Part shown: piece after piece, positions 1-64,000 of the stretch
Layout of the letters: each line of letters begins with the position of its first letter
How positions within the stretch are numbered: position 1 is the stretch's first letter
DNA from: Alphaproteobacteria bacterium
Lineage (GTDB): Bacteria > Pseudomonadota > Alphaproteobacteria > Rhizobiales > Beijerinckiaceae
Direction: 5' to 3'
DNA length: 64,000 bases
NCBI GenBank assembly: GCA_016869595.1
Contig: VGDT01000001.1
Span: 1 to 64,000, forward strand
Made by a program: the position numbers and the translations under genes
Notes under the pieces: generated by a model
What the model was told of the DNA's origin: nothing
Databases searched by the model: none
The model's input: the letters and a program-made list of their open reading frames with translations, nothing else

Positions 1-2
1 GC

Positions 3-1448
3 GCTCGCCGGGCGAAAGCTGAAAATCACTTCAGCCAGCTCGAATCTTGCCGATGCCGCGAGGGCAGCATAGTCTTTCAACCAACGACGCCCGCTGCTCG
101 CTTTTCAACAGCGAGCGGGACATCCCCTCGCACGATCGCCGACATCATGACGGCGCTTAATCCATTTTCAGGAGAATTCTACCGAGAGACATTGATTGTA
201 AGCCGGTACACGCGTGAGATGTTCGCCCTGATGGAGGGACGCCATGTGCATCCCTCCACCCTTTATCCGGGCGGCGTCGGCACCGTGCCCTCAAACCAGC
301 TCTTCACCGAATATTTGACTCGTCTCGTGCGCTACACCGAATTCATGAAAAAATGCGTGCCGCTGCACGATGATTTGTTCGACTTCTTTTATGAGGCGTT
401 GCCGGGATATGAGGAAGTCGGACGTCGACGAATTCTTATGGGTTGCTGGGGATCGTTCCAGGATCCAGACCATTGCGACTACAACTATAAAAATATGACG
501 CACTGGGGTCGAAAGATGTTCGTCACCCCAGGCGTTGTCGTGGACGGCAAGCTCGTCACGACGGACCTCGTCGACATCAATCTGCAAATTCGCATTCTGC
601 GCGGGCAGTCCTATTACGAGTCATGGGACGATTGCGAAACCTTCGTCAAAAACGACCCGTTAGGCAATCCTGTCGATCAGAAACACCCGTGGAATCAGAC
701 GACAATTCCGAGGCCGCAGAAACGAGACTTCGACAAGAACTACTCATGGGTGATGTGTCCGCGCTGGCTCGACAAGAGCAGTGGAGATCATCTTGCGCTC
801 GACACCGGCGGGGGCGCGTTCGCGCGACTCTTCTCCACAGCCCTGGCAGGGCTCGTGGACATTGGTGGCTATGTCAAAGCCACCGGCGACAGCGTCAAGA
901 TCAATCTGCCAAAGACGGCGCTCAAACCCGCAGTGGAGTTTGAATGGAAGGTTCCGAAGTGGAGCAATGCGATCGAACGTAATCGGGCGCGCACCTATTT
1001 CCAGGCCTATTGCGCCGCCGCGGCTTATTACTTCCTCGAGCAGGCGTTCGCAGAAATACAAGCCGGCCGCACAAAGACCTGGACCGAGTTCAAAGTTCCT
1101 GAAGAGGCGATCGGCTGCGGCTTTCATGAGGCCGTGCGCGGCGTATTGTCCCATCATCTCGTCATAAGAGACAAAAAGATCGCCAACTATCATCCTTATC
1201 CGCCGACGCCATGGAACGCGACGCCGAGGGACGATTTCGGAACGCCCGGACCTTACGAAGATTCGATACAAAACACGCCGATTTTTGAGGAGAACGGCCC
1301 GGACAATTTCAAAGGCATCGACATCATGCGCGCCGTGCGCAGTTTTGATCCCTGTCTACCATGCGGCGTCCACATGTATGTCGGCGGCGGGAAAACTATC
1401 GAGACCCGGCATTCGCCGATGTTTGGCGCATCGCGGAAATCGCCATGA
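3..1448 (+). CDS. hhyL: Group 1h [NiFe]-hydrogenase large subunit (partial, N-terminus outside window)
   Basis: Catalytic large subunit of a high-affinity, oxygen-tolerant [NiFe]-hydrogenase that oxidises H2 at trace levels. The reading frame is open from the window edge; the first ATG is at 147 (433 aa). Family-typical sequence runs from TIADIM (just before 147) to the end, including EGRHVHPSTLYPGGVGT and the C-terminal nickel ligand motif DPCLPCGVH at residues 401-409 (numbered from 147). The 24 residues after that His are the tail removed by the maturation protease, whose candidate gene is at 4600. The N-terminal CxxC half of the Ni-Fe site and the small subunit are not in the window. Residues read from bases 3-110 do not look like the family, so the extreme 5' part is uncertain. 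The stop overlaps the next start (ATGA). Group assignment rests on remembered family sequence. Confidence 0.9.
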   Translation, partial: ARRAKAENHFSQLESCRCREGSIVFQPTTPAARFSTASGTSPRTIADIMTALNPFSGEFYRETLIVSRYTREMFALMEGRHVHPSTLYPGGVGTVPSNQLFTEYLTRLVRYTEFMKKCVPLHDDLFDFFYEALPGYEEVGRRRILMGCWGSFQDPDHCDYNYKNMTHWGRKMFVTPGVVVDGKLVTTDLVDINLQIRILRGQSYYESWDDCETFVKNDPLGNPVDQKHPWNQTTIPRPQKRDFDKNYSWVMCPRWLDKSSGDHLALDTGGGAFARLFSTALAGLVDIGGYVKATGDSVKINLPKTALKPAVEFEWKVPKWSNAIERNRARTYFQAYCAAAAYYFLEQAFAEIQAGRTKTWTEFKVPEEAIGCGFHEAVRGVLSHHLVIRDKKIANYHPYPPTPWNATPRDDFGTPGPYEDSIQNTPIFEENGPDNFKGIDIMRAVRSFDPCLPCGVHMYVGGGKTIETRHSPMFGASRKSP

Positions 1449-1966
1449 GCGTGGAAGCGCGTGAGACGGAGACGCTCGAGCAAGCGCTGGTTCGGCTCGA
1501 AGCGCTCACGGCCGCGCTTGAACGAATGTCAGATGATAAGGCCAGGGAAACCGCGCGTGAGCTAGTGACGCTTCTACTGGATCTGCATGGCCGAGCGCTT
1601 GAACGGCTGAGCGCAATTATTGCGGGCTCGGGCGGCGGCCCGGCCCTAATTGAACAGATCGCTGAGGAAAAGGAAATCGCGGCGATCTTGCTGCTTCATG
1701 GGCTGCATCCGCAGAGTGTTGAGGAACGCCTGCTGGGGGCCATCGCGCGCATGCAGCCAAAGTGGAACGCGCGCGGCCTCCATGTGGAACTCATCAGAGC
1801 GGGGAAAGCCTTCGCAATCGTTCAACTACGGCGGAATGGACTCGAAGAGCCTGGCGATCAGTTACGATTTGAGATCGAGTCCGCGCTTACCGATGCGGCG
1901 CCCGACCTCGACGACATTTTAATCGAAATGGACATGACAGAAATTTACGCCGAACCCGCCGCTTAG
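1445..1966 (+). CDS. NifU C-terminal-domain-like protein of the hydrogenase cluster, without cysteines
   Basis: A 173-aa protein. The start at 1445 overlaps the hydrogenase stop (ATGA); a longer frame from 1361 would lie inside the hydrogenase gene. The N-terminal half is helical and acidic. The C-terminal part (about residues 110-165), with the pattern GLHVELIRAGKA and AAPDLDDILIE, has the layout of the NifU C-terminal domain, a scaffold for iron-sulfur clusters. NifU-like genes are known neighbours of group 1h hydrogenases. The CxxC that ligates the cluster is missing, and the protein contains no cysteine at all. It may be a structural or regulatory relic rather than a cluster carrier. The NifU relationship is inferred from pattern and neighbourhood. 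Confidence 0.65.
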   Translation: MSVEARETETLEQALVRLEALTAALERMSDDKARETARELVTLLLDLHGRALERLSAIIAGSGGGPALIEQIAEEKEIAAILLLHGLHPQSVEERLLGAIARMQPKWNARGLHVELIRAGKAFAIVQLRRNGLEEPGDQLRFEIESALTDAAPDLDDILIEMDMTEIYAEPAA

Positions 1967-1984
1967 GGAGAGAGGCGCGAAGGC

Positions 1985-2608
1985 ATGGAAAGGCTACAAT
2001 CAGGTAACTGGGCGTCTCGGCTGCGGCGAATCCTAACCGTAGCACAAGAGGAGCATTGCGACTTCTGCTCGAAGCCTATCGATCCGCGGCATTCGCATTT
2101 GATCGAACGCGTGACACGAAAGTTCTTTTGCGCCTGTCCTCAATGCACGCTCCTCTTGGGGGAGGGAGAGCGCTTTGCCGTTGTAAACCCGCGTACCCAT
2201 CCGCTGCACAATTTCGAGCTGAACGACGCGGAATGGCAGGGCTATTGCATACCGATTGACCTCGCTTTCGTTTTTCGCAGCACGCCGGCGCAACGCCCGC
2301 TAGCGATTTATCCGGGACCCGCTGGAGCGATCGAGGCGTATTTCGCCGATGACGCATGGGCCCGCTTAATCGAGGCAAATCCAGTGCTGACCGACCTACG
2401 CCCGGATGTAGAGGCGCTGCTTGTCAATCGCATGAATGGCGCCCGGGAATACTACCTCGTTTCCATTGACCGCTGCTATGCCCTGATTGGGGTAATGCGC
2501 AAGCATTGGCGCGGATTATCAGGCGGCGCCGAGGTTTGGGAGTCTGTTCAAGACTATTTTCAAAAGCTGCGCGATGGCGTCGAGGTGGCGGAGGCGGCGC
2601 ATGGTTGA
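1985..2608 (+). CDS. DUF5947 family protein, hydrogenase-associated, cysteine-rich N-terminus
   Basis: A 207-aa soluble protein of the type annotated as DUF5947 next to group 1h hydrogenases. Function unknown. The N-terminal 55 residues carry CDFC and a C-x-C-x-x-C set (CACPQC), a likely zinc or iron (rubredoxin-like) site; the rest is a mixed alpha/beta domain with conserved WQGYCIPIDLAF. A weak purine-rich site precedes ATG 1985. The 3' end overlaps the next gene by 8 bases. A role in assembling the hydrogenase or in electron transfer is inferred only from the operon and the cysteines. Confidence 0.72.
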   Translation: MERLQSGNWASRLRRILTVAQEEHCDFCSKPIDPRHSHLIERVTRKFFCACPQCTLLLGEGERFAVVNPRTHPLHNFELNDAEWQGYCIPIDLAFVFRSTPAQRPLAIYPGPAGAIEAYFADDAWARLIEANPVLTDLRPDVEALLVNRMNGAREYYLVSIDRCYALIGVMRKHWRGLSGGAEVWESVQDYFQKLRDGVEVAEAAHG

Positions 2609-3248
2609 TCTCGACTTCCGCATCGAAGACGTCAGAGTCGAAAAATATTCAGCTGCGCCCCTGCTGCTGTTCGCGCTGCATGTCGTTAACCGGACGCCTG
2701 AGCTACCTGTCCTTAATGTGATGCTGAACGGCCAGATCCGCATTGAGCCAATGCGGCGGAGATATGCCGGCAACGAGCAGGAGAGGCTTTCTGATCTCTT
2801 CGGCCATCCTTCGCGGTGGGGCGAGACGCTGCGCAGTCTTCTCTGGACTCATACAAGCGTTTCGGTCTCTTCCCTTGACCCCGAATGCAAAGTCGATCTG
2901 CCCGCGCCGTGCAGCTATGATTTTAACATAGCGGCGACGAAATACTTCCACGGACTCGAGCAGGGTGACGTCCCCCTCAGATTCCTATTCAGCGGCTCAG
3001 TATTTTACCGCGACGGCGAAGGCAGGCTACAGATTGAGCAGATCCCTTGGAGTAAAGAATGCGCTTATCGCCTGCCCATTGCGGCATGGCGCGCGATGAT
3101 GGAGGATTACTATCCGCAAAGCATGTGGCTTCGCCTGCATCGTGACGCCTTTGAGGAGTTGGACAGCTATCGGCGACTGCGTGGGTTCCCGACATTCGAA
3201 GGCGCCTTGCAGTCGCTGCTCGAAAAGAAAGCCGCGGAGGCGACATGA
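2601..3248 (+). CDS. DUF6084 family protein, hydrogenase-associated
   Basis: A 215-aa protein resembling the DUF6084 family of high-affinity hydrogenase loci; biochemical function unknown. ATG 2601 was chosen because it lies inside the end of the preceding gene (8-base overlap) and because the family begins directly with the beta-rich segment (VDLDFRIEDV). A frame start at 2574 would only add residues that shadow the upstream gene. No signal peptide or membrane segment is visible. The segment LPAPCSYDFNIAATKYFHGL near the middle is the best landmark. Its stop overlaps the next ATG (ATGA). Confidence 0.72.
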   Translation: MVDLDFRIEDVRVEKYSAAPLLLFALHVVNRTPELPVLNVMLNGQIRIEPMRRRYAGNEQERLSDLFGHPSRWGETLRSLLWTHTSVSVSSLDPECKVDLPAPCSYDFNIAATKYFHGLEQGDVPLRFLFSGSVFYRDGEGRLQIEQIPWSKECAYRLPIAAWRAMMEDYYPQSMWLRLHRDAFEELDSYRRLRGFPTFEGALQSLLEKKAAEAT

Positions 3249-4603
3249 AGCTCGACTCCATCAAGGCGATCGCCAATGCTGTTCTTTACGAGGGCTACAT
3301 TCTCTATCCCTACCGGCCATCGTCGATCAAAAATCGTCAGCGGTGGACCTTCGGCGGCGTGTTTCCAAAGGCGTTCGATCAGCAGGGCGATTCGTCGCTG
3401 ATGGAGACGCAGCTTCTGTTCCGGGGCAGGGAACATGCGGCGTTTCGCGTCCATATCCGTTTCTTGCAGGTTGTGAAGCGCGAGGTCGGACGGCTCGTGA
3501 CGCCGGCACAAGAGATGCCGGAACAAGAAGAGCCGGCATTGACGCTCGTTCCGAACCTTAATGTCGATGGTCGCGAGCTGCTCGCCTGGGAAGAGGCGAT
3601 TGAACGAGAGGTCGCTTTGGATCCGATGCGGCCGACCGATATTCAAGATGCCGCTCTCGCAACGCCGTTCCGCTTTGAAGGCGCGCGTGATTTCGAGCCG
3701 GTAAGGACTCGGGACGGCCGCGTCGTCGCTGCCTTCATTCGCTCGTCCCATGCGATCGAAGGCGTCGTCGAAGCAAAAGCGCAGAGGCTCGCGTCCGATC
3801 TATGGAAGCTGACCATTCGGATCGAAAACGTCACGTCGCTTGCCGAGGCCTATCGCCAAGACCGTGCGGCGGCGCAGCTTCGCGCTTTTGCCTCAACGCA
3901 TACGATTCTGATCGTCGAAGACGGCGCCTTCGTCTCGTTGCTAGATCCTCCCTCTGATCTGCGAGAGGCGGCGGCGCAATGCGCAAACGTCGGCGCCTTC
4001 CCGGTGCTGGTCGGCGGTCCGGACAATCGCGCCATGCTCTCGTCGCCGATCATTCTTTACGATCATCCGGCGATCGCGCCGGAAAGTCCGGGCGATTTGT
4101 TCGACGGCACTGAGATCGACGAAATCTTAACGCTTCGAATCCTCGCGATGACCGACGCCGAGAAACACGAAATGGCGTCGGTTGACGCGCGCGCGCGGGC
4201 GCTTCTGGAGCGCACGCATGCATTGACCGCCGAAGACATGGCGCGGTTGCATGGCGTCATGCGCGACGGTCAATCGCAGGCCAGTCCGATTGATCCCGCG
4301 ATGACTCCCAAGGGGCGCGAGAAGCCTCGGCTCGTCTCGCTGCTCGACAGCGGGTACACTCTATGTGTGGGCGCCCGCGTGCGGCTACGTCCGAAGTCGG
4401 GTGGCGACATCATGGATATCGCGCTCAGAGATAAGGTCGCCGTTGTCGAGGCGATCGAGCGCGATTTCGAGGACCGTGTTCATGTCGCTGTGACTTTGAT
4501 TGACGACCCCGGGCGCGATCTCGGCGCAGAAGGCTTTCCCGGTCATCGTTTCTTTTTTAGTCAGGAGGAGGTCGAACCGATTGCTGCAGGAGAAGGGCCA
4601 TGA
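3245..4603 (+). CDS. Conserved hydrogenase-cluster protein of unknown function (452 aa)
   Basis: I do not recognise a named domain. The N-terminus carries YPYRPSSIKNRQRWTFGG, a stretch I associate with proteins that accompany group 1h hydrogenases. The middle has a beta-rich domain ending in SLLDPP (about residue 235). The C-terminal 80 residues (GARVRLRPKSGGDIMD onward) look like a small beta-barrel. No signal peptide, transmembrane helix or metal motif is evident, so a cytoplasmic assembly or scaffolding role is plausible but unproven. It is joined by ATGA overlaps to both neighbours, so it is very probably made with the hydrogenase subunits and the protease. Confidence 0.75.
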   Translation: MKLDSIKAIANAVLYEGYILYPYRPSSIKNRQRWTFGGVFPKAFDQQGDSSLMETQLLFRGREHAAFRVHIRFLQVVKREVGRLVTPAQEMPEQEEPALTLVPNLNVDGRELLAWEEAIEREVALDPMRPTDIQDAALATPFRFEGARDFEPVRTRDGRVVAAFIRSSHAIEGVVEAKAQRLASDLWKLTIRIENVTSLAEAYRQDRAAAQLRAFASTHTILIVEDGAFVSLLDPPSDLREAAAQCANVGAFPVLVGGPDNRAMLSSPIILYDHPAIAPESPGDLFDGTEIDEILTLRILAMTDAEKHEMASVDARARALLERTHALTAEDMARLHGVMRDGQSQASPIDPAMTPKGREKPRLVSLLDSGYTLCVGARVRLRPKSGGDIMDIALRDKVAVVEAIERDFEDRVHVAVTLIDDPGRDLGAEGFPGHRFFFSQEEVEPIAAGEGP

Positions 4604-5142
4604 CCTCGATCCTCGTCGCCTGCATTGGCAACATCTTTAACGGTGACGACGCTTTCGGAGTCGAGGTGGCGCGGCGACTCTCGCAAGCCGCGCTTCCGGA
4701 TAGCGTGCAAGTGATCGATTTCGGCATTCGCGGGATTGATCTTACTTATGCGCTGATGGACGGCTATGACGCCGTGATTCTCGTGGACGCCGCACAGCGC
4801 GGAGAGGCGCCCGGCGTCGTCTCGATCGTGGAGCCAGCGCCGGTCGAGGCTGAGAACAACTCGCTGGAGGATTTGGCGCTTTCGCCGCATGATCTCGATC
4901 CGGCGAAAGTTCTTCGTTTGGTGTCCGCGCTTGGCGGAACTTGTCGGCGCGCGCTCCTGGTCGCTTGCGAGCCGCTCACGCTCGGCGGCGACGAAGGGGT
5001 CATGGGTCTAAGCGAGCCAGTCGCTGCAGCCGTCGATGTCGCTGCTGAGACAATAGAGGAGTTGATCGATGAAATGATGGCGCCGTCACCCGCCGAGGAC
5101 TCGCGCGGTGCGCTCTTATCGGCCGAAAGGAGAATGTCATGA
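4600..5142 (+). CDS. [NiFe]-hydrogenase maturation protease (HyaD/HupD family)
   Basis: A 180-aa nickel-sensing endopeptidase that trims the C-terminal tail of the large subunit once the active site is loaded. The N-terminal GNIFNGDDAFGVEV matches the family GN-x-x-x-x-DDGxG signature, with the first metal-binding Asp in place. A second Asp lies in FGIRGIDLTY and a His in LSPHDLDPAKV, which together can form the usual Asp/Asp/His nickel site. The hydrogenase gene at the start of the operon has a 24-residue tail after its CxxCxxH motif, the expected substrate. The start overlaps the preceding stop (ATGA), and its own stop overlaps the start of a 35-aa peptide. Confidence 0.88.
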   Translation: MTSILVACIGNIFNGDDAFGVEVARRLSQAALPDSVQVIDFGIRGIDLTYALMDGYDAVILVDAAQRGEAPGVVSIVEPAPVEAENNSLEDLALSPHDLDPAKVLRLVSALGGTCRRALLVACEPLTLGGDEGVMGLSEPVAAAVDVAAETIEELIDEMMAPSPAEDSRGALLSAERRMS

Positions 5143-5246
5143 GCGGATGGGAGATTACAGGGATCGTCCTTGGAGTTATCATCCTCGGATTGCTGATCAT
5201 GAACGCGAAGGACATCTATCGTTACATCAAGATCAGCAATATGTGA
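5139..5246 (+). CDS. Small single-pass membrane protein (DUF6893-like, 35 aa)
   Basis: A 35-residue open frame starting at ATG 5139, whose last bases form the stop of the protease gene (ATGA), with a purine-rich site (gaaaggagaat) just upstream. The sequence begins MSGWEITGIVLGVIILGLLI, one transmembrane helix, followed by a basic, tyrosine-containing tail (AKDIYRYIKI). It resembles the very short DUF6893 proteins seen with group 1h hydrogenases. It may anchor or connect the hydrogenase to the membrane; this is inference. Its size makes it easy to miss in automated annotation. Confidence 0.72.
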   Translation: MSGWEITGIVLGVIILGLLIMNAKDIYRYIKISNM

Positions 5247-5260
5247 GACCAATAAGCACT

Positions 5261-7651
5261 ATGCGTTTCGTGGCGGACCAGTCTCAGGCGCTCGAATTTC
5301 GGGTGCGCGGTCGCGTGCAGGGCGTCGGGTTTCGCCCGACGGTCTGGAGGATGGCGCGCGAACTTGGCCTTGCCGGCGAGGTTCTGAACGACGGCGAGGG
5401 CGTATTGGTCCGCGTCAGCGGCGATCAATCGCAAATAGCAGCGCTGCTTCGAAGAATCGAACGAGACCCCCCGCCACTCGCTCATATCGACGCCATTGAA
5501 AGCCGTGAGTATAGCGGCGGGCTGCCGCAAGATTTCCGTATTGCCTGGAGCATCGGCGGACCCGCGCACACGCAAGTCGCGCCGGATGCGGCGGTCTGCG
5601 CCTCTTGCGCGGCGGAGCTGCGCGATCCGCATGATCGCCGCTATCGCTATCCTTTCACTAATTGCACGCATTGCGGACCGCGTCTCAGCATTGTGACGGC
5701 CATTCCCTATGACCGCGCGACAACGACAATGGCGCGCTTCGCCCTGTGCGCCGCGTGCGAGGCGGAATATCGCAATCCAACGGATCGTCGCTTTCACGCA
5801 GAAGCTGTGGCATGTCCGGCGTGCGGCCCGACCGCATCGCTCATCGCCTTCGGCCAGGACGAACCTCCGCGCGACGGCGACGCGATCGAAGTTGCGGCGC
5901 GCTTCATCGCGCGAGGCGATATCATCGCGGTGAAAGGGCTCGGCGGCTATCATTTGGCGTGCGACGCGACGAATCCTGAGACTGTCGCGCGTCTACGTCT
6001 GCTGAAACGCCGTGACATGAAGCCCTTTGCGCTGATGGCCCGCGATCTCGCCGTGATACGGCGCTACTGCGCGATCGACCCCGTCGAGGAGCGTGAACTC
6101 ACCAGCGTCGAAGCCCCGATTGTTCTGCTGCGGGCGGCGGGTCCGGAGCGCCTGCCTCAGGCTGTAGCGCCCGGACTCGAAACGCTCGGCTTCATGCTGC
6201 CGACGACGCCACTGCATCTTTTATTGACGGAACAGTTCGAACATCCGCTCGTGATGACGAGCGGCAATATTTCGGAGGAGCCTGCGGTCGTCGATGACGC
6301 CGAGGCGCGTCGACAGCTTGCCGATATCGCATCTTTCGCGTTGACGCATGATCGAGCCATCGCCAATCGGGTCGATGATTCGGTTGTGCGGATCATGGGC
6401 GAGCGATCGAGAGTTCTTCGCCGCTCTCGCGGCTACGCGCCCGCACCGCTTCGGTTGCCCCAGGGCTTTGAGAGCGCGCCTGACCTACTTGCGATGGGCG
6501 GCGAACTGAAGGTGACGTTTTGCCTAGTCAAGGATGGTCAGGCGATCTTGTCGCAACATCAGGGCGATCTCGAGAACGCGGCGACTTTCGACGACTATCG
6601 AAAGAATCTCTCTCTCTATCAGCGAATGTTCGATCACGCGGCGTCCGTGATCGTCATCGATCGCCATCCGGAATATCTCTCGTCGAAGCTCGGCCATGCA
6701 GAGGCCGAAAGGCGCGGCGCACTGCTGATTGAGGCGCAACATCATCACGCCCATGTCGCAGCCTGCCTCGCTGAGAACCGCCGCCCGCTCGATGCGCCGC
6801 CGGCGCTTGGGATCGTGCTCGACGGCCTCGGCTTTGGCGACGACGGCGCGATATGGGGCGGGGAATTTTTGCTGGCGAATTATCATGGCTATGAGCGGCT
6901 GGCGCGATTGAAGCCGATCGCTATGCCTGGCGGCGCTCAGGCGGCGCGCGAGCCCTGGCGCAATCTTTATGCGCATCTCAGAGCGGCGGGCGAGCTCAAC
7001 GCTGCGCGCTCGGCAGACGAATGGATCGCATTCGAAGGCAAGCCTCTTGCGACGATCGACGGAATGATCGCGCAAGGCGTCAATTCGCCGTTGGCCTCCT
7101 CTTGCGGTCGTTTGTTCGATGCGGTCGCAGCGGCGATCAACGTCTGCGCCGACCGTCAGGCTTATGAAGGCGAGGCGGCGGCGCGAATCGAGGCGCTTGC
7201 GGCCACAGCGTTGAACGAAGACAGCGGCTATCAGTTTGACATTTCCGGGTCTGAACTCATCGAGATCGACCCGGCGCCAATGTGGCGCGCGATACGCGAC
7301 GATCTGCGGCAAGGAGTTGCTGCGTCAGCGATCGCTCGTTGCTTCCACCTTGGCCTTGCAAATGCGATCAGTGAAGTCGTTGCGCGGCTGACGGACGAGC
7401 GAGGTTTTGAAACTGTGGCGCTTTCCGGCGGGTGCTTCCAGAATCGCCTGCTCTTTGAAAGCGTCCACGAGAATTTGCGAGAAGCAGGATACGAGGTGCT
7501 GACCCATGCTGACGTGCCCGCCAACGACGGCGGACTCTCGCTGGGCCAGGCGGCGATCGGCGCTGCGCGTCTGATGAGAACAGCTGACCTGAAAAAAGCT
7601 GGAGAGAACCACACATGTGTCTCGGCATTCCCGGCTGCATCGTTAGCATAG
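5261..7651 (+). CDS. hypF: Carbamoyltransferase HypF
   Basis: Makes the CN ligand precursor: carbamoyl phosphate is converted to a carbamoyl group that HypF transfers to the C-terminal Cys of HypE. The domains are an acylphosphatase domain (GRVQGVGFRP, near residues 17-26), two zinc-finger blocks (CASC...CTHC and CAAC...CPAC, about residues 100-190), a YrdC-like domain (VKGLGGYHLACDATN), and a Kae1-like C-terminal domain with HHHAHVAA and GGCFQNRLL. ATG 5261 gives 796 aa, the usual length; the frame is open further upstream but only through the preceding genes. The 3' end overlaps hypC by 37 bases. Confidence 0.96.
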   Translation: MRFVADQSQALEFRVRGRVQGVGFRPTVWRMARELGLAGEVLNDGEGVLVRVSGDQSQIAALLRRIERDPPPLAHIDAIESREYSGGLPQDFRIAWSIGGPAHTQVAPDAAVCASCAAELRDPHDRRYRYPFTNCTHCGPRLSIVTAIPYDRATTTMARFALCAACEAEYRNPTDRRFHAEAVACPACGPTASLIAFGQDEPPRDGDAIEVAARFIARGDIIAVKGLGGYHLACDATNPETVARLRLLKRRDMKPFALMARDLAVIRRYCAIDPVEERELTSVEAPIVLLRAAGPERLPQAVAPGLETLGFMLPTTPLHLLLTEQFEHPLVMTSGNISEEPAVVDDAEARRQLADIASFALTHDRAIANRVDDSVVRIMGERSRVLRRSRGYAPAPLRLPQGFESAPDLLAMGGELKVTFCLVKDGQAILSQHQGDLENAATFDDYRKNLSLYQRMFDHAASVIVIDRHPEYLSSKLGHAEAERRGALLIEAQHHHAHVAACLAENRRPLDAPPALGIVLDGLGFGDDGAIWGGEFLLANYHGYERLARLKPIAMPGGAQAAREPWRNLYAHLRAAGELNAARSADEWIAFEGKPLATIDGMIAQGVNSPLASSCGRLFDAVAAAINVCADRQAYEGEAAARIEALAATALNEDSGYQFDISGSELIEIDPAPMWRAIRDDLRQGVAASAIARCFHLGLANAISEVVARLTDERGFETVALSGGCFQNRLLFESVHENLREAGYEVLTHADVPANDGGLSLGQAAIGAARLMRTADLKKAGENHTCVSAFPAASLA

Positions 7652-7920
7652 ACAATGCCGACGATCTCATCGCGACCGTAGACGTGAGCGGGGTGCGCCG
7701 GCAGATCAATATCAGCTGCGTCGTCGATGAAGCACATCCTGTTGAGTCGTGCGTCGGCGATTGGGTTCTCGTGCATGTCGGCTTTGCAATGAGCCGGATC
7801 AACGAGGCGGAGGCCGCCGAGACGCTGAGGCTGCTTAAAGAGCTCGGCGATCTGCAAGCCGAGCTTGAAAATATGCAAACGCCGGCCGACGCAGTCGCGG
7901 CGGAGGAACAGGGCTCATGA
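7615..7920 (+). CDS. hypC: Hydrogenase maturation chaperone HypC
   Basis: Small chaperone (101 aa) that carries the Fe(CN)2CO unit with HypD and delivers it to the large subunit. It begins MCLGIPG, with the essential Cys at position 2, and contains the conserved DWVLVHVGFAMSRI. It is somewhat longer than many HypC proteins because of an acidic, alanine-rich tail. It starts inside the end of hypF and its stop overlaps the next start (ATGA). Because it lies in the same operon as a single group 1h hydrogenase, it is probably dedicated to that enzyme. Confidence 0.95.
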   Translation: MCLGIPGCIVSIDNADDLIATVDVSGVRRQINISCVVDEAHPVESCVGDWVLVHVGFAMSRINEAEAAETLRLLKELGDLQAELENMQTPADAVAAEEQGS

Positions 7921-8603
7921 CCAGCAAGAGCGCATTGGAGGTCCTTTATCCGTTCCTGTATGGCAAAGAGCAGGATCCTGCCGCCGTCGATGCGGGCTTG
8001 CTCCATTCGATCGAAGAGAAGGCGCGCGAGTCGCGCGAGACAAATGCGATTTTTTTTGCCGAGCAGGCGACTGTTCTGCTCGGCGCGGCAAAGGCGCTCG
8101 CCGCCGTTTATCGCCGCGGCGGCAGGATGTTCACCATGGGCAACGGCGGCTCGAGCTGTGACGCGTCCCACGTGGCCGTCGAGTTTCTCCATCCGATCAC
8201 CGCTGGTCGGCCGGCGCTCGCGGCGATAAATCTCACTGCCGACGTTGCGATGAATTTCGCAGTCGCCAATGACGTCGGATTTGAGCATGTTTTCGTGCGT
8301 CAGCTTATCGCACACGCGCGTGAGGGAGATGGACTCATCGGGCTCTCCACGAGCGGCAATTCCGCAAATCTAATCGCCGCCTTTGTCAAGGCGAGAGAGA
8401 TGGGACTGACAACCATCGGCTTTTCCGGTGGCGACGGCGGCAAGATGACGAATATCTGTGATCACTGCCTAGTCGTGCCAACCATGTCGGTTCACCGCAT
8501 TCAGGAGTGTCACGTCGCCGCTTACCATATCCTCTGGGATCTCGTTCACACGCTGCTCGCCGGCGATCGCGGTTCGGCCCTAGGCAAGGATGTCGCCGCA
8601 TGA
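7917..8603 (+). CDS. SIS-domain phosphosugar isomerase, GmhA-like, embedded in the hyp operon
   Basis: A 228-aa single SIS-domain protein. GNGGSSCDASH (about residues 81-91) and STSGNSANLI (about 144-153) are the phosphosugar-binding loops of the sedoheptulose 7-phosphate isomerase (GmhA) type. GmhA itself makes ADP-heptose precursors, but no other heptose gene is present here. Instead the gene lies between hypC and hypD with ATGA overlaps on both sides. I recall similar SIS genes among hyp genes of other high-affinity hydrogenase loci. Its role in maturation is unknown; it may bind a phosphorylated metabolite rather than isomerise heptose. Confidence 0.85.
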   Translation: MTSKSALEVLYPFLYGKEQDPAAVDAGLLHSIEEKARESRETNAIFFAEQATVLLGAAKALAAVYRRGGRMFTMGNGGSSCDASHVAVEFLHPITAGRPALAAINLTADVAMNFAVANDVGFEHVFVRQLIAHAREGDGLIGLSTSGNSANLIAAFVKAREMGLTTIGFSGGDGGKMTNICDHCLVVPTMSVHRIQECHVAAYHILWDLVHTLLAGDRGSALGKDVAA

Positions 8604-9745
8604 AATTCGTCGACGAGTTTCGCGATCGGGCAAAGGCCGAAATTCTGGTCAAGGAGATCGAAAGGTTACTTGCGCGAATGAAGCGCGACGAAACTCGGCC
8701 GTTGCAGATCATGGAAGTCTGCGGCGGACACACGCATTCGATTTTCCGATACGGCGTTGAAGGGATGCTGCCAAAATCCATCGAACTGGTGCATGGGCCA
8801 GGCTGTCCGGTCTGCGTGCTGCCCATGGGACGCGTCGATGATTGCGTCGCCATCGCCGAGCGTCCCGAGGTGATTTTCACAACTTTTGGCGACGCCATGC
8901 GCGTGCCGGGCTCTCGAAGGAGCTTGCTTCAGGCCAAGGCTGACGGTTGTGACGTGCGGATGGTTTATTCGCCGATGGACGCGCTCGCGCTCGCACGTCA
9001 GAACCCCACGCGGGAGGTGGTGTTCTTCGGCATCGGCTTCGAGACGACCATGCCGTCGACGGCGTTGACCGTGCTGCAGGCGGAACGTGAAAGGGTCGAA
9101 AACTTTTCGATCTTCTGCAATCACATCACCATCGTTCCGACGATCAAGGCGATTCTCGACAGTCCAGACCTGCGGCTCGATGGATTTCTGGGACCGGGGC
9201 ACGTTTCGATGGTGATCGGCGACGCGCCCTACGAATTTATCGCGCGCTATTACAGGAAGCCGATGGTGATCGCAGGATTTGAACCTCTCGACATTCTACA
9301 ATCGATCTGGATGTTGCTGAGGCAGATCGACGAGGGGCGCTGCGAGATCGAAAATCAATATATGCGCGTGGCGCCGCAGGCCGGCAACGCCGTGGCGCTC
9401 AAGGCGGTCGCGCAAGTGTACGAACTTCGTGAATTCTTCGAATGGCGCGGTCTCGGGTCGATCGACCATTCGGGCGTGAAGATCCGAGAGGCCTATGCGC
9501 GCTTCGACGCTGAGCGTAAATTTGCGGTGCCTAACGCACGGATAGCCGATCCCAAGTCCTGCCAATGCGGCGAAGTCCTCAAAGGCGTCATCAAGCCATG
9601 GGAGTGCAAGGTTTTCGGTTGCGCCTGCACGCCCGAGACGCCGCTCGGCGCGCTGATGGTGTCGTCCGAGGGCGCATGCGCCGCTTATTACCAATATGGC
9701 GGCGTGAAGCGCGGACGCGGCGAGGAAGAGGCGAGCGCCGCATGA
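8600..9745 (+). CDS. hypD: Hydrogenase maturation protein HypD
   Basis: A [4Fe-4S] scaffold that assembles Fe(CN)2CO together with HypC and HypE. ATG 8600 overlaps the preceding stop (ATGA) and gives 381 aa, the family length; the frame continues upstream only through the isomerase gene. Diagnostic motifs are MEVCGGHTH (about residue 38), HGPGCPVCVLP (about 68), GFETTMPSTA, and the C-terminal cysteine cluster CQCGEVL...CKVFGCACTPE that binds the iron-sulfur cluster. The acidic end overlaps the start of hypE. Confidence 0.97.
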   Translation: MKFVDEFRDRAKAEILVKEIERLLARMKRDETRPLQIMEVCGGHTHSIFRYGVEGMLPKSIELVHGPGCPVCVLPMGRVDDCVAIAERPEVIFTTFGDAMRVPGSRRSLLQAKADGCDVRMVYSPMDALALARQNPTREVVFFGIGFETTMPSTALTVLQAERERVENFSIFCNHITIVPTIKAILDSPDLRLDGFLGPGHVSMVIGDAPYEFIARYYRKPMVIAGFEPLDILQSIWMLLRQIDEGRCEIENQYMRVAPQAGNAVALKAVAQVYELREFFEWRGLGSIDHSGVKIREAYARFDAERKFAVPNARIADPKSCQCGEVLKGVIKPWECKVFGCACTPETPLGALMVSSEGACAAYYQYGGVKRGRGEEEASAA

Positions 9746-10812
9746 ATATGATTTCCTTCCCGTCCAGGCGTCCGCGCGGCAAGGTACACGTGCCAACCGT
9801 CACGTTGGCGCATGGCGGCGGCGGCAAGGCGATGAAGGATTTGATCGACGATGTGTTCGTCGAGGCCTTTGATAATCCGTTGCTGGCGCTGCTCGACGAT
9901 TCTGCGCAGATCGACCTCTTGGGCCTTGCGCAATATGGCGATCGCCTCGCTTTCACGACGGATTCGTTTGTCATTGATCCGCTGGTGTTCCCTGGAGGCG
10001 ACATTGGCAGGCTTGCGGTCTGCGGCACGGTGAACGACCTTGCTGTGGGCGGCGCGCTTCCGCTCTATCTGTCTTGCGCGGTGATTGTGGAAGAGGGCGT
10101 CTCCATCGACTTGCTGCGCCAAATCGCCAAGTCAATGGCGACAACTGCGCAGGAAGCGGGAGTGAAGATCGTCACTGGCGACACCAAAGTCGTGAACAAG
10201 GGCGCTTGCGATCGAATGTTCATCACGACGACCGGCATTGGCGTTGTCGCAGCGGGCGTCGAGCTTGGCGCCCATCGCGCCAGATTAGGCGATGCGGTGC
10301 TCGTCAACGGGCTTCTTGGCGATCACGGCGCTGCAATCCTTGGCGCGCGCGGCGACATGGCGTTGCAGTCGCCGATCGAAAGCGATTGCGCGCCGCTGCA
10401 GGATCTTGTCGCCAGCCTGCTCGACGCGGCGCCGAATACGCGGTTCATTCGCGATCCGACGCGCGGCGGCATCGCGACCGTGCTCAATGAAATCGCCGAA
10501 GCCGCTCAGGTCGCCATCGAAATCGACGAGACGGCCACGCCGCTTCGTGACGAGGTGCGGGGCTTTTGTGAAATACTTGGGCTTGATCCGCTCTATCTGG
10601 CCAACGAAGGCAAGATCGTCGCGATTACGCCGCCCGACGAAGCCGAGCAGGCGGTTGATGCGATGCGCGCGCACCCGCTAGGGCGACAGGCGGCCATTAT
10701 CGGCAATGTCGTCGCCGGCGAGCCGGCGGGTCGCGTCACCATGCGCACCATTTTCGGCGGCCGCCGCATCGTCGACATGCTGGTCGGCGAACAATTGCCG
10801 CGCATCTGCTAA
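9742..10812 (+). CDS. hypE: Hydrogenase maturation protein HypE
   Basis: Dehydrates the carbamoyl group on its C-terminal cysteine to thiocyanate with ATP, providing CN for the active-site iron. It belongs to the PurM/AIR synthetase family: GGGGKAMKDLI and the acidic DSFVIDPLVFPGGDIGRLAVCG segment bind ATP. The protein ends in PRIC, which keeps the modified terminal Cys. ATG 9742 overlaps the hypD stop (ATGA) and gives 356 aa; the N-terminus has about ten extra basic residues before the conserved VTLAHGGGG. hypA follows after 10 bases. Confidence 0.97.
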   Translation: MNMISFPSRRPRGKVHVPTVTLAHGGGGKAMKDLIDDVFVEAFDNPLLALLDDSAQIDLLGLAQYGDRLAFTTDSFVIDPLVFPGGDIGRLAVCGTVNDLAVGGALPLYLSCAVIVEEGVSIDLLRQIAKSMATTAQEAGVKIVTGDTKVVNKGACDRMFITTTGIGVVAAGVELGAHRARLGDAVLVNGLLGDHGAAILGARGDMALQSPIESDCAPLQDLVASLLDAAPNTRFIRDPTRGGIATVLNEIAEAAQVAIEIDETATPLRDEVRGFCEILGLDPLYLANEGKIVAITPPDEAEQAVDAMRAHPLGRQAAIIGNVVAGEPAGRVTMRTIFGGRRIVDMLVGEQLPRIC

Positions 10813-10822
10813 AGGAGCCGAC

Positions 10823-11161
10823 GTGCACGAACTCTCGATCGTTTGCAGCATCGTCGAATTGGCGTCTGAGGCCGCCGAGGGCCGCGCCGTACGCCGCGTG
10901 ACGATCGAGATCGGCAAATTGTCGGGCGTTGAGCCGGAAGCCGTCGCCTTCTGTTTTCCGGAGGTCGCTCGAGGCACGCCGCTCGAAGACGCGACGCTGG
11001 ATATCCGCGAAGTCGAGGCCGAGGCGCGTTGCAACATCTGCGGCGCGCAGTTTCCCACTCCCGATATGCTCTCGGCGTGTCCTTGCGGCTCTCGTCAGTT
11101 TGAGCGCTTGCGCGGCGATGAGCTGAATATCAAAAGCATCGAAATTGAAGAGGCTGCATAA
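10823..11161 (+). CDS. hypA: Hydrogenase nickel incorporation protein HypA (GTG start)
   Basis: Nickel metallochaperone (112 aa) that, with HypB, loads nickel into the large subunit. The frame starts at GTG 10823, read as Met, giving MHELSIV with the N-terminal nickel-binding His at position 2; aaaggag at 10811-10817 is its ribosome site. The zinc site is CNIC...CPCG, with a proline between the last cysteines where many HypA proteins have CPxC. The stop and the hypB start share a base (TAATG). Confidence 0.96.
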   Translation: MHELSIVCSIVELASEAAEGRAVRRVTIEIGKLSGVEPEAVAFCFPEVARGTPLEDATLDIREVEAEARCNICGAQFPTPDMLSACPCGSRQFERLRGDELNIKSIEIEEAA

Positions 11162-12090
11162 TGTGCACGAGCTGCGGCTGCCAAGGGCAGGGGACCACAA
11201 TGACCAATCTGCAGACCGGCGCAAGCACGGAGATCGCAGGGCCCGAGCATGGGCCGCATGGCCATGGTCATTCGCACGGCGCGGGCGATCATGGCCACGA
11301 TTATTTTCGTGGCGAGCATCATCACGCTCATGAAGAACATCATCATGCTCATGGGCTTGATCACAGCCACGCACATTCTCACGATCATAGCCATCATGAT
11401 CATGCTCACGAGCATTCCCATGGTCGCGTAGACATGGAAGCCCGCATTCTCGCGAAGAACGACGCAATCGCCGCCAAATGTCGGGCTTGGCTCGCGGGTC
11501 GAGAGATCGTGGCGCTCAATCTCGTCAGTTCGCCCGGCGCCGGAAAGACGACGCTCTTGGAGCGCGCGATCGCGGACTTATCGCGCGAGCTGCCGCTGTT
11601 TGTCATCGAGGGCGATCAGGCGACGTCGAATGACGGCGAGCGCATTCGCGCCGTGGGCGCGCCGGTCATTCAGGTCAATACTGGGACTGGATGCCATCTC
11701 GACGCGGAAATGATCGCGCGCGCCCTTTCCGAACTCAAGCCGAGCGTCGGCTCGCTCGTGTTCATCGAGAACGTCGGCAATCTCGTCTGTCCGGCGCTCT
11801 TTGACCTTGGCGAGCACGCCAAAGCGGTGATCTTTTCGACGACGGAGGGCGAAGACAAGCCTCTCAAATATCCGCATATGTTCAGCGCCGCGAAGGTGGC
11901 CATCTTCAATAAGATTGATCTTTTGCCGCATCTCGATTTTTCGATGGAGCGGGCGAGAGAAAATGTTCTCCGCGTCAATCCAGACGCTGAAATCATTGAA
12001 GTCTCCGCTAAGACTGGCGCGGGCATGCAGGCGCTGTACGATTGGATTCGCGTGCAGCTAACGGCAGCCAAACAATCTGTTCTCGTTTGA
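11161..12090 (+). CDS. hypB: Hydrogenase nickel incorporation GTPase HypB with long histidine-rich segment
   Basis: SIMIBI-class GTPase (309 aa) that drives nickel insertion. MCTSCGCQ at the N-terminus is the high-affinity nickel motif CxxCGC. About residues 30-92 are packed with histidines (HGHSH, HHHAHEEHHHAHG and similar), a likely nickel store as in the histidine-rich HypB proteins. The GTPase domain has SSPGAGKTTLLE (P-loop), EGDQATSNDGER, ENVGNLVCPA (metal/switch region) and NKID. It is the last plus-strand gene of the operon; the next gene converges on it after 13 bases. Confidence 0.97.
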   Translation: MCTSCGCQGQGTTMTNLQTGASTEIAGPEHGPHGHGHSHGAGDHGHDYFRGEHHHAHEEHHHAHGLDHSHAHSHDHSHHDHAHEHSHGRVDMEARILAKNDAIAAKCRAWLAGREIVALNLVSSPGAGKTTLLERAIADLSRELPLFVIEGDQATSNDGERIRAVGAPVIQVNTGTGCHLDAEMIARALSELKPSVGSLVFIENVGNLVCPALFDLGEHAKAVIFSTTEGEDKPLKYPHMFSAAKVAIFNKIDLLPHLDFSMERARENVLRVNPDAEIIEVSAKTGAGMQALYDWIRVQLTAAKQSVLV

Positions 12091-12103
12091 AGACAACTTC
12101 ATT

Positions 12104-12985
12104 TTAAATCGCCGCCTCTTTAACATCGACGCTGACATCCAAATCTTGACCGCCGGCGCCAAGGATCACGCCGTCGATCGGTGAAACATCCGCATAATCG
12201 CGTCCGATAGCGATGGCGATATGATCATTTCCGACCGCCATGGCGTTCGTAGGATCAAGGTCGAAGAACCCGAATTCAGGTCCGCACCAGACAGAAACCC
12301 ATGCATGGGTTGAATCGGCGCCTTCCAGCCGCGCCTGGCCAGGAGCAGCGACGGTGCGAAGATAGCCGCTGACATAGGCTGCAGGCAGGCCGAGGCCGCG
12401 TAGAGCCGCGATCATGATGTGTGTGAAGTCCTGACAGACCCCACGGCGGCGCGCGAAGGCCTGCGCGACGGGGGTAGCGACATGCGTCGCATCCGTATCG
12501 TAGGCGAAATCGGCGTGGACGCGCATCATCAGTTCGAGCGCGCCTTCGAGAAGAGGCCGACCGGGCGAAAAGCTTTCTCGCGCATAATTCGTCGCCGCGT
12601 CGAACAGCGGCGCAAAGCGGCTCACATAAATGTAATGGGCGGGAGACGAGGCCGCGAGCGAGTTGGCCGCATATGCAGCGTCCCTCACGATTTCCCACGC
12701 CGGCGTCAGAGCCGGAGCAGGGGGCGGCGCCCGATCCACCTCGACGCGCGCCGCAAGGGCGATTTGCAGCTTCGTGTGGGGCTTGAGAATGTGCGCCCCG
12801 CAAACACGATTTCCGTGAAAGTCGATCCTGTCGCTGACGACTTCAGGCGCTGGCGACAGCTCGATCCGATCGGACAGCACGGTTTGGCCACGATCATTAC
12901 GCGGGAGCAGACGCATCGCGCAACGCGCCGAAGCGACTGGCGCGTCATATTTGTACGTCGTACGATGGGCGATGTCGTATATCAC
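12104..12985 (-). CDS. Transglutaminase-like cysteine protease of the alpha-E/ATP-grasp operon
   Basis: A 293-aa protein with a bacterial N-terminal transglutaminase domain (begins [17 protein letters not shown]) and a catalytic core with Cys in RRRGVCQDFTHI, His in DSTHAWVSV and Asp in FFDLDPTNA. Such proteins act as peptidases or amidases rather than cross-linkers. The start is GTG 12985, because GTGA there forms both this start and the stop of the upstream gene. A longer frame exists only as a shadow of that gene. Last gene of a three-gene minus-strand operon. No signal peptide, so it is probably cytoplasmic. Confidence 0.9.
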   Translation of the reverse strand: MIYDIAHRTTYKYDAPVASARCAMRLLPRNDRGQTVLSDRIELSPAPEVVSDRIDFHGNRVCGAHILKPHTKLQIALAARVEVDRAPPPAPALTPAWEIVRDAAYAANSLAASSPAHYIYVSRFAPLFDAATNYARESFSPGRPLLEGALELMMRVHADFAYDTDATHVATPVAQAFARRRGVCQDFTHIMIAALRGLGLPAAYVSGYLRTVAAPGQARLEGADSTHAWVSVWCGPEFGFFDLDPTNAMAVGNDHIAIAIGRDYADVSPIDGVILGAGGQDLDVSVDVKEAAI

Positions 12986-15492
12986 GCGATCCGCGACGGC
13001 TGATAAACTGCGCCATCGGCGCCATGCGTGAAATAGCGCTCGGCAATTTGGTCGGCGAGTGTCATCAAGCGCTGCTCGAACGCAAGAATTATTGCTGCGT
13101 CCAAATGGCGCGCGTCCGCCGACTCGAGCTCGGCGCGCAGCCTGATGGAGAGTCGTCGCGGCGACTCCATGACTCCGTCGTTGCGTAGAACGGGCAGCGC
13201 CGCGAGATGTTCGTCGATGCGCATCGTTTGGAAGAGGACGGATCGCGGATTGAACGGATCGAGCATCGCCATGTCGAGGACGGGCGCCAGAGCGGCGCCG
13301 GCGATGTAACGCGAACGATAAGTGATCTGCGAATCGAGGAGATCGAGCAGCGCATCGAGCGTCTCGACAGTCGCCTCGTCGCCGGCGAGCTGTCGGGCGA
13401 AGCGGCAAGTTCCGATGGCGCGTTCGATCCTTCGGCCAAGATTGATAAAGCTCCAGCCGGCGACCCGGTTGAAATTTTCGTCGATCAGCCCGGACAGCGC
13501 CGCCAGCGTATGGAGCGAACGCTCCACGATTTCCAGAGCTTCTGGTTCCGTTATGGCGCGCGCGTCTGCGCGCATCAGGCGCGTTTCGATGCGTCCGATA
13601 AGCTGCCAGACATCGTGCGACAGGCGTTCGCGCACGATCGACGCCGCACGTTTTGCATTGCGCACGACCGACAGCGCCGAACCGTAATTGTCGGCGCCGG
13701 CGGCCGCCGTCCACGCGATCTGAGTCGGATTCATGTCCGGCAATTCTTCCGACGCGGCGCCCCAGGCGATCAGCAGTCGTGCAAGCCGTTCGATCGACTG
13801 GCGCCCTTGAAGATCGATGTGCTGGAGTTCGCCTAACCTTGTCCTCAGCGACCGCACGATGCGCAATGTCGCTTCGGCGCGCTCGAGATAGCGGCCCATC
13901 CAGAAAAGATTATCGGCGGCGCGGCTTGGCAGATTGCCGAGCGTGCGCACGATCGGCGGATCTTCGTTGGAGGGCAGCAGCGTCGACCATTCGATCGGAC
14001 GGCTTGTCAGTACCCACACGTCGCTCGATTGCGCCCCCTCGTCCATCGACACGGCGCGCGCGTCGAGCCGGTGGGAGATGCGACAGAAGCCGCCAGGCAT
14101 CACGGTCCATCCGTCAGCCGTCGCGGCGGCGAAAACGCGTAGCACGAAAGGTCTCGGCGCCAGGCGGCCATTGGTCCAGGCCGGAGTCGTGGAAAGATTG
14201 ATCGGCTCCTGAGCGACATAGTCGACGCCGCGCTGATTTATAGCGTCGATCACCCGCACGCGCTCTTCGCTAGTAAGCGCATGACCAAGCGCCTCACGAC
14301 GTTCGCTAAATCCGGGAAGACGTTCGGTGAACGCGCCTCTAATCGCAAATTCGCTTAATGCGTTGATAACCTGTTTGCGTTCGCCCTCCCGTCCACACCA
14401 CCAGCTCGTGACATTGGAAAGTTTGAGGCTCTCGCCGAGCACGCGTTTTGACAATTCTGGTATGAAGCTCATCAGCGCGCGCGACTCGATGACGCCCGCG
14501 CCAGGCATATTGGCGACGACAACAGCGCCCCGACGGATGGCTTCGAACATGCCCGCGACGCCGAGCCGTGACGAAGCGTTTTGCTCCAGCGGATCGCACC
14601 AATCTGCGTCGACGCGGCGCCAAATCGCATCGGCGCGTTTGAGGCCGGCGATGGTGCGCACATGGAGCTTGCCGTCGCTCGCGACGAGATCTTCGCCCTC
14701 AACCAGCGTAAAACCGAGATAACGGGCGAGATGAACCTGTTCGGAATAAGTTTCGCTCCAGGGGCCGGGCGTCAGCAGGCAGATCCGGGGGTCGACGCGC
14801 TCCGCTGCGCGGGACATGCTTGCACGGAATTCCCGAAAGAACGGCGCCAGGCGCTCGACATGCATGTCCCTATAGAGACTTGGAAGCGCGTGCGACAGCA
14901 CGAGCCGATTCTCCAACGCGTAGCCGGCGCCCGAAGGCGCCTGAGCGCGATCGGCGAGAACACGCCAATTGCCGTCTGGCCCTCGCCCCAGGTCGGCGGC
15001 GTAAAAGCGAAGCCAACGTCCGCCCGGCGGTGCGACCTCGCACATCGGTCGAATAAAATCCCGCGACCCGGCGACGGCTGCGGCGGGCAGCGCGCCTTCG
15101 GCGATAAGGCGCGCCTCGCCATAGATGTCATGCAGGACGCGATCGAGAAGTTCGGCGCGCTGCGCGACGCCTGCCGCAATGTCACGCCATTCGGACTCCG
15201 GGATCGGCAGCGGCAAACGGCCCAGCGGCCAGCTGCGCTCCTTGGTTTCCCCATGAACGCGATAGGAGATTCCCATGTCGTCGATGCGGCGGCCGGCCGC
15301 AGCGAAGCGCTGCTCCAGCCCAGCGTCGCCTAATGCCGCGAGCGATTCGAGGAACTGGCGCCAGTGCGCGCGCGGACGGCCGTCGCGGTCGAGCAACTCG
15401 TCTGGCGCGTCGCGCTTCGGCGCATAATCGGCGATCCAGGCCGCGATACGGCTTGACGCCTCGTCCATTTCAATGTCGCGCTCAGCGGACAA
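12982..15492 (-). CDS. Circularly permuted ATP-grasp and alpha-E domain fusion protein
   Basis: An 836-aa fusion. About residues 90-490 form a circularly permuted ATP-grasp ligase domain (DUF404/DUF407 type; landmarks [36 protein letters not shown]). From [20 protein letters not shown] (about residue 525) onward is the helical alpha-E (DUF403) domain. In many bacteria these are separate adjacent genes; here they are fused. Comparative genomics in the literature predicts that this ligase makes a peptide or amide bond that the accompanying transglutaminase-like proteases process, but the product is unknown. It overlaps the upstream gene by 11 bases and the downstream gene by 4. Confidence 0.93.
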
Positions 15493-18400
15493 TACGCCTC
15501 CGAAGATCCAGCGTCAGCGGAAACTCATGGCTCGCCTCCTCGCGCGGCGGATCGACTGGTCCGGGCGTGTGTCCATGATCCTGGAATCGCGCCAATCGCC
15601 GCGCTTCGGCTTCGTTACTGTTGACGGGGAAGGCGTCGTAATTGCGGCCCCCGGGGTGCGTTGCATGATAGACGCAGCCGCCCAGAGAACGCCTGCTCCA
15701 GCAATCGATAACATCGAAGGTCAGTGGGGCGTCGACCGGAAAAGTCGGATGCAGTCCCGAAGGCGGCTGCCAGGCTTTGAAGCGCACGCCCGCCACCGCC
15801 TCGCCTGGGGCGCCAATGCTCGTCATCGGCACGCGATGTCCATTACAGGTGATGACGTGTCGACCAGGAACGAGCCCCTTCGCCTTGATCTGCAAGCGCT
15901 CAAGCGAAGAATCGACGTAGCGCACCGTGCCGCCGTTTCCGCCTTCCTCGCCCATCACATGCCAAGGTTCGAGCGCTCCGCGGACCTCCAGGTGAACGCC
16001 GCCATGTTCGACGCTGCCGGCCAACGGGAAGCGGAACTCGCGCTGCGCCTCGAACCATTCCGGCTCGAACCCGTAGCCCGCTCTATGCAAGTCGTCGACA
16101 ACGCCAAGGAAGTCCTGCCACACGAAGTGCGGCAGCATGAATTTATCGTGCAGCGCCGTTCCCCAGCGCACCAGATCGCCGTGCTGCGGCTCCCGCCAGA
16201 ACCAGGCGACGAGCGCGCGAAGCAACAGTTGCTGCGCGAGACTCATGCGGGCGTCGGGAGGCATTTCGAATGCGCGAAATTCCACCAGTCCGAGACGCCC
16301 CGTCGGTCCGTCAGGCGAATAAAGCTTGTCGATACAAATTTCCGCGCGATGAGTATTGCCGGCGACATCCACCAGCAGATTGCGAAATAGCCGATCGACG
16401 AGCCACGGCGGCACATAGCCGTCGCCGGGCGACGGCGTCTGAGCTAGGGCGATCTCCAGCTCGTAAAGCGAGTCGTGTCGCGCTTCGTCGACTCGCGGCG
16501 ATTGGCTGGTCGGCCCGATGAACAGCCCGGAGAACAGATAGGACAGCGACGGATGGCGCTGCCAATAGAGCACGAGGCTCTTCAACAGATCGGGGCGACG
16601 CAGAAAGGGAGAGTCAGCGGGCGTTTCGCCTCCAAGCACCACATGATTGCCGCCGCCGGAACCAATCTGTCGTCCGTCGACCATGAATTTCGCGGTCGTC
16701 AATCGCGCCTCCCGCGCCTCCTCATAGAGCGCGGTCGTCGTCTCGACGGCCTCCCGCCATGTGGCCGCCGGGTGAATATTGACCTCAATGACGCCCGGAT
16801 CTGGCGTCACCTTGATCACCTCGAGACGCGGATCGTTCGGCGGCGGATATCCTTCGATGTGGAGCGGCGCCCCCGTGGCTTTGGCGCTTTCCTCCACGGC
16901 CTCAAGCAATTCGAGGTAATCTTCGAGCGTCGCTACGGGAGGCATAAATACGCAGAGATGGCCGTCGCGCGGTTCGATGGTGAAGGCGGTCCGCACCGCG
17001 CCTTCAACAATAGACTGTTCATGCACATCTTGACGCGCGTGGCCGCCCCCGGCTTGCCCGGCCTGAATGCGTCGAAAATGTCCAGGCTCCGGTAAGGGAT
17101 CTCGCGGAACGAAGGGGTCCTGCGGAAGGACGTGGGGATATTCGTCTTCCGACAGCTTGGGCAAAGACGCTACGGGAAGCCGCAGTCCGATTGGCGAATC
17201 GCCCGGCGCCAAGAACAGTTTTCCGCGACGAAGCGTCCATTTTTCCGAAGTCCAGCGCGACTGGGAGTCGGCGCGCGCATTCCAGCGCTGGATCGGTAGG
17301 ACAAAGCCGGTGGGTTTGCTCAGGCCGCGCTCGAAAACCCGCATCATGCGCGAGCGTTCCTCCGCATCGTCGATCTTGGGATCGGACGGATCGACGTTGA
17401 GCGGAAGGGCGCTCTCCTTCACCATCCAATGCGCGGGATCTTCATAGGCCGGCACCGCATGGTCGGCGCCGACGCCCAGTCGCTCTGCGAGATGACGCAC
17501 AAAGACTTCCGCGTCCGCCGTGGTCGCGCCTTTCGGCTCCATGATATCAGCGATGAACTGTGGCTCGGACCAAATTGGCTTGCCGTCGCGCCGCCAATAA
17601 AGACCAAAAGCCCATCGCGGCAAGCTTTCGCCGGGATACCATTTGCCCTGGCCGTAATGCAGAAAGCCGTTTGGCGCGAAGCGTTCGCGCAGCCTACGAA
17701 TGAGATCGTCAGCTCGCTCGCGCTTGCTCGGGCCGGTCGCTGCCGTATTCCATTCGGCGGACTCAAAATCATCAATCGAGACGAACGTCGGCTCGCCGCC
17801 CATGGTAAGGCGAACGTCCAGCGCTTCAAGGTCGGCGTCTACTTTTTCTCCGAGTGCGTCGAGTCGGCGCCATGCTTCATCGGAAAAAGGCGCGGTGATG
17901 CGTGGCGCTTCATTGATGCGATCGACGCGCATCTCGAAACCAAACTCAACTTGAGCCGGCTCTACGAAGCCCGATATAGGCGCCGCGGAGCGGTAGTGCG
18001 GCGCGCCGCATAGCGGCAAATGACCTTCCCCGCAAAAAAGCCCAGAGGTCGCGTCGAGACCGACCCAGCCGGCGCCGGGCAGGAAAACTTCTGTCCAGGC
18101 GTGCAGATCGGTGAAGTCGTGATCGGTTCCCTTCGGGCCTTCGATGGGATCGGTGTCGGCCTTCAGTTGAATGAGATAGCCCGAGACGAAACGCGCCGCG
18201 AGACCAAGCCTGCGCAAGATCTGCACGAGAAGCCAAGCGGAATCGCGGCACGAGCCTGACCCAAGCGCCAGAGTCTCTTCCGGCGCTTGCACGCCAGGCT
18301 CCATTCGGATGACGTAGAGAATATCGCGGTGCAGACGAGCATTAAGCTCGACGAGAAAATTAATGGTTCGGGTCTTTTCCCGTGGGAGACTCTGGACGAA

Positions 18401-18787
18401 GGCATTCGTCAGGGGGCCGACGTCCTCGGGTTCGAGATAGGCGGCAAGCTCTGTTTTCTGTTCTTCAGGATAAGTGAAGGGAAAGTCTTCAGCATAAGGC
18501 TCAACAAAAAAATCGAAAGGATTGTAGACGGCAAGCTCCGCCAGCAGATCGACCTCGATCTTGAATTCGTTCGCTTTCTCCGGGAACACGAGACGCGCCA
18601 GCCAATTGCCGTTCGGGTCCTGCTGCCAGTTTATGAAGTAGTCCGAAGGCGCGATCTTGAGCGAGTAGCTCGACACCTTTGTGCGACAATGCGGAGCCGG
18701 GCGCAGGCGAACGATCTGCGGACCCAGCGAGACAGGCCGGTCATATTTGTAGTGCGTGATGTGATGGAGGGCGATCTGGATCGACAC
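15482..18787 (-). CDS. Transglutaminase-DUF2126 fusion protein
   Basis: A 1101-aa protein heading the three-gene operon. The N-terminal third is a transglutaminase-like domain (starts [18 protein letters not shown]; Cys in [11 protein letters not shown], His in [11 protein letters not shown], Asp in WVGLDATSG). The rest is the DUF2126 domain, fused to it in this family and containing GGEPTFVSI and [16 protein letters not shown] 18787 is preferred because family members begin at that point; an ATG at 18835 would add 16 atypical residues. The gene overlaps the ATP-grasp gene by 11 bases, so the three proteins are translationally linked. Divergent from the metallopeptidase gene on the plus strand. 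Confidence 0.92.
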
Positions 18788-19075
18788 GTTATTTAGGGTC
18801 TCATCGCAGCGCCGTCCGCTTTCGAACTGGCGCAAAGCCGCTATCGAAGTTTAGCTGCGCTGGGCCGCGAAGTGTCAATCTGAAAGGCCAAGAAATTCGA
18901 GGCTTTGTTCGAAAATCCGGCAAAAAGCCTAGCGGCTGAATGCGACCTGCGCAATCAGCCGGCGCCGATCGATGTCCCGGAGGAAGGGTCTTCTGTCCGA
19001 TTCAATCAGTTTGAGCCTGGAACATTAGGTCTAACGCACAGTTATGGCCGCAAGCCGTCGGGGGAAAGAACTCCA
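18788..19075. promoter_or_regulatory. Divergent intergenic region with possible EcfG-type promoter
   Basis: Separates the minus-strand transglutaminase operon from the plus-strand metallopeptidase. At 19019-19023 GGAAC is followed after 16 bases by AGTT at 19040-19043, close to the alphaproteobacterial general-stress (EcfG) consensus GGAAC-N16/17-CGTT. It is placed for a short leader before ATG 19076, which has a purine-rich ribosome site (ggggaaagaa). Minus-strand promoter elements are not obvious. Confidence 0.4.
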
Positions 19076-20197
19076 ATGAAGGCCTTTCGATGCCAGGCTT
19101 GCCGCCAGAGCATACTTTTCGAGAACACCAAATGCGAAAGTTGCGGGCGCAAGCTCGGCTATCTCCCGCGCCTCGGCGAAATGACCGCCGTCGAACCGGT
19201 CGGCGACGGTTGGGTCGCGCTGGCTGACGGAACTCGCGAATACCGGTTCTGCAAGAATTGGGAGCTGCATGGATGCAATTGGATGGTCGAGAAGGGCGGT
19301 CCGTCGGAATACTGTCTCGCCTGTCAACACAATCGGACTGTGCCCGACTTGTCAGACGATAAGCGCCACGCCGCTTGGCAGAAAATCGAGACCGCCAAGC
19401 GGCGGCTGTTTTACAGTCTCATCCGACTAAATCTTCCCGCGCCGAACGTTTCCGATAACGACGGCGAGCCGCTCATCTTCGATTTTCTTGCGGAGGAGCT
19501 TTCTAAAAAGCCGGTTCTGACAGGCCATAGCTCGGGTTTGATAACGATCGCCTTGAAAGAAGCGGAAGATCCAGAGCGAGAGAAAATGCGCGACGAAATG
19601 GGCGAGCCCTATCGCACTTTACTCGGTCATTTCAGACATGAGATCGGCCATTATTATTGGGAGCGCATCGTGCCGAACTCACGTCACCTCGCGCCCTTTC
19701 GTGAGCTTTTTGGAGACGAGCGAGACGACTATTCCAACGCCTTGAAAAAACATTATGAAGAGGGGCCTTCAGCCGACTGGCGACAGAACCATATCAGCGC
19801 ATACGCCTCATGCCACGCGTGGGAAGATTTCGCGGAGACCTTTGCGCATTATCTCCATATCGTCGATACGCTCGAAACAGGCCGCAGCGCCGGGCTCGTG
19901 GTACGACGGAACGATGGCTCTCCCGCACGGGTCGATTTTGATCCGTACAGCTATCCCGACATCAACGAGATGATCGATAACTGGCTCGATATTTCATTCG
20001 CACTGAACAACATCAACCGATCCATGGGTCAGCCGGATATCTATCCCTTCGTGATCTCGCCAGTCGTCAAGGAGAAGCTGGGCTTTGTCCAAAGCCTCCT
20101 AAGGGATCATGCACAGCGCCCGTGTGCTGCGAGCGGCGTTTCAAGGCAGGGATTGCTCCCCATGGCGTATTGTGGCGGGCAAGCTCCCAACCAATAA
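19076..20197 (+). CDS. Zinc-ribbon putative zinc-binding metallopeptidase
   Basis: A 373-aa protein of the family with an N-terminal zinc ribbon and a C-terminal putative metallopeptidase domain. The ribbon has FRCQAC and CESCG followed by further Cys pairs (FCKNW...CNW, YCLACQ). The peptidase motif RHEIGHYYWERI (HExxH, about residue 187) supplies two zinc ligands and the catalytic Glu. ATG 19076 was chosen for its good ribosome site and because the zinc ribbon starts immediately; the frame is open to 18905 without family-like sequence. The substrate is unknown. A possible stress promoter lies just upstream. Confidence 0.87.
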   Translation: MKAFRCQACRQSILFENTKCESCGRKLGYLPRLGEMTAVEPVGDGWVALADGTREYRFCKNWELHGCNWMVEKGGPSEYCLACQHNRTVPDLSDDKRHAAWQKIETAKRRLFYSLIRLNLPAPNVSDNDGEPLIFDFLAEELSKKPVLTGHSSGLITIALKEAEDPEREKMRDEMGEPYRTLLGHFRHEIGHYYWERIVPNSRHLAPFRELFGDERDDYSNALKKHYEEGPSADWRQNHISAYASCHAWEDFAETFAHYLHIVDTLETGRSAGLVVRRNDGSPARVDFDPYSYPDINEMIDNWLDISFALNNINRSMGQPDIYPFVISPVVKEKLGFVQSLLRDHAQRPCAASGVSRQGLLPMAYCGGQAPNQ

Positions 20198-20425
20198 CCA
20201 GCGCAATCTTCCTCTCAAAGCCGCCACCGGCTTCGAGCCTGGCCCTGAAGGCTCGACGAACGCCGCCGATGAGATGATTGCCGCTCGACTCTCCAAACCG
20301 GTATAAGGGTTCGCTGGGTTCCCCGTTCCCCAGAGTGAATCAAAACGGTCCGCTGTCCAAGCGCATGAGACGGCGACTTTGGATGGCGGTATCTAGGAGC
20401 GCCGGACGTCCTTTCGGAGAATTGA

Positions 20426-21553
20426 ATGATCGTTTCGTCGGCTTCGGACTACCGAAAGGCCGCGCGGCGCAGGCTGCCTCGCTTCCTCTTTGATTATATT
20501 GATGGCGGAGCGAACGCCGAGGATACGTTAAAGGCCAATGTCGCTGATTTGAGAGCCGTCAACCTCAGACAGCGGGTGTTGAAGAATGCCGCGGATCTCA
20601 GTCTCACGACGGAGTGGTTTGGTCAGTCTTCCAGTCTTCCTGTGATCTTGGCGCCTGTGGGGTTGAGCGGGATGTTTGCCCGTCGCGGCGAGGTTCAGGT
20701 CGCCAACGCCGCTGAGAAAAAAGGTGTTCCCTATGTGTTGTCGACGCTGTCAATTTGCCCGCTTGAAGAAGTCGCGTCGCACTGTTCGTCGCTCTGGTTC
20801 CAGCTTTATGTGCTCAAGGACCGCAGGTTCATGCAGTCTATGTTGGAGCGCGCTCAGCACGCAGGCGTAAAAAATCTTGTTTTCACGGTAGACCTGCCTG
20901 TGCACGGATCGCGCTACCGCGACGCCCCTTCGGGTCTGTCCGGACCATACGCCGCGCAGCGGCGCATGCTTCAGGTCATCAGTAAACCCGCATGGGCCTT
21001 CGACGTTGGAATAAGAGGTCGTCCGCACGATCTCGGCAATATCTCGAATTATCTCGGCAAGGCGACAGGTCTGCAGGACTATGTCGGCTGGCTTGGAAAA
21101 AACATTGATCCGTCGATCAGCTGGTCGGACTTGGAATGGATCCGTGATTTTTGGAAGGGTCCTCTGATTCTTAAAGGCATATTGGATCCCGAGGACGCTC
21201 GAGACGCAGTGCGTTTCGGAGCGAATGGAATCGTCGTTTCGAACCACGGCGGACGCCAGCTGGATGGCGCGCTGTCGACGGTCAAAGCCCTCCCGCCGAT
21301 CGCCGATGCGGTCGGAAACGATCTCGAGGTTTTTGTCGATTCAGGCGTGCGGTCGGGACCGGACGTCATCCGCATGCTGGCGCTTGGCGCAAAAGGCGTC
21401 CTGCTCGGGCGGGCCGCCGCTTATGCTTTGGCTGCGGCCGGCCAGGCGGGCGTCGAGAATATGCTCGAGATCTTCGCCAAGGAAATGCGGGTCGCGATGA
21501 TTTTGACGGGGGTCACTTCAATCGCTCAAATTGACCGGCGAATTCTTGCTTGA
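20426..21553 (+). CDS. lldD: FMN-dependent L-lactate dehydrogenase / alpha-hydroxy acid oxidase
   Basis: A 375-aa FMN flavoprotein oxidising L-lactate (or a related 2-hydroxy acid) to the keto acid and passing electrons to the respiratory chain. Landmarks are [13 protein letters not shown], the FMN/active-site [13 protein letters not shown] with the catalytic His, and [19 protein letters not shown]. Length and motifs fit LldD; glycolate, mandelate or lactate specificity cannot be separated by eye. ATG 20426 has ggag 8-10 bases upstream. The gene stands alone and ends in a hairpin terminator. Confidence 0.9.
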
Positions 21554-21587
21554 TCTTCTGAGCCATGCGTCGGCCCAGAAGATTTTT
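21553..21587 (+). terminator. Rho-independent terminator of lldD
   Basis: An 8-bp inverted repeat ATCTTCTG (21553-21560) / CAGAAGAT (21576-21583) with three further pairs (GCC/GGC) inside after one mismatch and a 7-base loop, followed by a T run (21583-21587). It overlaps the last base of the lldD stop codon. Confidence 0.7.
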
Positions 21588-21963
21588 GCGTTGAATGTGC
21601 GCTTCCTGACTCGATAAGGCTTAGGACCTTAGCTTCACGTAAAAAGATCCACACGGCCGTTGGCAAGGCGATAAATTCCACTCACGACTTTGAGGCGCTT
21701 TTCGTTGAACGCGGCGCTCAGCAAAGGCGCTGCGGTCTTGAGCGTCTCGGCGCAAAGCCGGGCGTTCTCCTTGGTCGCGTTCTCTAACGGATCGCCCCGA
21801 CGGCGTGCGACTGCGTTTACCGCCGGCGCCAGAGCGGCGACAAGCGACGGTAGGTGGCCAGGTAAAGTCGTATGATCCTGTATCGAAGAAATCGCGGATT
21901 TAACAGCGCCGCAGGCTTCGTGACAGAGCACGAGAATGAGAGGAGTCTTCAGCACCTCCACGG

Positions 21964-21972
21964 CATATTCCA
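21964..21972. repeat. Target-site duplication, left copy
   Basis: CATATTCCA, identical to 23389-23397, directly abutting the left end of the insertion sequence within the carbonic anhydrase gene. Confidence 0.93.
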
Positions 21973-23388
21973 GAGCTATCGCCGATTTTTGGTGACGGCC
22001 TGAAGGATCAGGCGGCAGCGGTTTGGGGCTGAGAGTCGGCCGGCGTTGCGACGACCTCGAGCCCGTCGATGAACTTCACACCCTCGATGATTTTTGGCAA
22101 CTGGTTGTGGCCGTCGAGACGGCGCCAACTTTTTTGCGCGCCCTCGACCAGCTTGAACACCATGGCGAGCGCGGTCTTGTTCGAAAGGCATCCCTTCGAT
22201 CGGATGGTCCTGTGCCGCACGGTCGCGAAGGTGCTTTCGATGGGGTTTGTCGTTCTCAAATGCTTCCAGTGCTCGGCGGGAAAATCGTAGAAGGCGAGCA
22301 GCGCCACGCGATCCTTCTTCAGGCATTCGGCCGCCTTCTCGTATTTGAGCGCGTAGTTTTCGATGAAAGCGTCGAACGCGGCTTCGGCCTCGGCCTTGGT
22401 TTCCGCCATCCAGATCGCCTGCAAGGCCCGCTTGGCCTTGGCATGCTGGCTCTTTGGCAGCTTGTTCAGCACGTTTGCCGTCTTGTGCACCCAGCAGCGC
22501 TGCTCGCGTGTTTTCGGCCACACCTCGCCGAGCGCCTTCCAGAACCCGAGAGCGCCATCGGCGGCGGCGAGTTCCGGCGCGACAGACAAGCCACGCCGCT
22601 TCAGATCGAGCAGTAAGACACGCCAGTCGTGGGCGCTCTCGCGCGTGCCGTCGGTGAAGCCGACAAGCTCCTTCCTGCCCTCCGGCGTGGCGCCGATGAT
22701 GACGAGGATGCATTGCGCATTGTCCTCCAAACGCGCCTGCAGATGAATGCCGTCGGCCCAGACATAGACGTAGCGCTTGGTGGAAAGGTCGCGCTCGTTC
22801 CAGCGCTTGTGCTCGTCGAGCCAGACCTCCTTCAGCCGCGCGATCGTCGAGGCCGACAAGCCAGGAGCATCCTTGCCGAGCAAGGCGGCCAGCGCTTCCT
22901 CGAAGTCGCCGGTCGAAACGCCCTTCAGGTAGAGGATCGGAATCAGCATCTCCAGGCTCTTCGAGCGCCGGGCGTAAGGCGGCAGGATCGCGGGCGTGAA
23001 GCGGATGCGCTCGGGATCGCCGGCGCCAGCCTCCCGGTCGCGCACGCGCGGCTGGCGAACGCCAACGGGGCCAATACCGGTCATGATCTCCCGCTGCGGC
23101 AGGCGGCCGTGGCGCACAACGCGCCGATGGCCGTCCCCGGTCTTGAGATCGGCATGTTTGGTCAAAAACTCGGTGACCTCGGCTTCGACCGCCTGGCTCA
23201 ACAGGGCGCACGCCCCATTGCGCAGCACCTCGGTCAATTGGTCGCTGAAGGTCCCTGGCTGAATCAGCTTGATGACGTTATCCTTGGACACGGCGTATCA
23301 CTCCTTCGATGGAGAAGTGGAGGCTCGAACACCCCCACGATACGCCGCCTTACCGATTCACGCCGTCACCAACTTTCGGCAATAGCTC
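21973..23388 (-). mobile_element. IS256-family insertion sequence, 1416 bp, with terminal inverted repeats and 9-bp target duplication
   Basis: The left end begins GAGCTATCGCCG and continues TTTTTGGTGACGGC. The right end read on the minus strand begins GAGCTATTGCCG and continues AAAGTTGGTGACGGC. These imperfect inverted repeats span about 32 bases. The element is flanked by identical 9-bp direct repeats CATATTCCA (21964-21972 and 23389-23397), the length expected for IS256-family transposition. The single transposase gene is intact, and the perfect duplication suggests a recent insertion. Confidence 0.95.
22008..23291 (-). CDS. IS256-family (mutator-type) transposase
   Basis: A 427-aa DDE transposase read from GTG 23291. 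The catalytic residues are visible in VWADGIHLQ (first Asp), ELAAADGALGFWKAL (second Asp) and TTNPIESTFATVRHRT (Glu with the family-typical following residues). A CWVHK motif also typical of the family lies between the second Asp and the Glu. The length matches full-length family members and no frameshift is seen, so the element may be active. Long open frames on the opposite strand are shadows of this gene. Confidence 0.96.
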   Translation of the reverse strand: MSKDNVIKLIQPGTFSDQLTEVLRNGACALLSQAVEAEVTEFLTKHADLKTGDGHRRVVRHGRLPQREIMTGIGPVGVRQPRVRDREAGAGDPERIRFTPAILPPYARRSKSLEMLIPILYLKGVSTGDFEEALAALLGKDAPGLSASTIARLKEVWLDEHKRWNERDLSTKRYVYVWADGIHLQARLEDNAQCILVIIGATPEGRKELVGFTDGTRESAHDWRVLLLDLKRRGLSVAPELAAADGALGFWKALGEVWPKTREQRCWVHKTANVLNKLPKSQHAKAKRALQAIWMAETKAEAEAAFDAFIENYALKYEKAAECLKKDRVALLAFYDFPAEHWKHLRTTNPIESTFATVRHRTIRSKGCLSNKTALAMVFKLVEGAQKSWRRLDGHNQLPKIIEGVKFIDGLEVVATPADSQPQTAAA

Positions 23389-23397
23389 CATATTCCA
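23389..23397. repeat. Target-site duplication, right copy
   Basis: CATATTCCA, identical to 21964-21972, directly abutting the right end of the insertion sequence. Confidence 0.93.
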
Positions 23398-23776
23398 AGC
23401 TCGCGATATTGTCCGGATTCACGATATTGCCGGCGACACGCACGACGAACAGATCTCCGCGCGAACTGTCGAAGGCGTATTCCGGCGCAATCCGTGAATC
23501 GGCGCAGCTGAGAATCGCTGCATAAGGATTCTGCCCGCCGACGAGCGCCTCGCGTTCGGCGGCGAAGTCGTGCCGCTTTGCGACGCCTTGCTGATATCGC
23601 TTATTGCCCTCCATCAGGCGCGCCAACGCGTCGTCAGGGGTCATCACGTTCTCAGGCTTGGGCGGCGTACTAGCCTGCTTTGTCCGTTTAGATTGGGCTA
23701 TTTGGCCCTTCGCGTTCGCGCTTGTAACCGCCATCGCTCCCGCTGCGGCGCCGAAGACAAAGGTTCTGCGACGCAT

Positions 23777-24103
23777 CTTGCTTCCATGAATGATGTCGGC
23801 AAAGCCACAAGCCTGACACATGACGCGATCCTCCGGGGGAGAGACAATCCTCCACTATTTGTGGTGCAAACATAACACGCACAGTCGCCAGCCAGATAGC
23901 AGGAGAGTGTCTTCTCCTCTCGCTCAAACTCTGCCAGGGATCGGGAGCGTGCCGATTGGATGCGTCTTAACGAGACGAGCCGACGCTACGCATTTAATTT
24001 ACCATACAATTTACAAATCGCCGTCGCGCAGCGTTGGCCCACATTATGGCCGCAACCTAAGTCGACGCTCCATCGTCCGCTATTTGACGAGTGGAGGTGC
24101 AAC
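23777..24103. other. Intergenic region between the carbonic anhydrase and the NepR-like gene
   Basis: 327 bp separating two divergent genes. Open frames here on both strands lack family-like sequence. The right half is relatively AT-rich (around 23990-24030) and could hold the plus-strand promoter. A small inverted repeat CGTCT/AGACG occurs near 23961-23978. I see no clear GGAAC-type stress promoter. Confidence 0.5.
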
Positions 24104-24337
24104 ATGCGTCGGCTCCGCTTGTATCGCCAAGAGGTCGGCGATCAATTCGGCGAATTGTTACGACAAACGTACGATGATGTCCTTCAAGAGCCGCTTCCGG
24201 GCCGTTTGCTCGATCTCTTGGAGAGGCTGGAAAGGGCCGCGACGTCGCTTTTACAAGAAGCGCGGCCGTCCGAAATTAGCGAGGCCGCTCGAGAAGCGCT
24301 AATGTCCTTGGCGCGCCGACGTTCAGCTGTCGACTGA
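24104..24337 (+). CDS. NepR-like anti-sigma factor (stand-alone)
   Basis: A 77-aa protein starting at ATG 24104 behind a strong ribosome site (gtggaggtg). The core VGDQFGELLRQTYDDVLQEPLPGRLLDLLERLE matches the two-helix NepR pattern (LR-x-x-Y-D-x-V-x-x-E-P-x-P-x-R-x-x-x-L-L-x-x-L). NepR holds the ECF sigma factor EcfG inactive until phosphorylated PhyR takes it away. No phyR, ecfG or matching histidine kinase is in the window, so this is an unlinked and possibly secondary copy. The arginine-rich C-terminus (LARRRSAVD) is unremarkable. The open frame extends to 23960 without family-like sequence. Confidence 0.8.
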   Translation: MRRLRLYRQEVGDQFGELLRQTYDDVLQEPLPGRLLDLLERLERAATSLLQEARPSEISEAAREALMSLARRRSAVD

Positions 24338-24390
24338 GGTCAGGTTAGGCAGATGGCGGGGGCCGCGTGCCCGAAAAATGGCGGGCTAAC
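24338..24390. terminator. Possible bidirectional hairpin between converging genes
   Basis: AGGTTAG at 24342-24348 pairs perfectly with CTAACCT at 24386-24392 across a 37-base GC-rich loop, between the end of the NepR-like gene and the end of the DUF5996 gene. No clear T run follows on either strand, so the terminator role is tentative. Confidence 0.3.
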
Positions 24391-25344
24391 CTATCCCCGA
24401 ACTGAACGCGGGATGCCGATATTTCCCATCGGACATTCGAGGGCGGCGCGGTCCCATCCAGCGGCGTCCGCGGCAGCGTCATAGGTGCTCTGCAAGAAGC
24501 TCAGTAGCGTAGCATCGGGATGCTCGGCGCTCCGCACAACATCATATGGCATGATAAATTCCTTGAGATCCTGGCTAAAAAAAGCGCCATCCGGTTTGAC
24601 CGGCGCGCGATCAAACCCCGACGGCGCCGGGTAGGCATACGAATAGAAGGCAGGGAAATCGACTGTGCCGCCTCCAGGCCAAAAGCCGGCGCTGCTCACC
24701 TCATGTGAGTATGCTTCCCGCACAACAGCGTCGGAAAGATTGGGGACGCCACCCGGATGGAGCGGCGCACGGCGACCGGAAAATCTTGTCACCGCCAAAT
24801 CAAAGCTGCCCCAGAAAAAGTGCACTGGGCTCGCCTTGCCAATAAAGCCCGTCCGAAAATATTTGAACACGCGATCGGCTTGCATAAGCAATCTGAAAAA
24901 CCGGTTCGCATAATCAGGATCGTAGGCGGCATGGATCTCGTCCTTCGTGAAGGGAATCGCGTCAGGGATTTCGTTCGGACGCTCATTGATGCGAACGAAA
25001 ATGTTCAACTCCTCGAGTTCTCTTAAGAGATGCGAATAGAAATCGGCGACGGCCTGAGACCGGAGCTTCATCTGCCGTCGTCCGCCGTCGCTCGACGCAA
25101 TACGAAGCACCTGGTCGATGAAATCGAAGTCGATTTGAAAAGCTCTTGCGCCATATGCGATCGGCGAAGTGGTGAGGCCGCGCGCCGTCACGTACAGCGC
25201 GACGTGCCAGGAGTGGTTTAGCCAGGGCGTAAGCGACAATCGAATCTTGCCGACAATCTGAGTCCACAAGTGCAGAGTAGCGTAAGTTTCCCGCCAGGCG
25301 TCATATGGCAGTGCTGGCCAAGCGTTTCGATCTGCTTCACTCAC
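24391..25344 (-). CDS. DUF5996 family protein
   Basis: A DUF5996 protein of about 317 aa; function unknown. Landmarks are WPALPYDAWRETYATLHLWTQIVGKIRL at the N-terminus and FFWGSFDLAVTRFSGR in the middle, the latter recalling a conserved substrate-binding or metal-site strand. GTG 25344 was chosen because family members begin a few residues before WPALPY. A TTG at 25392 would overlap the egtD stop (TTGA) and add 16 residues, and is a real alternative. It is the last gene of the egtB-egtD run, so it may act with ergothioneine metabolism; that is inference. Confidence 0.8.
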   Translation of the reverse strand: MSEADRNAWPALPYDAWRETYATLHLWTQIVGKIRLSLTPWLNHSWHVALYVTARGLTTSPIAYGARAFQIDFDFIDQVLRIASSDGGRRQMKLRSQAVADFYSHLLRELEELNIFVRINERPNEIPDAIPFTKDEIHAAYDPDYANRFFRLLMQADRVFKYFRTGFIGKASPVHFFWGSFDLAVTRFSGRRAPLHPGGVPNLSDAVVREAYSHEVSSAGFWPGGGTVDFPAFYSYAYPAPSGFDRAPVKPDGAFFSQDLKEFIMPYDVVRSAEHPDATLLSFLQSTYDAAADAAGWDRAALECPMGNIGIPRSVRG

Positions 25345-25388
25345 GTTTGTCGTACTCGCTCCAGCTCTTCGCGTCGTCCGGTCTCCGT

Positions 25389-26351
25389 TCAAGGCGTCAG
25401 TAGTTCGTGTACGCTGAACAGGTTCAGCTCATCTGTCCATACGCGCTGAGGGGTCCAGCCCGCAGATCGCGCCATCAAATGGAACTCCTCGATCGTATAT
25501 TTGTAAGCATTTTCTGTATGGATCGTTTCTCCGGTACGAAATCGGAATCTTCGGCCTTTCACCCAAACATCCTGATCGCTTGAGCTGATAAGATGCATTT
25601 CGATGCGTCCTTCGAACGGCTCGTAGATCGCTGCATGGCGAAAGCTATTAAGATCGAACGTGCCCTGGAGTTCACGGTTGATGCGCGCGAGCAGATTGAG
25701 ATTGAATGCAGCGGTGACGCCATTCGCGTCATTGTAGGCTTGTACGAGCTGGCGAACGTCTTTCTTCAGATCGACGCCAATGATCAACCTGCCGCTTGGC
25801 GAGAGCGTTCCACGCATCGCTTGCAGCAATTGCGTCGCCTCTGCGGTGCTGAAATTGCCGATGGTCGATCCTGGAAAAAATCCGAGTTTTGATCGCTTCG
25901 CCAGTTCGATAGGCAGCTCGATCGGATGCGAAAAATCAGCCGCAGCCGGCCGTATGTTGAGCCGGGGAAATCGAGCGGTCAGCCGTGTCCGGGCGTGCGT
26001 AAGAGCGCTTTCCGAGATGTCGACTGGCGCATAGGCATACAGCTCCGGCAGCTCTCGAAGAAGAATTTCCGTCTTGATGCTCGAACCGGAGCCGAATTCG
26101 ACGAGAACGGTTTCCTCGGACTCTCCCTCTAGCATCTGTGTCGCATTGGCTTCGAGAACCGCAATCTCAACTCTTGTCGGATAATATTCTGGCTGTCGCG
26201 TAATTTCTTCGAAAAGCGCGCTGCCTGCGGCGTCATAGAAAAAACGACAGGGAAGACTTTTCCGCCGTCGGGACAAGCCTTCCAGCACGCTGGTAACGAA
26301 GTCGTCCGCTTGCGGCAGGCTCGTCGCAAGGCGTTCGGTCGCCTCTGACAT
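25389..26351 (-). CDS. egtD: L-histidine N-alpha-methyltransferase EgtD
   Basis: SAM-dependent enzyme that trimethylates histidine to hercynine, the first step of ergothioneine synthesis. 320 aa from ATG 26351, which shares a base with the egtB stop (TGATG). Motifs: FFYDAAGSALFEEITRQPEYYPTR at the N-terminus, the SAM site LVEFGSGSSIKT, and FFPGSTIGNFS, all typical of EgtD. Translation continues into, or nearly into, the DUF5996 gene. The longer open frame to 26573 is a shadow of egtB. Confidence 0.95.
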   Translation of the reverse strand: MSEATERLATSLPQADDFVTSVLEGLSRRRKSLPCRFFYDAAGSALFEEITRQPEYYPTRVEIAVLEANATQMLEGESEETVLVEFGSGSSIKTEILLRELPELYAYAPVDISESALTHARTRLTARFPRLNIRPAAADFSHPIELPIELAKRSKLGFFPGSTIGNFSTAEATQLLQAMRGTLSPSGRLIIGVDLKKDVRQLVQAYNDANGVTAAFNLNLLARINRELQGTFDLNSFRHAAIYEPFEGRIEMHLISSSDQDVWVKGRRFRFRTGETIHTENAYKYTIEEFHLMARSAGWTPQRVWTDELNLFSVHELLTP

Positions 26352-27658
26352 CAGTCGACCTCCGAAGCGAGGCGCAGGCCCATAAATTGCCAACGCTGGT
26401 GCGGGTAAAAGAAATTTCGGTAGCTCGCGCGGATGTGGCTTAGCGGCGTTACGCAAGAACCGCCACGCAATGCGTGCTGACCAACCATGAACTTGCCGTT
26501 GTATTCGCCCAGCGCTCCCTCTGGGGCGCGATAGCCCGGATAGGGCAGATAGGCGCTCTGCGTCCATTCCCACACATCGCCGAACATCTGCCGAGGCGAC
26601 CCATTTGATTCTGCTTCAGCTGGCATGGGACGCAATTCGGCAGTTTCGAGAAGATTTCCTCGCCTTGGCGATGATGTCGCCGCGACCTCCCATTCGAATT
26701 CGGTCGGCAACCGCTTGCCCGACCAGCGCGCAAAAGCGTCGGCCTCGTAATAGCTCACATGCGCAACCGGCGCATCGAGACGAAGCGGTTGTAATCCTTC
26801 TAGCGACATCCCAAGCCACTCTCCGTCCTGCGTCTCCCAGTAGATTGGCGCATGCCAGTTCTCGCGATTGACCGCCGCCCAGCCGTCCGACAACCATAGG
26901 GTCGCCGTTTCGTAACCGCCGTCGGCAATGAATTCCAACCATTCCCAGTTTGTGACCAGGCGGTCGGCGAGTCGGAACGGATGGATCAGCGCATCGTGAC
27001 GAGGCTGCTCATTATCCCATGCAAAGCCGCTTCCTTCGTAGCCGATCTGATAGACGCCGCCCGGAAAATCAATCCAGCGCGCCTGCTCGAGCGGCGCGCC
27101 GCCTATGGAGTGGGAGCGCGTTGGTCGGTAGGCCGGCCTCAAGGGGTTGGCGGCGAAAAGCGAGAGGATGTCTGTGAGCATCAGCTCCTGATGCTGCTGC
27201 TCGTGATTGATCCCGATATCGAGCCTATGGGCTAAGGCCGGCGGCAAGTTGATTTGATCAGCAAGGAGCCTCGCCAACGCCAGGTCGACATGCTCGCGAT
27301 AGGCGAGAATTCGATCGAGCGACGGCCGAGTAAGAAGCCCACGCTTTGGCCGCGGCTGTCGGGGGCCTTGGTGCTCATAATAGGAATTGAAGCAATAATT
27401 GAACGCTTCATCGAACAGCCGATAGCCTGGCAGGTAGGGCGCCAAGACAAAGGTTTCAAAGAACCAAGTCGTATGGGCGAGATGCCACTTGGTCGGGCTG
27501 GCGTCCTCCATCGCTTGGACGACCATATCTTCAGCGCTGAGCGGATCTGCTAGTTCGATCGAACGCTTGCGCGTTTCAAAAAGGCGATCGCCCAAGGCGC
27601 CGCAGGCGCTCGTAGAGAGTTGCGGATCCGGGGTCAAAACCAATCCATGCATCAACAT
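26351..27658 (-). CDS. egtB: Ergothioneine biosynthesis sulfoxide synthase EgtB
   Basis: Non-haem iron enzyme that joins a thiol donor (gamma-glutamylcysteine or cysteine) to hercynine with O2. 435 aa. The N-terminal DinB-like domain has HLAHTTWFFETFVL and the iron-ligand motif HEQQHQE; the C-terminal formylglycine-generating-enzyme-like domain has LPTEFEWEVAA, GDVWEWTQS and LRGGSC. egtA, egtC and egtE are not in the window, so the sulfur donor and the lyase are not identified. ATG 27658 has ggaga directly upstream; an in-frame ATG two codons later is possible. Confidence 0.95.
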   Translation of the reverse strand: MLMHGLVLTPDPQLSTSACGALGDRLFETRKRSIELADPLSAEDMVVQAMEDASPTKWHLAHTTWFFETFVLAPYLPGYRLFDEAFNYCFNSYYEHQGPRQPRPKRGLLTRPSLDRILAYREHVDLALARLLADQINLPPALAHRLDIGINHEQQHQELMLTDILSLFAANPLRPAYRPTRSHSIGGAPLEQARWIDFPGGVYQIGYEGSGFAWDNEQPRHDALIHPFRLADRLVTNWEWLEFIADGGYETATLWLSDGWAAVNRENWHAPIYWETQDGEWLGMSLEGLQPLRLDAPVAHVSYYEADAFARWSGKRLPTEFEWEVAATSSPRRGNLLETAELRPMPAEAESNGSPRQMFGDVWEWTQSAYLPYPGYRAPEGALGEYNGKFMVGQHALRGGSCVTPLSHIRASYRNFFYPHQRWQFMGLRLASEVD

Positions 27659-27758
27659 ATCTCCGGGGAGCGCGCCGAGTTTGAGCGGCCGAGACGGACA
27701 AGGAGCATATAGGGCGAAGCGTAGACTAAAGTCTGGGTCCGAAAACCTCGATTGCTCA

Positions 27759-28475
27759 TCATCCGTCGAGTTCCGGGTAATGACGAAATATTCCTTGCTC
27801 GTTGAATTTCACCCGGCGATCGCTCGCGAGATATGCGCGAATGCGCGGGCGTTGAGCGACTATCCTACGAAGACGGGCCACTCGCGGCGTCTCGGCGAGA
27901 ACCGCTCGCGTTTTCTTTGGAAAGGCATAGAGCAGGCCTTCGATGACTTGAAACAGAGAAAGATCGGCGTAGCTAAGGGCATTGCCCACAAGATGCGTGT
28001 CGCCGTCGCGATTGCGGGCGAGGATGGTTTCGAACCAATCAAAATACTTTTGTATGCGCTCCTCGCGAAAACCCTTTGCTCGACGTAACGCCTCGGGTTT
28101 CTGCTCCTCATAGTACAGATCGGCGCCCAAGGGATGGTGGCTATCATGGGCCTCGCTGACAAGATCGGCGATGGTCAGCTGAATTTGGTGAGCCCAAAGC
28201 CTGCTGGCCGCATCTTTAGGAGCGAGACCGTGACGATCGCCCAGATAGAGAAGTATCGCGGCGGTTTGACCAATTATGAGGTCTCCGTCTTTCAAGAACG
28301 GCGGCGCGAACGACGGATGGGTGACGTCGGTCCGTTCAAAAAAATTTAGAAGCGTCGCCTCGCCCTGTCGGTTGCGCGCGACATTAATGTAGTTGGCGCC
28401 GGCTTCTTCCAACGCAAGTCGGACGAACTCTCCGCGTCCCTGAATGCCGGGCCAATAATAGAGCTCGTAGGTCAT
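27759..28475 (-). CDS. Glutathione S-transferase
   Basis: A 238-aa cytosolic GST. The N-terminal thioredoxin-like domain starts YELYYWPGIQGRGEFVRLALEEAG, with the Tyr/Gly-rich active-site region typical of the sigma/pi-like groups; the C-terminal helical domain has the capping motif SYADLSLFQ. ATG 28475 is preferred because the family starts there; an upstream in-frame start at 28541 adds atypical sequence. It lies 100 bases upstream of egtB in the same direction and may share a thiol-stress role. Specific substrate unknown. Confidence 0.88.
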   Translation of the reverse strand: MTYELYYWPGIQGRGEFVRLALEEAGANYINVARNRQGEATLLNFFERTDVTHPSFAPPFLKDGDLIIGQTAAILLYLGDRHGLAPKDAASRLWAHQIQLTIADLVSEAHDSHHPLGADLYYEEQKPEALRRAKGFREERIQKYFDWFETILARNRDGDTHLVGNALSYADLSLFQVIEGLLYAFPKKTRAVLAETPRVARLRRIVAQRPRIRAYLASDRRVKFNEQGIFRHYPELDG

Positions 28476-28741
<266 letters not shown>

Positions 28742-28859
28742 GTTCTTTTCGGACGCCTCTTGGGGGAGGCCGGACGGCTCAACGCCGTCGCGCGCTGTAT
28801 AGTTCAGCCGCGCGTCGCCCGCAAGCCCGTCAAAAAGTGCGATATGGCCGAGCGGCCGG

Positions 28860-29234
28860 TCAGCGCTTTTCTGCGAGAAAGGAATTCACCGTCTCCAAGA
28901 ATTTCGCCACGGAAATCGGTTTCGACAGATAGGCTTCGCAGCCGCCCTGAAGGATTTTTTCCTCGTCGCCTTTCATCGCGAAGGCGGTGATCGCGACCAC
29001 GGGTATGCCGCGCAAATTTTCGTCTTCTTTGAGCATGCGCGTGACTTCCAAACCGCTAATCTCCGGTAACTGAATGTCCATCAGGATGAGATCGGGCTGG
29101 TGGCTTCGCGCCAAGGAAATCGCCTCAAAGCCGCTTTTTGTGCATAGCGTCGCATAGCCGTTCGATTCCAGAAGGTCGTTGAAGAGCTTCATATTGAGCT
29201 CATTGTCCTCGACGATGAGGATGGTCTTGGTCAT
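28860..29234 (-). CDS. divK: Single-domain response regulator DivK
   Basis: A 124-aa receiver domain with the acidic pair VEDN near residue 9, phospho-acceptor Asp in LILMDIQLP (about residue 53), Thr in ITAFAMKGD and Lys in YLSKPIS. Sequence and length match DivK, the cell-cycle regulator that relays signals between PleC/DivJ and DivL in alphaproteobacteria. In many relatives pleD follows divK; here the next gene on this strand is a tRNA. Downstream genes are unrelated. Confidence 0.9.
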
Positions 29235-29475
29235 GCCCTTGGGCCCGTTTTCCGGCGTACGATCGGTCTCGGCCGTAGCATAGGCAGATTAATGAAAAGC
29301 GCCAAAAATCCGCGCATTGTTAAAGATCAAGCGCTCGCGGCGCGCTTGCGTGCAATACGCCGCTCGACTAAACCCCTTGGAAAAGCGAGCGCCGCGCGAG
29401 GGAGGATGCCGACCTGCCGATAGGCGAAAGCTGTAGCGTTAGCGGCGCTCTTGCTCGCGTTGGAGGCGCGAGTCG
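29235..29475. other. Divergent intergenic region divK / glcD
   Basis: 241 bp that must carry the divK promoter (minus) and the glc operon promoter (plus). A ribosome site for glcD (ttggagg, about 29460-29466) is visible. No CtrA-type TTAA-N7-TTAA box is evident by eye. Confidence 0.4.
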
Positions 29476-30969
29476 ATGACGCTCCTCATGCCGACGCCTG
29501 AGCCGGCGATTATGTCGCGACGCAATGAATTGGTCGCGCGGCTGGCCGACATTCTGCCTGGTGAAAGCCTGATCGTGGACGAGATCGCGCGTCGCGCTTA
29601 CGAATGCGACGCGTTCACCATGTATCGAGCGCTCCCGCTCGTCGTCGCTTTGCCCGAGAGCGTCGAACAAGTGCGCGCGATTATGGCGCTAGCCGCGGAA
29701 ATGAACGTCAAGGTCGTGCCCCGCGGCGCCGGCACGTCGTTGTCCGGCGGCTCCATGCCGCTTGAGGACGGCATTCTTCTCGGCATGTCCAAATTCAACC
29801 GGATTCTCGAAATCGATTATGAAAACCGCTGCGCGCGCGTTCAGCCGGGCGTTCAAAACCTGGCGATCTCGAAAGCCGTTGAAGCGCAAGGCTTCTACTA
29901 TGCGCCAGATCCGTCGTCGCAGATAGCCTGTTCGATCGGCGGCAATGTCGCTGAGAACGCGGGCGGCGTTCACTGCCTGAAATACGGCCTGACGACCAAC
30001 AACATACTCGGGCTCGAAGTCGTGCTGATGGGCGGCGACCTCATCAGGCTCGGCGGCAAGCATCTCGACAGCGAGGGCTATGACCTTATCGGGCTGATGA
30101 CAGGCTCCGAAGGATTGCTTGGCGTCGTCACGGAGGTGATCGTGCGGCTCTTGCAAAAGCCGCCTGTGGCGCGGGGGCTGCTGCTCGGCTTTGCCAGCGT
30201 GGATGCAGGGGCGCGCTGCGTCAGCGCGATCATTGCGCGCGGCGTCATACCCGCAGGCCTTGAAATGATGGACAGAGCGACAATCCATGCCGTCGAACGC
30301 TTCCAGCCTTGCGGCTATCCGCTCGACGCCGAAGCGCTCGTCATCGTCGAAATCGACGGGACACAGGCGGAAGTCGATCACCTTATCGGCGTGGTGCAGG
30401 ATATCGCGCGCGAAGAAGGCGCGACGACGATACGGGCTTCGACGAGCGAGGCCGAACGGCTGCAATTCTGGGCCGGACGCAAGAACGCCTTTCCCGCCGT
30501 GAGCTGCATCGCGCCCGATTATCTTTGTATGGACGGCACGATCCCGCGGGCGCGATTGCCGGAAGCGCTCGCCGGCATGGATCGGCTCGCCAAAGCGCAG
30601 GGGCTGAGCGTCGCCAATGTCTTCCACGCCGGCGACGGCAATCTCCATCCGCTTATTCTCTACGACGCATCAAAAGAGGGCGACGTTGAACGCGCGGAAA
30701 AGCTTGGCTTCGACATCTTGCGTCTGTGCGTTTCGCTTGGCGGCGTTCTCACAGGCGAGCATGGCGTTGGCGTTGAGAAACGCGACCTTATGGGAGAAAT
30801 GTTTACCGAGGTGGATCTTGAGCAGCAGATGCGACTCAAATGCGCTTTTGATCCGGCGGGCCGTCTCAATCCTGGCAAGGTGTTTCCGACGCTGCATCGC
30901 TGCGCCGAACTCGGGATGATGCATGTCGCGGGCGGAAAAATGCCATTCCCCGATCTGCCGAGATTTTGA
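29476..30969 (+). CDS. glcD: Glycolate oxidase subunit GlcD
   Basis: FAD-binding catalytic subunit (497 aa) of the three-part glycolate dehydrogenase that oxidises glycolate to glyoxylate and feeds electrons to the membrane. The FAD_binding_4 domain has VVPRGAGTSLSGGSMP and CSIGGNVAENAGGVHCLKYG; the C-terminal FAD-linked oxidase domain has NVFHAGDGNLHPLI and GEHGVGVEKR. ATG 29476 has an upstream ggagg. It is followed almost immediately by glcE (nearest starts overlap or lie 2 bases on). Confidence 0.95.
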   Translation: MTLLMPTPEPAIMSRRNELVARLADILPGESLIVDEIARRAYECDAFTMYRALPLVVALPESVEQVRAIMALAAEMNVKVVPRGAGTSLSGGSMPLEDGILLGMSKFNRILEIDYENRCARVQPGVQNLAISKAVEAQGFYYAPDPSSQIACSIGGNVAENAGGVHCLKYGLTTNNILGLEVVLMGGDLIRLGGKHLDSEGYDLIGLMTGSEGLLGVVTEVIVRLLQKPPVARGLLLGFASVDAGARCVSAIIARGVIPAGLEMMDRATIHAVERFQPCGYPLDAEALVIVEIDGTQAEVDHLIGVVQDIAREEGATTIRASTSEAERLQFWAGRKNAFPAVSCIAPDYLCMDGTIPRARLPEALAGMDRLAKAQGLSVANVFHAGDGNLHPLILYDASKEGDVERAEKLGFDILRLCVSLGGVLTGEHGVGVEKRDLMGEMFTEVDLEQQMRLKCAFDPAGRLNPGKVFPTLHRCAELGMMHVAGGKMPFPDLPRF

Positions 30970-30971
30970 AG

Positions 30972-32186
30972 ATGGAGTCCGCTTCGGCGACGCTCGAAAT
31001 CCGCGATGAAGCGGACGCCGTAGACGCGATTTGCGCGGCAAATGCGAAGGGCGTCTCCTGCGCGATCGTCGGCGGCGGCTCCAAAGCGCGACTCGGGCGT
31101 AGCGCGCCGCAAGCGCAGACGCTCTCCACGGCCGCGCTGACAGGCGTGACGCTCTATGAGCCCAACGAACTCGTACTCTCGGCGCGCGCGGGCGCGCTTT
31201 TGGGCGAGATCGAAGCGCTGTTGGACCAGAATGGGCAGCAGCTCGCCTTCGAGCCGATGGATTACGGACCGCTCCTCGGCGCAGAGGCGGGTTGCGCGAC
31301 GATCGGCGGCGTCATTGCGGTGAACGCTTCTGGTCCTCGGCGGATCAAAGCCGGCGCGGCGCGAGACCATTTGCTCGGGTTCCGTTGCGTCACCGGACGT
31401 GGCGAGCAAGTGAAATCCGGCGGCCGGGTCATGAAGAACGTCACCGGTTATGACCTCTCAAAACTTGTCTGCGGCTCCTATGGCACGCTGGCGCTCCTGA
31501 CGGAGCTGACGCTCAAGGTGCTGCCGAAGCCTGAGACGGAATGCACGCTGCTGGCGATTGGGGCCAACGAGGAGGAGAGCCTTGCGCTCCTGCGCCGCGC
31601 CACTGCGACGCCTTGTGAGCCTTCGTCGCTCGCGATGCTGCCAGCCGGCGCCGCCTTGGCTCTGGACGACAATGCGGCCGCGGTACGACTCGAGGGTCCC
31701 GCGATATCCGTGACGGCGCGCCGCGACGATCTCCTCATGCGGTTGGCCCTGGACGGCGTTCGGTTTGAGACGCTAGAGGAGCGAGACTCGGCGGCGCTCT
31801 GGCGAGAGGTGCGCGACGCTGAGCCTGTCGCCGCTGAGGTCGGCCAGGTCTGGCGCATTTCCGTGGCGCCCACCGAAGGTTTTGCTGTCGTTGAGCGCAT
31901 TCGCCGCGCAGGCGTGCCCCTGCTTGCGCATTTCTACGACTGGGCGGGCGGACTGATATGGCTGTGCGTCGAAACCACGTCGGACGCATACGCCGCCGTA
32001 GTGCGCGCCGCCGTCGATGTTAGCGGCGGCCATGCGACTCTCATTCGGGCGAGCCAAGAGACGCGCACGATTGTCGACGTCTTCCATCCGCAACCTGCGG
32101 CGCTCGCGGCGCTGACGCGCCGCGTCAAGGAAAGCTTCGATCCCGCGCATATTTTGGAGCGTGGTCGAATGCGCGCGGAGTTTTAG
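30972..32186 (+). CDS. glcE: Glycolate oxidase subunit GlcE
   Basis: A 404-aa second FAD-binding subunit of glycolate oxidase, shorter than GlcD. Motifs: CAIVGGGSKARLG, GAEAGCATIGGVIAVNASGPRRI and VKSGGRVMKNVTGYDLSKL. ATG 30972 is 2 bases past the glcD stop; an in-frame TTG at 30966 would overlap it. It lacks the C-terminal GlcD motifs, as expected for GlcE. Its stop is 4 bases before the glcF start. Confidence 0.95.
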   Translation: MESASATLEIRDEADAVDAICAANAKGVSCAIVGGGSKARLGRSAPQAQTLSTAALTGVTLYEPNELVLSARAGALLGEIEALLDQNGQQLAFEPMDYGPLLGAEAGCATIGGVIAVNASGPRRIKAGAARDHLLGFRCVTGRGEQVKSGGRVMKNVTGYDLSKLVCGSYGTLALLTELTLKVLPKPETECTLLAIGANEEESLALLRRATATPCEPSSLAMLPAGAALALDDNAAAVRLEGPAISVTARRDDLLMRLALDGVRFETLEERDSAALWREVRDAEPVAAEVGQVWRISVAPTEGFAVVERIRRAGVPLLAHFYDWAGGLIWLCVETTSDAYAAVVRAAVDVSGGHATLIRASQETRTIVDVFHPQPAALAALTRRVKESFDPAHILERGRMRAEF

Positions 32187-32190
32187 GGCG

Positions 32191-33477
32191 ATGCAGACGT
32201 TCTTTTCCCTGCGCGCTTTGGCCGATCCCGACATGGCCGAAACGGAGAAGATTCTCCGCGCCTGCGTCCATTGCGGTTTCTGCACGGCGACATGCCCGAC
32301 CTATCTTCTCACCGGCGACGAACTCGATGGGCCGCGCGGCCGCATCTATCTCATAAAGGAGATGTTCGAAAATGAGCGGCCGGCCGACGCCCAAACTGCG
32401 CTTCACATCGATCGCTGCCTGTCCTGCCTCTCCTGCATGACGACATGTCCTTCGGGAGTGCATTTCATGCATCTCATCGATCACGCGCGAGCGCATATCG
32501 AGAAAACATACCGGCGGCCCTTTGCGGAGCGCGCCATGCGCGCGGCGCTCGCTTTCGTGTTGCCGCGACCGTCTATTACGCGACCGCTGTTTCGCATCGC
32601 GGCGGCGCTGCAACCTTTGGCGCGCTTTCTGCCGCAGCGTCTCGCGGCGCCGTTCGCGCTCGCGCCGGCGCGTGTCCCAGCTCCTTCCAAAACCGATCTT
32701 CCGCAAGTCTTCGCCGCGCAGGGCGCGCGCAAGATGCGCGTCGCGCTGCTCAATGGCTGCGTCCAGACGGTGATCGACACGTCGATCAATGAGGCGACGA
32801 TACGGCTCCTGACGCGCCACGGCGTCGAAGTCGTCGTGGCGAAAGGCGTCGGCTGCTGCGGCGCGCTGCCGCATCATCTCGGAAAGGTCGACGACTCGCT
32901 ACGCTATGCGCGCGCAAATATCGAAGCCTGGTCGCGCGAAATTGAGTCCGGCGGACTCGACCATATCGTCATCAACGCCTCGGGCTGCGGAACCAGCGTA
33001 AAGGACTATGGCCATATGTTCCGCAACGATCCGACTCTCGCGGATAAGGCCGCCCGCATCTCGTCGATTGCGAAAGACGTGACGGAGATTTTGCAAGAGA
33101 TCGGCTTCGCGTCATCGGGCGACGCGCCGAAACTTCGGGTCGCCTATCATTCGGCGTGCTCTCTGCAACATGGCCAGAAGATATCGCAAGAGCCGGTCGC
33201 TCTACTGTGCGCGGCGGGCTTTGACGTCATCGTCGTTCCGGAAGGCCATATCTGCTGCGGTTCGGCGGGAACCTATAATGTGCTGCAGCCGAAATTCGCG
33301 GACGAGCTGCGGGCGCGAAAAGTCGCCAATATCGAGAGCGTCGCACCGGATGTCGTCGCCGCGGGCAATATCGGTTGCATCGTTCAAATCAGGTCGGGGA
33401 CGACCCTCCCTGTCGTCCACACCGTCGAACTGCTCGACTGGGCGAGCGGCGGACCAAAGCCTCTAACGCTCGGCTAA
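32191..33477 (+). CDS. glcF: Glycolate oxidase iron-sulfur subunit GlcF
   Basis: A 428-aa protein with two [4Fe-4S] ferredoxin motifs ([14 protein letters not shown], about residue 25, and [14 protein letters not shown], about residue 77) and two CCG-type heterodisulfide-reductase-like cysteine domains (GCCGALPHH and [10 protein letters not shown]). It passes electrons from GlcD/E to the respiratory chain at the membrane. ATG 32191 was chosen over a frame start at 32161 inside glcE. The stop overlaps the trpS stop on the other strand by 4 bases. Confidence 0.95.
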
Positions 33478-34508
33478 CGCAAGAATCCTATGATGTCCTT
33501 GACCGCGTTCATGTTTTCGCGGGCGATGGCGCGTGCGCGTTCCGAGCCGTCGCGGAGCACGCCGTCGATATAGGCGTCATCCTCGCGAATGCGGCGCATT
33601 TTATCGGTGATCGGCGCGAGCTTGGCGACGGCGAGATCGACAAGCGCGTTCTTGAAGGTCGAGAAATTGGCGCCGCCGAATTCGCTGAGCACATCCGCTT
33701 TGCTGCGGCTTGAAAGCGCCGCGAATATGCCGACGAGATTATCGGCTTCGGGTCGCCCCTCGAGCCCTTTTTCCTCGGAGGGTAGGGCGTCGGGATCCGT
33801 CTTCGCCTTTTTCACCTTCTGCGCGATCTGATCGGCGTCGTCGGACAGATTGATGCGCGAATAATCCGAAGCGTCGGACTTCGACATTTTTTTCGTGCCA
33901 TCGCGCAGGCTCATCACGCGTGTCGCTGGACCCGAAATCAGCGGCTCGGGCAAGGGGAAGAAGGCCTCGCCAAAGCCGTTGCGCGCGATCGACTCAGAGA
34001 AGTCGTTATTGAACTTCTGCGCAATGTCGCGCGCAAGTTCGAGATGCTGCTTCTGATCGTCGCCGACCGGCACATGCGTCGCTCGGTAGATCAAAATATC
34101 GGCGGCCATCAGCACAGGATAGTCGAGCAGGCCCATGGACGCATTCTCGCGATCCTTGCCGGCCTTGTCCTTGAACTGGGTCATGCGATTGAGCCAGCCG
34201 ATGCGCGCGACGCAATTCAACACCCAGGCAAGCTCGGCGTGCTCCGGCACCTGGCTCTGGTTGAAGACGATATTCTCTTTGGGGTCGATGCCGCAGGCGA
34301 TAAAGGCGGCGGCGATCTCGCGCGTGTTCGCCTTCAGCGCGATCGGGTCCTGTGGCACGGTGATCGCGTGCAGGTCGACGACGCAATACATGCAGTCAAA
34401 GCTCTTCTGCAGCTCGACGAATTTGACGATGGCGCCGAGATAGTTGCCGAGATGCAGATTGCCGGTGGACTGCACACCAGAGAAGACGCGCTGAGGGAAA
34501 GTGGACAT
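33474..34508 (-). CDS. trpS: Tryptophanyl-tRNA synthetase
   Basis: Class I aminoacyl-tRNA synthetase (344 aa). [11 protein letters not shown] is the HIGH-like motif and [13 protein letters not shown] the KMSKS motif. ATG 34508 starts the usual [11 protein letters not shown]; an in-frame TTG at 34520 is less likely. Tail-to-tail with glcF. No attenuator or T-box-like leader is apparent upstream. Confidence 0.95.
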
Positions 34509-34579
34509 GGGGTCGGCCAAGGTTTGCGTTTGGCCGGTCTTATGGCGAACCGTGGCCCTTGGCGCAAGTGTCGCTTACG

Positions 34580-35884
34580 TCACAAAATAAAGCGGCTTAA
34601 ATCCCTGTTTTTCGCCAGATCGCCGATATGCTCCTCGACATAGGCCCCGTCGATGACGATTTTCTCTCCGGCGCGGTCGGAGGCCGAAAAGCTGATGTCG
34701 TCGAGCACGCGTTCCATGACGGTTTGCAGACGCCGCGCGCCGATATTCTCGACAGAGGTGTTCACCTGCACGGCGATCTTCGCGATCGCGTCGACGGCTG
34801 ACGGCGCGAATTCGAGCGTCACGCCCTCGGTGCCCATCAGCGCCGAATATTGCTTTGTCAGACAGGCTTCCGTCTCCGTGAGAATGCGGCGGAAGTCGTC
34901 TTCATTGAGCGAAGCAAGCTCGACGCGGATCGGAAGCCGCCCCTGAAGTTCCGGCAGAAGGTCGGAAGGCTTCGCCACATGGAAGGCGCCCGAGGCAATA
35001 AACAAGACGTGGTCCGTTTTAACCGAACCATGTTTCGTCGCGACCGTCGTGCCTTCAATGAGCGGCAGGAGATCGCGCTGCACGCCTTCGCGCGAAACGT
35101 CGGCGCCGCCGCGTCCTTCGCGCGCGCAAATCTTGTCCATTTCGTCGATGAAGACGATGCCGTTGTTTTCCACCTCGTTGATCGCCTCGCGGACGCTCGC
35201 CTCCTGATCGATCAGCTTGTCGCTTTCTTCGGCGACGAGCGGTCCTTGCGCGTCCTTCACTGTGAGCTTGCGCGGTTTGCCACGCTGCATCGCCTTGCCA
35301 AAGATATCGCCAAGTGAAAAGGCGGAGACGCTCGCGCCGGGCATATTCGGCAGTTCGAACATTGGCATCGAGGGGCCTGATTGGGTCAGCTCGATCTCAA
35401 TTTCCTTATCATCGAGTTCGCCACCGCGGAGTCGGCGGCGGAAGGTTTCGCGCGTACTGGGCGAGGCGGCGGGGCCGACCAACGCGTCGAGCGTGCGCTC
35501 TTCCGCCGCTTGCTGTGCGCGCGCCTGCACGTCTTTACGGCGGCGCTCCTTCACCATCACGATCGCGACTTCAATGAGATCGCGCACGATCTGTTCGACG
35601 TCGCGGCCGACATAGCCGACCTCGGTGAATTTGGTCGCCTCGACCTTCAGGAAGGGCGCGCCGGCGAGACGGGCGAGGCGGCGGGCGATTTCGGTCTTGC
35701 CGCATCCCGTCGGGCCGATCATGAGAATGTTCTTGGGCAGCACCTCTTCGCGCATCTGCCCTTCGAGCTGCAGCCGCCGCCAGCGATTGCGCAGCGCGAT
35801 CGCCACGGCGCGCTTCGCATCGTTTTGCCCAACAATAAAGCGATCAAGTTCGGAAACGATCTCGCGCGGCGAGAAATCGGACAT
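34580..35884 (-). CDS. hslU: ATP-dependent protease ATPase subunit HslU
   Basis: AAA+ unfoldase (434 aa) that feeds substrates to HslV. N-terminal [33 protein letters not shown] region, Walker A GPTGCGKT, Walker [12 protein letters not shown], the family I-domain between them, and the C-terminal DLSRFIL tail that activates HslV. Full length. Downstream of hslV in the same direction, separated by 76 bases that contain an inverted repeat. Confidence 0.96.
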
Positions 35885-35960
35885 GGTGAGTTCCTTCGGA
35901 ACGTCAGTGGGCAGTAGGCGATCGGCAGTCGGAGAATCCTACTGCCGACCAACGACTGCC
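35885..35960 (-). repeat. Hairpin in the hslV-hslU spacer built from GGCAGT repeats
   Basis: GGCAGTAGG (35910-35918) pairs perfectly with CCTACTGCC (35938-35946); a third similar unit (CGGCAGTCGG) lies in between and ACGACTGCC follows. The hairpin would form in the hslVU transcript between the two genes and might set the ratio of subunits. No T run. Confidence 0.5.
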
Positions 35961-36524
35961 TTATATCTTCTCCACCACCACATTCTGGTTGGTGTAGACG
36001 CAAATCTCGGAGGCGATCACCATCGCGCGCCGCGCGATGGTCTCGGCGTCGAGCGGCGAATTGAGCAGAGCCCGCCCGGCCGCGAGCGCGTAATTTCCGC
36101 CTGAGCCGATAGCCGCTACTGCCCCTTCATCGGTCGCTTCAGGCTCCAGCACGTCGCCGGAGCCTGTCAGGACGAGGCCGACATTCTTATCGGCGACGAG
36201 CATCATCGCCTCCAGACGCCGCAAATAGCGGTCCATCCGCCAGTCCTTGGCGAGTTCGACGCAGGCGCGCATCAATTGTCCGGGATATTGCTCGAGCTTG
36301 GATTCGAGCCGCTCGAAAAGGGTGAAAGCGTCGGCGGTGGCGCCGGCGAAGCCCGCGATAACGTCGCCCTTGCCAAGACGGCGCACTTTCTTGGCGTTGC
36401 CCTTCATGATCGTCTGACCGAGGCTGACCTGACCGTCGCCGGCGATGACCGTTTCTCCCGCTTTCTTCACGAGAATGATCGTCGTCGCATGCATCGCCGC
36501 CGAGCGGTTCTGTTCGCTATCCAT
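35961..36524 (-). CDS. hslV: ATP-dependent protease subunit HslV
   Basis: Proteasome-like threonine protease (187 aa from ATG 36524). The mature N-terminal Thr is the first T of [25 protein letters not shown], so about 13-14 residues would be removed; longer pro-sequences than in gammaproteobacteria are usual in alphaproteobacteria. Conserved [30 protein letters not shown] follows. Upstream of hslU in one operon. Confidence 0.95.
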
Positions 36525-36642
36525 TCGCCCTATCCAAGCCGAGATATGCAGCCGATGTAAGGTTTGGCGCGGTTTTGAGCAAGGGCGGGACGGCGGCAGG
36601 ATAGCCGGGCTGTTTATCCGGCGCGGCGGCTTCCTTTGGTAT

Positions 36643-37314
36643 TCACTCGCGCGGCGCGGGCTCTGGGAAATCCAAAATCTCGCGCGTGTAAGTCTCGTGC
36701 ACCTCGGAGAGGGGGCGCTGATCGCGCGCATAAACGACAGCCGTGTGCTCGAAGAGATCATGCGGAATCGAGAGAGCGCCGCGCTTTTTTTCGGGCGCAG
36801 CATTGGCTGAGATCTCCCAACCTTCAGGCAAGGGCGACCAGCGCATCTTCATCTCCATGGCGCGACGAAACGGCTGAAGCGGGGCGATGGCTTTCCCGAA
36901 GGGCGTGTCTGTCGTTTCCAACGCACGATTCATTTCACCAGAAAGCCGCCCCGGCACATACCAATTGTCAGCTTCGGAGAGCACATGGTCGCCGCAGGCA
37001 AGCTGCACACGGCGGTATTTCACCGGCTCCTTCTCGTCGACCTCAAGCCGCTGGCGGGTTTCTGCGCTCGGCTGCTTTTCGTCTCCACCGATTCGGCGCG
37101 CGACGATTTTCGGCTCCGCCGACATCTTGTGATCGGCGCACCATTTCTCGAGCGTCGCCGTGGCGCTCCGGCTCGCGAGCAGTGAGGCGTTCAACGTTTG
37201 AATGAGCGCCAGGGCTTCGATGCGTGACACAAAGCCGTCCCGCCAGGGTTCGGCGGCCGCCGGAAGAAAGGCTGGCGTCGTCGCGAGAAGGGCGCCGAGA
37301 AGCCTGTGCCGCAT
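36643..37314 (-). CDS. Hypothetical exported protein, possible chorismate-lyase-like fold
   Basis: A 223-aa protein with a signal peptide ([22 protein letters not shown], cleavage near residue 21). I do not recognise a named family with confidence. The segment [10 protein letters not shown]...[11 protein letters not shown] has the layout of the substrate loop of UbiC/UTRA-like folds (ligand domain with a T-P-x-G turn), so it may bind a small acid in the periplasm. It lies upstream of hslV on the same strand, 118 bases away, but is probably not functionally linked. Confidence 0.65.
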
Positions 37315-37650
37315 GTTTTGAGCCTCCTCGTTTGGCTTTGAATGACGGAAAGCCCTCCGCGGCGTGCGGCATTATGCGCGCATAAACGCCTTCTTAGGCC
37401 CTGTTCGCGAAGCTATAAGCGTCTTCCACCGTCGGCATATTGCCGTGGTTGCGTTCGAGACAGGAATCAGCGCGGACATTTGGACCATTTTCGGTCTTTG
37501 CGGCCAATATGCCGAGGAGAGGAGGCTGTTGGCGCATATCTCGCTTCTGCTTGACGCCTAAACCATTCGAGTGGCGTATCTAAAATGGAATTGCTACAAG
37601 CTGGCCGCTCGCGGCCGAAACCGCCGGTAGAGCCGACAAAAAGGCAGGAA
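37315..37650. other. Intergenic region before hisB
   Basis: 336 bp between the divergent exported-protein gene and hisB. It holds weak open frames (for example 37364-37561, plus) with no recognisable family. An inverted repeat GGCATATTGCCG / CGGCAATATGCC-like pair (GGCATATTG at about 37435 and CAATATGCC at about 37504) is present. aaggcaggaa directly before ATG 37651 is the hisB ribosome site. No his leader peptide with a run of His codons was seen. Confidence 0.45.
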
Positions 37651-38247
37651 ATGCGCAGCGCGACGATCGAGCGCAATACGAAGGAAACGAAGATTTCCGT
37701 GACTGTCGACCTCGACGGGGCCGGCCGCTCGGAAATTTCGACCGGCGTGGGCTTTTTTGATCACATGCTCGACCAGATCGCCCGCCATGCGCCGCTGGAT
37801 CTCACCGTGCGCGCCGAGGGCGATCTTCACATCGACGGCCATCACACGGTCGAGGACGTCGGCATCGCCATCGGCCAGGCGGTGGATCGCGCCCTCGGCG
37901 ATCGCAAGGGCATTTCCCGCTATGGCGATGCGCATGTGCCGCTCGATGAGGCGCTGACCCGCGTCGTCGTGGACGTCTCGGGTCGTCCCTATCTTGTCTA
38001 CGACGTTTCTTTTCCAGCGCAGCGGATCGGCGCCTTTGACACCGAATTGATGCGTGAATTCTTCCAGGCCTTCGCGGTCCACGCCCGCGTCGGGCTGCAC
38101 ATCGAGCGCCTGCGCGGCGTCAATAGCCACCACATCGCCGAGAGCGCCTTCAAGGGCTTCGCGCGGGCTTTCGGCAAGGCGGTCGCGATAGATCCTCGCC
38201 GGACGCAGGGCGAAGCGCCCTCCACCAAGGGAACGCTCACCGCCTGA
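37651..38247 (+). CDS. hisB: Imidazoleglycerol-phosphate dehydratase HisB
   Basis: Manganese enzyme (198 aa) that converts imidazole glycerol phosphate to imidazole acetol phosphate in histidine synthesis. Motifs: [33 protein letters not shown] and [16 protein letters not shown], with the metal-binding HH/E sets. It is the single-domain dehydratase, not the phosphatase fusion. ATG 37651 is preferred; the open frame from 37585 adds atypical residues. Heads the local his operon. Confidence 0.96.
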
Positions 38248-38279
38248 AAAGAGGCGCGTGAGTGAGCGAGGGACGGCCG

Positions 38280-38702
38280 ATGGCCATATTCACTGTTCAT
38301 TTTCCGCCGACCGCGTTGGGTCAGCCTGCATCGCCGGAGAAGATCGTCTTCCTGCGCGACGGCTTTTCCTGGCCGGCTTTCATTTTCGGTCCGTTCTGGC
38401 TTGCCTGGCGGCGCGCTTGGCTTGTCACCGTCCTTTGGACGCTGCTTCTCGCCGCTTTGGCGCTCATCGCCTGGAAACTGCGGGTGTCGCGCGAGGCCAT
38501 GTCATGGCTGACGCTCGCGCTCGCCGTCTGGCTCGGCTTCGAGGGGGAGCGGCTGGTTGGGTGGAATTTGGCGCGCCGTGGCTATGTCGAGCGTGATCTC
38601 GTCATCGGCGAGGACCTCGACGAGGCCGAGGCTGCTTTCTTCTATCGCCATCGCCCTGGGCAGATCGCGAATGAAGACGCCTTTCGAGGGCCCGCTCCTT
38701 GA
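38280..38702 (+). CDS. DUF2628 domain membrane protein
   Basis: A 140-aa protein with two transmembrane segments ([35 protein letters not shown] and an adjoining [14 protein letters not shown]). DUF2628 proteins sit between hisB and hisH in many alphaproteobacteria; their role is unknown. Its stop forms a TTGA overlap with the hisH start. Confidence 0.88.
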
Positions 38703-39349
38703 CGACGGCGATCATCGACTATGGGTCGGGCAATCTGCATTCCGCGTTGAAAGCCTTTGAGCGCGCCGCCCGCGAGTCGCAGGCGCAGGACGATATTCGC
38801 GTCACCAGCGATCCCGACGTCGTGCGCGCCGCCGAGCGCGTCGTTCTGCCGGGGGTCGGCGCTTTCGCCGATTGCCGTCGCGGCTTGATGGCGATCGAGG
38901 GGCTTTACGCCGCGCTGCAAGAGGCTGTCATCGCTCGCGGCCGGCCGTTCTTGGGAATTTGCGTCGGGATGCAGCTCATGGGCGCGCGCGGCCTCGAACA
39001 TGGCGAGACGCCGGGGCTCGGCTGGATTCCGGGAGACGTCGCGGCGATCGAGCCCGCCGATCCTTCGTTGAAAATCCCGCATATGGGCTGGAACACCCTG
39101 ACTCTCAGCCGCAAGCATCAGCTTTTTGCCGGCGTGCCGACGGGAGAGCGCGGTTTGCACGCCTATTTCGTGCACTCGTTTCAGCTGTCCCCGTCTGCCC
39201 CCGAGCATATCCTGGCGACGACCGACTATGGCGCGCCGCTCACCGCGGCCGTCGCGCGCGACAATCTGGTCGGCGTGCAGTTTCATCCCGAAAAAAGCCA
39301 GAGGCTGGGCCTAGCGTTGATCGGCAATTTCCTCAGGTGGCGACCGTGA
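38699..39349 (+). CDS. hisH: Imidazole glycerol phosphate synthase glutaminase subunit HisH
   Basis: Class I glutamine amidotransferase (216 aa) that supplies ammonia to HisF. The nucleophile Cys is in [11 protein letters not shown] and the His/Glu pair in VQFHPEKSQ; the N-terminus is [13 protein letters not shown]. It starts at TTG 38699, overlapping the previous stop, an unusual start fixed by the family N-terminus. Overlaps hisA by 4 bases (GTGA). Confidence 0.95.
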
Positions 39350-40095
39350 TTTTGTTTCCCGCAATCGATTTGAAGGAAGGCCAGTGCGTGCGCCTCGCAC
39401 AGGGCGACATGGATCGCGCGACTGTGTTTAACGATGACCCTGCCGAGCAGGCGCGCGCCTTCGAGCGGGTCGGATTCGAATATCTGCATGTCGTCGATCT
39501 CGACGGCGCTTTCGCTGGAGCGCCGCGTAACGCCAAGGCTGTCGAAGCCATTCTCGCGACGTTGACGATTCCCGTGCAGCTTGGCGGCGGCATCCGTGGC
39601 ATGCGCACGCTGTCGCGCTGGCTGGACAAGGGCGTCGCGCGCGTCATCATCGGCACGGCGGCTGTGAAGGACCCATCGTTCGTCCGCGAGGCGGCGCGCC
39701 TCTATCCTGGGCGCGTTGCCGTCGGGGTCGACGCCAAGGACGGCTTTGTCGCGGTCGACGGCTGGGCGCGCGCCACCCGCATGTCGGCGCTCGATCTCGG
39801 CAAGAGCTTCGAAGACGCAGGCGTGAGCGCCATCATCTACACCGACATCTCGCGCGACGGCGTTTTGACTGGCCTGAACATCGAGGCGACATTGGCGCTC
39901 GCCGACGCCTTGACGATTCCCGTCGTCGCCTCCGGTGGTTTGGCGTCGCTTGCCGACGTGGAGCGGCTGCTGCAGCCCGATTGCCGCAAGCTCGCCGGCG
40001 CCATCACCGGGCGTGCGCTCTACGACGGCAGGCTTGATCCGGCGCAGGCGCTGGCGATGATACGCCGCGCGCGCGCGGCGACGGAGGATGCGTAA
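39346..40095 (+). CDS. hisA: Phosphoribosylformimino-AICAR phosphate isomerase HisA
   Basis: TIM-barrel isomerase (249 aa) of histidine synthesis. Start GTG 39346 overlaps the hisH stop. N-terminal [16 protein letters not shown] has the catalytic Asp; the second half has [14 protein letters not shown] with the other catalytic Asp and [16 protein letters not shown]. The gene shares one base with hisF (TAATG). Confidence 0.95.
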
Positions 40096-40868
40096 TGCTC
40101 AAGGCGCGCGTCATTCCCTGCTTGGATGTGAAAGAAGGCCGCGTCGTCAAAGGCGTCAATTTCGTCGATCTGCGCGACGCCGGCGATCCGGTCGAATGCG
40201 CCATCGCCTATGACGCCGCCGGCGCCGACGAGCTTTGCTTTCTCGACATTACCGCGAGCCATGAGAATCGCGGCATTCTGCTCGACGTCGTGCAACGCAC
40301 GGCGGAAGCCTGTTTCATGCCGCTGACCGTCGGCGGCGGCGTGCGCACGCTGGACGACATTCGCAATCTCCTGCTCGCTGGCGCCGACAAGGTCTCGATC
40401 AATTCGGCGGCCGTCGCCAATCGCGGCTTCGTTCGAGAGGCGTCGAAAAAATTCGGCGCGCAATGCATCGTCGTCGCGATCGACGCCAAGCGCGCGGGCG
40501 ACCGATGGGAAATCTTCACCCATGGCGGGCGCCGGCCGACCGGGATCGACGCCATAGATTACGCTCGCGAAGTCGTCGACCTTGGCGCCGGCGAAATCCT
40601 GCTGACTTCGATGGATCGCGACGGCACCAAGAGCGGCTTCGATATCGCGTTGACGCGGGCCGTCGCCGACGCCGTGCATGTGCCGGTCATCGCCTCGGGC
40701 GGCGTCGGAACGCTCGATCATCTCGTCGCGGGCGTGAAGGAAGGCCATGCGAGCGCGGTGCTCGCCGCTTCGATCTTCCATTTTGGCGAATATTCGATCC
40801 CCCAGGCGAAGCTTCACATGGCGGCGGCGGGGCTCCCGATGCGCCTCGACGGCCTGGAGGCGGCATGA
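40095..40868 (+). CDS. hisF: Imidazole glycerol phosphate synthase cyclase subunit HisF
   Basis: TIM-barrel cyclase (257 aa) that makes imidazole glycerol phosphate and AICAR with His[20 protein letters not shown] carries one catalytic Asp, [15 protein letters not shown] the other. Full length. The reading frame ends at 40868, and the palindromic repeat that separates it from hisE begins 35 bases later. Confidence 0.96.
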
Positions 40869-40902
40869 TGATGGAAAAACGCCATCGTGGCGTGGAGGCG
40901 GC

Positions 40903-41040
40903 GGCCCCCTCCCTGTCCCTCCCCCGCTTCGCTTCGCTCGCGGGAGAGGGGACGCTAATGACCAACGCTCGCGCGATGCGGATGAACCGCGGTGTCTGCT
41001 CCCTCTCCCGCGAAGCGGGGGAGGGGTGGGGAGGGGGGCC
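40903..41040. repeat. BIME/REP-like palindromic repeat pair between hisF and hisE
   Basis: Two GC-rich arms in inverted orientation around a 48-base centre. The left arm (40903-40950) ends CCCCCGCTTCGCTTCGCTCGCGGGAGAGGG, and the right (40999-41040) reads CCCTCTCCCGCGAAGCGGGGGAGG onward; the left arm carries a 7-base expansion. The same units occur at 44038 and, diverged, at 57738 and 59861. The right arm ends in a purine run (GGGGAGGGGGG) 3 bases before the hisE GTG and probably serves as its ribosome site. Confidence 0.85.
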
Positions 41041-41043
41041 GTC

Positions 41044-41367
41044 GTGACCTTTACCTTGGATGACCTCGCGGCGCTGATCAAATCGCGGCGCGATGACAGC
41101 GCGTCGACCTCCTATACGAAGACCCTGCTCGATGCAGGAATGCCGAAGATCGCCAAAAAATTCGGCGAAGAGGCGGTCGAAACGGTGATTGCGGCCATGG
41201 CGGACGACCGAACCGCGCTCGTCAACGAAGCCGCCGATACGCTCTATCATCTTCTCGTCATGCTCGAAGCGAGAGATGTCTCGCTCGATGAGGTGTTGCA
41301 CGAACTGGAGCGGCGCACGAAGCAGTCAGGCCTTGCGGAGAAGGCCGCTCGAGGAGCGAAGGAATGA
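41044..41367 (+). CDS. hisE: Phosphoribosyl-ATP pyrophosphatase HisE
   Basis: A 107-aa all-alpha pyrophosphohydrolase for the second step of histidine synthesis. [14 protein letters not shown], the acidic [14 protein letters not shown] and [18 protein letters not shown] metal-binding motifs are present. The start is GTG 41044, set by the family N-terminus; the frame is open upstream only through the repeat. Its SD-like sequence comes from the repeat arm. The stop overlaps coaA (ATGA). Confidence 0.94.
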
Positions 41368-42326
41368 CGGTGACGGAGCTCGTCCCCAACAACGAAGCTC
41401 TTTCTCCTTACCGGCACTTTACGCGCGCCGAATGGGCGGCGTTACGCGCGGATACCCCGCTGACGCTGACGCTCGACGATCTTGCCCGGCTGAAATCGCT
41501 CAACGATCCAATCTCGCTCGAAGAAGTCATCGAAATCTATCTGCCGCTGTCGCGACTGCTCGCGCTTTATGTTGCGGCGACGCAGGGCCTCTTCAAAGCG
41601 ACGCAGCGCTTTCTTGGCGCCGAAGACGGCAAGGTTCCTTATATCATCGGGGTTGCGGGCTCGGTCGCCGTTGGAAAATCCACGACGGCGCGCGTGTTGC
41701 GGGCGCTGCTGTCGCGCTGGCCCAACACCCCGAAGGTGGAGCTCATCACCACTGACGGATTTCTCTTGCCCAACAGAATCCTTGAGGCCGAAAGGCTCAT
41801 GGACAAGAAGGGCTTCCCCGAAAGCTACGACAACAAGTCGCTGCTGCGATTTCTGTCCGACGTAAAGGCGGGCCGGCGCAACGTTTGCGCGCCGGTCTAT
41901 TCGCATTTGACCTATGACGTCGTCGAGGGCGAAGCGACCTGCATCGATCGTCCCGACATTCTCATCGTCGAAGGCGTCAATGTTCTACTTGCGCCGCGTC
42001 TGCGCGGCGGCCGCGAGATTCCCTTCGTCTCCGACTTCTTCGATTTCTCGGTCTATCTCGACGCCCCCGAGGACGTGCTGGAGCGATGGTATGTGGAGCG
42101 CTTTCGCCGGCTCCAGCAGACGGCGTTCCGCGATCCGAAATCCTACTTTCGCGTCTATGCCGACCTCGACGCAGAGGAAACGACGCGCGTCGCAATAGAC
42201 ATATGGACGCGCATCAATCTCGAGAATTTGCGCCAGAACATCGCTCCAACCCGCCCGCGCGCGAGTTTGATCCTCACCAAGGACGCCGATCACAGGATCG
42301 AGGAAGTGGCGCTACGAAAGCTATGA
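41364..42326 (+). CDS. coaA: Type I pantothenate kinase
   Basis: First enzyme of coenzyme A synthesis (320 aa). Walker [18 protein letters not shown] (about residue 96) and [23 protein letters not shown] typical of type I bacterial pantothenate kinase. Coupled to hisE by an ATGA overlap, a common order in Hyphomicrobiales. Full length. Confidence 0.96.
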
Positions 42327-42382
42327 GCTTGGCTGCAGCGGCGGACTAGTCCCGCATAAGGCGCGGGCTATAAGGTGGACGC

Positions 42383-43993
42383 ATGCTCGCGGGTCTGCAA
42401 ATCCTCGTCTTTCTTCTGGCGGCGGTGGCGTTCGTCGCCTTCATCGCATTGCGCTCCGGCGTCGCCTTGCCAGTCCTTCTCGTCGCGTCGGGGGTCTTGA
42501 TCGCCGTTACGCCCGGCGTGCCCGCCTTTGCGCTCGAGCCGCAATTCGTGTTGCTCCTCGTGCTGCCGCCGGTGATCTATATTTCCGGCGTCAACATGAG
42601 CTGGCGGGAGTTTAAGTTCAATCTGCGGCCGATACTTCTGCTCGCCGTCGGCTGTGTCGTCTTCACCACGGTTTCCGTTTCGGTCGCGATGAATTGGCTG
42701 CTTGGCTGGCCTCTGGCGGCAGGTTTCGTGCTCGGCGCGATCGTGTCGCCGCCCGACGCCGTCGCCCCGCTCGCCATTGCGCGACGCATGCAGTTGCCGC
42801 GGCGCATCCTTTTGATCTTGGAAGGGGAGGGTCTCGCCAACGACGCCACGGCGCTTGTTCTCTATCGTTTCGCTGTGGCGGCGGTCAGCGTCGGCTCCTT
42901 TTCTTTGGCGCAAGCAGGCGGCACATTCGTCGCAATTATCATCGGCGAGATCGTGTGGGGCCTTGTCGTTGGGTGGACGATCCTGCGGCTGCGACGCTTC
43001 ATGCGCGATCCGCGGATCGAGATCACGCTGTCGCTGATCACGCCTTACCTTGCCTATTGGCCGCCCGAACATCTCGGCGGGTCGGGAGTCATCGCGACAA
43101 TTGCGACCGGCCTCTACATCAGCTGGAACGGGCCTAGGCTGATCAGCGCCGCGACGCGTTTGCAAGGCGTGTTCTTCTGGGATTTCTTCCTCTTTCTGAT
43201 CGAAGGCCTCGTTTTTCTCTTCACCGGACTGCAGGCGCAAACGCTCATAGAGCGAATCCGGGATCATTCGCTTTATGAGCTGGCGATGTCCGCTGCGATC
43301 GTTTCGCTCGTGGTGATCGTGGCGCGATTTGTGTGGACCTTTCCAATCATCTATCTGCCGCGCTGGCTCATTCCGCCGCTTGCGCGGCGCGATCCTTCGC
43401 CGCCCTGGCAATGGGCTTTCATCCTCTCCTTCACCGGCGTGCGCGGAATCGTTTCGCTCGCCGCGGCGCTGGCGATTCCACTCGCAACGGCGCGAGGCGA
43501 GCCGTTTCCCTATCGCGACGCGATCTTTTTTCTCACCTTCTGCGTGGTGATGGCAACGCTCGTCTTCCAGGGCTCTCTGCTTCCCTGGATCATTCGCAAG
43601 CTCGGTCTCGCCAGAGCCGGCACGGAGGAGCGTCTTCTCGACCGCTCCGAGGAGCTGCACGCCCGTCACGCCGCGATCGAGGCGTCCAGCGCGAAGCTCG
43701 CGAGTCTCGGTGCGGAGATTGACGTTCCGGACGAGGCGATGCTGGCGCTTCGCGGGCAACAGGACTATTTTTCGTCGCGCGTCCGCATGAAGTGCGACAT
43801 CAAAGCAGAGCGCCGTGAGCTCGTAGAGCTTCACGATGAAATCGAATTGCAGCTCATCACTGAGGAGCGCGTTCTGATCAACGACATGCTGCGGGAAGGC
43901 AAACTCAAGGACGAAGCGCGCCGCCGCATCGAGCGCGAACTCGATTTGCGCGAGGCCGACGTGCTGAACCGCCGCGCTGAACGGCTGTGGTAG
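42383..43993 (+). CDS. CPA1-family Na+/H+ antiporter
   Basis: A 536-aa inner-membrane protein with about 12 hydrophobic segments over residues 5-410. The ion site SPPDAVAPLAI, GEGLANDATALVLY and the conserved FTGVRGIVSLAAALAIP identify the CPA1 (NhaP/YjcE-like) antiporters. A charged, helical cytoplasmic tail of about 110 residues follows. Ion preference (Na+ or K+) cannot be told by eye. Short 56-base gap after coaA; converges on clpB. Confidence 0.92.
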   Translation: MLAGLQILVFLLAAVAFVAFIALRSGVALPVLLVASGVLIAVTPGVPAFALEPQFVLLLVLPPVIYISGVNMSWREFKFNLRPILLLAVGCVVFTTVSVSVAMNWLLGWPLAAGFVLGAIVSPPDAVAPLAIARRMQLPRRILLILEGEGLANDATALVLYRFAVAAVSVGSFSLAQAGGTFVAIIIGEIVWGLVVGWTILRLRRFMRDPRIEITLSLITPYLAYWPPEHLGGSGVIATIATGLYISWNGPRLISAATRLQGVFFWDFFLFLIEGLVFLFTGLQAQTLIERIRDHSLYELAMSAAIVSLVVIVARFVWTFPIIYLPRWLIPPLARRDPSPPWQWAFILSFTGVRGIVSLAAALAIPLATARGEPFPYRDAIFFLTFCVVMATLVFQGSLLPWIIRKLGLARAGTEERLLDRSEELHARHAAIEASSAKLASLGAEIDVPDEAMLALRGQQDYFSSRVRMKCDIKAERRELVELHDEIELQLITEERVLINDMLREGKLKDEARRRIERELDLREADVLNRRAERLW

Positions 43994-44037
43994 GCGGCGC
44001 GCTGCGTCAAGAAAGCGGCGCTCGGGAATTGTGAAGA

Positions 44038-44165
44038 GCCCCCTCCCTGTCCCTCCCCCGCTTCGCGGGAGAGGGAACCCAAGCGATCGGCGCTTGCGCG
44101 GTTCCAATCGGTCGCGGAATCTTGCTCCCTCTCCGGCGAAGCGGGGGAGGGTTGGGGTGGGGGTC
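44038..44165. repeat. BIME/REP-like palindromic repeat pair between antiporter and clpB 3' ends
   Basis: Left arm 44038-44075 (CCCCCGCTTCGCGGGAGAGGG core) and inverted right arm 44124-44165 (CCCTCTCCGGCGAAGCGGGG core) around a 48-base centre. Same repeat family as 40903-41040, but without the expansion in the left arm. The right arm overlaps the clpB stop codon region. It may act as a bidirectional terminator or mRNA stabiliser between converging genes. Confidence 0.85.
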
Positions 44166-46785
44166 AGGCGTTGCCCACCGTGCGCAACAGCGGCGCGGCA
44201 TGCCTATGGGTTGACTTGCCGTCGATGATGAGGCCTGAGGCGTCGGCCGAAACTTCGACCGTCGCGCCGTCGACGATCTCGCCGGCGAGCAGCCGCTCGG
44301 CGAGCGTGTCCTGCAGTTCCTTCTGAATGACGCGCTTTAAGGGCCTCGCGCCGTAGGTCGGGTCGTAGCCCTTCGTCGCGAGCCAATCGCGGGCCTTTGA
44401 GTCGAGATGCACCGTGATCTTGCGATCTTCGAGCAGCTTCTGCAGCCGCTTGATCTGAATGTCGACGATCGCGCCCATATCCTCGCGCTGCAGACGATTG
44501 AACAGGATGATCTCGTCGACGCGGTTCAGGAATTCCGGTCTGAAATGCGCCCGCACCACCTGCATGACTTCATCATGCACGGCGGAGGAATCCTCCCCTT
44601 CCTTCTGCATGACGAGGAATTCGGAGCCGAGATTCGACGTCATGATGATCAGCGTGTTCTTGAAATCCACGGTGCGGCCCTGACCGTCCGTGAGACGTCC
44701 GTCGTCGAGCACCTGCAGAAGCACGTTGAAGACATCGGGATGCGCCTTCTCGATTTCGTCGAAGAGCACGACTTGATACGGCCTGCGGCGGACGGCTTCG
44801 GTCAAAGCGCCGCCTTCCTCATAGCCGACATAGCCGGGCGGCGCGCCGATGAGCCGCGCCACAGAATGCTTCTCCATATATTCCGACATGTCGAGCCGCA
44901 CCATCGCGGTCTCGTCGTCGAAGAGAAACGCCGCGAGCGCCTTCGTCAGCTCGGTCTTGCCGACGCCGGTGGGGCCAAGGAAGATGAAGCTGCCGATCGG
45001 ACGGTTGGGGTCCTGCAGTCCGGCGCGCGCACGGCGCACCGCGGTCGACACGGCGATGACCGCCTCATGCTGCCCGACGACGCGCTTTGCAAGCTCGTCC
45101 TCCATGTGCAGCAGCTTCTCGCGTTCGCCTTCGAGCATCTTGTCGACCGGCACGCCAGTCCAGCGTGAGACGACCTGCGCCACGTCATTGGCGGTGACCT
45201 CTTCGTCGACGAGCGTGTCAGCTTCGCTTTCCGTCTCCGTGAGCTTCTTTTCGAGGTCAGGAATCACGCCATAGGTCAGTTCGCCAGCGCGCTGATATTC
45301 GCCGCGCCGCTGCGCCTGGGCGAGTTCGTTGCGCGCCGTTTCCAGCTGTTCCTTTAGCTTCTGCGCGGCTCCGAGCTTATCCTTCTCGGCCCGCCAGCGC
45401 GTGGTGAGCGCTCCCGATTTTTCTTCGAGGTCGGCAAGTTCGCCTTCGAGCTTAGCGAGACGATCCTTCGACGCCGTATCAGTCTCTTTCTTGAGCGCCT
45501 CCTGCTCGATCTTGAGCTGAATGATGCGTCGGTCGAGTTCGTCGAGCTCTTCCGGTTTCGAGTCAATCTGCATGCGCAGGCGCGAGGAAGCTTCGTCGAT
45601 GAGGTCGATCGCCTTATCCGGCAGGAAGCGGTCGGAAATGTAACGGTTCGACAAAGTCGCGGCGGCGACGATCGCGCTATCGGTGATGCGCACGCCGTGA
45701 TGGAGCTCATATTTCTCCTTCAGGCCACGCAGGATCGAGATCGTATCCTCAACGGTCGGCTCGTCGACGAAGACCGGCTGGAAGCGCCGTGCGAGCGCAG
45801 CGTCCTTTTCGACATGTTTGCGGTATTCATCGAGCGTCGTCGCGCCGACGCAATGCAATTCGCCGCGCGCGAGCGCCGGTTTTAAGAGATTGGAGGCGTC
45901 CATCGCGCCATCCGCCTTGCCGGCGCCGACGAGCGTATGCATCTCGTCGATGAACAGGATGATCTTGCCTTCGGCGGCCATGATCTCGTTGAGCACGGCC
46001 TTCAGCCGCTCCTCGAATTCGCCGCGATATTTCGCGCCGGCGATCAGCGCGCCCATGTCGAGCGCCAGCAGCTTCTTGTCCTCAAGCGATTCCGGCACGT
46101 CGCCATTGACGATGCGCAGCGCTAGCCCCTCGACAATCGCGGTCTTGCCGACGCCGGGCTCGCCAATGAGCACCGGATTGTTTTTGGTGCGCCGCGACAG
46201 CACCTGCACGGTGCGGCGAATTTCCTCGTCGCGGCCGATGACTGGATCGAGCTTGCCCTCGCGCGCCGCTTCGGTGAGATCGCGGGCGTATTTCTTGAGC
46301 GCGTCATAGGCGTTTTCGGCGGAGGCCGAATCCGCCGTGCGGCCCTTGCGCAAATCTTCAATTGCGGCGTTCAGCGTTTGTGGGGTGACGCCGGCGTCCT
46401 GCAAAATGCGCGCGGCCTCGGAGTCCTTCTCCATCGCCAGCGCGAGAAGCAGCCGCTCGACGGTGACGTAAGAATCGCCCGCCTTCTGCGCGATTTTTTC
46501 GGCGTTGTCGAAGAGCCGGGCGGTGGCGGGCGCGAGATAAAGCTGGCCGGCGCCGGAGCCCATCACTTTCGGTAATTTCGCGAGAGCAGCCTCGGTTTTC
46601 GCTAAGGCCTCGCGCGAGCGTCCGCCGGCGCGGTCGATCAACCCCGCGGAGAGGCCCTGATCGTCGTCGAGCAGGACTTTCAGAATATGCTCGGGCGTGA
46701 ACTGCTGGTGGCCTTCGCGCGTCGCCAGCGCTTGCGCCGACTGAACGAATCCGCGCGCGCGTTCAGTGTATTTCTCAAAATTCAT
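44164..46785 (-). CDS. clpB: Disaggregase chaperone ClpB
   Basis: AAA+ disaggregase (873 aa) that works with DnaK to rescue aggregated proteins. N-terminal Clp_N domain, two ATPase domains with Walker [14 protein letters not shown] and [13 protein letters not shown], and the coiled-coil middle domain (about residues 400-530) that is specific to ClpB. The sequence starts [17 protein letters not shown]. An RpoH-type heat-shock promoter would be expected upstream, but I could not identify one confidently. Confidence 0.97.
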
Positions 46786-46994
46786 TCATAGCCCCTCTGA
46801 CCATGAGGCGGCCCTTCGTTTTTTAAGCGGCCCGCCTCGCGTCCAAATTTTATTGAAGACCCCTTGCGGCGGCCCTCGTCGTCGATATGGGAAGCATGGG
46901 CCATATGAAAAGGCCCGCTCACGTCGCAAGCGTCGCAATTCCTCGCCGCTTCGCTTAGGACGTATTGTCGCTAGCAGTTTTCGCCGGAGTTCGC
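46786..46994. other. Divergent intergenic region clpB / MOSC gene
   Basis: 209 bp that should carry the clpB heat-shock promoter and the promoter of the MOSC gene. No convincing RpoH boxes were seen. Confidence 0.4.
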
Positions 46995-47762
46995 ATGCGG
47001 ATCGCCGCACTCTACCGCTATCCCGTCAAAGGCCTGTCGCCGGAGCGGCTGGGCGCCGCCGATCTACAGGCTGACAGTTACTTTCCGGGAGACCGGCTGT
47101 TTGCGCTCGAAAACGGGCCTTCAGGCTTCGATCCAGCGGCGCCCGAGCATCAGCCCAAAATCAAATTTTTGATGTTGATGAGGAACGCCGCGCTCGCGGG
47201 TCTGGCGACGCGCTACGAAGCGGCGCCCGGCGTGCTGACCATTGCGCGCAATGGAGACGAGGTCGCGCGCGGGGATTTGCGGACGGCTGAAGGACGTGAA
47301 GCCATCGAGGACTTCCTGACCGCCCATCTCGGATCGGAAATTCGCGGCCCCGTCCGACTTCTCGCCGCGCCGAATGGCTTCCGCTTCACGGACTCAAAGT
47401 CGGGCTTCGTCTCGCTTGTCAATCTGGCGAGCGTCGCGGCGATCGCGCAAGCGGAAGGGGCGGCCGTCGATCCGCTGAGATTTCGCGCCAATCTCTATCT
47501 CGAAGACATGGCCCCCTGGGCTGAGGCGGCGCTCGTGGGACGGACGCTCTCGGTCGGCGGCGCGCGGCTCGAGGTTCTCAAAATGACCGACCGCTGCGCG
47601 GCGACCGGCGTCGAGCCGGGCACTGGACGGCGCGACATGGACCTCGTTCAGACGCTGCGCGAGAACTTCGGCCACATCGATTGCGGCGTCTACGCGCGGG
47701 TGGCGCAGGGCGGCCGCGTCGCCGCCGGCGACGCGGTCAACGTCGTCGCCGACAGCCGCTAG
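46995..47762 (+). CDS. MOSC domain-containing protein
   Basis: A 255-aa protein with the N-terminal beta-barrel (MRIAALYRYPVKGLSPE) and a C-terminal MOSC domain. RANLYLEDMAPWAE and the conserved Cys in KMTDRCAATGVEPGTGRRD are family landmarks. MOSC proteins use Mo-cofactor- or sulfur-carrying cysteines to reduce N-hydroxylated compounds or to transfer sulfur. ATG 46995 is preferred over TTG 46965. Its stop (TAG) shares a CTAG palindrome with the stop of the next gene on the other strand. Confidence 0.88.
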   Translation: MRIAALYRYPVKGLSPERLGAADLQADSYFPGDRLFALENGPSGFDPAAPEHQPKIKFLMLMRNAALAGLATRYEAAPGVLTIARNGDEVARGDLRTAEGREAIEDFLTAHLGSEIRGPVRLLAAPNGFRFTDSKSGFVSLVNLASVAAIAQAEGAAVDPLRFRANLYLEDMAPWAEAALVGRTLSVGGARLEVLKMTDRCAATGVEPGTGRRDMDLVQTLRENFGHIDCGVYARVAQGGRVAAGDAVNVVADSR

Positions 47763-48646
47763 AACCGATCCGGCTCCAGCGGAAGCTCGCCGACCTGCGG
47801 CGCCTCATCTTCCCGCGATGCGCTACCGACGTCGTCCATCGGCGGGCGAGGCCGCCGGCGACGGCGGGAGCTCAAATGATAATTGACGCCGCTCTCATGT
47901 TCGCGCGGCGCAGCTTCGCGCTCGAGAAAGGGCTCCGCGCCTTCGGTCGGCGCGGCGCGAGAAGCCACCGGCGCCGTGATGAAGGACGGAAGCGCGGCTC
48001 CCCCGCCGCTCTCGGCCGCCCCGGCCTCGCCGCGCGGCTGGAAACGACGATCGCGGCCGCGGTCATAACCCTGGTGACGGGGACGGTCGCCGCCCTCAGC
48101 GTTGCGATCCCGACCATACTGCGGCCTTTCGGGCCGTTGCGGGCGATCAGGGCGTTCCGCGCGCTCGCCGCCCCGCATGTCGCCCATCGGGCGCTCCTCG
48201 AAAGGCTGCGGCTGCGGCTGAGGCTGAGGCGGCGCGAAATGCGGCTGGGACGCGAAAGGCTGAGGCTGAGGCTGATAGGCCGGCGCCGGGAGCCGTTCGG
48301 AAAGCGGCGCGAAACGATCGGGAAGAGCGGCGAAATCGTCGTCGTCCTCGGCGGTCTCGACTTCGGCCTCGGGCTGCGAGCGCGCATAGCCGTTGACGTG
48401 TTGTTGCTGCTGCGCGGCGGCGATCAGTCGGAAATAATGCTCAGCATGCTGCAGAAGGCTCTCGGCCATGATCGTGTCGCCGGAGGACTGCGCGTCGCGC
48501 GCGAGCTGAAGATATTTTTCGGCGATGTGTTGAGCCGTGCCGCGAATCTTAACGTCGGGGCCATTGGACTCATAGGATCGCGTAAGCGGATTAGGCCCTT
48601 TGCGGCCGTTGCGTCCCCGCATTCTCTTGTTTTGTCCTGGTCTCAT
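47759..48646 (-). CDS. DUF4167 domain-containing protein
   Basis: A 295-aa protein. The N-terminal 80 residues (MRPGQNKRMRGRNGRKGPNPL, then YESNGPDVKIRGTAQHIAEKYLQLARDAQSSGD) are the DUF4167 domain, conserved in Hyphomicrobiales beside prmC. The rest is low complexity: PQPQ repeats, arginine/aspartate-rich stretches and a basic RRRRRPRPP near the end, suggesting RNA binding. Function unknown. ATG 48646 matches the family N-terminus; the 120 bases upstream in frame do not. Confidence 0.9.
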   Translation of the reverse strand: MRPGQNKRMRGRNGRKGPNPLTRSYESNGPDVKIRGTAQHIAEKYLQLARDAQSSGDTIMAESLLQHAEHYFRLIAAAQQQQHVNGYARSQPEAEVETAEDDDDFAALPDRFAPLSERLPAPAYQPQPQPFASQPHFAPPQPQPQPQPFEERPMGDMRGGERAERPDRPQRPERPQYGRDRNAEGGDRPRHQGYDRGRDRRFQPRGEAGAAESGGGAALPSFITAPVASRAAPTEGAEPFLEREAAPREHESGVNYHLSSRRRRRPRPPMDDVGSASREDEAPQVGELPLEPDRF

Positions 48647-49150
48647 CAAACTCCCCGAAATCTCGCTGCGCTCGGCTCCCGCCTGCGCGGCTTTCCCAAC
48701 AACGCCGCCGCCAAATTCCTTCGCCAGAAGCAGCCAACGCGAAACGCGCAAACGACAGCGATCCATTCCCGGACCGCGAGCTTTAAGAGCGGCGCGCGCG
48801 AGTCGATTTTCCTCAAGTTGGCCGCAATCGGCGGTCCCGCGTAGTTCTGCGCCAATTCCCCTCAGCGCGAGTTCACGACGCTCAGCGCAACTGGACGCCA
48901 GCTGTCTGCGAGGCGCATAACGCCCGCGACGATCGAAGTGGCCTCACTCCGGCGCTTTCATGTCGATTTCGACGTTGCTCCTGGCCGGTCGTTTCGAGCT
49001 TCCGTTCGCGATGCGGAGCCACAGGTCTCGAGGTTCTCTCTCGAAGTCGGCGATCGGCTGGACCTAGAATGACTATAGTGGAGGGGTTGGCCCCCAACAA
49101 GGCCATGCGCCGCGGAACGGGCCAAAAAAGGCGTTACTGTAGCCAATATG
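48647..49150. other. 504-bp non-coding region upstream of DUF4167
   Basis: Open frames on both strands here lack family-like sequence. The region carries the DUF4167 promoter and the 3' end of the prmC transcript. A long inverted repeat TTGGCCC/GGGCCAA lies near 49087-49129 but has no T run on either strand. Nothing else stands out. Confidence 0.5.
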
Positions 49151-50059
49151 TCACTTCCCAGAGGCCGCAAGTCGCGCGGCGACAACCCTTTCGTGGCGGC
49201 CGGCGTCGCGTGCGACGCGCTCGATTTGGAACCCTTTAGCGCCCAAAAGCGTGGCGACGCTGACAGCTTGATCGAAGCCGACTTCAAATAGGACGAGCCC
49301 GTCTTCGGCAAGCAGCCTCGGCATGTCACGGATGATTTCCCGATAACAGTCGAGCCCGTCCGCGCCGCCGTCGAGCGCCAGCGCGGGATCATGAAGGCGC
49401 ACCTCGGGTTCGAGTCCTGCGATGTCATCCGTGCGCACATAGGGGGGATTGGAGACGATAAGATCGAATCGCCCTTGAAGCGCCTCCGCCCAGCGGCCGC
49501 GCACCACGCTGGCGCGGTCAGATAAGCCGCAGCGGGCGAGATTTGCGGCGGTCGCCGCGCAGGCTTCTGCCGAAAGATCGACAGCGACGGCTCGCGCGCC
49601 GGGAAGCTCGCTGAGAAGCGCACAGGCGATTGCGCCCGAGCCGGCTCCAAGATCGAGAATCGAGAGCGGCGCGTCGCGCTTTTTCGCGAGGAAGCTCAGC
49701 GCCGTTTCGACCAGCGTCTCGGTGTCCGCCCGCGGATCGAGAACGCCGGGCGTGACGGCGAGGTCTAGCGTCCAAAACCCGCGCTCTCCGAGAATACGCG
49801 ACACGGGCTCGCGGGCGACCCGCCGCGCGGCGTAGTCCGAAAGCATGCGCGCTTCCTCATCCGATAAGGGAGCGCGCGGCGCCAAAGCGAGTTCAAGCCG
49901 CGTCAGCCCAGCGGCGGCGCGCAGCAGAGCGCGCGCGTCCTCCTGGGCATCGACGATCCCCGCGGCTTCGAGATAGTCTGCGACCTTGGCGATCGCCTCT
50001 ATCCGCGTCGGGGGCGGCTCGCTGCTCGTTGCCGCCTTTTTCCCAACGCTCAGCTTCAT
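49151..50059 (-). CDS. prmC: Release factor glutamine methyltransferase PrmC
   Basis: SAM-dependent enzyme (302 aa) that methylates the GGQ glutamine of release factors. N-terminal helical domain, then VTPGVLDPRADTETLVE, the SAM site LDLGAGSGAIACALL and the catalytic NPPYV. Normally adjacent to prfA; here it directly follows htpG (3-base gap), and prfA is not in the window. Confidence 0.95.
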   Translation of the reverse strand: MKLSVGKKAATSSEPPPTRIEAIAKVADYLEAAGIVDAQEDARALLRAAAGLTRLELALAPRAPLSDEEARMLSDYAARRVAREPVSRILGERGFWTLDLAVTPGVLDPRADTETLVETALSFLAKKRDAPLSILDLGAGSGAIACALLSELPGARAVAVDLSAEACAATAANLARCGLSDRASVVRGRWAEALQGRFDLIVSNPPYVRTDDIAGLEPEVRLHDPALALDGGADGLDCYREIIRDMPRLLAEDGLVLFEVGFDQAVSVATLLGAKGFQIERVARDAGRHERVVAARLAASGK

Positions 50060-50062
50060 TTC

Positions 50063-51973
50063 CTATCCTCGAGTTGCGAGAAGCGCCGTCAGCCTCTTCG
50101 CAAAAGCCGTCGCGTCGACGGGATGCTCGCCGTCGGCCACGCGCGCGAGATCCAGCAAGAGGAGCTGGTCGTCGCGCGTTGCGTCCCGCCCTTTCGCGCG
50201 CAAGGCAGTCGCCAGCGCGACGATCGCCTCATGCCTTGGATTGATTTCCAAAACGGGCTTTCCGAAGGCCGCCTGTTGACCATGTTCGGCCAGAAGGCGG
50301 GACAATTGACGATCAAGCCCACTGTCCGGCGCCACAAGGCAAACGGCGCTGTCGATGAGCCGCGTCGAGGCGCACACGTCGTCCACATGCTCCGCCAGCG
50401 TTTCCTTAAGGGCCGCCAGCAGATCGGCGATATCGGCCGGCGCGGAGGCCTCCGGTTTGGCGTCCTCGACGAGCGCGATCGCGTCGATGTCCGCCTGACC
50501 CTGGGTGACGGATTTGAACGGCTTGCCTTCAAAGCCGAGCGCGCTTGTCACCCAGAAGGCGTCGACGGCGTCGTCAAGCAGCAGCACCTCGACGCCTCTC
50601 GCGCGGAATCCTTCAAGCTGCGGACTGGCGCACAGCCGCTTCATGTCGTCGCCGACGAGATAATAGATCGCTGTCTGATTTTCCCGCAGATCGGCGACGT
50701 AATCCTTGAGCGTGCGGTTTTTTTCCTCGGACTTTGTCGAGGCGAAACGCGCAATTTCGAACAGCGCGTCGCGGCGGCTCGGGTCTTCATGCAGACCTTC
50801 CTTCAGCACGGCGCCGAAGTTTTTCCAGACTTCCGCGAATTTCTCGGGCTCGGCGTCGGCGAGCTTCTTGAGCTCCTGCAGAATGCGCGTCGCGATCGCC
50901 TTGCCGATTGCGCCGACGACCGGGCTTTTCTGCACCATTTCGCGCGAGACATTGAGCGGAATGTCGGCGCTGTCGACGACGACGCGCATGAACCGCAGCC
51001 AGGCGGGCAGCAGCTCCATGTCGCGTGAGATCAGCACGCGACGCACGTAAAGCTTGGATCTGCTCTTTCGCGCCGGATCGAAGAGATCGAAGGGCCGCGC
51101 GCCCGGGACAAAGGCGAGAACCGTATATTCCGTGCGCCCTTCGGCGCGCCAGTGAGCGATCAGCGCCGGCTCGTCCAATTGCCCAGACAACTGCCGGTAA
51201 AAATCGACATATTGCTCATGCGTGATGTCCGACTTCGCCTTCGTCCAGAGAGCCACGCCCTCTGCGATTCGGCGGGGCTCTTCACCTGGCGCCGCGACGA
51301 GGTCGATCGGCGCGGCGATCGCGCCCGAATGTTCGCGCACAACGCTTTCGACGCGCCAGCCGTCGAGAAATTCGTCACTCTCGGCATTGAGATGCAAACT
51401 GACGCGCGTGCCGACGGCAGGCGCCTCGTCGAGCGGCAGGGGCGCGATTTGGTACGAGCCCTTGCCCTCCGAACTCCACAGCCAGGCCTGAACCTGGCCG
51501 GCGCGCCGCGTCGCGACCTCGACGCGATCCGCGACCATAAAGGCTGAATAGAATCCAACGCCAAACTGACCGATGAAGCCCGCGTCCTTTTCCTTCCCGA
51601 GCTTGTCGAGAAAGGCGCGCGTGCCCGAATTGGCGATGGTGCCGAGCGCGCTAATCAGCTCCTCGCGCGACATGCCGACGCCATTGTCGGCCACCGTCAG
51701 CGTGCGCTTGTCCTTATCAAGCGAGATGGCGACAAGCGGCGCTCCCGCTTGCGCGGCCAGCTTTTCGTCGGAAAGCGCCTCGTAACGAAGCTTTTCGCAG
51801 GCGTCGGCGGCGTTCGAGACAAGCTCGCGCAAAAATACGTCGCGCTCCGAATAGACGGAGTGCGTCATGAGTTCGAGGAGCCGCGCAACATCGGCCTCGA
51901 AGCCAAAATCGGCGGAGGCGGTTTGCGGATTGGCGGCTGCGGCCGCGTCGACGGATGCGGCGTCGTCGGTCAT
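50063..51973 (-). CDS. htpG: Molecular chaperone HtpG (Hsp90)
   Basis: Bacterial Hsp90 (636 aa) with the GHKL ATP-binding domain: ELVSNAADACEKLRYEAL, DNGVGMSREELI and GQFGVGFYSAFMVAD. Middle and dimerisation domains follow at normal length. ATG 51973 is preferred; in-frame upstream sequence to 52045 is not conserved. It lies 3 bases before prmC, so the two are probably co-transcribed. Confidence 0.96.
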   Translation of the reverse strand: MTDDAASVDAAAAANPQTASADFGFEADVARLLELMTHSVYSERDVFLRELVSNAADACEKLRYEALSDEKLAAQAGAPLVAISLDKDKRTLTVADNGVGMSREELISALGTIANSGTRAFLDKLGKEKDAGFIGQFGVGFYSAFMVADRVEVATRRAGQVQAWLWSSEGKGSYQIAPLPLDEAPAVGTRVSLHLNAESDEFLDGWRVESVVREHSGAIAAPIDLVAAPGEEPRRIAEGVALWTKAKSDITHEQYVDFYRQLSGQLDEPALIAHWRAEGRTEYTVLAFVPGARPFDLFDPARKSRSKLYVRRVLISRDMELLPAWLRFMRVVVDSADIPLNVSREMVQKSPVVGAIGKAIATRILQELKKLADAEPEKFAEVWKNFGAVLKEGLHEDPSRRDALFEIARFASTKSEEKNRTLKDYVADLRENQTAIYYLVGDDMKRLCASPQLEGFRARGVEVLLLDDAVDAFWVTSALGFEGKPFKSVTQGQADIDAIALVEDAKPEASAPADIADLLAALKETLAEHVDDVCASTRLIDSAVCLVAPDSGLDRQLSRLLAEHGQQAAFGKPVLEINPRHEAIVALATALRAKGRDATRDDQLLLLDLARVADGEHPVDATAFAKRLTALLATRG

Positions 51974-52413
51974 GTTCTCTCCAAATGAAAAGACAAAGGG
52001 AATCGGCGTCGCGGTCGGCGCGACTGCGCATCTTGAGTTCGGCATTGCTGGAAAATTTGCAAGAGCGCGCTGGCCGGAAGGCCAAAGCTAGACGAGCCGG
52101 CGGGAGCATCAGCTCCCGACCGGCCCGACCCATCGCCACGACCTCTATCTCTCGGAACCACACGCTTTCGGGGGGCTGGGGGGCTGACGAAACCGAAAAC
52201 GCGTGGCCCCGAGCTGTCGAGGCAATGAACTTCATTTTGGGCGGCGCGTTTGGCTGGCAAGGGGCGCCATGTCGGCGAAAGTATGATTATTACTAGCCAA
52301 ATCTTATCTGCCTGCGCTGTCGCAAAGATTCTCGTCGTAAACTCGTCATTATGTCTTGCCCGGCGCATTCTCGCGGGCCAACATGGTTACGAGAGATTGA
52401 GGAGAGCGAACGC
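51974..52413. other. Intergenic region htpG / DUF2794 gene
   Basis: 440 bp between divergent genes. It contains an htpG promoter region on the minus strand and a purine-rich ribosome site (gaggagagcg) before ATG 52414. No RNA gene, repeat or other clear feature is visible. Confidence 0.4.
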
Positions 52414-52824
52414 ATGGCGGAGTCGGAGACGACGGAGCCCAGCCGGGCCCGACCCGCGCTCATCGTCGTGAACGGCGCTTCGCCGGACGCGGCGCAGGGA
52501 GCGCGGGGGGAGAAGCGCGGCGCGGCGGTTTCATTCAGCCGGCCAGAACTGAACGTCATCTTCAATCTTTATGGATCGAAAGTCGCGCAGGGCGAATGGC
52601 GCGACTACGCGATCGACTTCACGCCGGCGAAGGCCGTGTTCTCGATCTTCCGGCGCGCGAGCGAGGCGCCGCTGTATCGAATCGAGAAGAACCCCGCGCT
52701 GGCGCGCCGGCAAGGCGTTTATTCCGTCATCGCGGCGACTGGGCTCGTGCTCCGGCGCGGGCATGACCTTTCGCGAGTCGTGCGCGTTTTGGATCGCGCG
52801 CTGAGGCTTGTCGGCGCGGAGTAG
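52414..52824 (+). CDS. DUF2794 domain-containing protein
   Basis: A 136-aa protein; from FSRPELNVIFNLYGSKVAQGEWRDYAIDF onward it matches DUF2794, a small alphaproteobacterial family of unknown function. The N-terminal 40 residues are Ala/Glu-rich and variable. ATG 52414 is preferred for its ribosome site. No membrane segment. It converges on the next gene after 2 bases. Confidence 0.9.
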   Translation: MAESETTEPSRARPALIVVNGASPDAAQGARGEKRGAAVSFSRPELNVIFNLYGSKVAQGEWRDYAIDFTPAKAVFSIFRRASEAPLYRIEKNPALARRQGVYSVIAATGLVLRRGHDLSRVVRVLDRALRLVGAE

Positions 52825-52826
52825 GA

Positions 52827-54071
52827 TCAGAATCGGTCGACGCGATAGGGCGCAGGATCGATGAAGGGCGTTTCGCCCGTCATCATCTCGGCAAGCAGCC
52901 GGCCAGTCACCGGCCCAAGCGTCAGCCCATGATGGGCATGGCCGAAATCGAACCATAGGCCAGGGTGGCGTGGCGCCGGGCCGACAATCGGCAGCATGTC
53001 GGGCAGGCAGGGCCGCGCGCCGCGCCAGGGTTCCGGGTCGAGCCGTTCGGCGAGCGGAAACAATCGGCGCGCCGTCGGTTCGCAAATCTCGATTTGCACC
53101 GGCGTCGGCGGCGCATCGCGGCGGGCAAATTCGGCGCCGCTCGTCAGTCTGATCCCGCGGCGCATCGGCGCCAGGAGATAACCAAAGTCTGCGTCGAGAA
53201 TCGGATGATTGAGCCGCGCGCCGTCCTTTGCGGCGTAATGCATGTGATAGCCGCGCTTCCAGCCGAGAGGGACGCTGTAGCCGAGCGGCCCATATATGGC
53301 GTCCGACCAGGGGCCGAGCGCTGCCACCGCCGCGCCGGCGACGACCGGCCCGTCCGCCGTCTCGATGCGCCAGCGCCCGTCCGGTTCCTGCGAGAGGCTG
53401 CGGGCGTCTCCTGCGAGCAATTTCCCGCCGCGTGAGACGAAAAGGTCCGCGTAGGCCTTCGAGAGAGCGGCGGGGTCGATGATCGCGGCGGTGTCGCGGT
53501 AATGGATGCCCCCGGCGATCGGCGCAAGATCGGGCTCCAGCGCCGCAACTGCGGCGGCGTCGAGCGTATCGATATGCAGGCCATAGGCGCGTAGCCGCTC
53601 AGCGTCGGCGGCGCCGATCGCGAGAGTCTCCTCGCTACGATGGAGCTTGATCCAGCCGTTTCTGCGCAGGAGTTCGCCGGCTCCAGCCTGCTGGATAAGC
53701 GCCTCGTGCTCGCTAAGGCTATTCTCGATCAGCGGGCGACGCGCTGCGATGTTTCGCTGCACGCGCGCCGGCGCGCTTGCGCGCCAATAGCGCAGGAGCC
53801 ATGGACCTACGGCAGGCAGGGCGGAGAAATGGTAATGCGCCTCGGGCAAAAGATTCAGCGCATATTTGATGAGCTTCGCCGGGTTCCGCGGGAAAAGATA
53901 GGGAATGAGCGAGGAGCGCTCGATCAGCCCGGCGTTGCCGAAGCTCGTCTCCTGTCCCGCAACTCCGGCGCGATCGATGAGCGCGACCTCGCGGCCGCGC
54001 GCCTGCAGATGCAGCGCGGCGCTGACGCCGACGATCCCCGCGCCAAGAACGACGACATCCGCCGACTTCAT
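52827..54071 (-). CDS. DadA-like FAD-dependent D-amino acid dehydrogenase
   Basis: A 414-aa DAO-family flavoprotein. N-terminal dinucleotide site VVVLGAGIVGVSAALHL (about residues 6-22), GQETSFGNAGLI typical of DadA-like enzymes, and a C-terminal FDFGHAHHGLTLGPVTGRLLAEM that closes the FAD site. It probably deaminates a D-amino acid and passes electrons to the chain; the exact substrate is open. No alanine racemase or Lrp regulator is adjacent. Confidence 0.85.
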   Translation of the reverse strand: MKSADVVVLGAGIVGVSAALHLQARGREVALIDRAGVAGQETSFGNAGLIERSSLIPYLFPRNPAKLIKYALNLLPEAHYHFSALPAVGPWLLRYWRASAPARVQRNIAARRPLIENSLSEHEALIQQAGAGELLRRNGWIKLHRSEETLAIGAADAERLRAYGLHIDTLDAAAVAALEPDLAPIAGGIHYRDTAAIIDPAALSKAYADLFVSRGGKLLAGDARSLSQEPDGRWRIETADGPVVAGAAVAALGPWSDAIYGPLGYSVPLGWKRGYHMHYAAKDGARLNHPILDADFGYLLAPMRRGIRLTSGAEFARRDAPPTPVQIEICEPTARRLFPLAERLDPEPWRGARPCLPDMLPIVGPAPRHPGLWFDFGHAHHGLTLGPVTGRLLAEMMTGETPFIDPAPYRVDRF

Positions 54072-54161
54072 GAATCCTCCAGGCTGACCGCCTCATATAT
54101 GGACTCTGATGCAACGCGCATGCTAGGCGCCTCTCTTTCCTAAAATTTCAGGGCGCGTCTG

Positions 54162-55469
54162 ATGATCCCCCGCTATTCCCGACCCGAAATGACCGTGATT
54201 TGGGAGCCGCAGACGCGGTTTCGCATCTGGTTCGAGATCGAGGCCTATGCCTGCGACGCGCTCGCCGAGATCGGCGTCATTCCGCGGGAGAGCGCCAAGG
54301 CGATCTGGGACAAGGCGGATTTCGTCACTTTCGACGTCGCGCGGATCGACGAGATCGAACGCGTCACGAAGCATGACGTGATCGCCTTTTTGACCCATCT
54401 CGCCGAATTCATCGGCGCCGAGTCCCGCTTCGTTCATCAGGGCATGACGTCTTCGGACGTGCTCGACACCTGTCTCGCCGTGCAATTGTCGCGCGCCGCA
54501 GACTTGCTGATCGCAGATGTCGACGCGCTACTGTCGGCGCTCAAGATGCGCGCCTATGAGCACAAATACACGCCGACGATCGGGCGCTCGCACGGCATTC
54601 ACGCCGAGCCGACGACGTTTGGGCTGAAGATGGCCCAGGCATACGCGGAATTCACGCGCGCGCGGGAGCGGCTCGTCGAAGCGCGCAGAGAAATTTCGAC
54701 CTGCGCGATTTCAGGCGCCGTCGGCACATTCGCCAATATCGATCCGCGCGTCGAAGAATATGTCGCGCATAAAATGGGGCTCACGCCCGAGCCGATCTCG
54801 ACGCAGGTCATTCCGCGCGACCGCCATGCGGCGTTTTTTGCGACGCTCGCCGTCGTGGCCTCGTCGGTCGAACGGCTCGCCATTGAAATCCGCCATCTTC
54901 AGCGCACCGAGGTGCTCGAGGCGGAAGAATATTTTTCCGCCGGGCAGAAGGGCTCTTCCGCGATGCCGCATAAGCGCAATCCGGTGCTGACCGAAAATTT
55001 GACCGGACTTGCGAGGCTTGTGCGCGCGATGGCGATTCCCGCCATGGAAAATGTCGCCCTCTGGCACGAGCGCGATATTTCGCATTCTTCCGTCGAGCGC
55101 ATGATCGGGCCCGACGCGACGGTGACTCTCGATTTCGCGCTGGCGCGCTTAACGGGAGTGATCGAAAATCTCGTCGTCTATCCCGAAAACATGCGCAAGA
55201 ATTTAGAAAAGCTCGGCGGTCTCATTCATTCGCAACGCGTGCTTCTGGCGCTGACGCAAAAAGGCGTGTCGCGCGAAGACGCCTACGCCATGGTGCAGCG
55301 AAACGCGATGCCGGTCTGGCGCGGCGAAGGCGATTTCCGCACCTTGCTCGGTCAGGACAAGGACGTGAGCGCGAAATTATCGCCGGCCGAATTGGATGAG
55401 CTTTTCGACCTTTCCTACCACTTCAAACATGTAGATGCGATTTTCGCGCGCGTCTTTGGGAAGGCCTGA
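54162..55469 (+). CDS. purB: Adenylosuccinate lyase
   Basis: Lyase (435 aa) acting twice in purine synthesis (SAICAR and adenylosuccinate cleavage). Signature GSSAMPHKRNP, N-terminal RYSRPEMTVIWEPQTRFRIWFEIE, catalytic HGIHAEPTTFG. Full length. Its last 47 bases overlap the end of the DUF2721 gene on the other strand. Confidence 0.96.
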   Translation: MIPRYSRPEMTVIWEPQTRFRIWFEIEAYACDALAEIGVIPRESAKAIWDKADFVTFDVARIDEIERVTKHDVIAFLTHLAEFIGAESRFVHQGMTSSDVLDTCLAVQLSRAADLLIADVDALLSALKMRAYEHKYTPTIGRSHGIHAEPTTFGLKMAQAYAEFTRARERLVEARREISTCAISGAVGTFANIDPRVEEYVAHKMGLTPEPISTQVIPRDRHAAFFATLAVVASSVERLAIEIRHLQRTEVLEAEEYFSAGQKGSSAMPHKRNPVLTENLTGLARLVRAMAIPAMENVALWHERDISHSSVERMIGPDATVTLDFALARLTGVIENLVVYPENMRKNLEKLGGLIHSQRVLLALTQKGVSREDAYAMVQRNAMPVWRGEGDFRTLLGQDKDVSAKLSPAELDELFDLSYHFKHVDAIFARVFGKA

Positions 55470-55890
55470 AGTTTCCCTCGATTTCCGAAAATCCGAGCTG
55501 CAACTCCCTCGCGAAGGCGATGAGCGCGGCGGTGAAAAGCATCATCGCGAAGGCGAAGAGGAAGCCTGCGCCATATTCGTGGCGCATATGGAAAAAGGCT
55601 GCCGCGAAGCCGAGAATGACGAGGACGCTCGTCGCAATGCAACTGCCGACGCCCCAATAGATGGCGCGATGTATCAGCTTCGCGCGCGTCCTGAGGACGG
55701 GCAATTCCACTTTAAGATGCGCCCGCGACTCGTCATCCTGGGTGTCGAGCTGTCTCGAACGGTCGACCAGCCGGTCGAGGCGCGAGACGAGCACGCTCAA
55801 AAGCTGCGCCTCGGCCGCAAGCAGAAAGGCGGGACCGGTGACTTGCGAGATCACCGTGGAAAGCTGTTCGATCGAAGGCGAGTAATACAT
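55423..55890 (-). CDS. DUF2721 domain-containing membrane protein
   Basis: A 155-aa protein of the DUF2721 family with three hydrophobic segments (VTGPAFLLAAEAQLLSVLVS, AIYWGVGSCIATSVLVILGFAAAFF and GFLFAFAMMLFTAALIAFA). Function unknown. The 3' end overlaps purB by 47 bases tail-to-tail, so the two transcripts are complementary there. Confidence 0.88.
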   Translation of the reverse strand: MYYSPSIEQLSTVISQVTGPAFLLAAEAQLLSVLVSRLDRLVDRSRQLDTQDDESRAHLKVELPVLRTRAKLIHRAIYWGVGSCIATSVLVILGFAAAFFHMRHEYGAGFLFAFAMMLFTAALIAFARELQLGFSEIEGNFRPSQRRARKSHLHV

Positions 55891-56056
55891 CGTCAGCGGC
55901 GGCCTGGTTGGAGAAATCCGATTCGGCGGCCTTTATATACTGCAAGACGCTGGATGAGCGTTTGGCCTTTTCGCGCGGGCGTCATGCCGCTGGTCCGGCG
56001 CTTCCGGCCCCGCATGTCTCTTCCAAACTCCTGCGCAAAGCCTTAAACAGCGGGCC

Positions 56057-57172
56057 ATGATTTGGCTTATCTTCGCCTTGCTTACCGGCGCCGCGGTGAT
56101 GGCGGTGCTGGCGCCCCTCGCCATGCGCGGTCAGGCGGAGAATGAAAGCGCCGCCGACGTCGCTTTCTTCGAGGAGCAGATCGCCGAAATCGAGCGTGAG
56201 CGCTCGGAAGGACGGCTCGACGCAACAGACGCCGAAAGTGCGAAAACCGAGGCGGCGCGCCGACTGTTGCGCGCGGAAGCCGCGCCAAAGGCCAAGGTCG
56301 CAGCCTCGCGCAAGCTTGCGCTCGCTGTGGCGCTCGCCGCCATCGTCGCGATACCCGCTGTCTCGCTGTCGCTTTATGCGCGGCTCGGCCATTCCGAGTT
56401 GCCGGATATGCCGCTGACGGCGCGACTGGAATCTGCGCCGGACGGGCGCGACCTCGCCGGCGCCGTCGCGCGCATCGAACAGCATCTGCGCGAACATCCC
56501 GAAGACGGCCGCGGCTTCGAAGTCATCGCGCCTTATCTGCTGCGCACGGGCCGCGGCGAAGAGGCGATCCACGCCTATTCCGAAGCGCTGCGCCTTTTGG
56601 GCGCGACGGCCGCAAGATATGCGTCTCTCGGAGAAGCGCGCGTTGTCGTCGCACGAGGCCTTGTGACGCCGGAAGCGAAGAAGGATTTCGAGGCCGCGCT
56701 CGCGCTCGATCCCTCGTCGCCCGAGGCGCAGTATTATCTCGGCGTCGCGGCGGCGCAGGCCGGCGAAAAAGAAAAGGCGATCGAGATCTTTTCCAAAATG
56801 GCGGCTGACGCGCCGGCCGACGCCGCTTATCTCAAGGCTGTGAATGGGCAGCTCGCCATTCTGCGCGGCGAAGCAAGCGCGCCGGCAAGCGCGAGCGGGC
56901 CGTCGAGCGAGCAGGGCAAAGCGGTTGCGGCGATGCCCGCCGATCAGCGTCAGGCTATGATCCGCGGCATGGTGGATCGTCTCGCTTCGCGGCTTGAAGC
57001 CAAGGGCGACGATGTCGAAGGATGGCTGAAACTCATTCGCGCCTATAGCGTCCTCGCCGAAACCGAAAAGGCGAAAAGGGCCGTGACCGATGCGCGCAGG
57101 GCGCTTGCGAGCAAGCAAGAGGACATGGCCCGCATCGATGCGCTGGCGAAGGAACTGAACATCGGCGGCTAA
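56057..57172 (+). CDS. ccmI: Cytochrome c maturation protein CcmI (CycH)
   Basis: Membrane-anchored chaperone of apocytochrome c (371 aa). Two N-terminal transmembrane helices (IWLIFALLTGAAVMAVLAPLAM and KLALAVALAAIVAIPAVSLSLYA) flank a charged coiled coil; the periplasmic part contains TPR-like repeats (about residues 140-270). Heads the ccmI-E-F-H operon, the usual order in this group. Confidence 0.93.
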   Translation: MIWLIFALLTGAAVMAVLAPLAMRGQAENESAADVAFFEEQIAEIERERSEGRLDATDAESAKTEAARRLLRAEAAPKAKVAASRKLALAVALAAIVAIPAVSLSLYARLGHSELPDMPLTARLESAPDGRDLAGAVARIEQHLREHPEDGRGFEVIAPYLLRTGRGEEAIHAYSEALRLLGATAARYASLGEARVVVARGLVTPEAKKDFEAALALDPSSPEAQYYLGVAAAQAGEKEKAIEIFSKMAADAPADAAYLKAVNGQLAILRGEASAPASASGPSSEQGKAVAAMPADQRQAMIRGMVDRLASRLEAKGDDVEGWLKLIRAYSVLAETEKAKRAVTDARRALASKQEDMARIDALAKELNIGG

Positions 57173-57211
57173 AGCGAAGTCTCGCGGCCGCATGGGAGCG
57201 TTTTGAATAAG

Positions 57212-57649
57212 ATGACGCGTAAGGGAAAGCGGCTGACTTTAATTGCCGGAGCGATGGCTGTTCTTGGCCTCGCCGCCGGGCTTATGCTGTTCGCGCTACG
57301 CGACAATATCGTATTCTTTTACACGCCGTCGGAGCTTGCCAAAAAGCAAGTCGCTTCCGGCGCGCGGCTGCGTATCGGCGGACTGGTGAAGGAAGGAAGC
57401 GTCGTTAAGAACGGACGCGACGTGAATTTCACGGTCACCGACAAGACGAGCGATCTTACGGTGTCCTACACCGGACTGCTGCCGGATCTTTTCCGCGAAG
57501 GGCAGGGCGTCGTCGTTGATGGCGTGCTGCAGCCCTCAGGCGCTTTTCGCGCCGACAGCGTGCTCGCCAAGCATGATGAACGCTACATGCCGCGCGACGT
57601 GGCGGACGCTTTGAAGAAGCAGGGCGTCTGGCAGGGAGAGACGAAGTGA
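57212..57649 (+). CDS. ccmE: Cytochrome c maturation haem chaperone CcmE
   Basis: Periplasmic haem carrier (145 aa) that binds haem covalently through the His in [10 protein letters not shown]. One N-terminal anchor ([20 protein letters not shown]) and the OB-fold with [11 protein letters not shown] and [21 protein letters not shown] 57212 matches the family N-terminus; TTG 57203 with a closer ribosome site is possible. Confidence 0.94.
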
Positions 57650-57663
57650 GCGTATGCGCGTGT

Positions 57664-57852
57664 CTTCCCTCTCCCAAACTGAAGTCAGCTGTTGCCGACT
57701 TCAGCATTGTTTGCGCGATCCGGGAACACCCGGTTCGCGTCGGGAGAGGGTGGCCCCGCGAAGCGGGGTCGGGAGAGGGCCTTTGCCCAATCGGCCCTCG
57801 TCCGTCGCGCCTTCGGCGCGACACCTTCTCCTGCAAGCGGGAGAAGGGGGAG
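57664..57852. repeat. Mosaic of palindromic repeats between ccmE and ccmF
   Basis: Four hairpins in tandem: CTGAAGTC/GACTTCAG (57679-57704), CCCCGC/GCGGGG in a REP-like arm (57738-57780), GTCGCGCC/GGCGCGAC (57804-57822) and CCTTCTCC/GGAGAAGG (57824-57847). The pieces resemble the REP-like arms elsewhere in the window. The last one provides the purine-rich GGAGAAGGGGGAG that precedes ccmF ATG 57861. The insertion separates two genes that are normally close or overlapping. Confidence 0.85.
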
Positions 57853-57860
57853 ACAGCAGC

Positions 57861-59828
57861 ATGATCGTTGAAACCGGACATTACGCGCTTGTTCTCGCTC
57901 TCGCTCTCGCGCTGGCGCAATTCGCCATTCCCCTCATCGGCGCTCGGTTGAATGACGTCGCGCTGATGCGCGTCGCGCGCCCGACGGCGATCACGCAATT
58001 TCTGTTCGTCGCGCTCTCTTACGGCGCACTCACTTATGCGCATGTCGTTTCCGATTTCTCGCTCGTCAACGTCATCGAGAACTCGCATTCGCTGAAGCCT
58101 TTCATCTATAAAATCTCCGGCGTATGGGGAAACCACGAAGGCTCGATGCTTCTGTGGGTGCTCGTTCTCTCCTTTTGCGGCGCGTTGATCGCGATTTTTT
58201 CGAACGCGATGTCCGACAGGCTGCGCTCTGACGCGCTCGCCATTCAGGGTCTGCTCGGCGCCGCCTTTCTTCTCTTCATTCTGCTCACTTCAAATCCCTT
58301 CGCACGCGTCGCGCCGGCGCCGTGGGAAGGGCGCGATCTCAATCCGATTCTGCAAGACCCCGGCCTCGCGATTCATCCGCCGCTGCTCTATCTCGGCTAT
58401 GTCGGCTTTTCGATCGTGTTCTCTTTCGCCGCCGCCGCGCTCATCGGCGGACGGATTGACGCAGCATGGGCGCGAGTCATTCGCCCATGGACTCTCTTCG
58501 CCTGGATCGCGCTGACGCTCGGCATCGCGATGGGATCGTACTGGGCCTATTACACGCTCGGCTGGGGCGGCTTCTGGTTCTGGGATCCGGTCGAAAACGC
58601 GTCGCTGATGCCATGGATTGCGGGAACAGCGCTGTTGCATAGCGCCGCCGTGATGGAGAAGCGCGAGGCGCTGAAAGTCTGGACGATCTTTCTCTCCATC
58701 CTTGCCTTCTCGCTCTCTCTGCTCGGCACATTCCTCGTGCGCTCCGGCGTGCTGACTTCGGTGCACGCCTTCGCGAGCGATCCTGACCGCGGCGTGTTCA
58801 TCCTCGCCATCCTCGTTCTCTTTATCGGCGGCGCGCTCGCGCTCTTCGCCCTGCGGGCCGGCGCGCTGCCGGTCGGCGGATTGTTTGCGCCGATCTCGCG
58901 CGAAGGCGCGCTCGTTCTCAATAATCTGCTGCTTTCGGCGTGCTGCGCCACGGTCGTCGTCGGGACGCTCTATCCCCTGGCGCTCGAAGCGCTCACCGGC
59001 GAAAAGATTTCCGTCGGCGCGCCCTTCTTCAACACCGTGCTGATTCCGATCGCGCTGCCGCTCGCCTTGCTGATGCCGATCGGCCAGATGCTTTCCTGGA
59101 AGCGCGGCGATCTTCTCGCCGCCCTGCAGCGGCTGCGCGTCGCCTTCGTCGTCGGCGTCGTGGCTGCGGCTGCTTTCGGCGCCCAGTATGGAACGCCCTT
59201 TCTTTCGATCATTGCGGCCGGAATCGCGATCTATCTCGTCGTCGGCGGTTTGAGCGATCTTGTTATACGCGCGCGGGGGAGTTCGGGGCGTCCGAGCTTC
59301 AAGCGCCTGGCTGGTCTGCCGCTTTCTGCCTTCGGCACGTCGATCGCCCATGCCGGCATGGGGCTCACGCTTCTCGGCCTCGCCGCCACTGGCTGGGGCG
59401 TCGAAAGCATCGTGGCGATGAAGCCCTTGAGCTTCTATGACGTCGGTCCCTACCAGATCGGCATCGAATCCGTTTCGCCGCGCCAGGGGCCGAATTATTC
59501 GGAAGTCTACGCCGTGATGGCGGTGCGCAAAGATGGCGCGACGATCGCGACGATCGAGCCCGCCAAGCGCTTCTATCAGGCGCGACGCATGGCGCGCTCG
59601 GAGGCCGGGATCGTCACGCTAGGATTGGGGCAGGTTTACGCGGCGATCGGCGAGTCGCATGAGGACGGAACGGTCGACGCGCGGCTTTACTGGAAGCCGC
59701 TCGTGACGCTCATCTGGATCGGCGCGCTGGTCATGGCCTTTGGCGGCGCGTTGTCGCTCGCCGACCGGCGCCTGCGCATCGGCGTCCCCCGTCGCGCCGC
59801 CGCGCCTGCTTTGGAGCCGGCGGAATGA
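57861..59828 (+). CDS. ccmF: Cytochrome c haem lyase subunit CcmF
   Basis: Polytopic membrane haem lyase (655 aa) that attaches haem to apocytochrome c. The WWD-type tryptophan-rich motif WGGFWFWDPVENASLMPW (about residues 236-253) and many hydrophobic helices are visible; conserved haem-ligand histidines lie in the loops. ATG 57861 matches the family start MIVETGHYALVLALALA. The stop overlaps the ccmH start (ATGA). Confidence 0.96.
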   Translation: MIVETGHYALVLALALALAQFAIPLIGARLNDVALMRVARPTAITQFLFVALSYGALTYAHVVSDFSLVNVIENSHSLKPFIYKISGVWGNHEGSMLLWVLVLSFCGALIAIFSNAMSDRLRSDALAIQGLLGAAFLLFILLTSNPFARVAPAPWEGRDLNPILQDPGLAIHPPLLYLGYVGFSIVFSFAAAALIGGRIDAAWARVIRPWTLFAWIALTLGIAMGSYWAYYTLGWGGFWFWDPVENASLMPWIAGTALLHSAAVMEKREALKVWTIFLSILAFSLSLLGTFLVRSGVLTSVHAFASDPDRGVFILAILVLFIGGALALFALRAGALPVGGLFAPISREGALVLNNLLLSACCATVVVGTLYPLALEALTGEKISVGAPFFNTVLIPIALPLALLMPIGQMLSWKRGDLLAALQRLRVAFVVGVVAAAAFGAQYGTPFLSIIAAGIAIYLVVGGLSDLVIRARGSSGRPSFKRLAGLPLSAFGTSIAHAGMGLTLLGLAATGWGVESIVAMKPLSFYDVGPYQIGIESVSPRQGPNYSEVYAVMAVRKDGATIATIEPAKRFYQARRMARSEAGIVTLGLGQVYAAIGESHEDGTVDARLYWKPLVTLIWIGALVMAFGGALSLADRRLRIGVPRRAAAPALEPAE

Positions 59829-60478
59829 GCAGCGATCTTCGTTTGGAAAAATACCCCAAGCCCCTCACCTCACCTCTCCCCGCAAGCGGGGAGAGGCAGC
59901 GGCCGGTGCCGTGCCCCAATCCTGATCGTGCAGGCGATGCGCTGATGACCCCTCTCCCCGTGGAAACGGGGAGAGGTGAGGTGAGGGGCCAGGGGATTAG
60001 ACGCCGACTTGTTTTGTTTCTCTTCGCGCTCCTCCTCCCCCTCGTCGCCCATGCGGTCACGCCCGGTGAAATGCTCGCCGATCCGGCGCTCGAAGCCCGT
60101 GCGCGGGCGATCACCATGGAGCTGCGCTGTCTCGTCTGCCAGAATCAGTCGATCGACGATTCCGACGCTTCGCTCGCCAAGGATTTGCGCGTGCTCGTCC
60201 GCGAGAAGCTCAAGGAGGGGATGAGCGACGCCGAGGTGCGCGAATACATTCATTCCCGCTACGGCGATTTCGTGCTGCTGCGCCCGCCGGTGAAGCCGGG
60301 CACGGCGCTGCTCTGGAGCGCGCCGCTGATCGCGCTGCTCGCCGGCGCCGCCGCCCTTTGGATGGCCGCGCGTCGACGTTCGGGTTTCGCCGCCGCGCCC
60401 GCCAAGGCGCTCAGCGAAGAGGAGCGCGCGCGGCTGAAAGCTCTGGGCGCATCGGACCCGGACAAGCCCACGAGCTAA
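59825..60478 (+). CDS. ccmH: Cytochrome c maturation protein CcmH (CycL) with repeat-derived N-terminal extension
   Basis: Thioredoxin-like apocytochrome c reductase subunit. The catalytic motif LRCLVCQNQS and the signal peptide RRRLVLFLFALLLPLVAHA are clear, and a C-terminal helix (LLWSAPLIALLAGAAALWMAA) anchors it. The frame from ATG 59825, coupled to ccmF by ATGA, runs through the palindromic repeat at 59861-59988, so about 57 extra residues precede the signal peptide core. ATG 59945 would shorten this to about 20 residues, but it lies within the repeat. Which start is used is not decidable from sequence. Family members normally begin just before the basic-hydrophobic segment. Confidence 0.9.
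   Translation: MSSDLRLEKYPKPLTSPLPASGERQRPVPCPNPDRAGDALMTPLPVETGRGEVRGQGIRRRLVLFLFALLLPLVAHAVTPGEMLADPALEARARAITMELRCLVCQNQSIDDSDASLAKDLRVLVREKLKEGMSDAEVREYIHSRYGDFVLLRPPVKPGTALLWSAPLIALLAGAAALWMAARRRSGFAAAPAKALSEEERARLKALGASDPDKPTS
59861..59988. repeat. Palindromic repeat pair embedded in the start of ccmH
   Basis: A perfect 22-bp outer inverted repeat (59861-59882 with 59967-59988; CCCCTCACCTCACCTCTC... core) encloses two small hairpins (CTCCCCG-CAAG-CGGGGAG and CTCCCCG-TGGAAA-CGGGGAG). The element keeps the ccmH frame open. It is of the same general design as the other three repeat pairs but from a different sub-type (CACCTCACCTCTCCCC arms). Confidence 0.9.
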
Positions 60479-60528
60479 CCCCTATCCAACGCGCTTGCGC
60501 TGAACTATAGGGGCGGGACAGTCCCGCC
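60479..60528. repeat. Tandem hairpins after ccmH
   Basis: CCCCTAT (60479-60485) pairs with ATAGGGG (60507-60513); it is followed directly by GGCGGGAC/GTCCCGCC (60512-60528). They lie between ccmH and the next gene. No T run, so termination is uncertain; they may mark the end of the operon. Confidence 0.5.
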
Positions 60529-60555
60529 GCCCCGGCGCCTCTCAAGGAACGGACC

Positions 60556-60807
60556 ATGGCCCAGCATTCCACGCCCCATTTCCACAATCAGCCCGGCGTC
60601 GCGCAGATCAGGATCGGGGCCAAGGAATTCATGTGCATCGGCGCTTTGCCGCCCTTCGACCATCCGCATGTCTATCTCGACATGGGCGCTGGCTCTGAGG
60701 CAATCTGCCCCTATTGCTCAACGCATTACGTCTATGACCCGGCGTTGCGCGGCGGCGCCGATCCGGCCGAATGCGTCTATCGCATCTCGCAAGACGCCGC
60801 CGCCTGA
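60556..60807 (+). CDS. Zinc-finger protein (NDUFS6-like, zf-CHCC)
   Basis: An 83-aa protein with the zf-CHCC pattern: Cys in EFMCIGALPP, His in FDHPHVYLDMG, and CPYCSTHYVYDP near the end. Homologues of this type accompany complex I (NDUFS6) or act as small zinc proteins. Function here is inferred only from the domain. ATG 60556 has aaggaac upstream. Confidence 0.9.
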   Translation: MAQHSTPHFHNQPGVAQIRIGAKEFMCIGALPPFDHPHVYLDMGAGSEAICPYCSTHYVYDPALRGGADPAECVYRISQDAAA

Positions 60808-60820
60808 CAGAAGCTGACGG

Positions 60821-62005
60821 GTGAGCGCGCCGATCGTCATCGCCGGCGCCGGCATTGGCGGCCTCGCCGCGGCCCTGTCGCTGGCGCGCGCTGGCAAGCG
60901 CGCGCTAGTTTTGGAGCGCGCCACCCGGATCGAGGAAGTCGGCGCGGGACTGCAAATCGCGCCGAACGCCGGCCGAATTCTCGCCAAGCTCGGCCTTGAA
61001 CCAGCGCTGGCCGCCGTCGCTCTGGAGCCGGAAGCCATCAACATCCGTCGCGGGCGCGACGGCGCCGTTCTGGCTCGGCTTGATCTTTCCGACGCAAGGT
61101 CACGCTGGGGCGCGCCATTCCGGCTTTTCCACCGCGCCGATCTGCAGGGCGCGCTGCTGCAGGCGGCGCTGGAGAATCCGCATACCCATGTTCGCGCCGG
61201 CGCCCGCGTCGGCGATTTCGAAGCTAATGCGCGCGGCGTGCGCATTCGCGTGCACACGCAGGATGGCGTCGAGGAGATTGAAGCGGTGGGTTTGGTCGGC
61301 GCCGATGGCGTGCGCTCAAGCGTGCGCGGCCATCTCGTCCCTTCCGAGCGCGACGCGCCCGCCTATTCCGGCTGCGTCGCCTGGCGCGCCACGCTGCCGG
61401 CCGACAGCGTTCCAGCAGCGCTTCGCGCGCGGGAGTCAAACCTTTGGCTGCTGCCAGGGGCCCATGTCGTTCACTATCCGTTGCGCGACGGCTCAACGAT
61501 CAACGCGGTCGTCATCATCGAAGAGCCGCCGGAGGCCGAGGACGCGGCCTCCAGCCTGTCGATTGCAGGCGCGGAGCTCGCCCGCCGCTTTGCGCCGCGT
61601 CGGACTTCCGCCGCGCTGCGCGAATTGATCGAAGCCGGCGCCTCCTGGCGGCATTGGCCGCTGTTCATGCGTCCGGCGCTGAAACAATGGACGCGGGGAC
61701 CGGTGACGCTCCTCGGCGACGCCGCCCATCCTATGGTCCCCTTTCTGGCGCAGGGCGCGGCGCAGGCGATCGAAGACGCCGACGCTCTGGGGGAGGCCTT
61801 CATGCGACTTGGGACAACCGTCGAGACCGCCTTTCTCGCCTATGAGGGCGTCAGGCTTCCCCGCGCCGAGCAGGTCGTGCAAGCCTCGCGTCGTCAGGGC
61901 GGCTATTTCCATATGAGCGGACTGCCCGCTGCCGCCCGCAATCTTGCGATCCGTGCGCTGGGCGGGCCCGGCATGCTGGCGCGCAACGCCTGGCTCTACC
62001 GTTAG
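60821..62005 (+). CDS. FAD-dependent monooxygenase (salicylate hydroxylase/UbiH-like)
   Basis: A 394-aa single-component flavoprotein monooxygenase. FAD motif IVIAGAGIGGLAAALSLARAGKRALVLE (residues 5-32), the DG motif VGADGVRSSVRGH and the GD motif LLGDAAHPMVPFLAQGAAQAIEDADAL are all present. The start is GTG 60821, 13 bases after the previous stop. The aromatic substrate is not predictable by eye. Confidence 0.92.
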   Translation: MSAPIVIAGAGIGGLAAALSLARAGKRALVLERATRIEEVGAGLQIAPNAGRILAKLGLEPALAAVALEPEAINIRRGRDGAVLARLDLSDARSRWGAPFRLFHRADLQGALLQAALENPHTHVRAGARVGDFEANARGVRIRVHTQDGVEEIEAVGLVGADGVRSSVRGHLVPSERDAPAYSGCVAWRATLPADSVPAALRARESNLWLLPGAHVVHYPLRDGSTINAVVIIEEPPEAEDAASSLSIAGAELARRFAPRRTSAALRELIEAGASWRHWPLFMRPALKQWTRGPVTLLGDAAHPMVPFLAQGAAQAIEDADALGEAFMRLGTTVETAFLAYEGVRLPRAEQVVQASRRQGGYFHMSGLPAAARNLAIRALGGPGMLARNAWLYR

Positions 62006-62044
62006 AGCGCCCTAATTAGACGAAAAAACCCTTTTGGGCGCGAG

Positions 62045-62905
62045 ATGGCTACCGACTATCAGACTTTGGATAGGCTGCTCGAACAGCTTGAGGCCTTGTT
62101 TCACGCTGCGGAACGCGGGGATGCCAGTTGGCGCGACGTCTGGGGGCTCAAGAAGCAAATACACGAATTTTTTCGGGATGTACGATATCCGACACCCCAA
62201 GATCGCGTCACTGCGTGGGAGCGTTTTCGCGAGATTGTGGACGAGATGAAGGAACAAAAAGAAGAAGCGGACCGGCACCGCGAGGAACGGGCGCGAGAGT
62301 CTGACAAGTGCTTGAAGCGCATCAAAACGCTTGCCGATAACGTAATGAATTACGATCCGACCGGTGCAGAAGTATTCATTAACGTCCTGGGCCTCGGGCT
62401 CATTCCCAATCTGGCGGCAGTCGCGACGACCGGCCACGACCCATTTTTTTCGACGCAACTAGAAATTCTCCAGGCGCGATCTTCCCTCATGCGCGAAGCC
62501 TGGGCCGATTTTCAGGAAAACAAAGACATTCTGATGCGAAATGACCGAGCTGCGGCGCATGACGCGTTGCAAGAGGCGCAGGAAGACTTGAACAATGATT
62601 GGCGCGATTACAAAGAGAAAAAGCAGCGCCATTATGAGGAAAAGCGCACCCAGTGGCGCGAGCGAATTGAAAAAAATATTGAGAAAGAGATTGCGAGCGT
62701 CAGCCGCATGAAGGAAGCTCTCGAAAACAAAAAGGATTTTCGTGCGCGCTGCGTAGAACGTCGAGCGACCGCGCGTTCAGACAGCTTTCGGGACGAAATG
62801 CAGGCAAAAATTGACGCTGTCGACGATGAAATCTATGATGTTGAGGAAGCTATCCAAAAGCATGAAGGCTATATCGAGGACTTCCGCAAGAAGTTAGACG
62901 AGTAA
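62045..62905 (+). CDS. Coiled-coil protein of unknown function
   Basis: A 286-aa protein that I do not recognise. Two long charged helical regions (about residues 60-105 and 165-285, rich in K/E/R with heptad-like spacing) flank a short hydrophobic stretch (EVFINVLGLGLIPNLAAVATT, about residues 109-130). Base composition is clearly less GC-rich than the neighbours and the codon choice includes rarer A/T-ending codons, suggesting later acquisition. The stop is followed by a spacer and a phosphoglucomutase remnant. Confidence 0.75.
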   Translation: MATDYQTLDRLLEQLEALFHAAERGDASWRDVWGLKKQIHEFFRDVRYPTPQDRVTAWERFREIVDEMKEQKEEADRHREERARESDKCLKRIKTLADNVMNYDPTGAEVFINVLGLGLIPNLAAVATTGHDPFFSTQLEILQARSSLMREAWADFQENKDILMRNDRAAAHDALQEAQEDLNNDWRDYKEKKQRHYEEKRTQWRERIEKNIEKEIASVSRMKEALENKKDFRARCVERRATARSDSFRDEMQAKIDAVDDEIYDVEEAIQKHEGYIEDFRKKLDE

Positions 62906-63000
62906 CAGTGAGATATCAGCCTTTCTGTCTCGCAACAACAGGAACTCTTTTGGGCGTGAACTCGAGTCGAAGAGCACTCGGCTGTGCCGCGCCGTTTAGA

Positions 63001-63183
63001 CTATGTGATGACGCTCGGCGCGGCGCGTTGCGTATAGCGTTCGATCGCGGCGAGTTCGCGCGACAGCGTCACGAGGTCGGCGAGCGCCGCCTGAGTCTCC
63101 GGATATTGCTGCACGGGGTCGGGTTCGTAAGGCTCGATGTAGACGCGCAGTGTCGCGCAAGATGTGCCGGTGCCGACAGCCGA
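63001..63183 (-). pseudogene. C-terminal remnant of phosphoglucomutase
   Basis: About 60 codons on the minus strand read SAVGTGTSCATLRVYIEPYEPD and end TQRAAPSVIT before a stop. The GTGTSGATLRVYIE pattern and the PSVIT/PTVIT end are the C-terminus of alpha-D-phosphoglucomutase. The upstream 90% of the gene is absent, so this is a fragment left by deletion or rearrangement. GTGTSC has Cys in place of the usual Gly. Confidence 0.85.
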
Positions 63184-63198
63184 TAGACCACCCGCCAA

Positions 63199-63498
63199 AT
63201 AAATTTCGTGCTGAGCGGGCGCGTTAACCGCCGGAACGGGCGTAAGTTAACTAGGATTGCTCGAAGCTTAAGCCGAGGCAGGGCGCCGGCGCCGGAGCCG
63301 AGCCGAGGGTGAGAGAAAAGGTATTCTGATCCAATGAGATAGGAGATTGCATCAAATTTTACGCATTTCGATAGCGCAAAATTATACTTACCAATGATCT
63401 AAGCAAATCTAAACGCATTCGCGTAAAATGCGGCAGAAATACTTTCACGGACAGCAAAACAAGAAAACTAACTTCGCCTCATGTCACGGAGGCGGGTT
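63199..63498. other. AT-rich intergenic region before the cysteine peptidase gene
   Basis: 300 bp, markedly AT-rich between 63330 and 63480. ACGCATT occurs at 63361-63367 and at 63413-63419; the second is part of an inverted repeat CGCATT/AATGCG (63414-63432). These could be operator elements. GGAGG at about 63488-63492 is the ribosome site for ATG 63499. Confidence 0.45.
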
Positions 63499-64000
63499 AT
63501 GTTGGGCATCGTTAGCAAGGCGGTTGTAGCTCTCGGAATGGCGGGCATGGCGCTCATCGCCGTCAACGCAAAAAGTTTCGCCGGACCAGAAACCGCGACT
63601 TTCGCTGCGCTTGGCGCCGAAACGAGCGTGCCCTACGGCTGGGTGGATTTCTGCCAACGCTATCGAGGCGAATGCCAGGACGACGAAACAGACGCGCAGG
63701 ACATTGAACTCACCGCCGCCGTCTTTCGCAAGATCGCGAATATCAACGCGTGGGTGAACAAGAACATCGACCCCGTCGCGGACACGGACCACTGGAGCTC
63801 TCTCGATAAGTGGGACTATCCCAATGACGGCAAGGGCGATTGCGAGGATTTCGCGCTGCTGAAACGCCGCATGCTGATCGAGGAAGGCTTTCCGCGCCAG
63901 GCGCTGTTGATTACCGTCGTGAAGGAAAAAAACGGCGACGGCCATTCCGTCCTCACGGTCAAGACCAACCGCGGCGAATTCGTGCTCGACAATCTCTCGG
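63499..64000 (+). CDS. Transglutaminase-like cysteine peptidase (BTLCP), 3' end outside window
   Basis: Partial gene, 167 codons visible. A signal peptide (LGIVSKAVVALGMAGMALIAVNAKSFA) is followed by a bacterial transglutaminase-like cysteine proteinase domain: Cys in NDGKGDCEDFALLKR, His in GDGHSVLTVKT, Asp in EFVLDNLS. Such exported enzymes (LapG-like) cleave surface proteins in several proteobacteria. ATG 63499 follows a clear GGAGG; an in-frame ATG at 63481 overlaps that ribosome site and is less likely. Confidence 0.88.
   Translation, partial: MLGIVSKAVVALGMAGMALIAVNAKSFAGPETATFAALGAETSVPYGWVDFCQRYRGECQDDETDAQDIELTAAVFRKIANINAWVNKNIDPVADTDHWSSLDKWDYPNDGKGDCEDFALLKRRMLIEEGFPRQALLITVVKEKNGDGHSVLTVKTNRGEFVLDNLS

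Follow-up and report, generated by a model that had tools for sequence, protein, structure and literature searches.

A gene for a beta-class carbonic anhydrase is cut in two by a 1416-bp insertion sequence (IS) in a bacterial genome of the methane-oxidizing Methylocystis lineage. The gene lies on the minus strand at positions 21635-23821 of the window, that is, of the whole 64,000-nucleotide stretch of DNA that was analysed. We interpret the locus, with a probability of roughly 94%, as the product of an IS256-family transposition into an accessory, probably exported carbonic anhydrase gene, whose loss is tolerated and whose repair by excision is possible only in principle. In the sequence of events that we propose, an IS256-family element would have jumped into an accessory gene with a twin-arginine (Tat) leader, duplicating 9 bp of its target and parting the two zinc motifs, CADSR and HxxC, from each other, so that no active enzyme would come from the locus. 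The source genome is a draft of 3.28 Mb (98.91% complete, 2.24% contaminated), and an ortholog-alignment scan of named genomes returned Methylocystis records as its closest relatives (276 stretches matched and 240 were confirmed, of which the best 80 were retained).

The element occupies positions 21973-23388 and is bordered by a perfect direct repeat, CATATTCCA, present at 21964-21972 on its left and at 23389-23397 on its right, as a previous, sequence-only reading of this DNA had claimed. Two given 9-bp sites would be identical by chance with a probability of 4^-9 = 3.8e-6, and a short target duplication on insertion is standard for the IS256 family. Its terminal inverted repeats (left, 21973-21999; right, 23362-23388) have the same base at 23 of 27 positions. 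Between them, on the minus strand and thus in the orientation of the interrupted gene, lies a transposase of 427 aa (22008-23291) that is indeed intact and full length, scoring 317.7 bits against NCBIfam NF033543 (curated cut-off, 150) and 214.7 bits against Pfam PF00872. Transposase score, inverted repeats and an 8-9 bp duplication assign the element to the IS256 family.

Members of this family (NF033543; PF00872) resemble it in length, GAGCTAT ends, a single Mutator-type transposase and, where seen, duplications of 8-9 bp. Related elements elsewhere have the same GAGCTAT ends, and both ends were readable in four of the five other copies compared (L202 was left out): L205 is flanked by the 9-bp duplication TGCCCACGC and L208 by the 8-bp duplication TTCAAGCC, while neither L203 nor L207 has a target duplication. 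The nearest named copies, at 80-81% identity, reside on Bradyrhizobium plasmids. No donor was found among plasmids, where the top copy reaches 80.7% identity; among viral contigs, where four loci show 60-61% protein identity; or among 298 genomes of the family, which gave 76% at best outside the source genome (two candidates scored per listed genome). Scoring up to nine candidates per genus genome, we obtained a whole-length match in the source genome only, the longest match in the others spanning element positions 85-1416 at 68%. A near-identical full-length donor copy was likewise not found in the source assembly, in which the other matches are a 127-bp end (98%) where contig C61 terminates and a 69% relative on contig C22.

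Each part of the gene retains a recognizable portion of the enzyme. The 5' part (23390-23821, minus strand) begins with MCQACG, includes the Tat leader and the CADSR motif, and matches positions 2-48 of the Pro_CA profile with 49.6 bits; tblastn with the protein of Methylocystis sp. B8 stops at 23390. The 3' part (21635-21972, minus strand), 92% identical to B8, bears the HEAC motif and matches profile positions 50-156 with 51.0 bits. Removal of the element and one 9-bp copy yields an open frame of 253 residues containing both motifs, and the product covers the whole Pro_CA domain (PF00484; 118.7 bits, profile 2-156 of 156), in agreement with the claim that rejoining would restore an uninterrupted frame and zinc site. 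Aligned with its B8 ortholog, the rejoined product shows 86.6% identity. The rejoined protein scores below the cut-off of NCBIfam NF011765 (PRK15219 carbonic anhydrase family protein; 143.3 versus 221 bits).

We take CADSR to provide the first zinc ligand and the Asp-Arg dyad, and HEAC the second and third ligands. The Cys, His and Cys ligands and the dyad are all found in the rejoined protein, and an ortholog profile puts both motifs in register with the solved beta-carbonic anhydrase 2a5v. In the present allele the element separates CADSR from HEAC, so they are not on one polypeptide, and neither fragment should be able to form an active site because the insertion point lies between the two zinc motifs. 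The split is seen directly in the sequence, and we infer from it that the interrupted locus makes no active enzyme.

The end of the gene at 21635 agrees with what had been reported, whereas its start, placed before at 23776, is most likely at 23821, adding 15 codons at the 5' end. This is because orthologs begin at a conserved MCxxCG stretch, which precedes the Tat leader (window 23777-23821) and is invariant in the nine relatives of the alignment. The leader, as read by eye, contains a twin-arginine (RR) motif and a hydrophobic stretch, suggesting that the carbonic anhydrase is probably exported via the Tat route; the periplasmic location proposed in the earlier reading depends on this motif.

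Comparison of the window with 400 kb of Methylocystis sp. B8 gave a median identity of 92.7% over the aligned pieces and left only two stretches longer than 400 bp unmatched, 21973-23388 and 62008-63196. At the carbonic anhydrase locus the unmatched stretch is exactly the element, indicating that B8 carries the empty site at the syntenic position; the joined site of the source genome agrees with B8 at 137 of 143 positions, without gaps. The other stretch encloses a 286-aa ORF (62045-62905) that looks coiled-coil-like by eye. An assembly artefact that joined an IS to a carbonic anhydrase gene might be suspected in a draft of 152 contigs, one of which, C61, ends inside a similar element. Nevertheless, a chimera would not yield a perfect 9-bp duplication at the exact ends of the IS, and the first 64 kb of this 351-kb contig match B8 throughout, except for the element and the one other stretch longer than 400 bp, so we consider an artefact very unlikely.

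To define the distribution of the gene, we counted as close orthologs those matching the N-terminal piece with an E value of 4.9e-44 or better; this piece is matched at E ≤0.001 in 38 of 39 genus genomes (the source genome included), many of them via other types of carbonic anhydrase. Close orthologs occur in 17 of the 38 other genus genomes; more distant ones, with 47-62% identity, occur in six further genomes (G034 and G028-G032) and were left out of the 17. The frame is plainly open in 16 of the close orthologs and also open in the remaining one (G035; L021, 1447-2211), where two compensating 1-base indels, perhaps sequencing errors, scramble about 16 residues after CADSR. An IS interruption was found in none of these 17, which bears out the suggestion that the insertion is specific to the source genome. 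The Tat-leader beta-carbonic anhydrases of Methylocystis (B8, M. silviterrae, M. rosea and others) show 70-87% whole-protein identity in 16 orthologs, with the same zinc and dyad residues, and the locus is syntenic in B8; these 16 are open reading frames, whereas the gene of the source genome is interrupted. Another genome (G023; L209, 3103-3222) retains only 40 residues of this carbonic anhydrase (70%), a remnant that points to independent decay of the gene at least once elsewhere in the genus. A close ortholog in 17 of 38 genomes and a remnant in one more indicate that Methylocystis genomes carry it as an accessory gene.

The insertion had been described as recent, and the substitution pattern is only in part consistent with this. 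Changes polarised by ten relatives amount to 16 replacement and 13 silent on the branch of the source genome and to 18 replacement and 25 silent on that of B8, with five replacement and 10 silent differences assignable to neither branch. The excess of replacements on the former branch over that of B8 is not significant (p = 0.34), and relaxed selection on the interrupted gene was rejected on the basis of this ratio. Conversely, at four columns where all 16 relatives share one residue the source genome has a residue of its own (three of the four columns being downstream of the insertion), as compared with one such column for B8, and because of these four unique residues constraint on the gene may already have been weakened for a while. 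Like these residues, the failure to find a near-identical full-length donor copy speaks against a very recent event; a recent insertion is plausible but not proved, the lack of a significant replacement excess lending it weak support.

An element with a perfect duplication offers a substrate for precise excision, and the sequence-only reading had accordingly suggested that the locus may be switchable. An IS6-family label for IS256, which appears in a review of such switching, we take to be a slip. That review (PMC11178275) places IS256 in the IS6 family and describes how its insertion in a gene and precise excision make ica and sarA phase-variable in Staphylococcus epidermidis, a situation resembling ours in that excision could restore the gene. 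The same review calls precise excision in S. epidermidis a rare event that does not seem to depend on transposition (PMC11178275), and for this reason an intact transposase does not speak for switching. The Methylocystis locus is known from a single allele, for which reversal by precise excision would be possible in principle. Additionally, a simple pattern scan around the element detected neither a consensus promoter nor any other regulatory feature, although its counts (0 promoter-like sites for 0.5 expected, 5 terminator-like sites for 2.7 expected) are uninformative. Hence an on/off switch, with an element excising at a useful frequency to restore the enzyme, is very unlikely, and the claim of switchability is not sustained.

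Serine-cycle methanotrophs need bicarbonate. In several heterotrophs, carbonic anhydrase activity or a supply of the products of central carboxylations is reported to be able to sustain growth in air (PMC9894237). The search of the source genome for other carbonic anhydrases, advised with the earlier reading, yielded two intact beta-class genes and one gamma-like gene. PF00484 has five matches: two are taken as fragments of the interrupted gene (one is among the matches listed and the other is assumed to be the second fragment), and the others are on contigs C22, C3 and C4. The beta-carbonic anhydrase genes on C22 and C3 are both intact. The gamma-like protein is encoded at C1:64291, 291 bases to the right of the window, and its matches among solved proteins carry the label gamma carbonic anhydrase; no alpha-class enzyme was found in the genome. 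Tolerance of the loss would most likely derive from the carbonic anhydrases that remain and from CO2 produced by methane oxidation, or a CO2-rich habitat, supplying enough bicarbonate.

The C4 match is itself a broken gene, so that two of four loci of the beta-carbonic anhydrase family are broken in this assembly. This second gene (C4:81268-81849, minus strand; loci L123/L200) differs from that of B8 at 16 of 582 bases: 14 changes are silent, one exchanges Val and Ile, and one creates a TAG between the zinc motifs, at codon 87, just 5' of HHTNC. The gene is carried by 36 of 39 genus genomes, including all 30 of good quality, and the stop occurs only in the source genome among 38 match rows (35 other genomes being stop-free; a few rows, such as that of G027 and that of the second G003 copy, are partial). 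The solved relatives of the protein include COS and CS2 hydrolases as well as carbonic anhydrases, and for this reason it may not be a CO2 enzyme.

We estimated the background rate of gene breakage from 506 B8 ORFs (580 kb) compared with 588 kb of source contigs, 338 of them having a match of ≥65%. In 32 of the 338, the source frame was shorter than 0.8 of the query length. Visual inspection, which covered the initial 70 residues of each of the 32 and the full length of ten, led us to discard 29 as antisense frames, spurious frames, contig-end effects or differences in start site. Three clear breaks remained by this judgement: the IS-split gene, the C4 gene and a gene at C3:62255-62632 (minus strand), presumably DUF488-like, whose frame, compared with that of B8, is interrupted by a TAG. 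Breaks thus affect two of three compared carbonic anhydrase-family genes versus 1/306 of the others (p = 0.0002), a base rate that depends on our judgement by eye; leaving out the IS-split gene, Fisher's test gives p = 0.013, which rises to 0.019 when the intact gene on C22 is included. Because contigs C3, C4 and C22 were picked for holding carbonic anhydrase genes and the counts are tiny, this excess is only a lead, not a proof, of a relaxed need for carbonic anhydrase.

These data bear on a broader explanation, in which the lineage would be shedding part of its carbonic anhydrase set under high CO2, the two independent recent lesions between zinc motifs being adaptive in a habitat that never runs short of CO2 or bicarbonate. 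Two of the three clear breaks among 338 ORFs fall in this family, with p values of 0.013 to 0.019 even without the IS-split gene, and the C4 stop is unique to the source genome in a gene that 36 of 39 genomes carry and that otherwise shows 14 silent and one conservative change with respect to B8. Against this, the contigs were preselected, the counts are very small and 29 exclusions made by eye underlie the base rate; the C4 protein has COS and CS2 hydrolases among its solved relatives; a similar nonsense codon occurs in the DUF488-like gene; and C3 and C22 each hold an intact beta-carbonic anhydrase gene. We therefore judge shedding across the lineage unlikely, and such an adaptation similarly doubtful. 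Our preferred interpretation, transposition into a single accessory gene, describes a true but ordinary IS256-family insertion, since inactivation by an IS is a routine mutation; titles and abstract openings in the literature disclosed no report of a Methylocystis carbonic anhydrase interrupted by an IS. The second broken gene, with its unrelated lesion, is the slightly more curious part and deserves follow-up. A double loss, if true, would be of mild importance, as natural losses would show which of several isozymes can be spared, and under which CO2 conditions.

A further type of beta-carbonic anhydrase (169.7-178.9 bits), present in 34 of 39 genus genomes by hand count among the matches listed, has no match in the source genome. 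We considered it as a third lesion and did not count it as lost, because its upstream neighbour in B8, which we take to be an NAD(P)H-hydrate epimerase/dehydratase-like gene, also has no match in the source genome (in a search run without a positive control). An assembly gap would thus be a simpler explanation than a larger deletion, and either would account for the absence without shedding. In B8 this carbonic anhydrase directly precedes a transporter gene. The best match of the 8-kb B8 locus in the source genome is a transporter gene, presumably of the SulP type, at C57:11033-12563 (76% DNA identity), with no carbonic anhydrase within 1.5 kb upstream; weaker matches lie on C12 and on C22, beside the beta-carbonic anhydrase gene of that contig.
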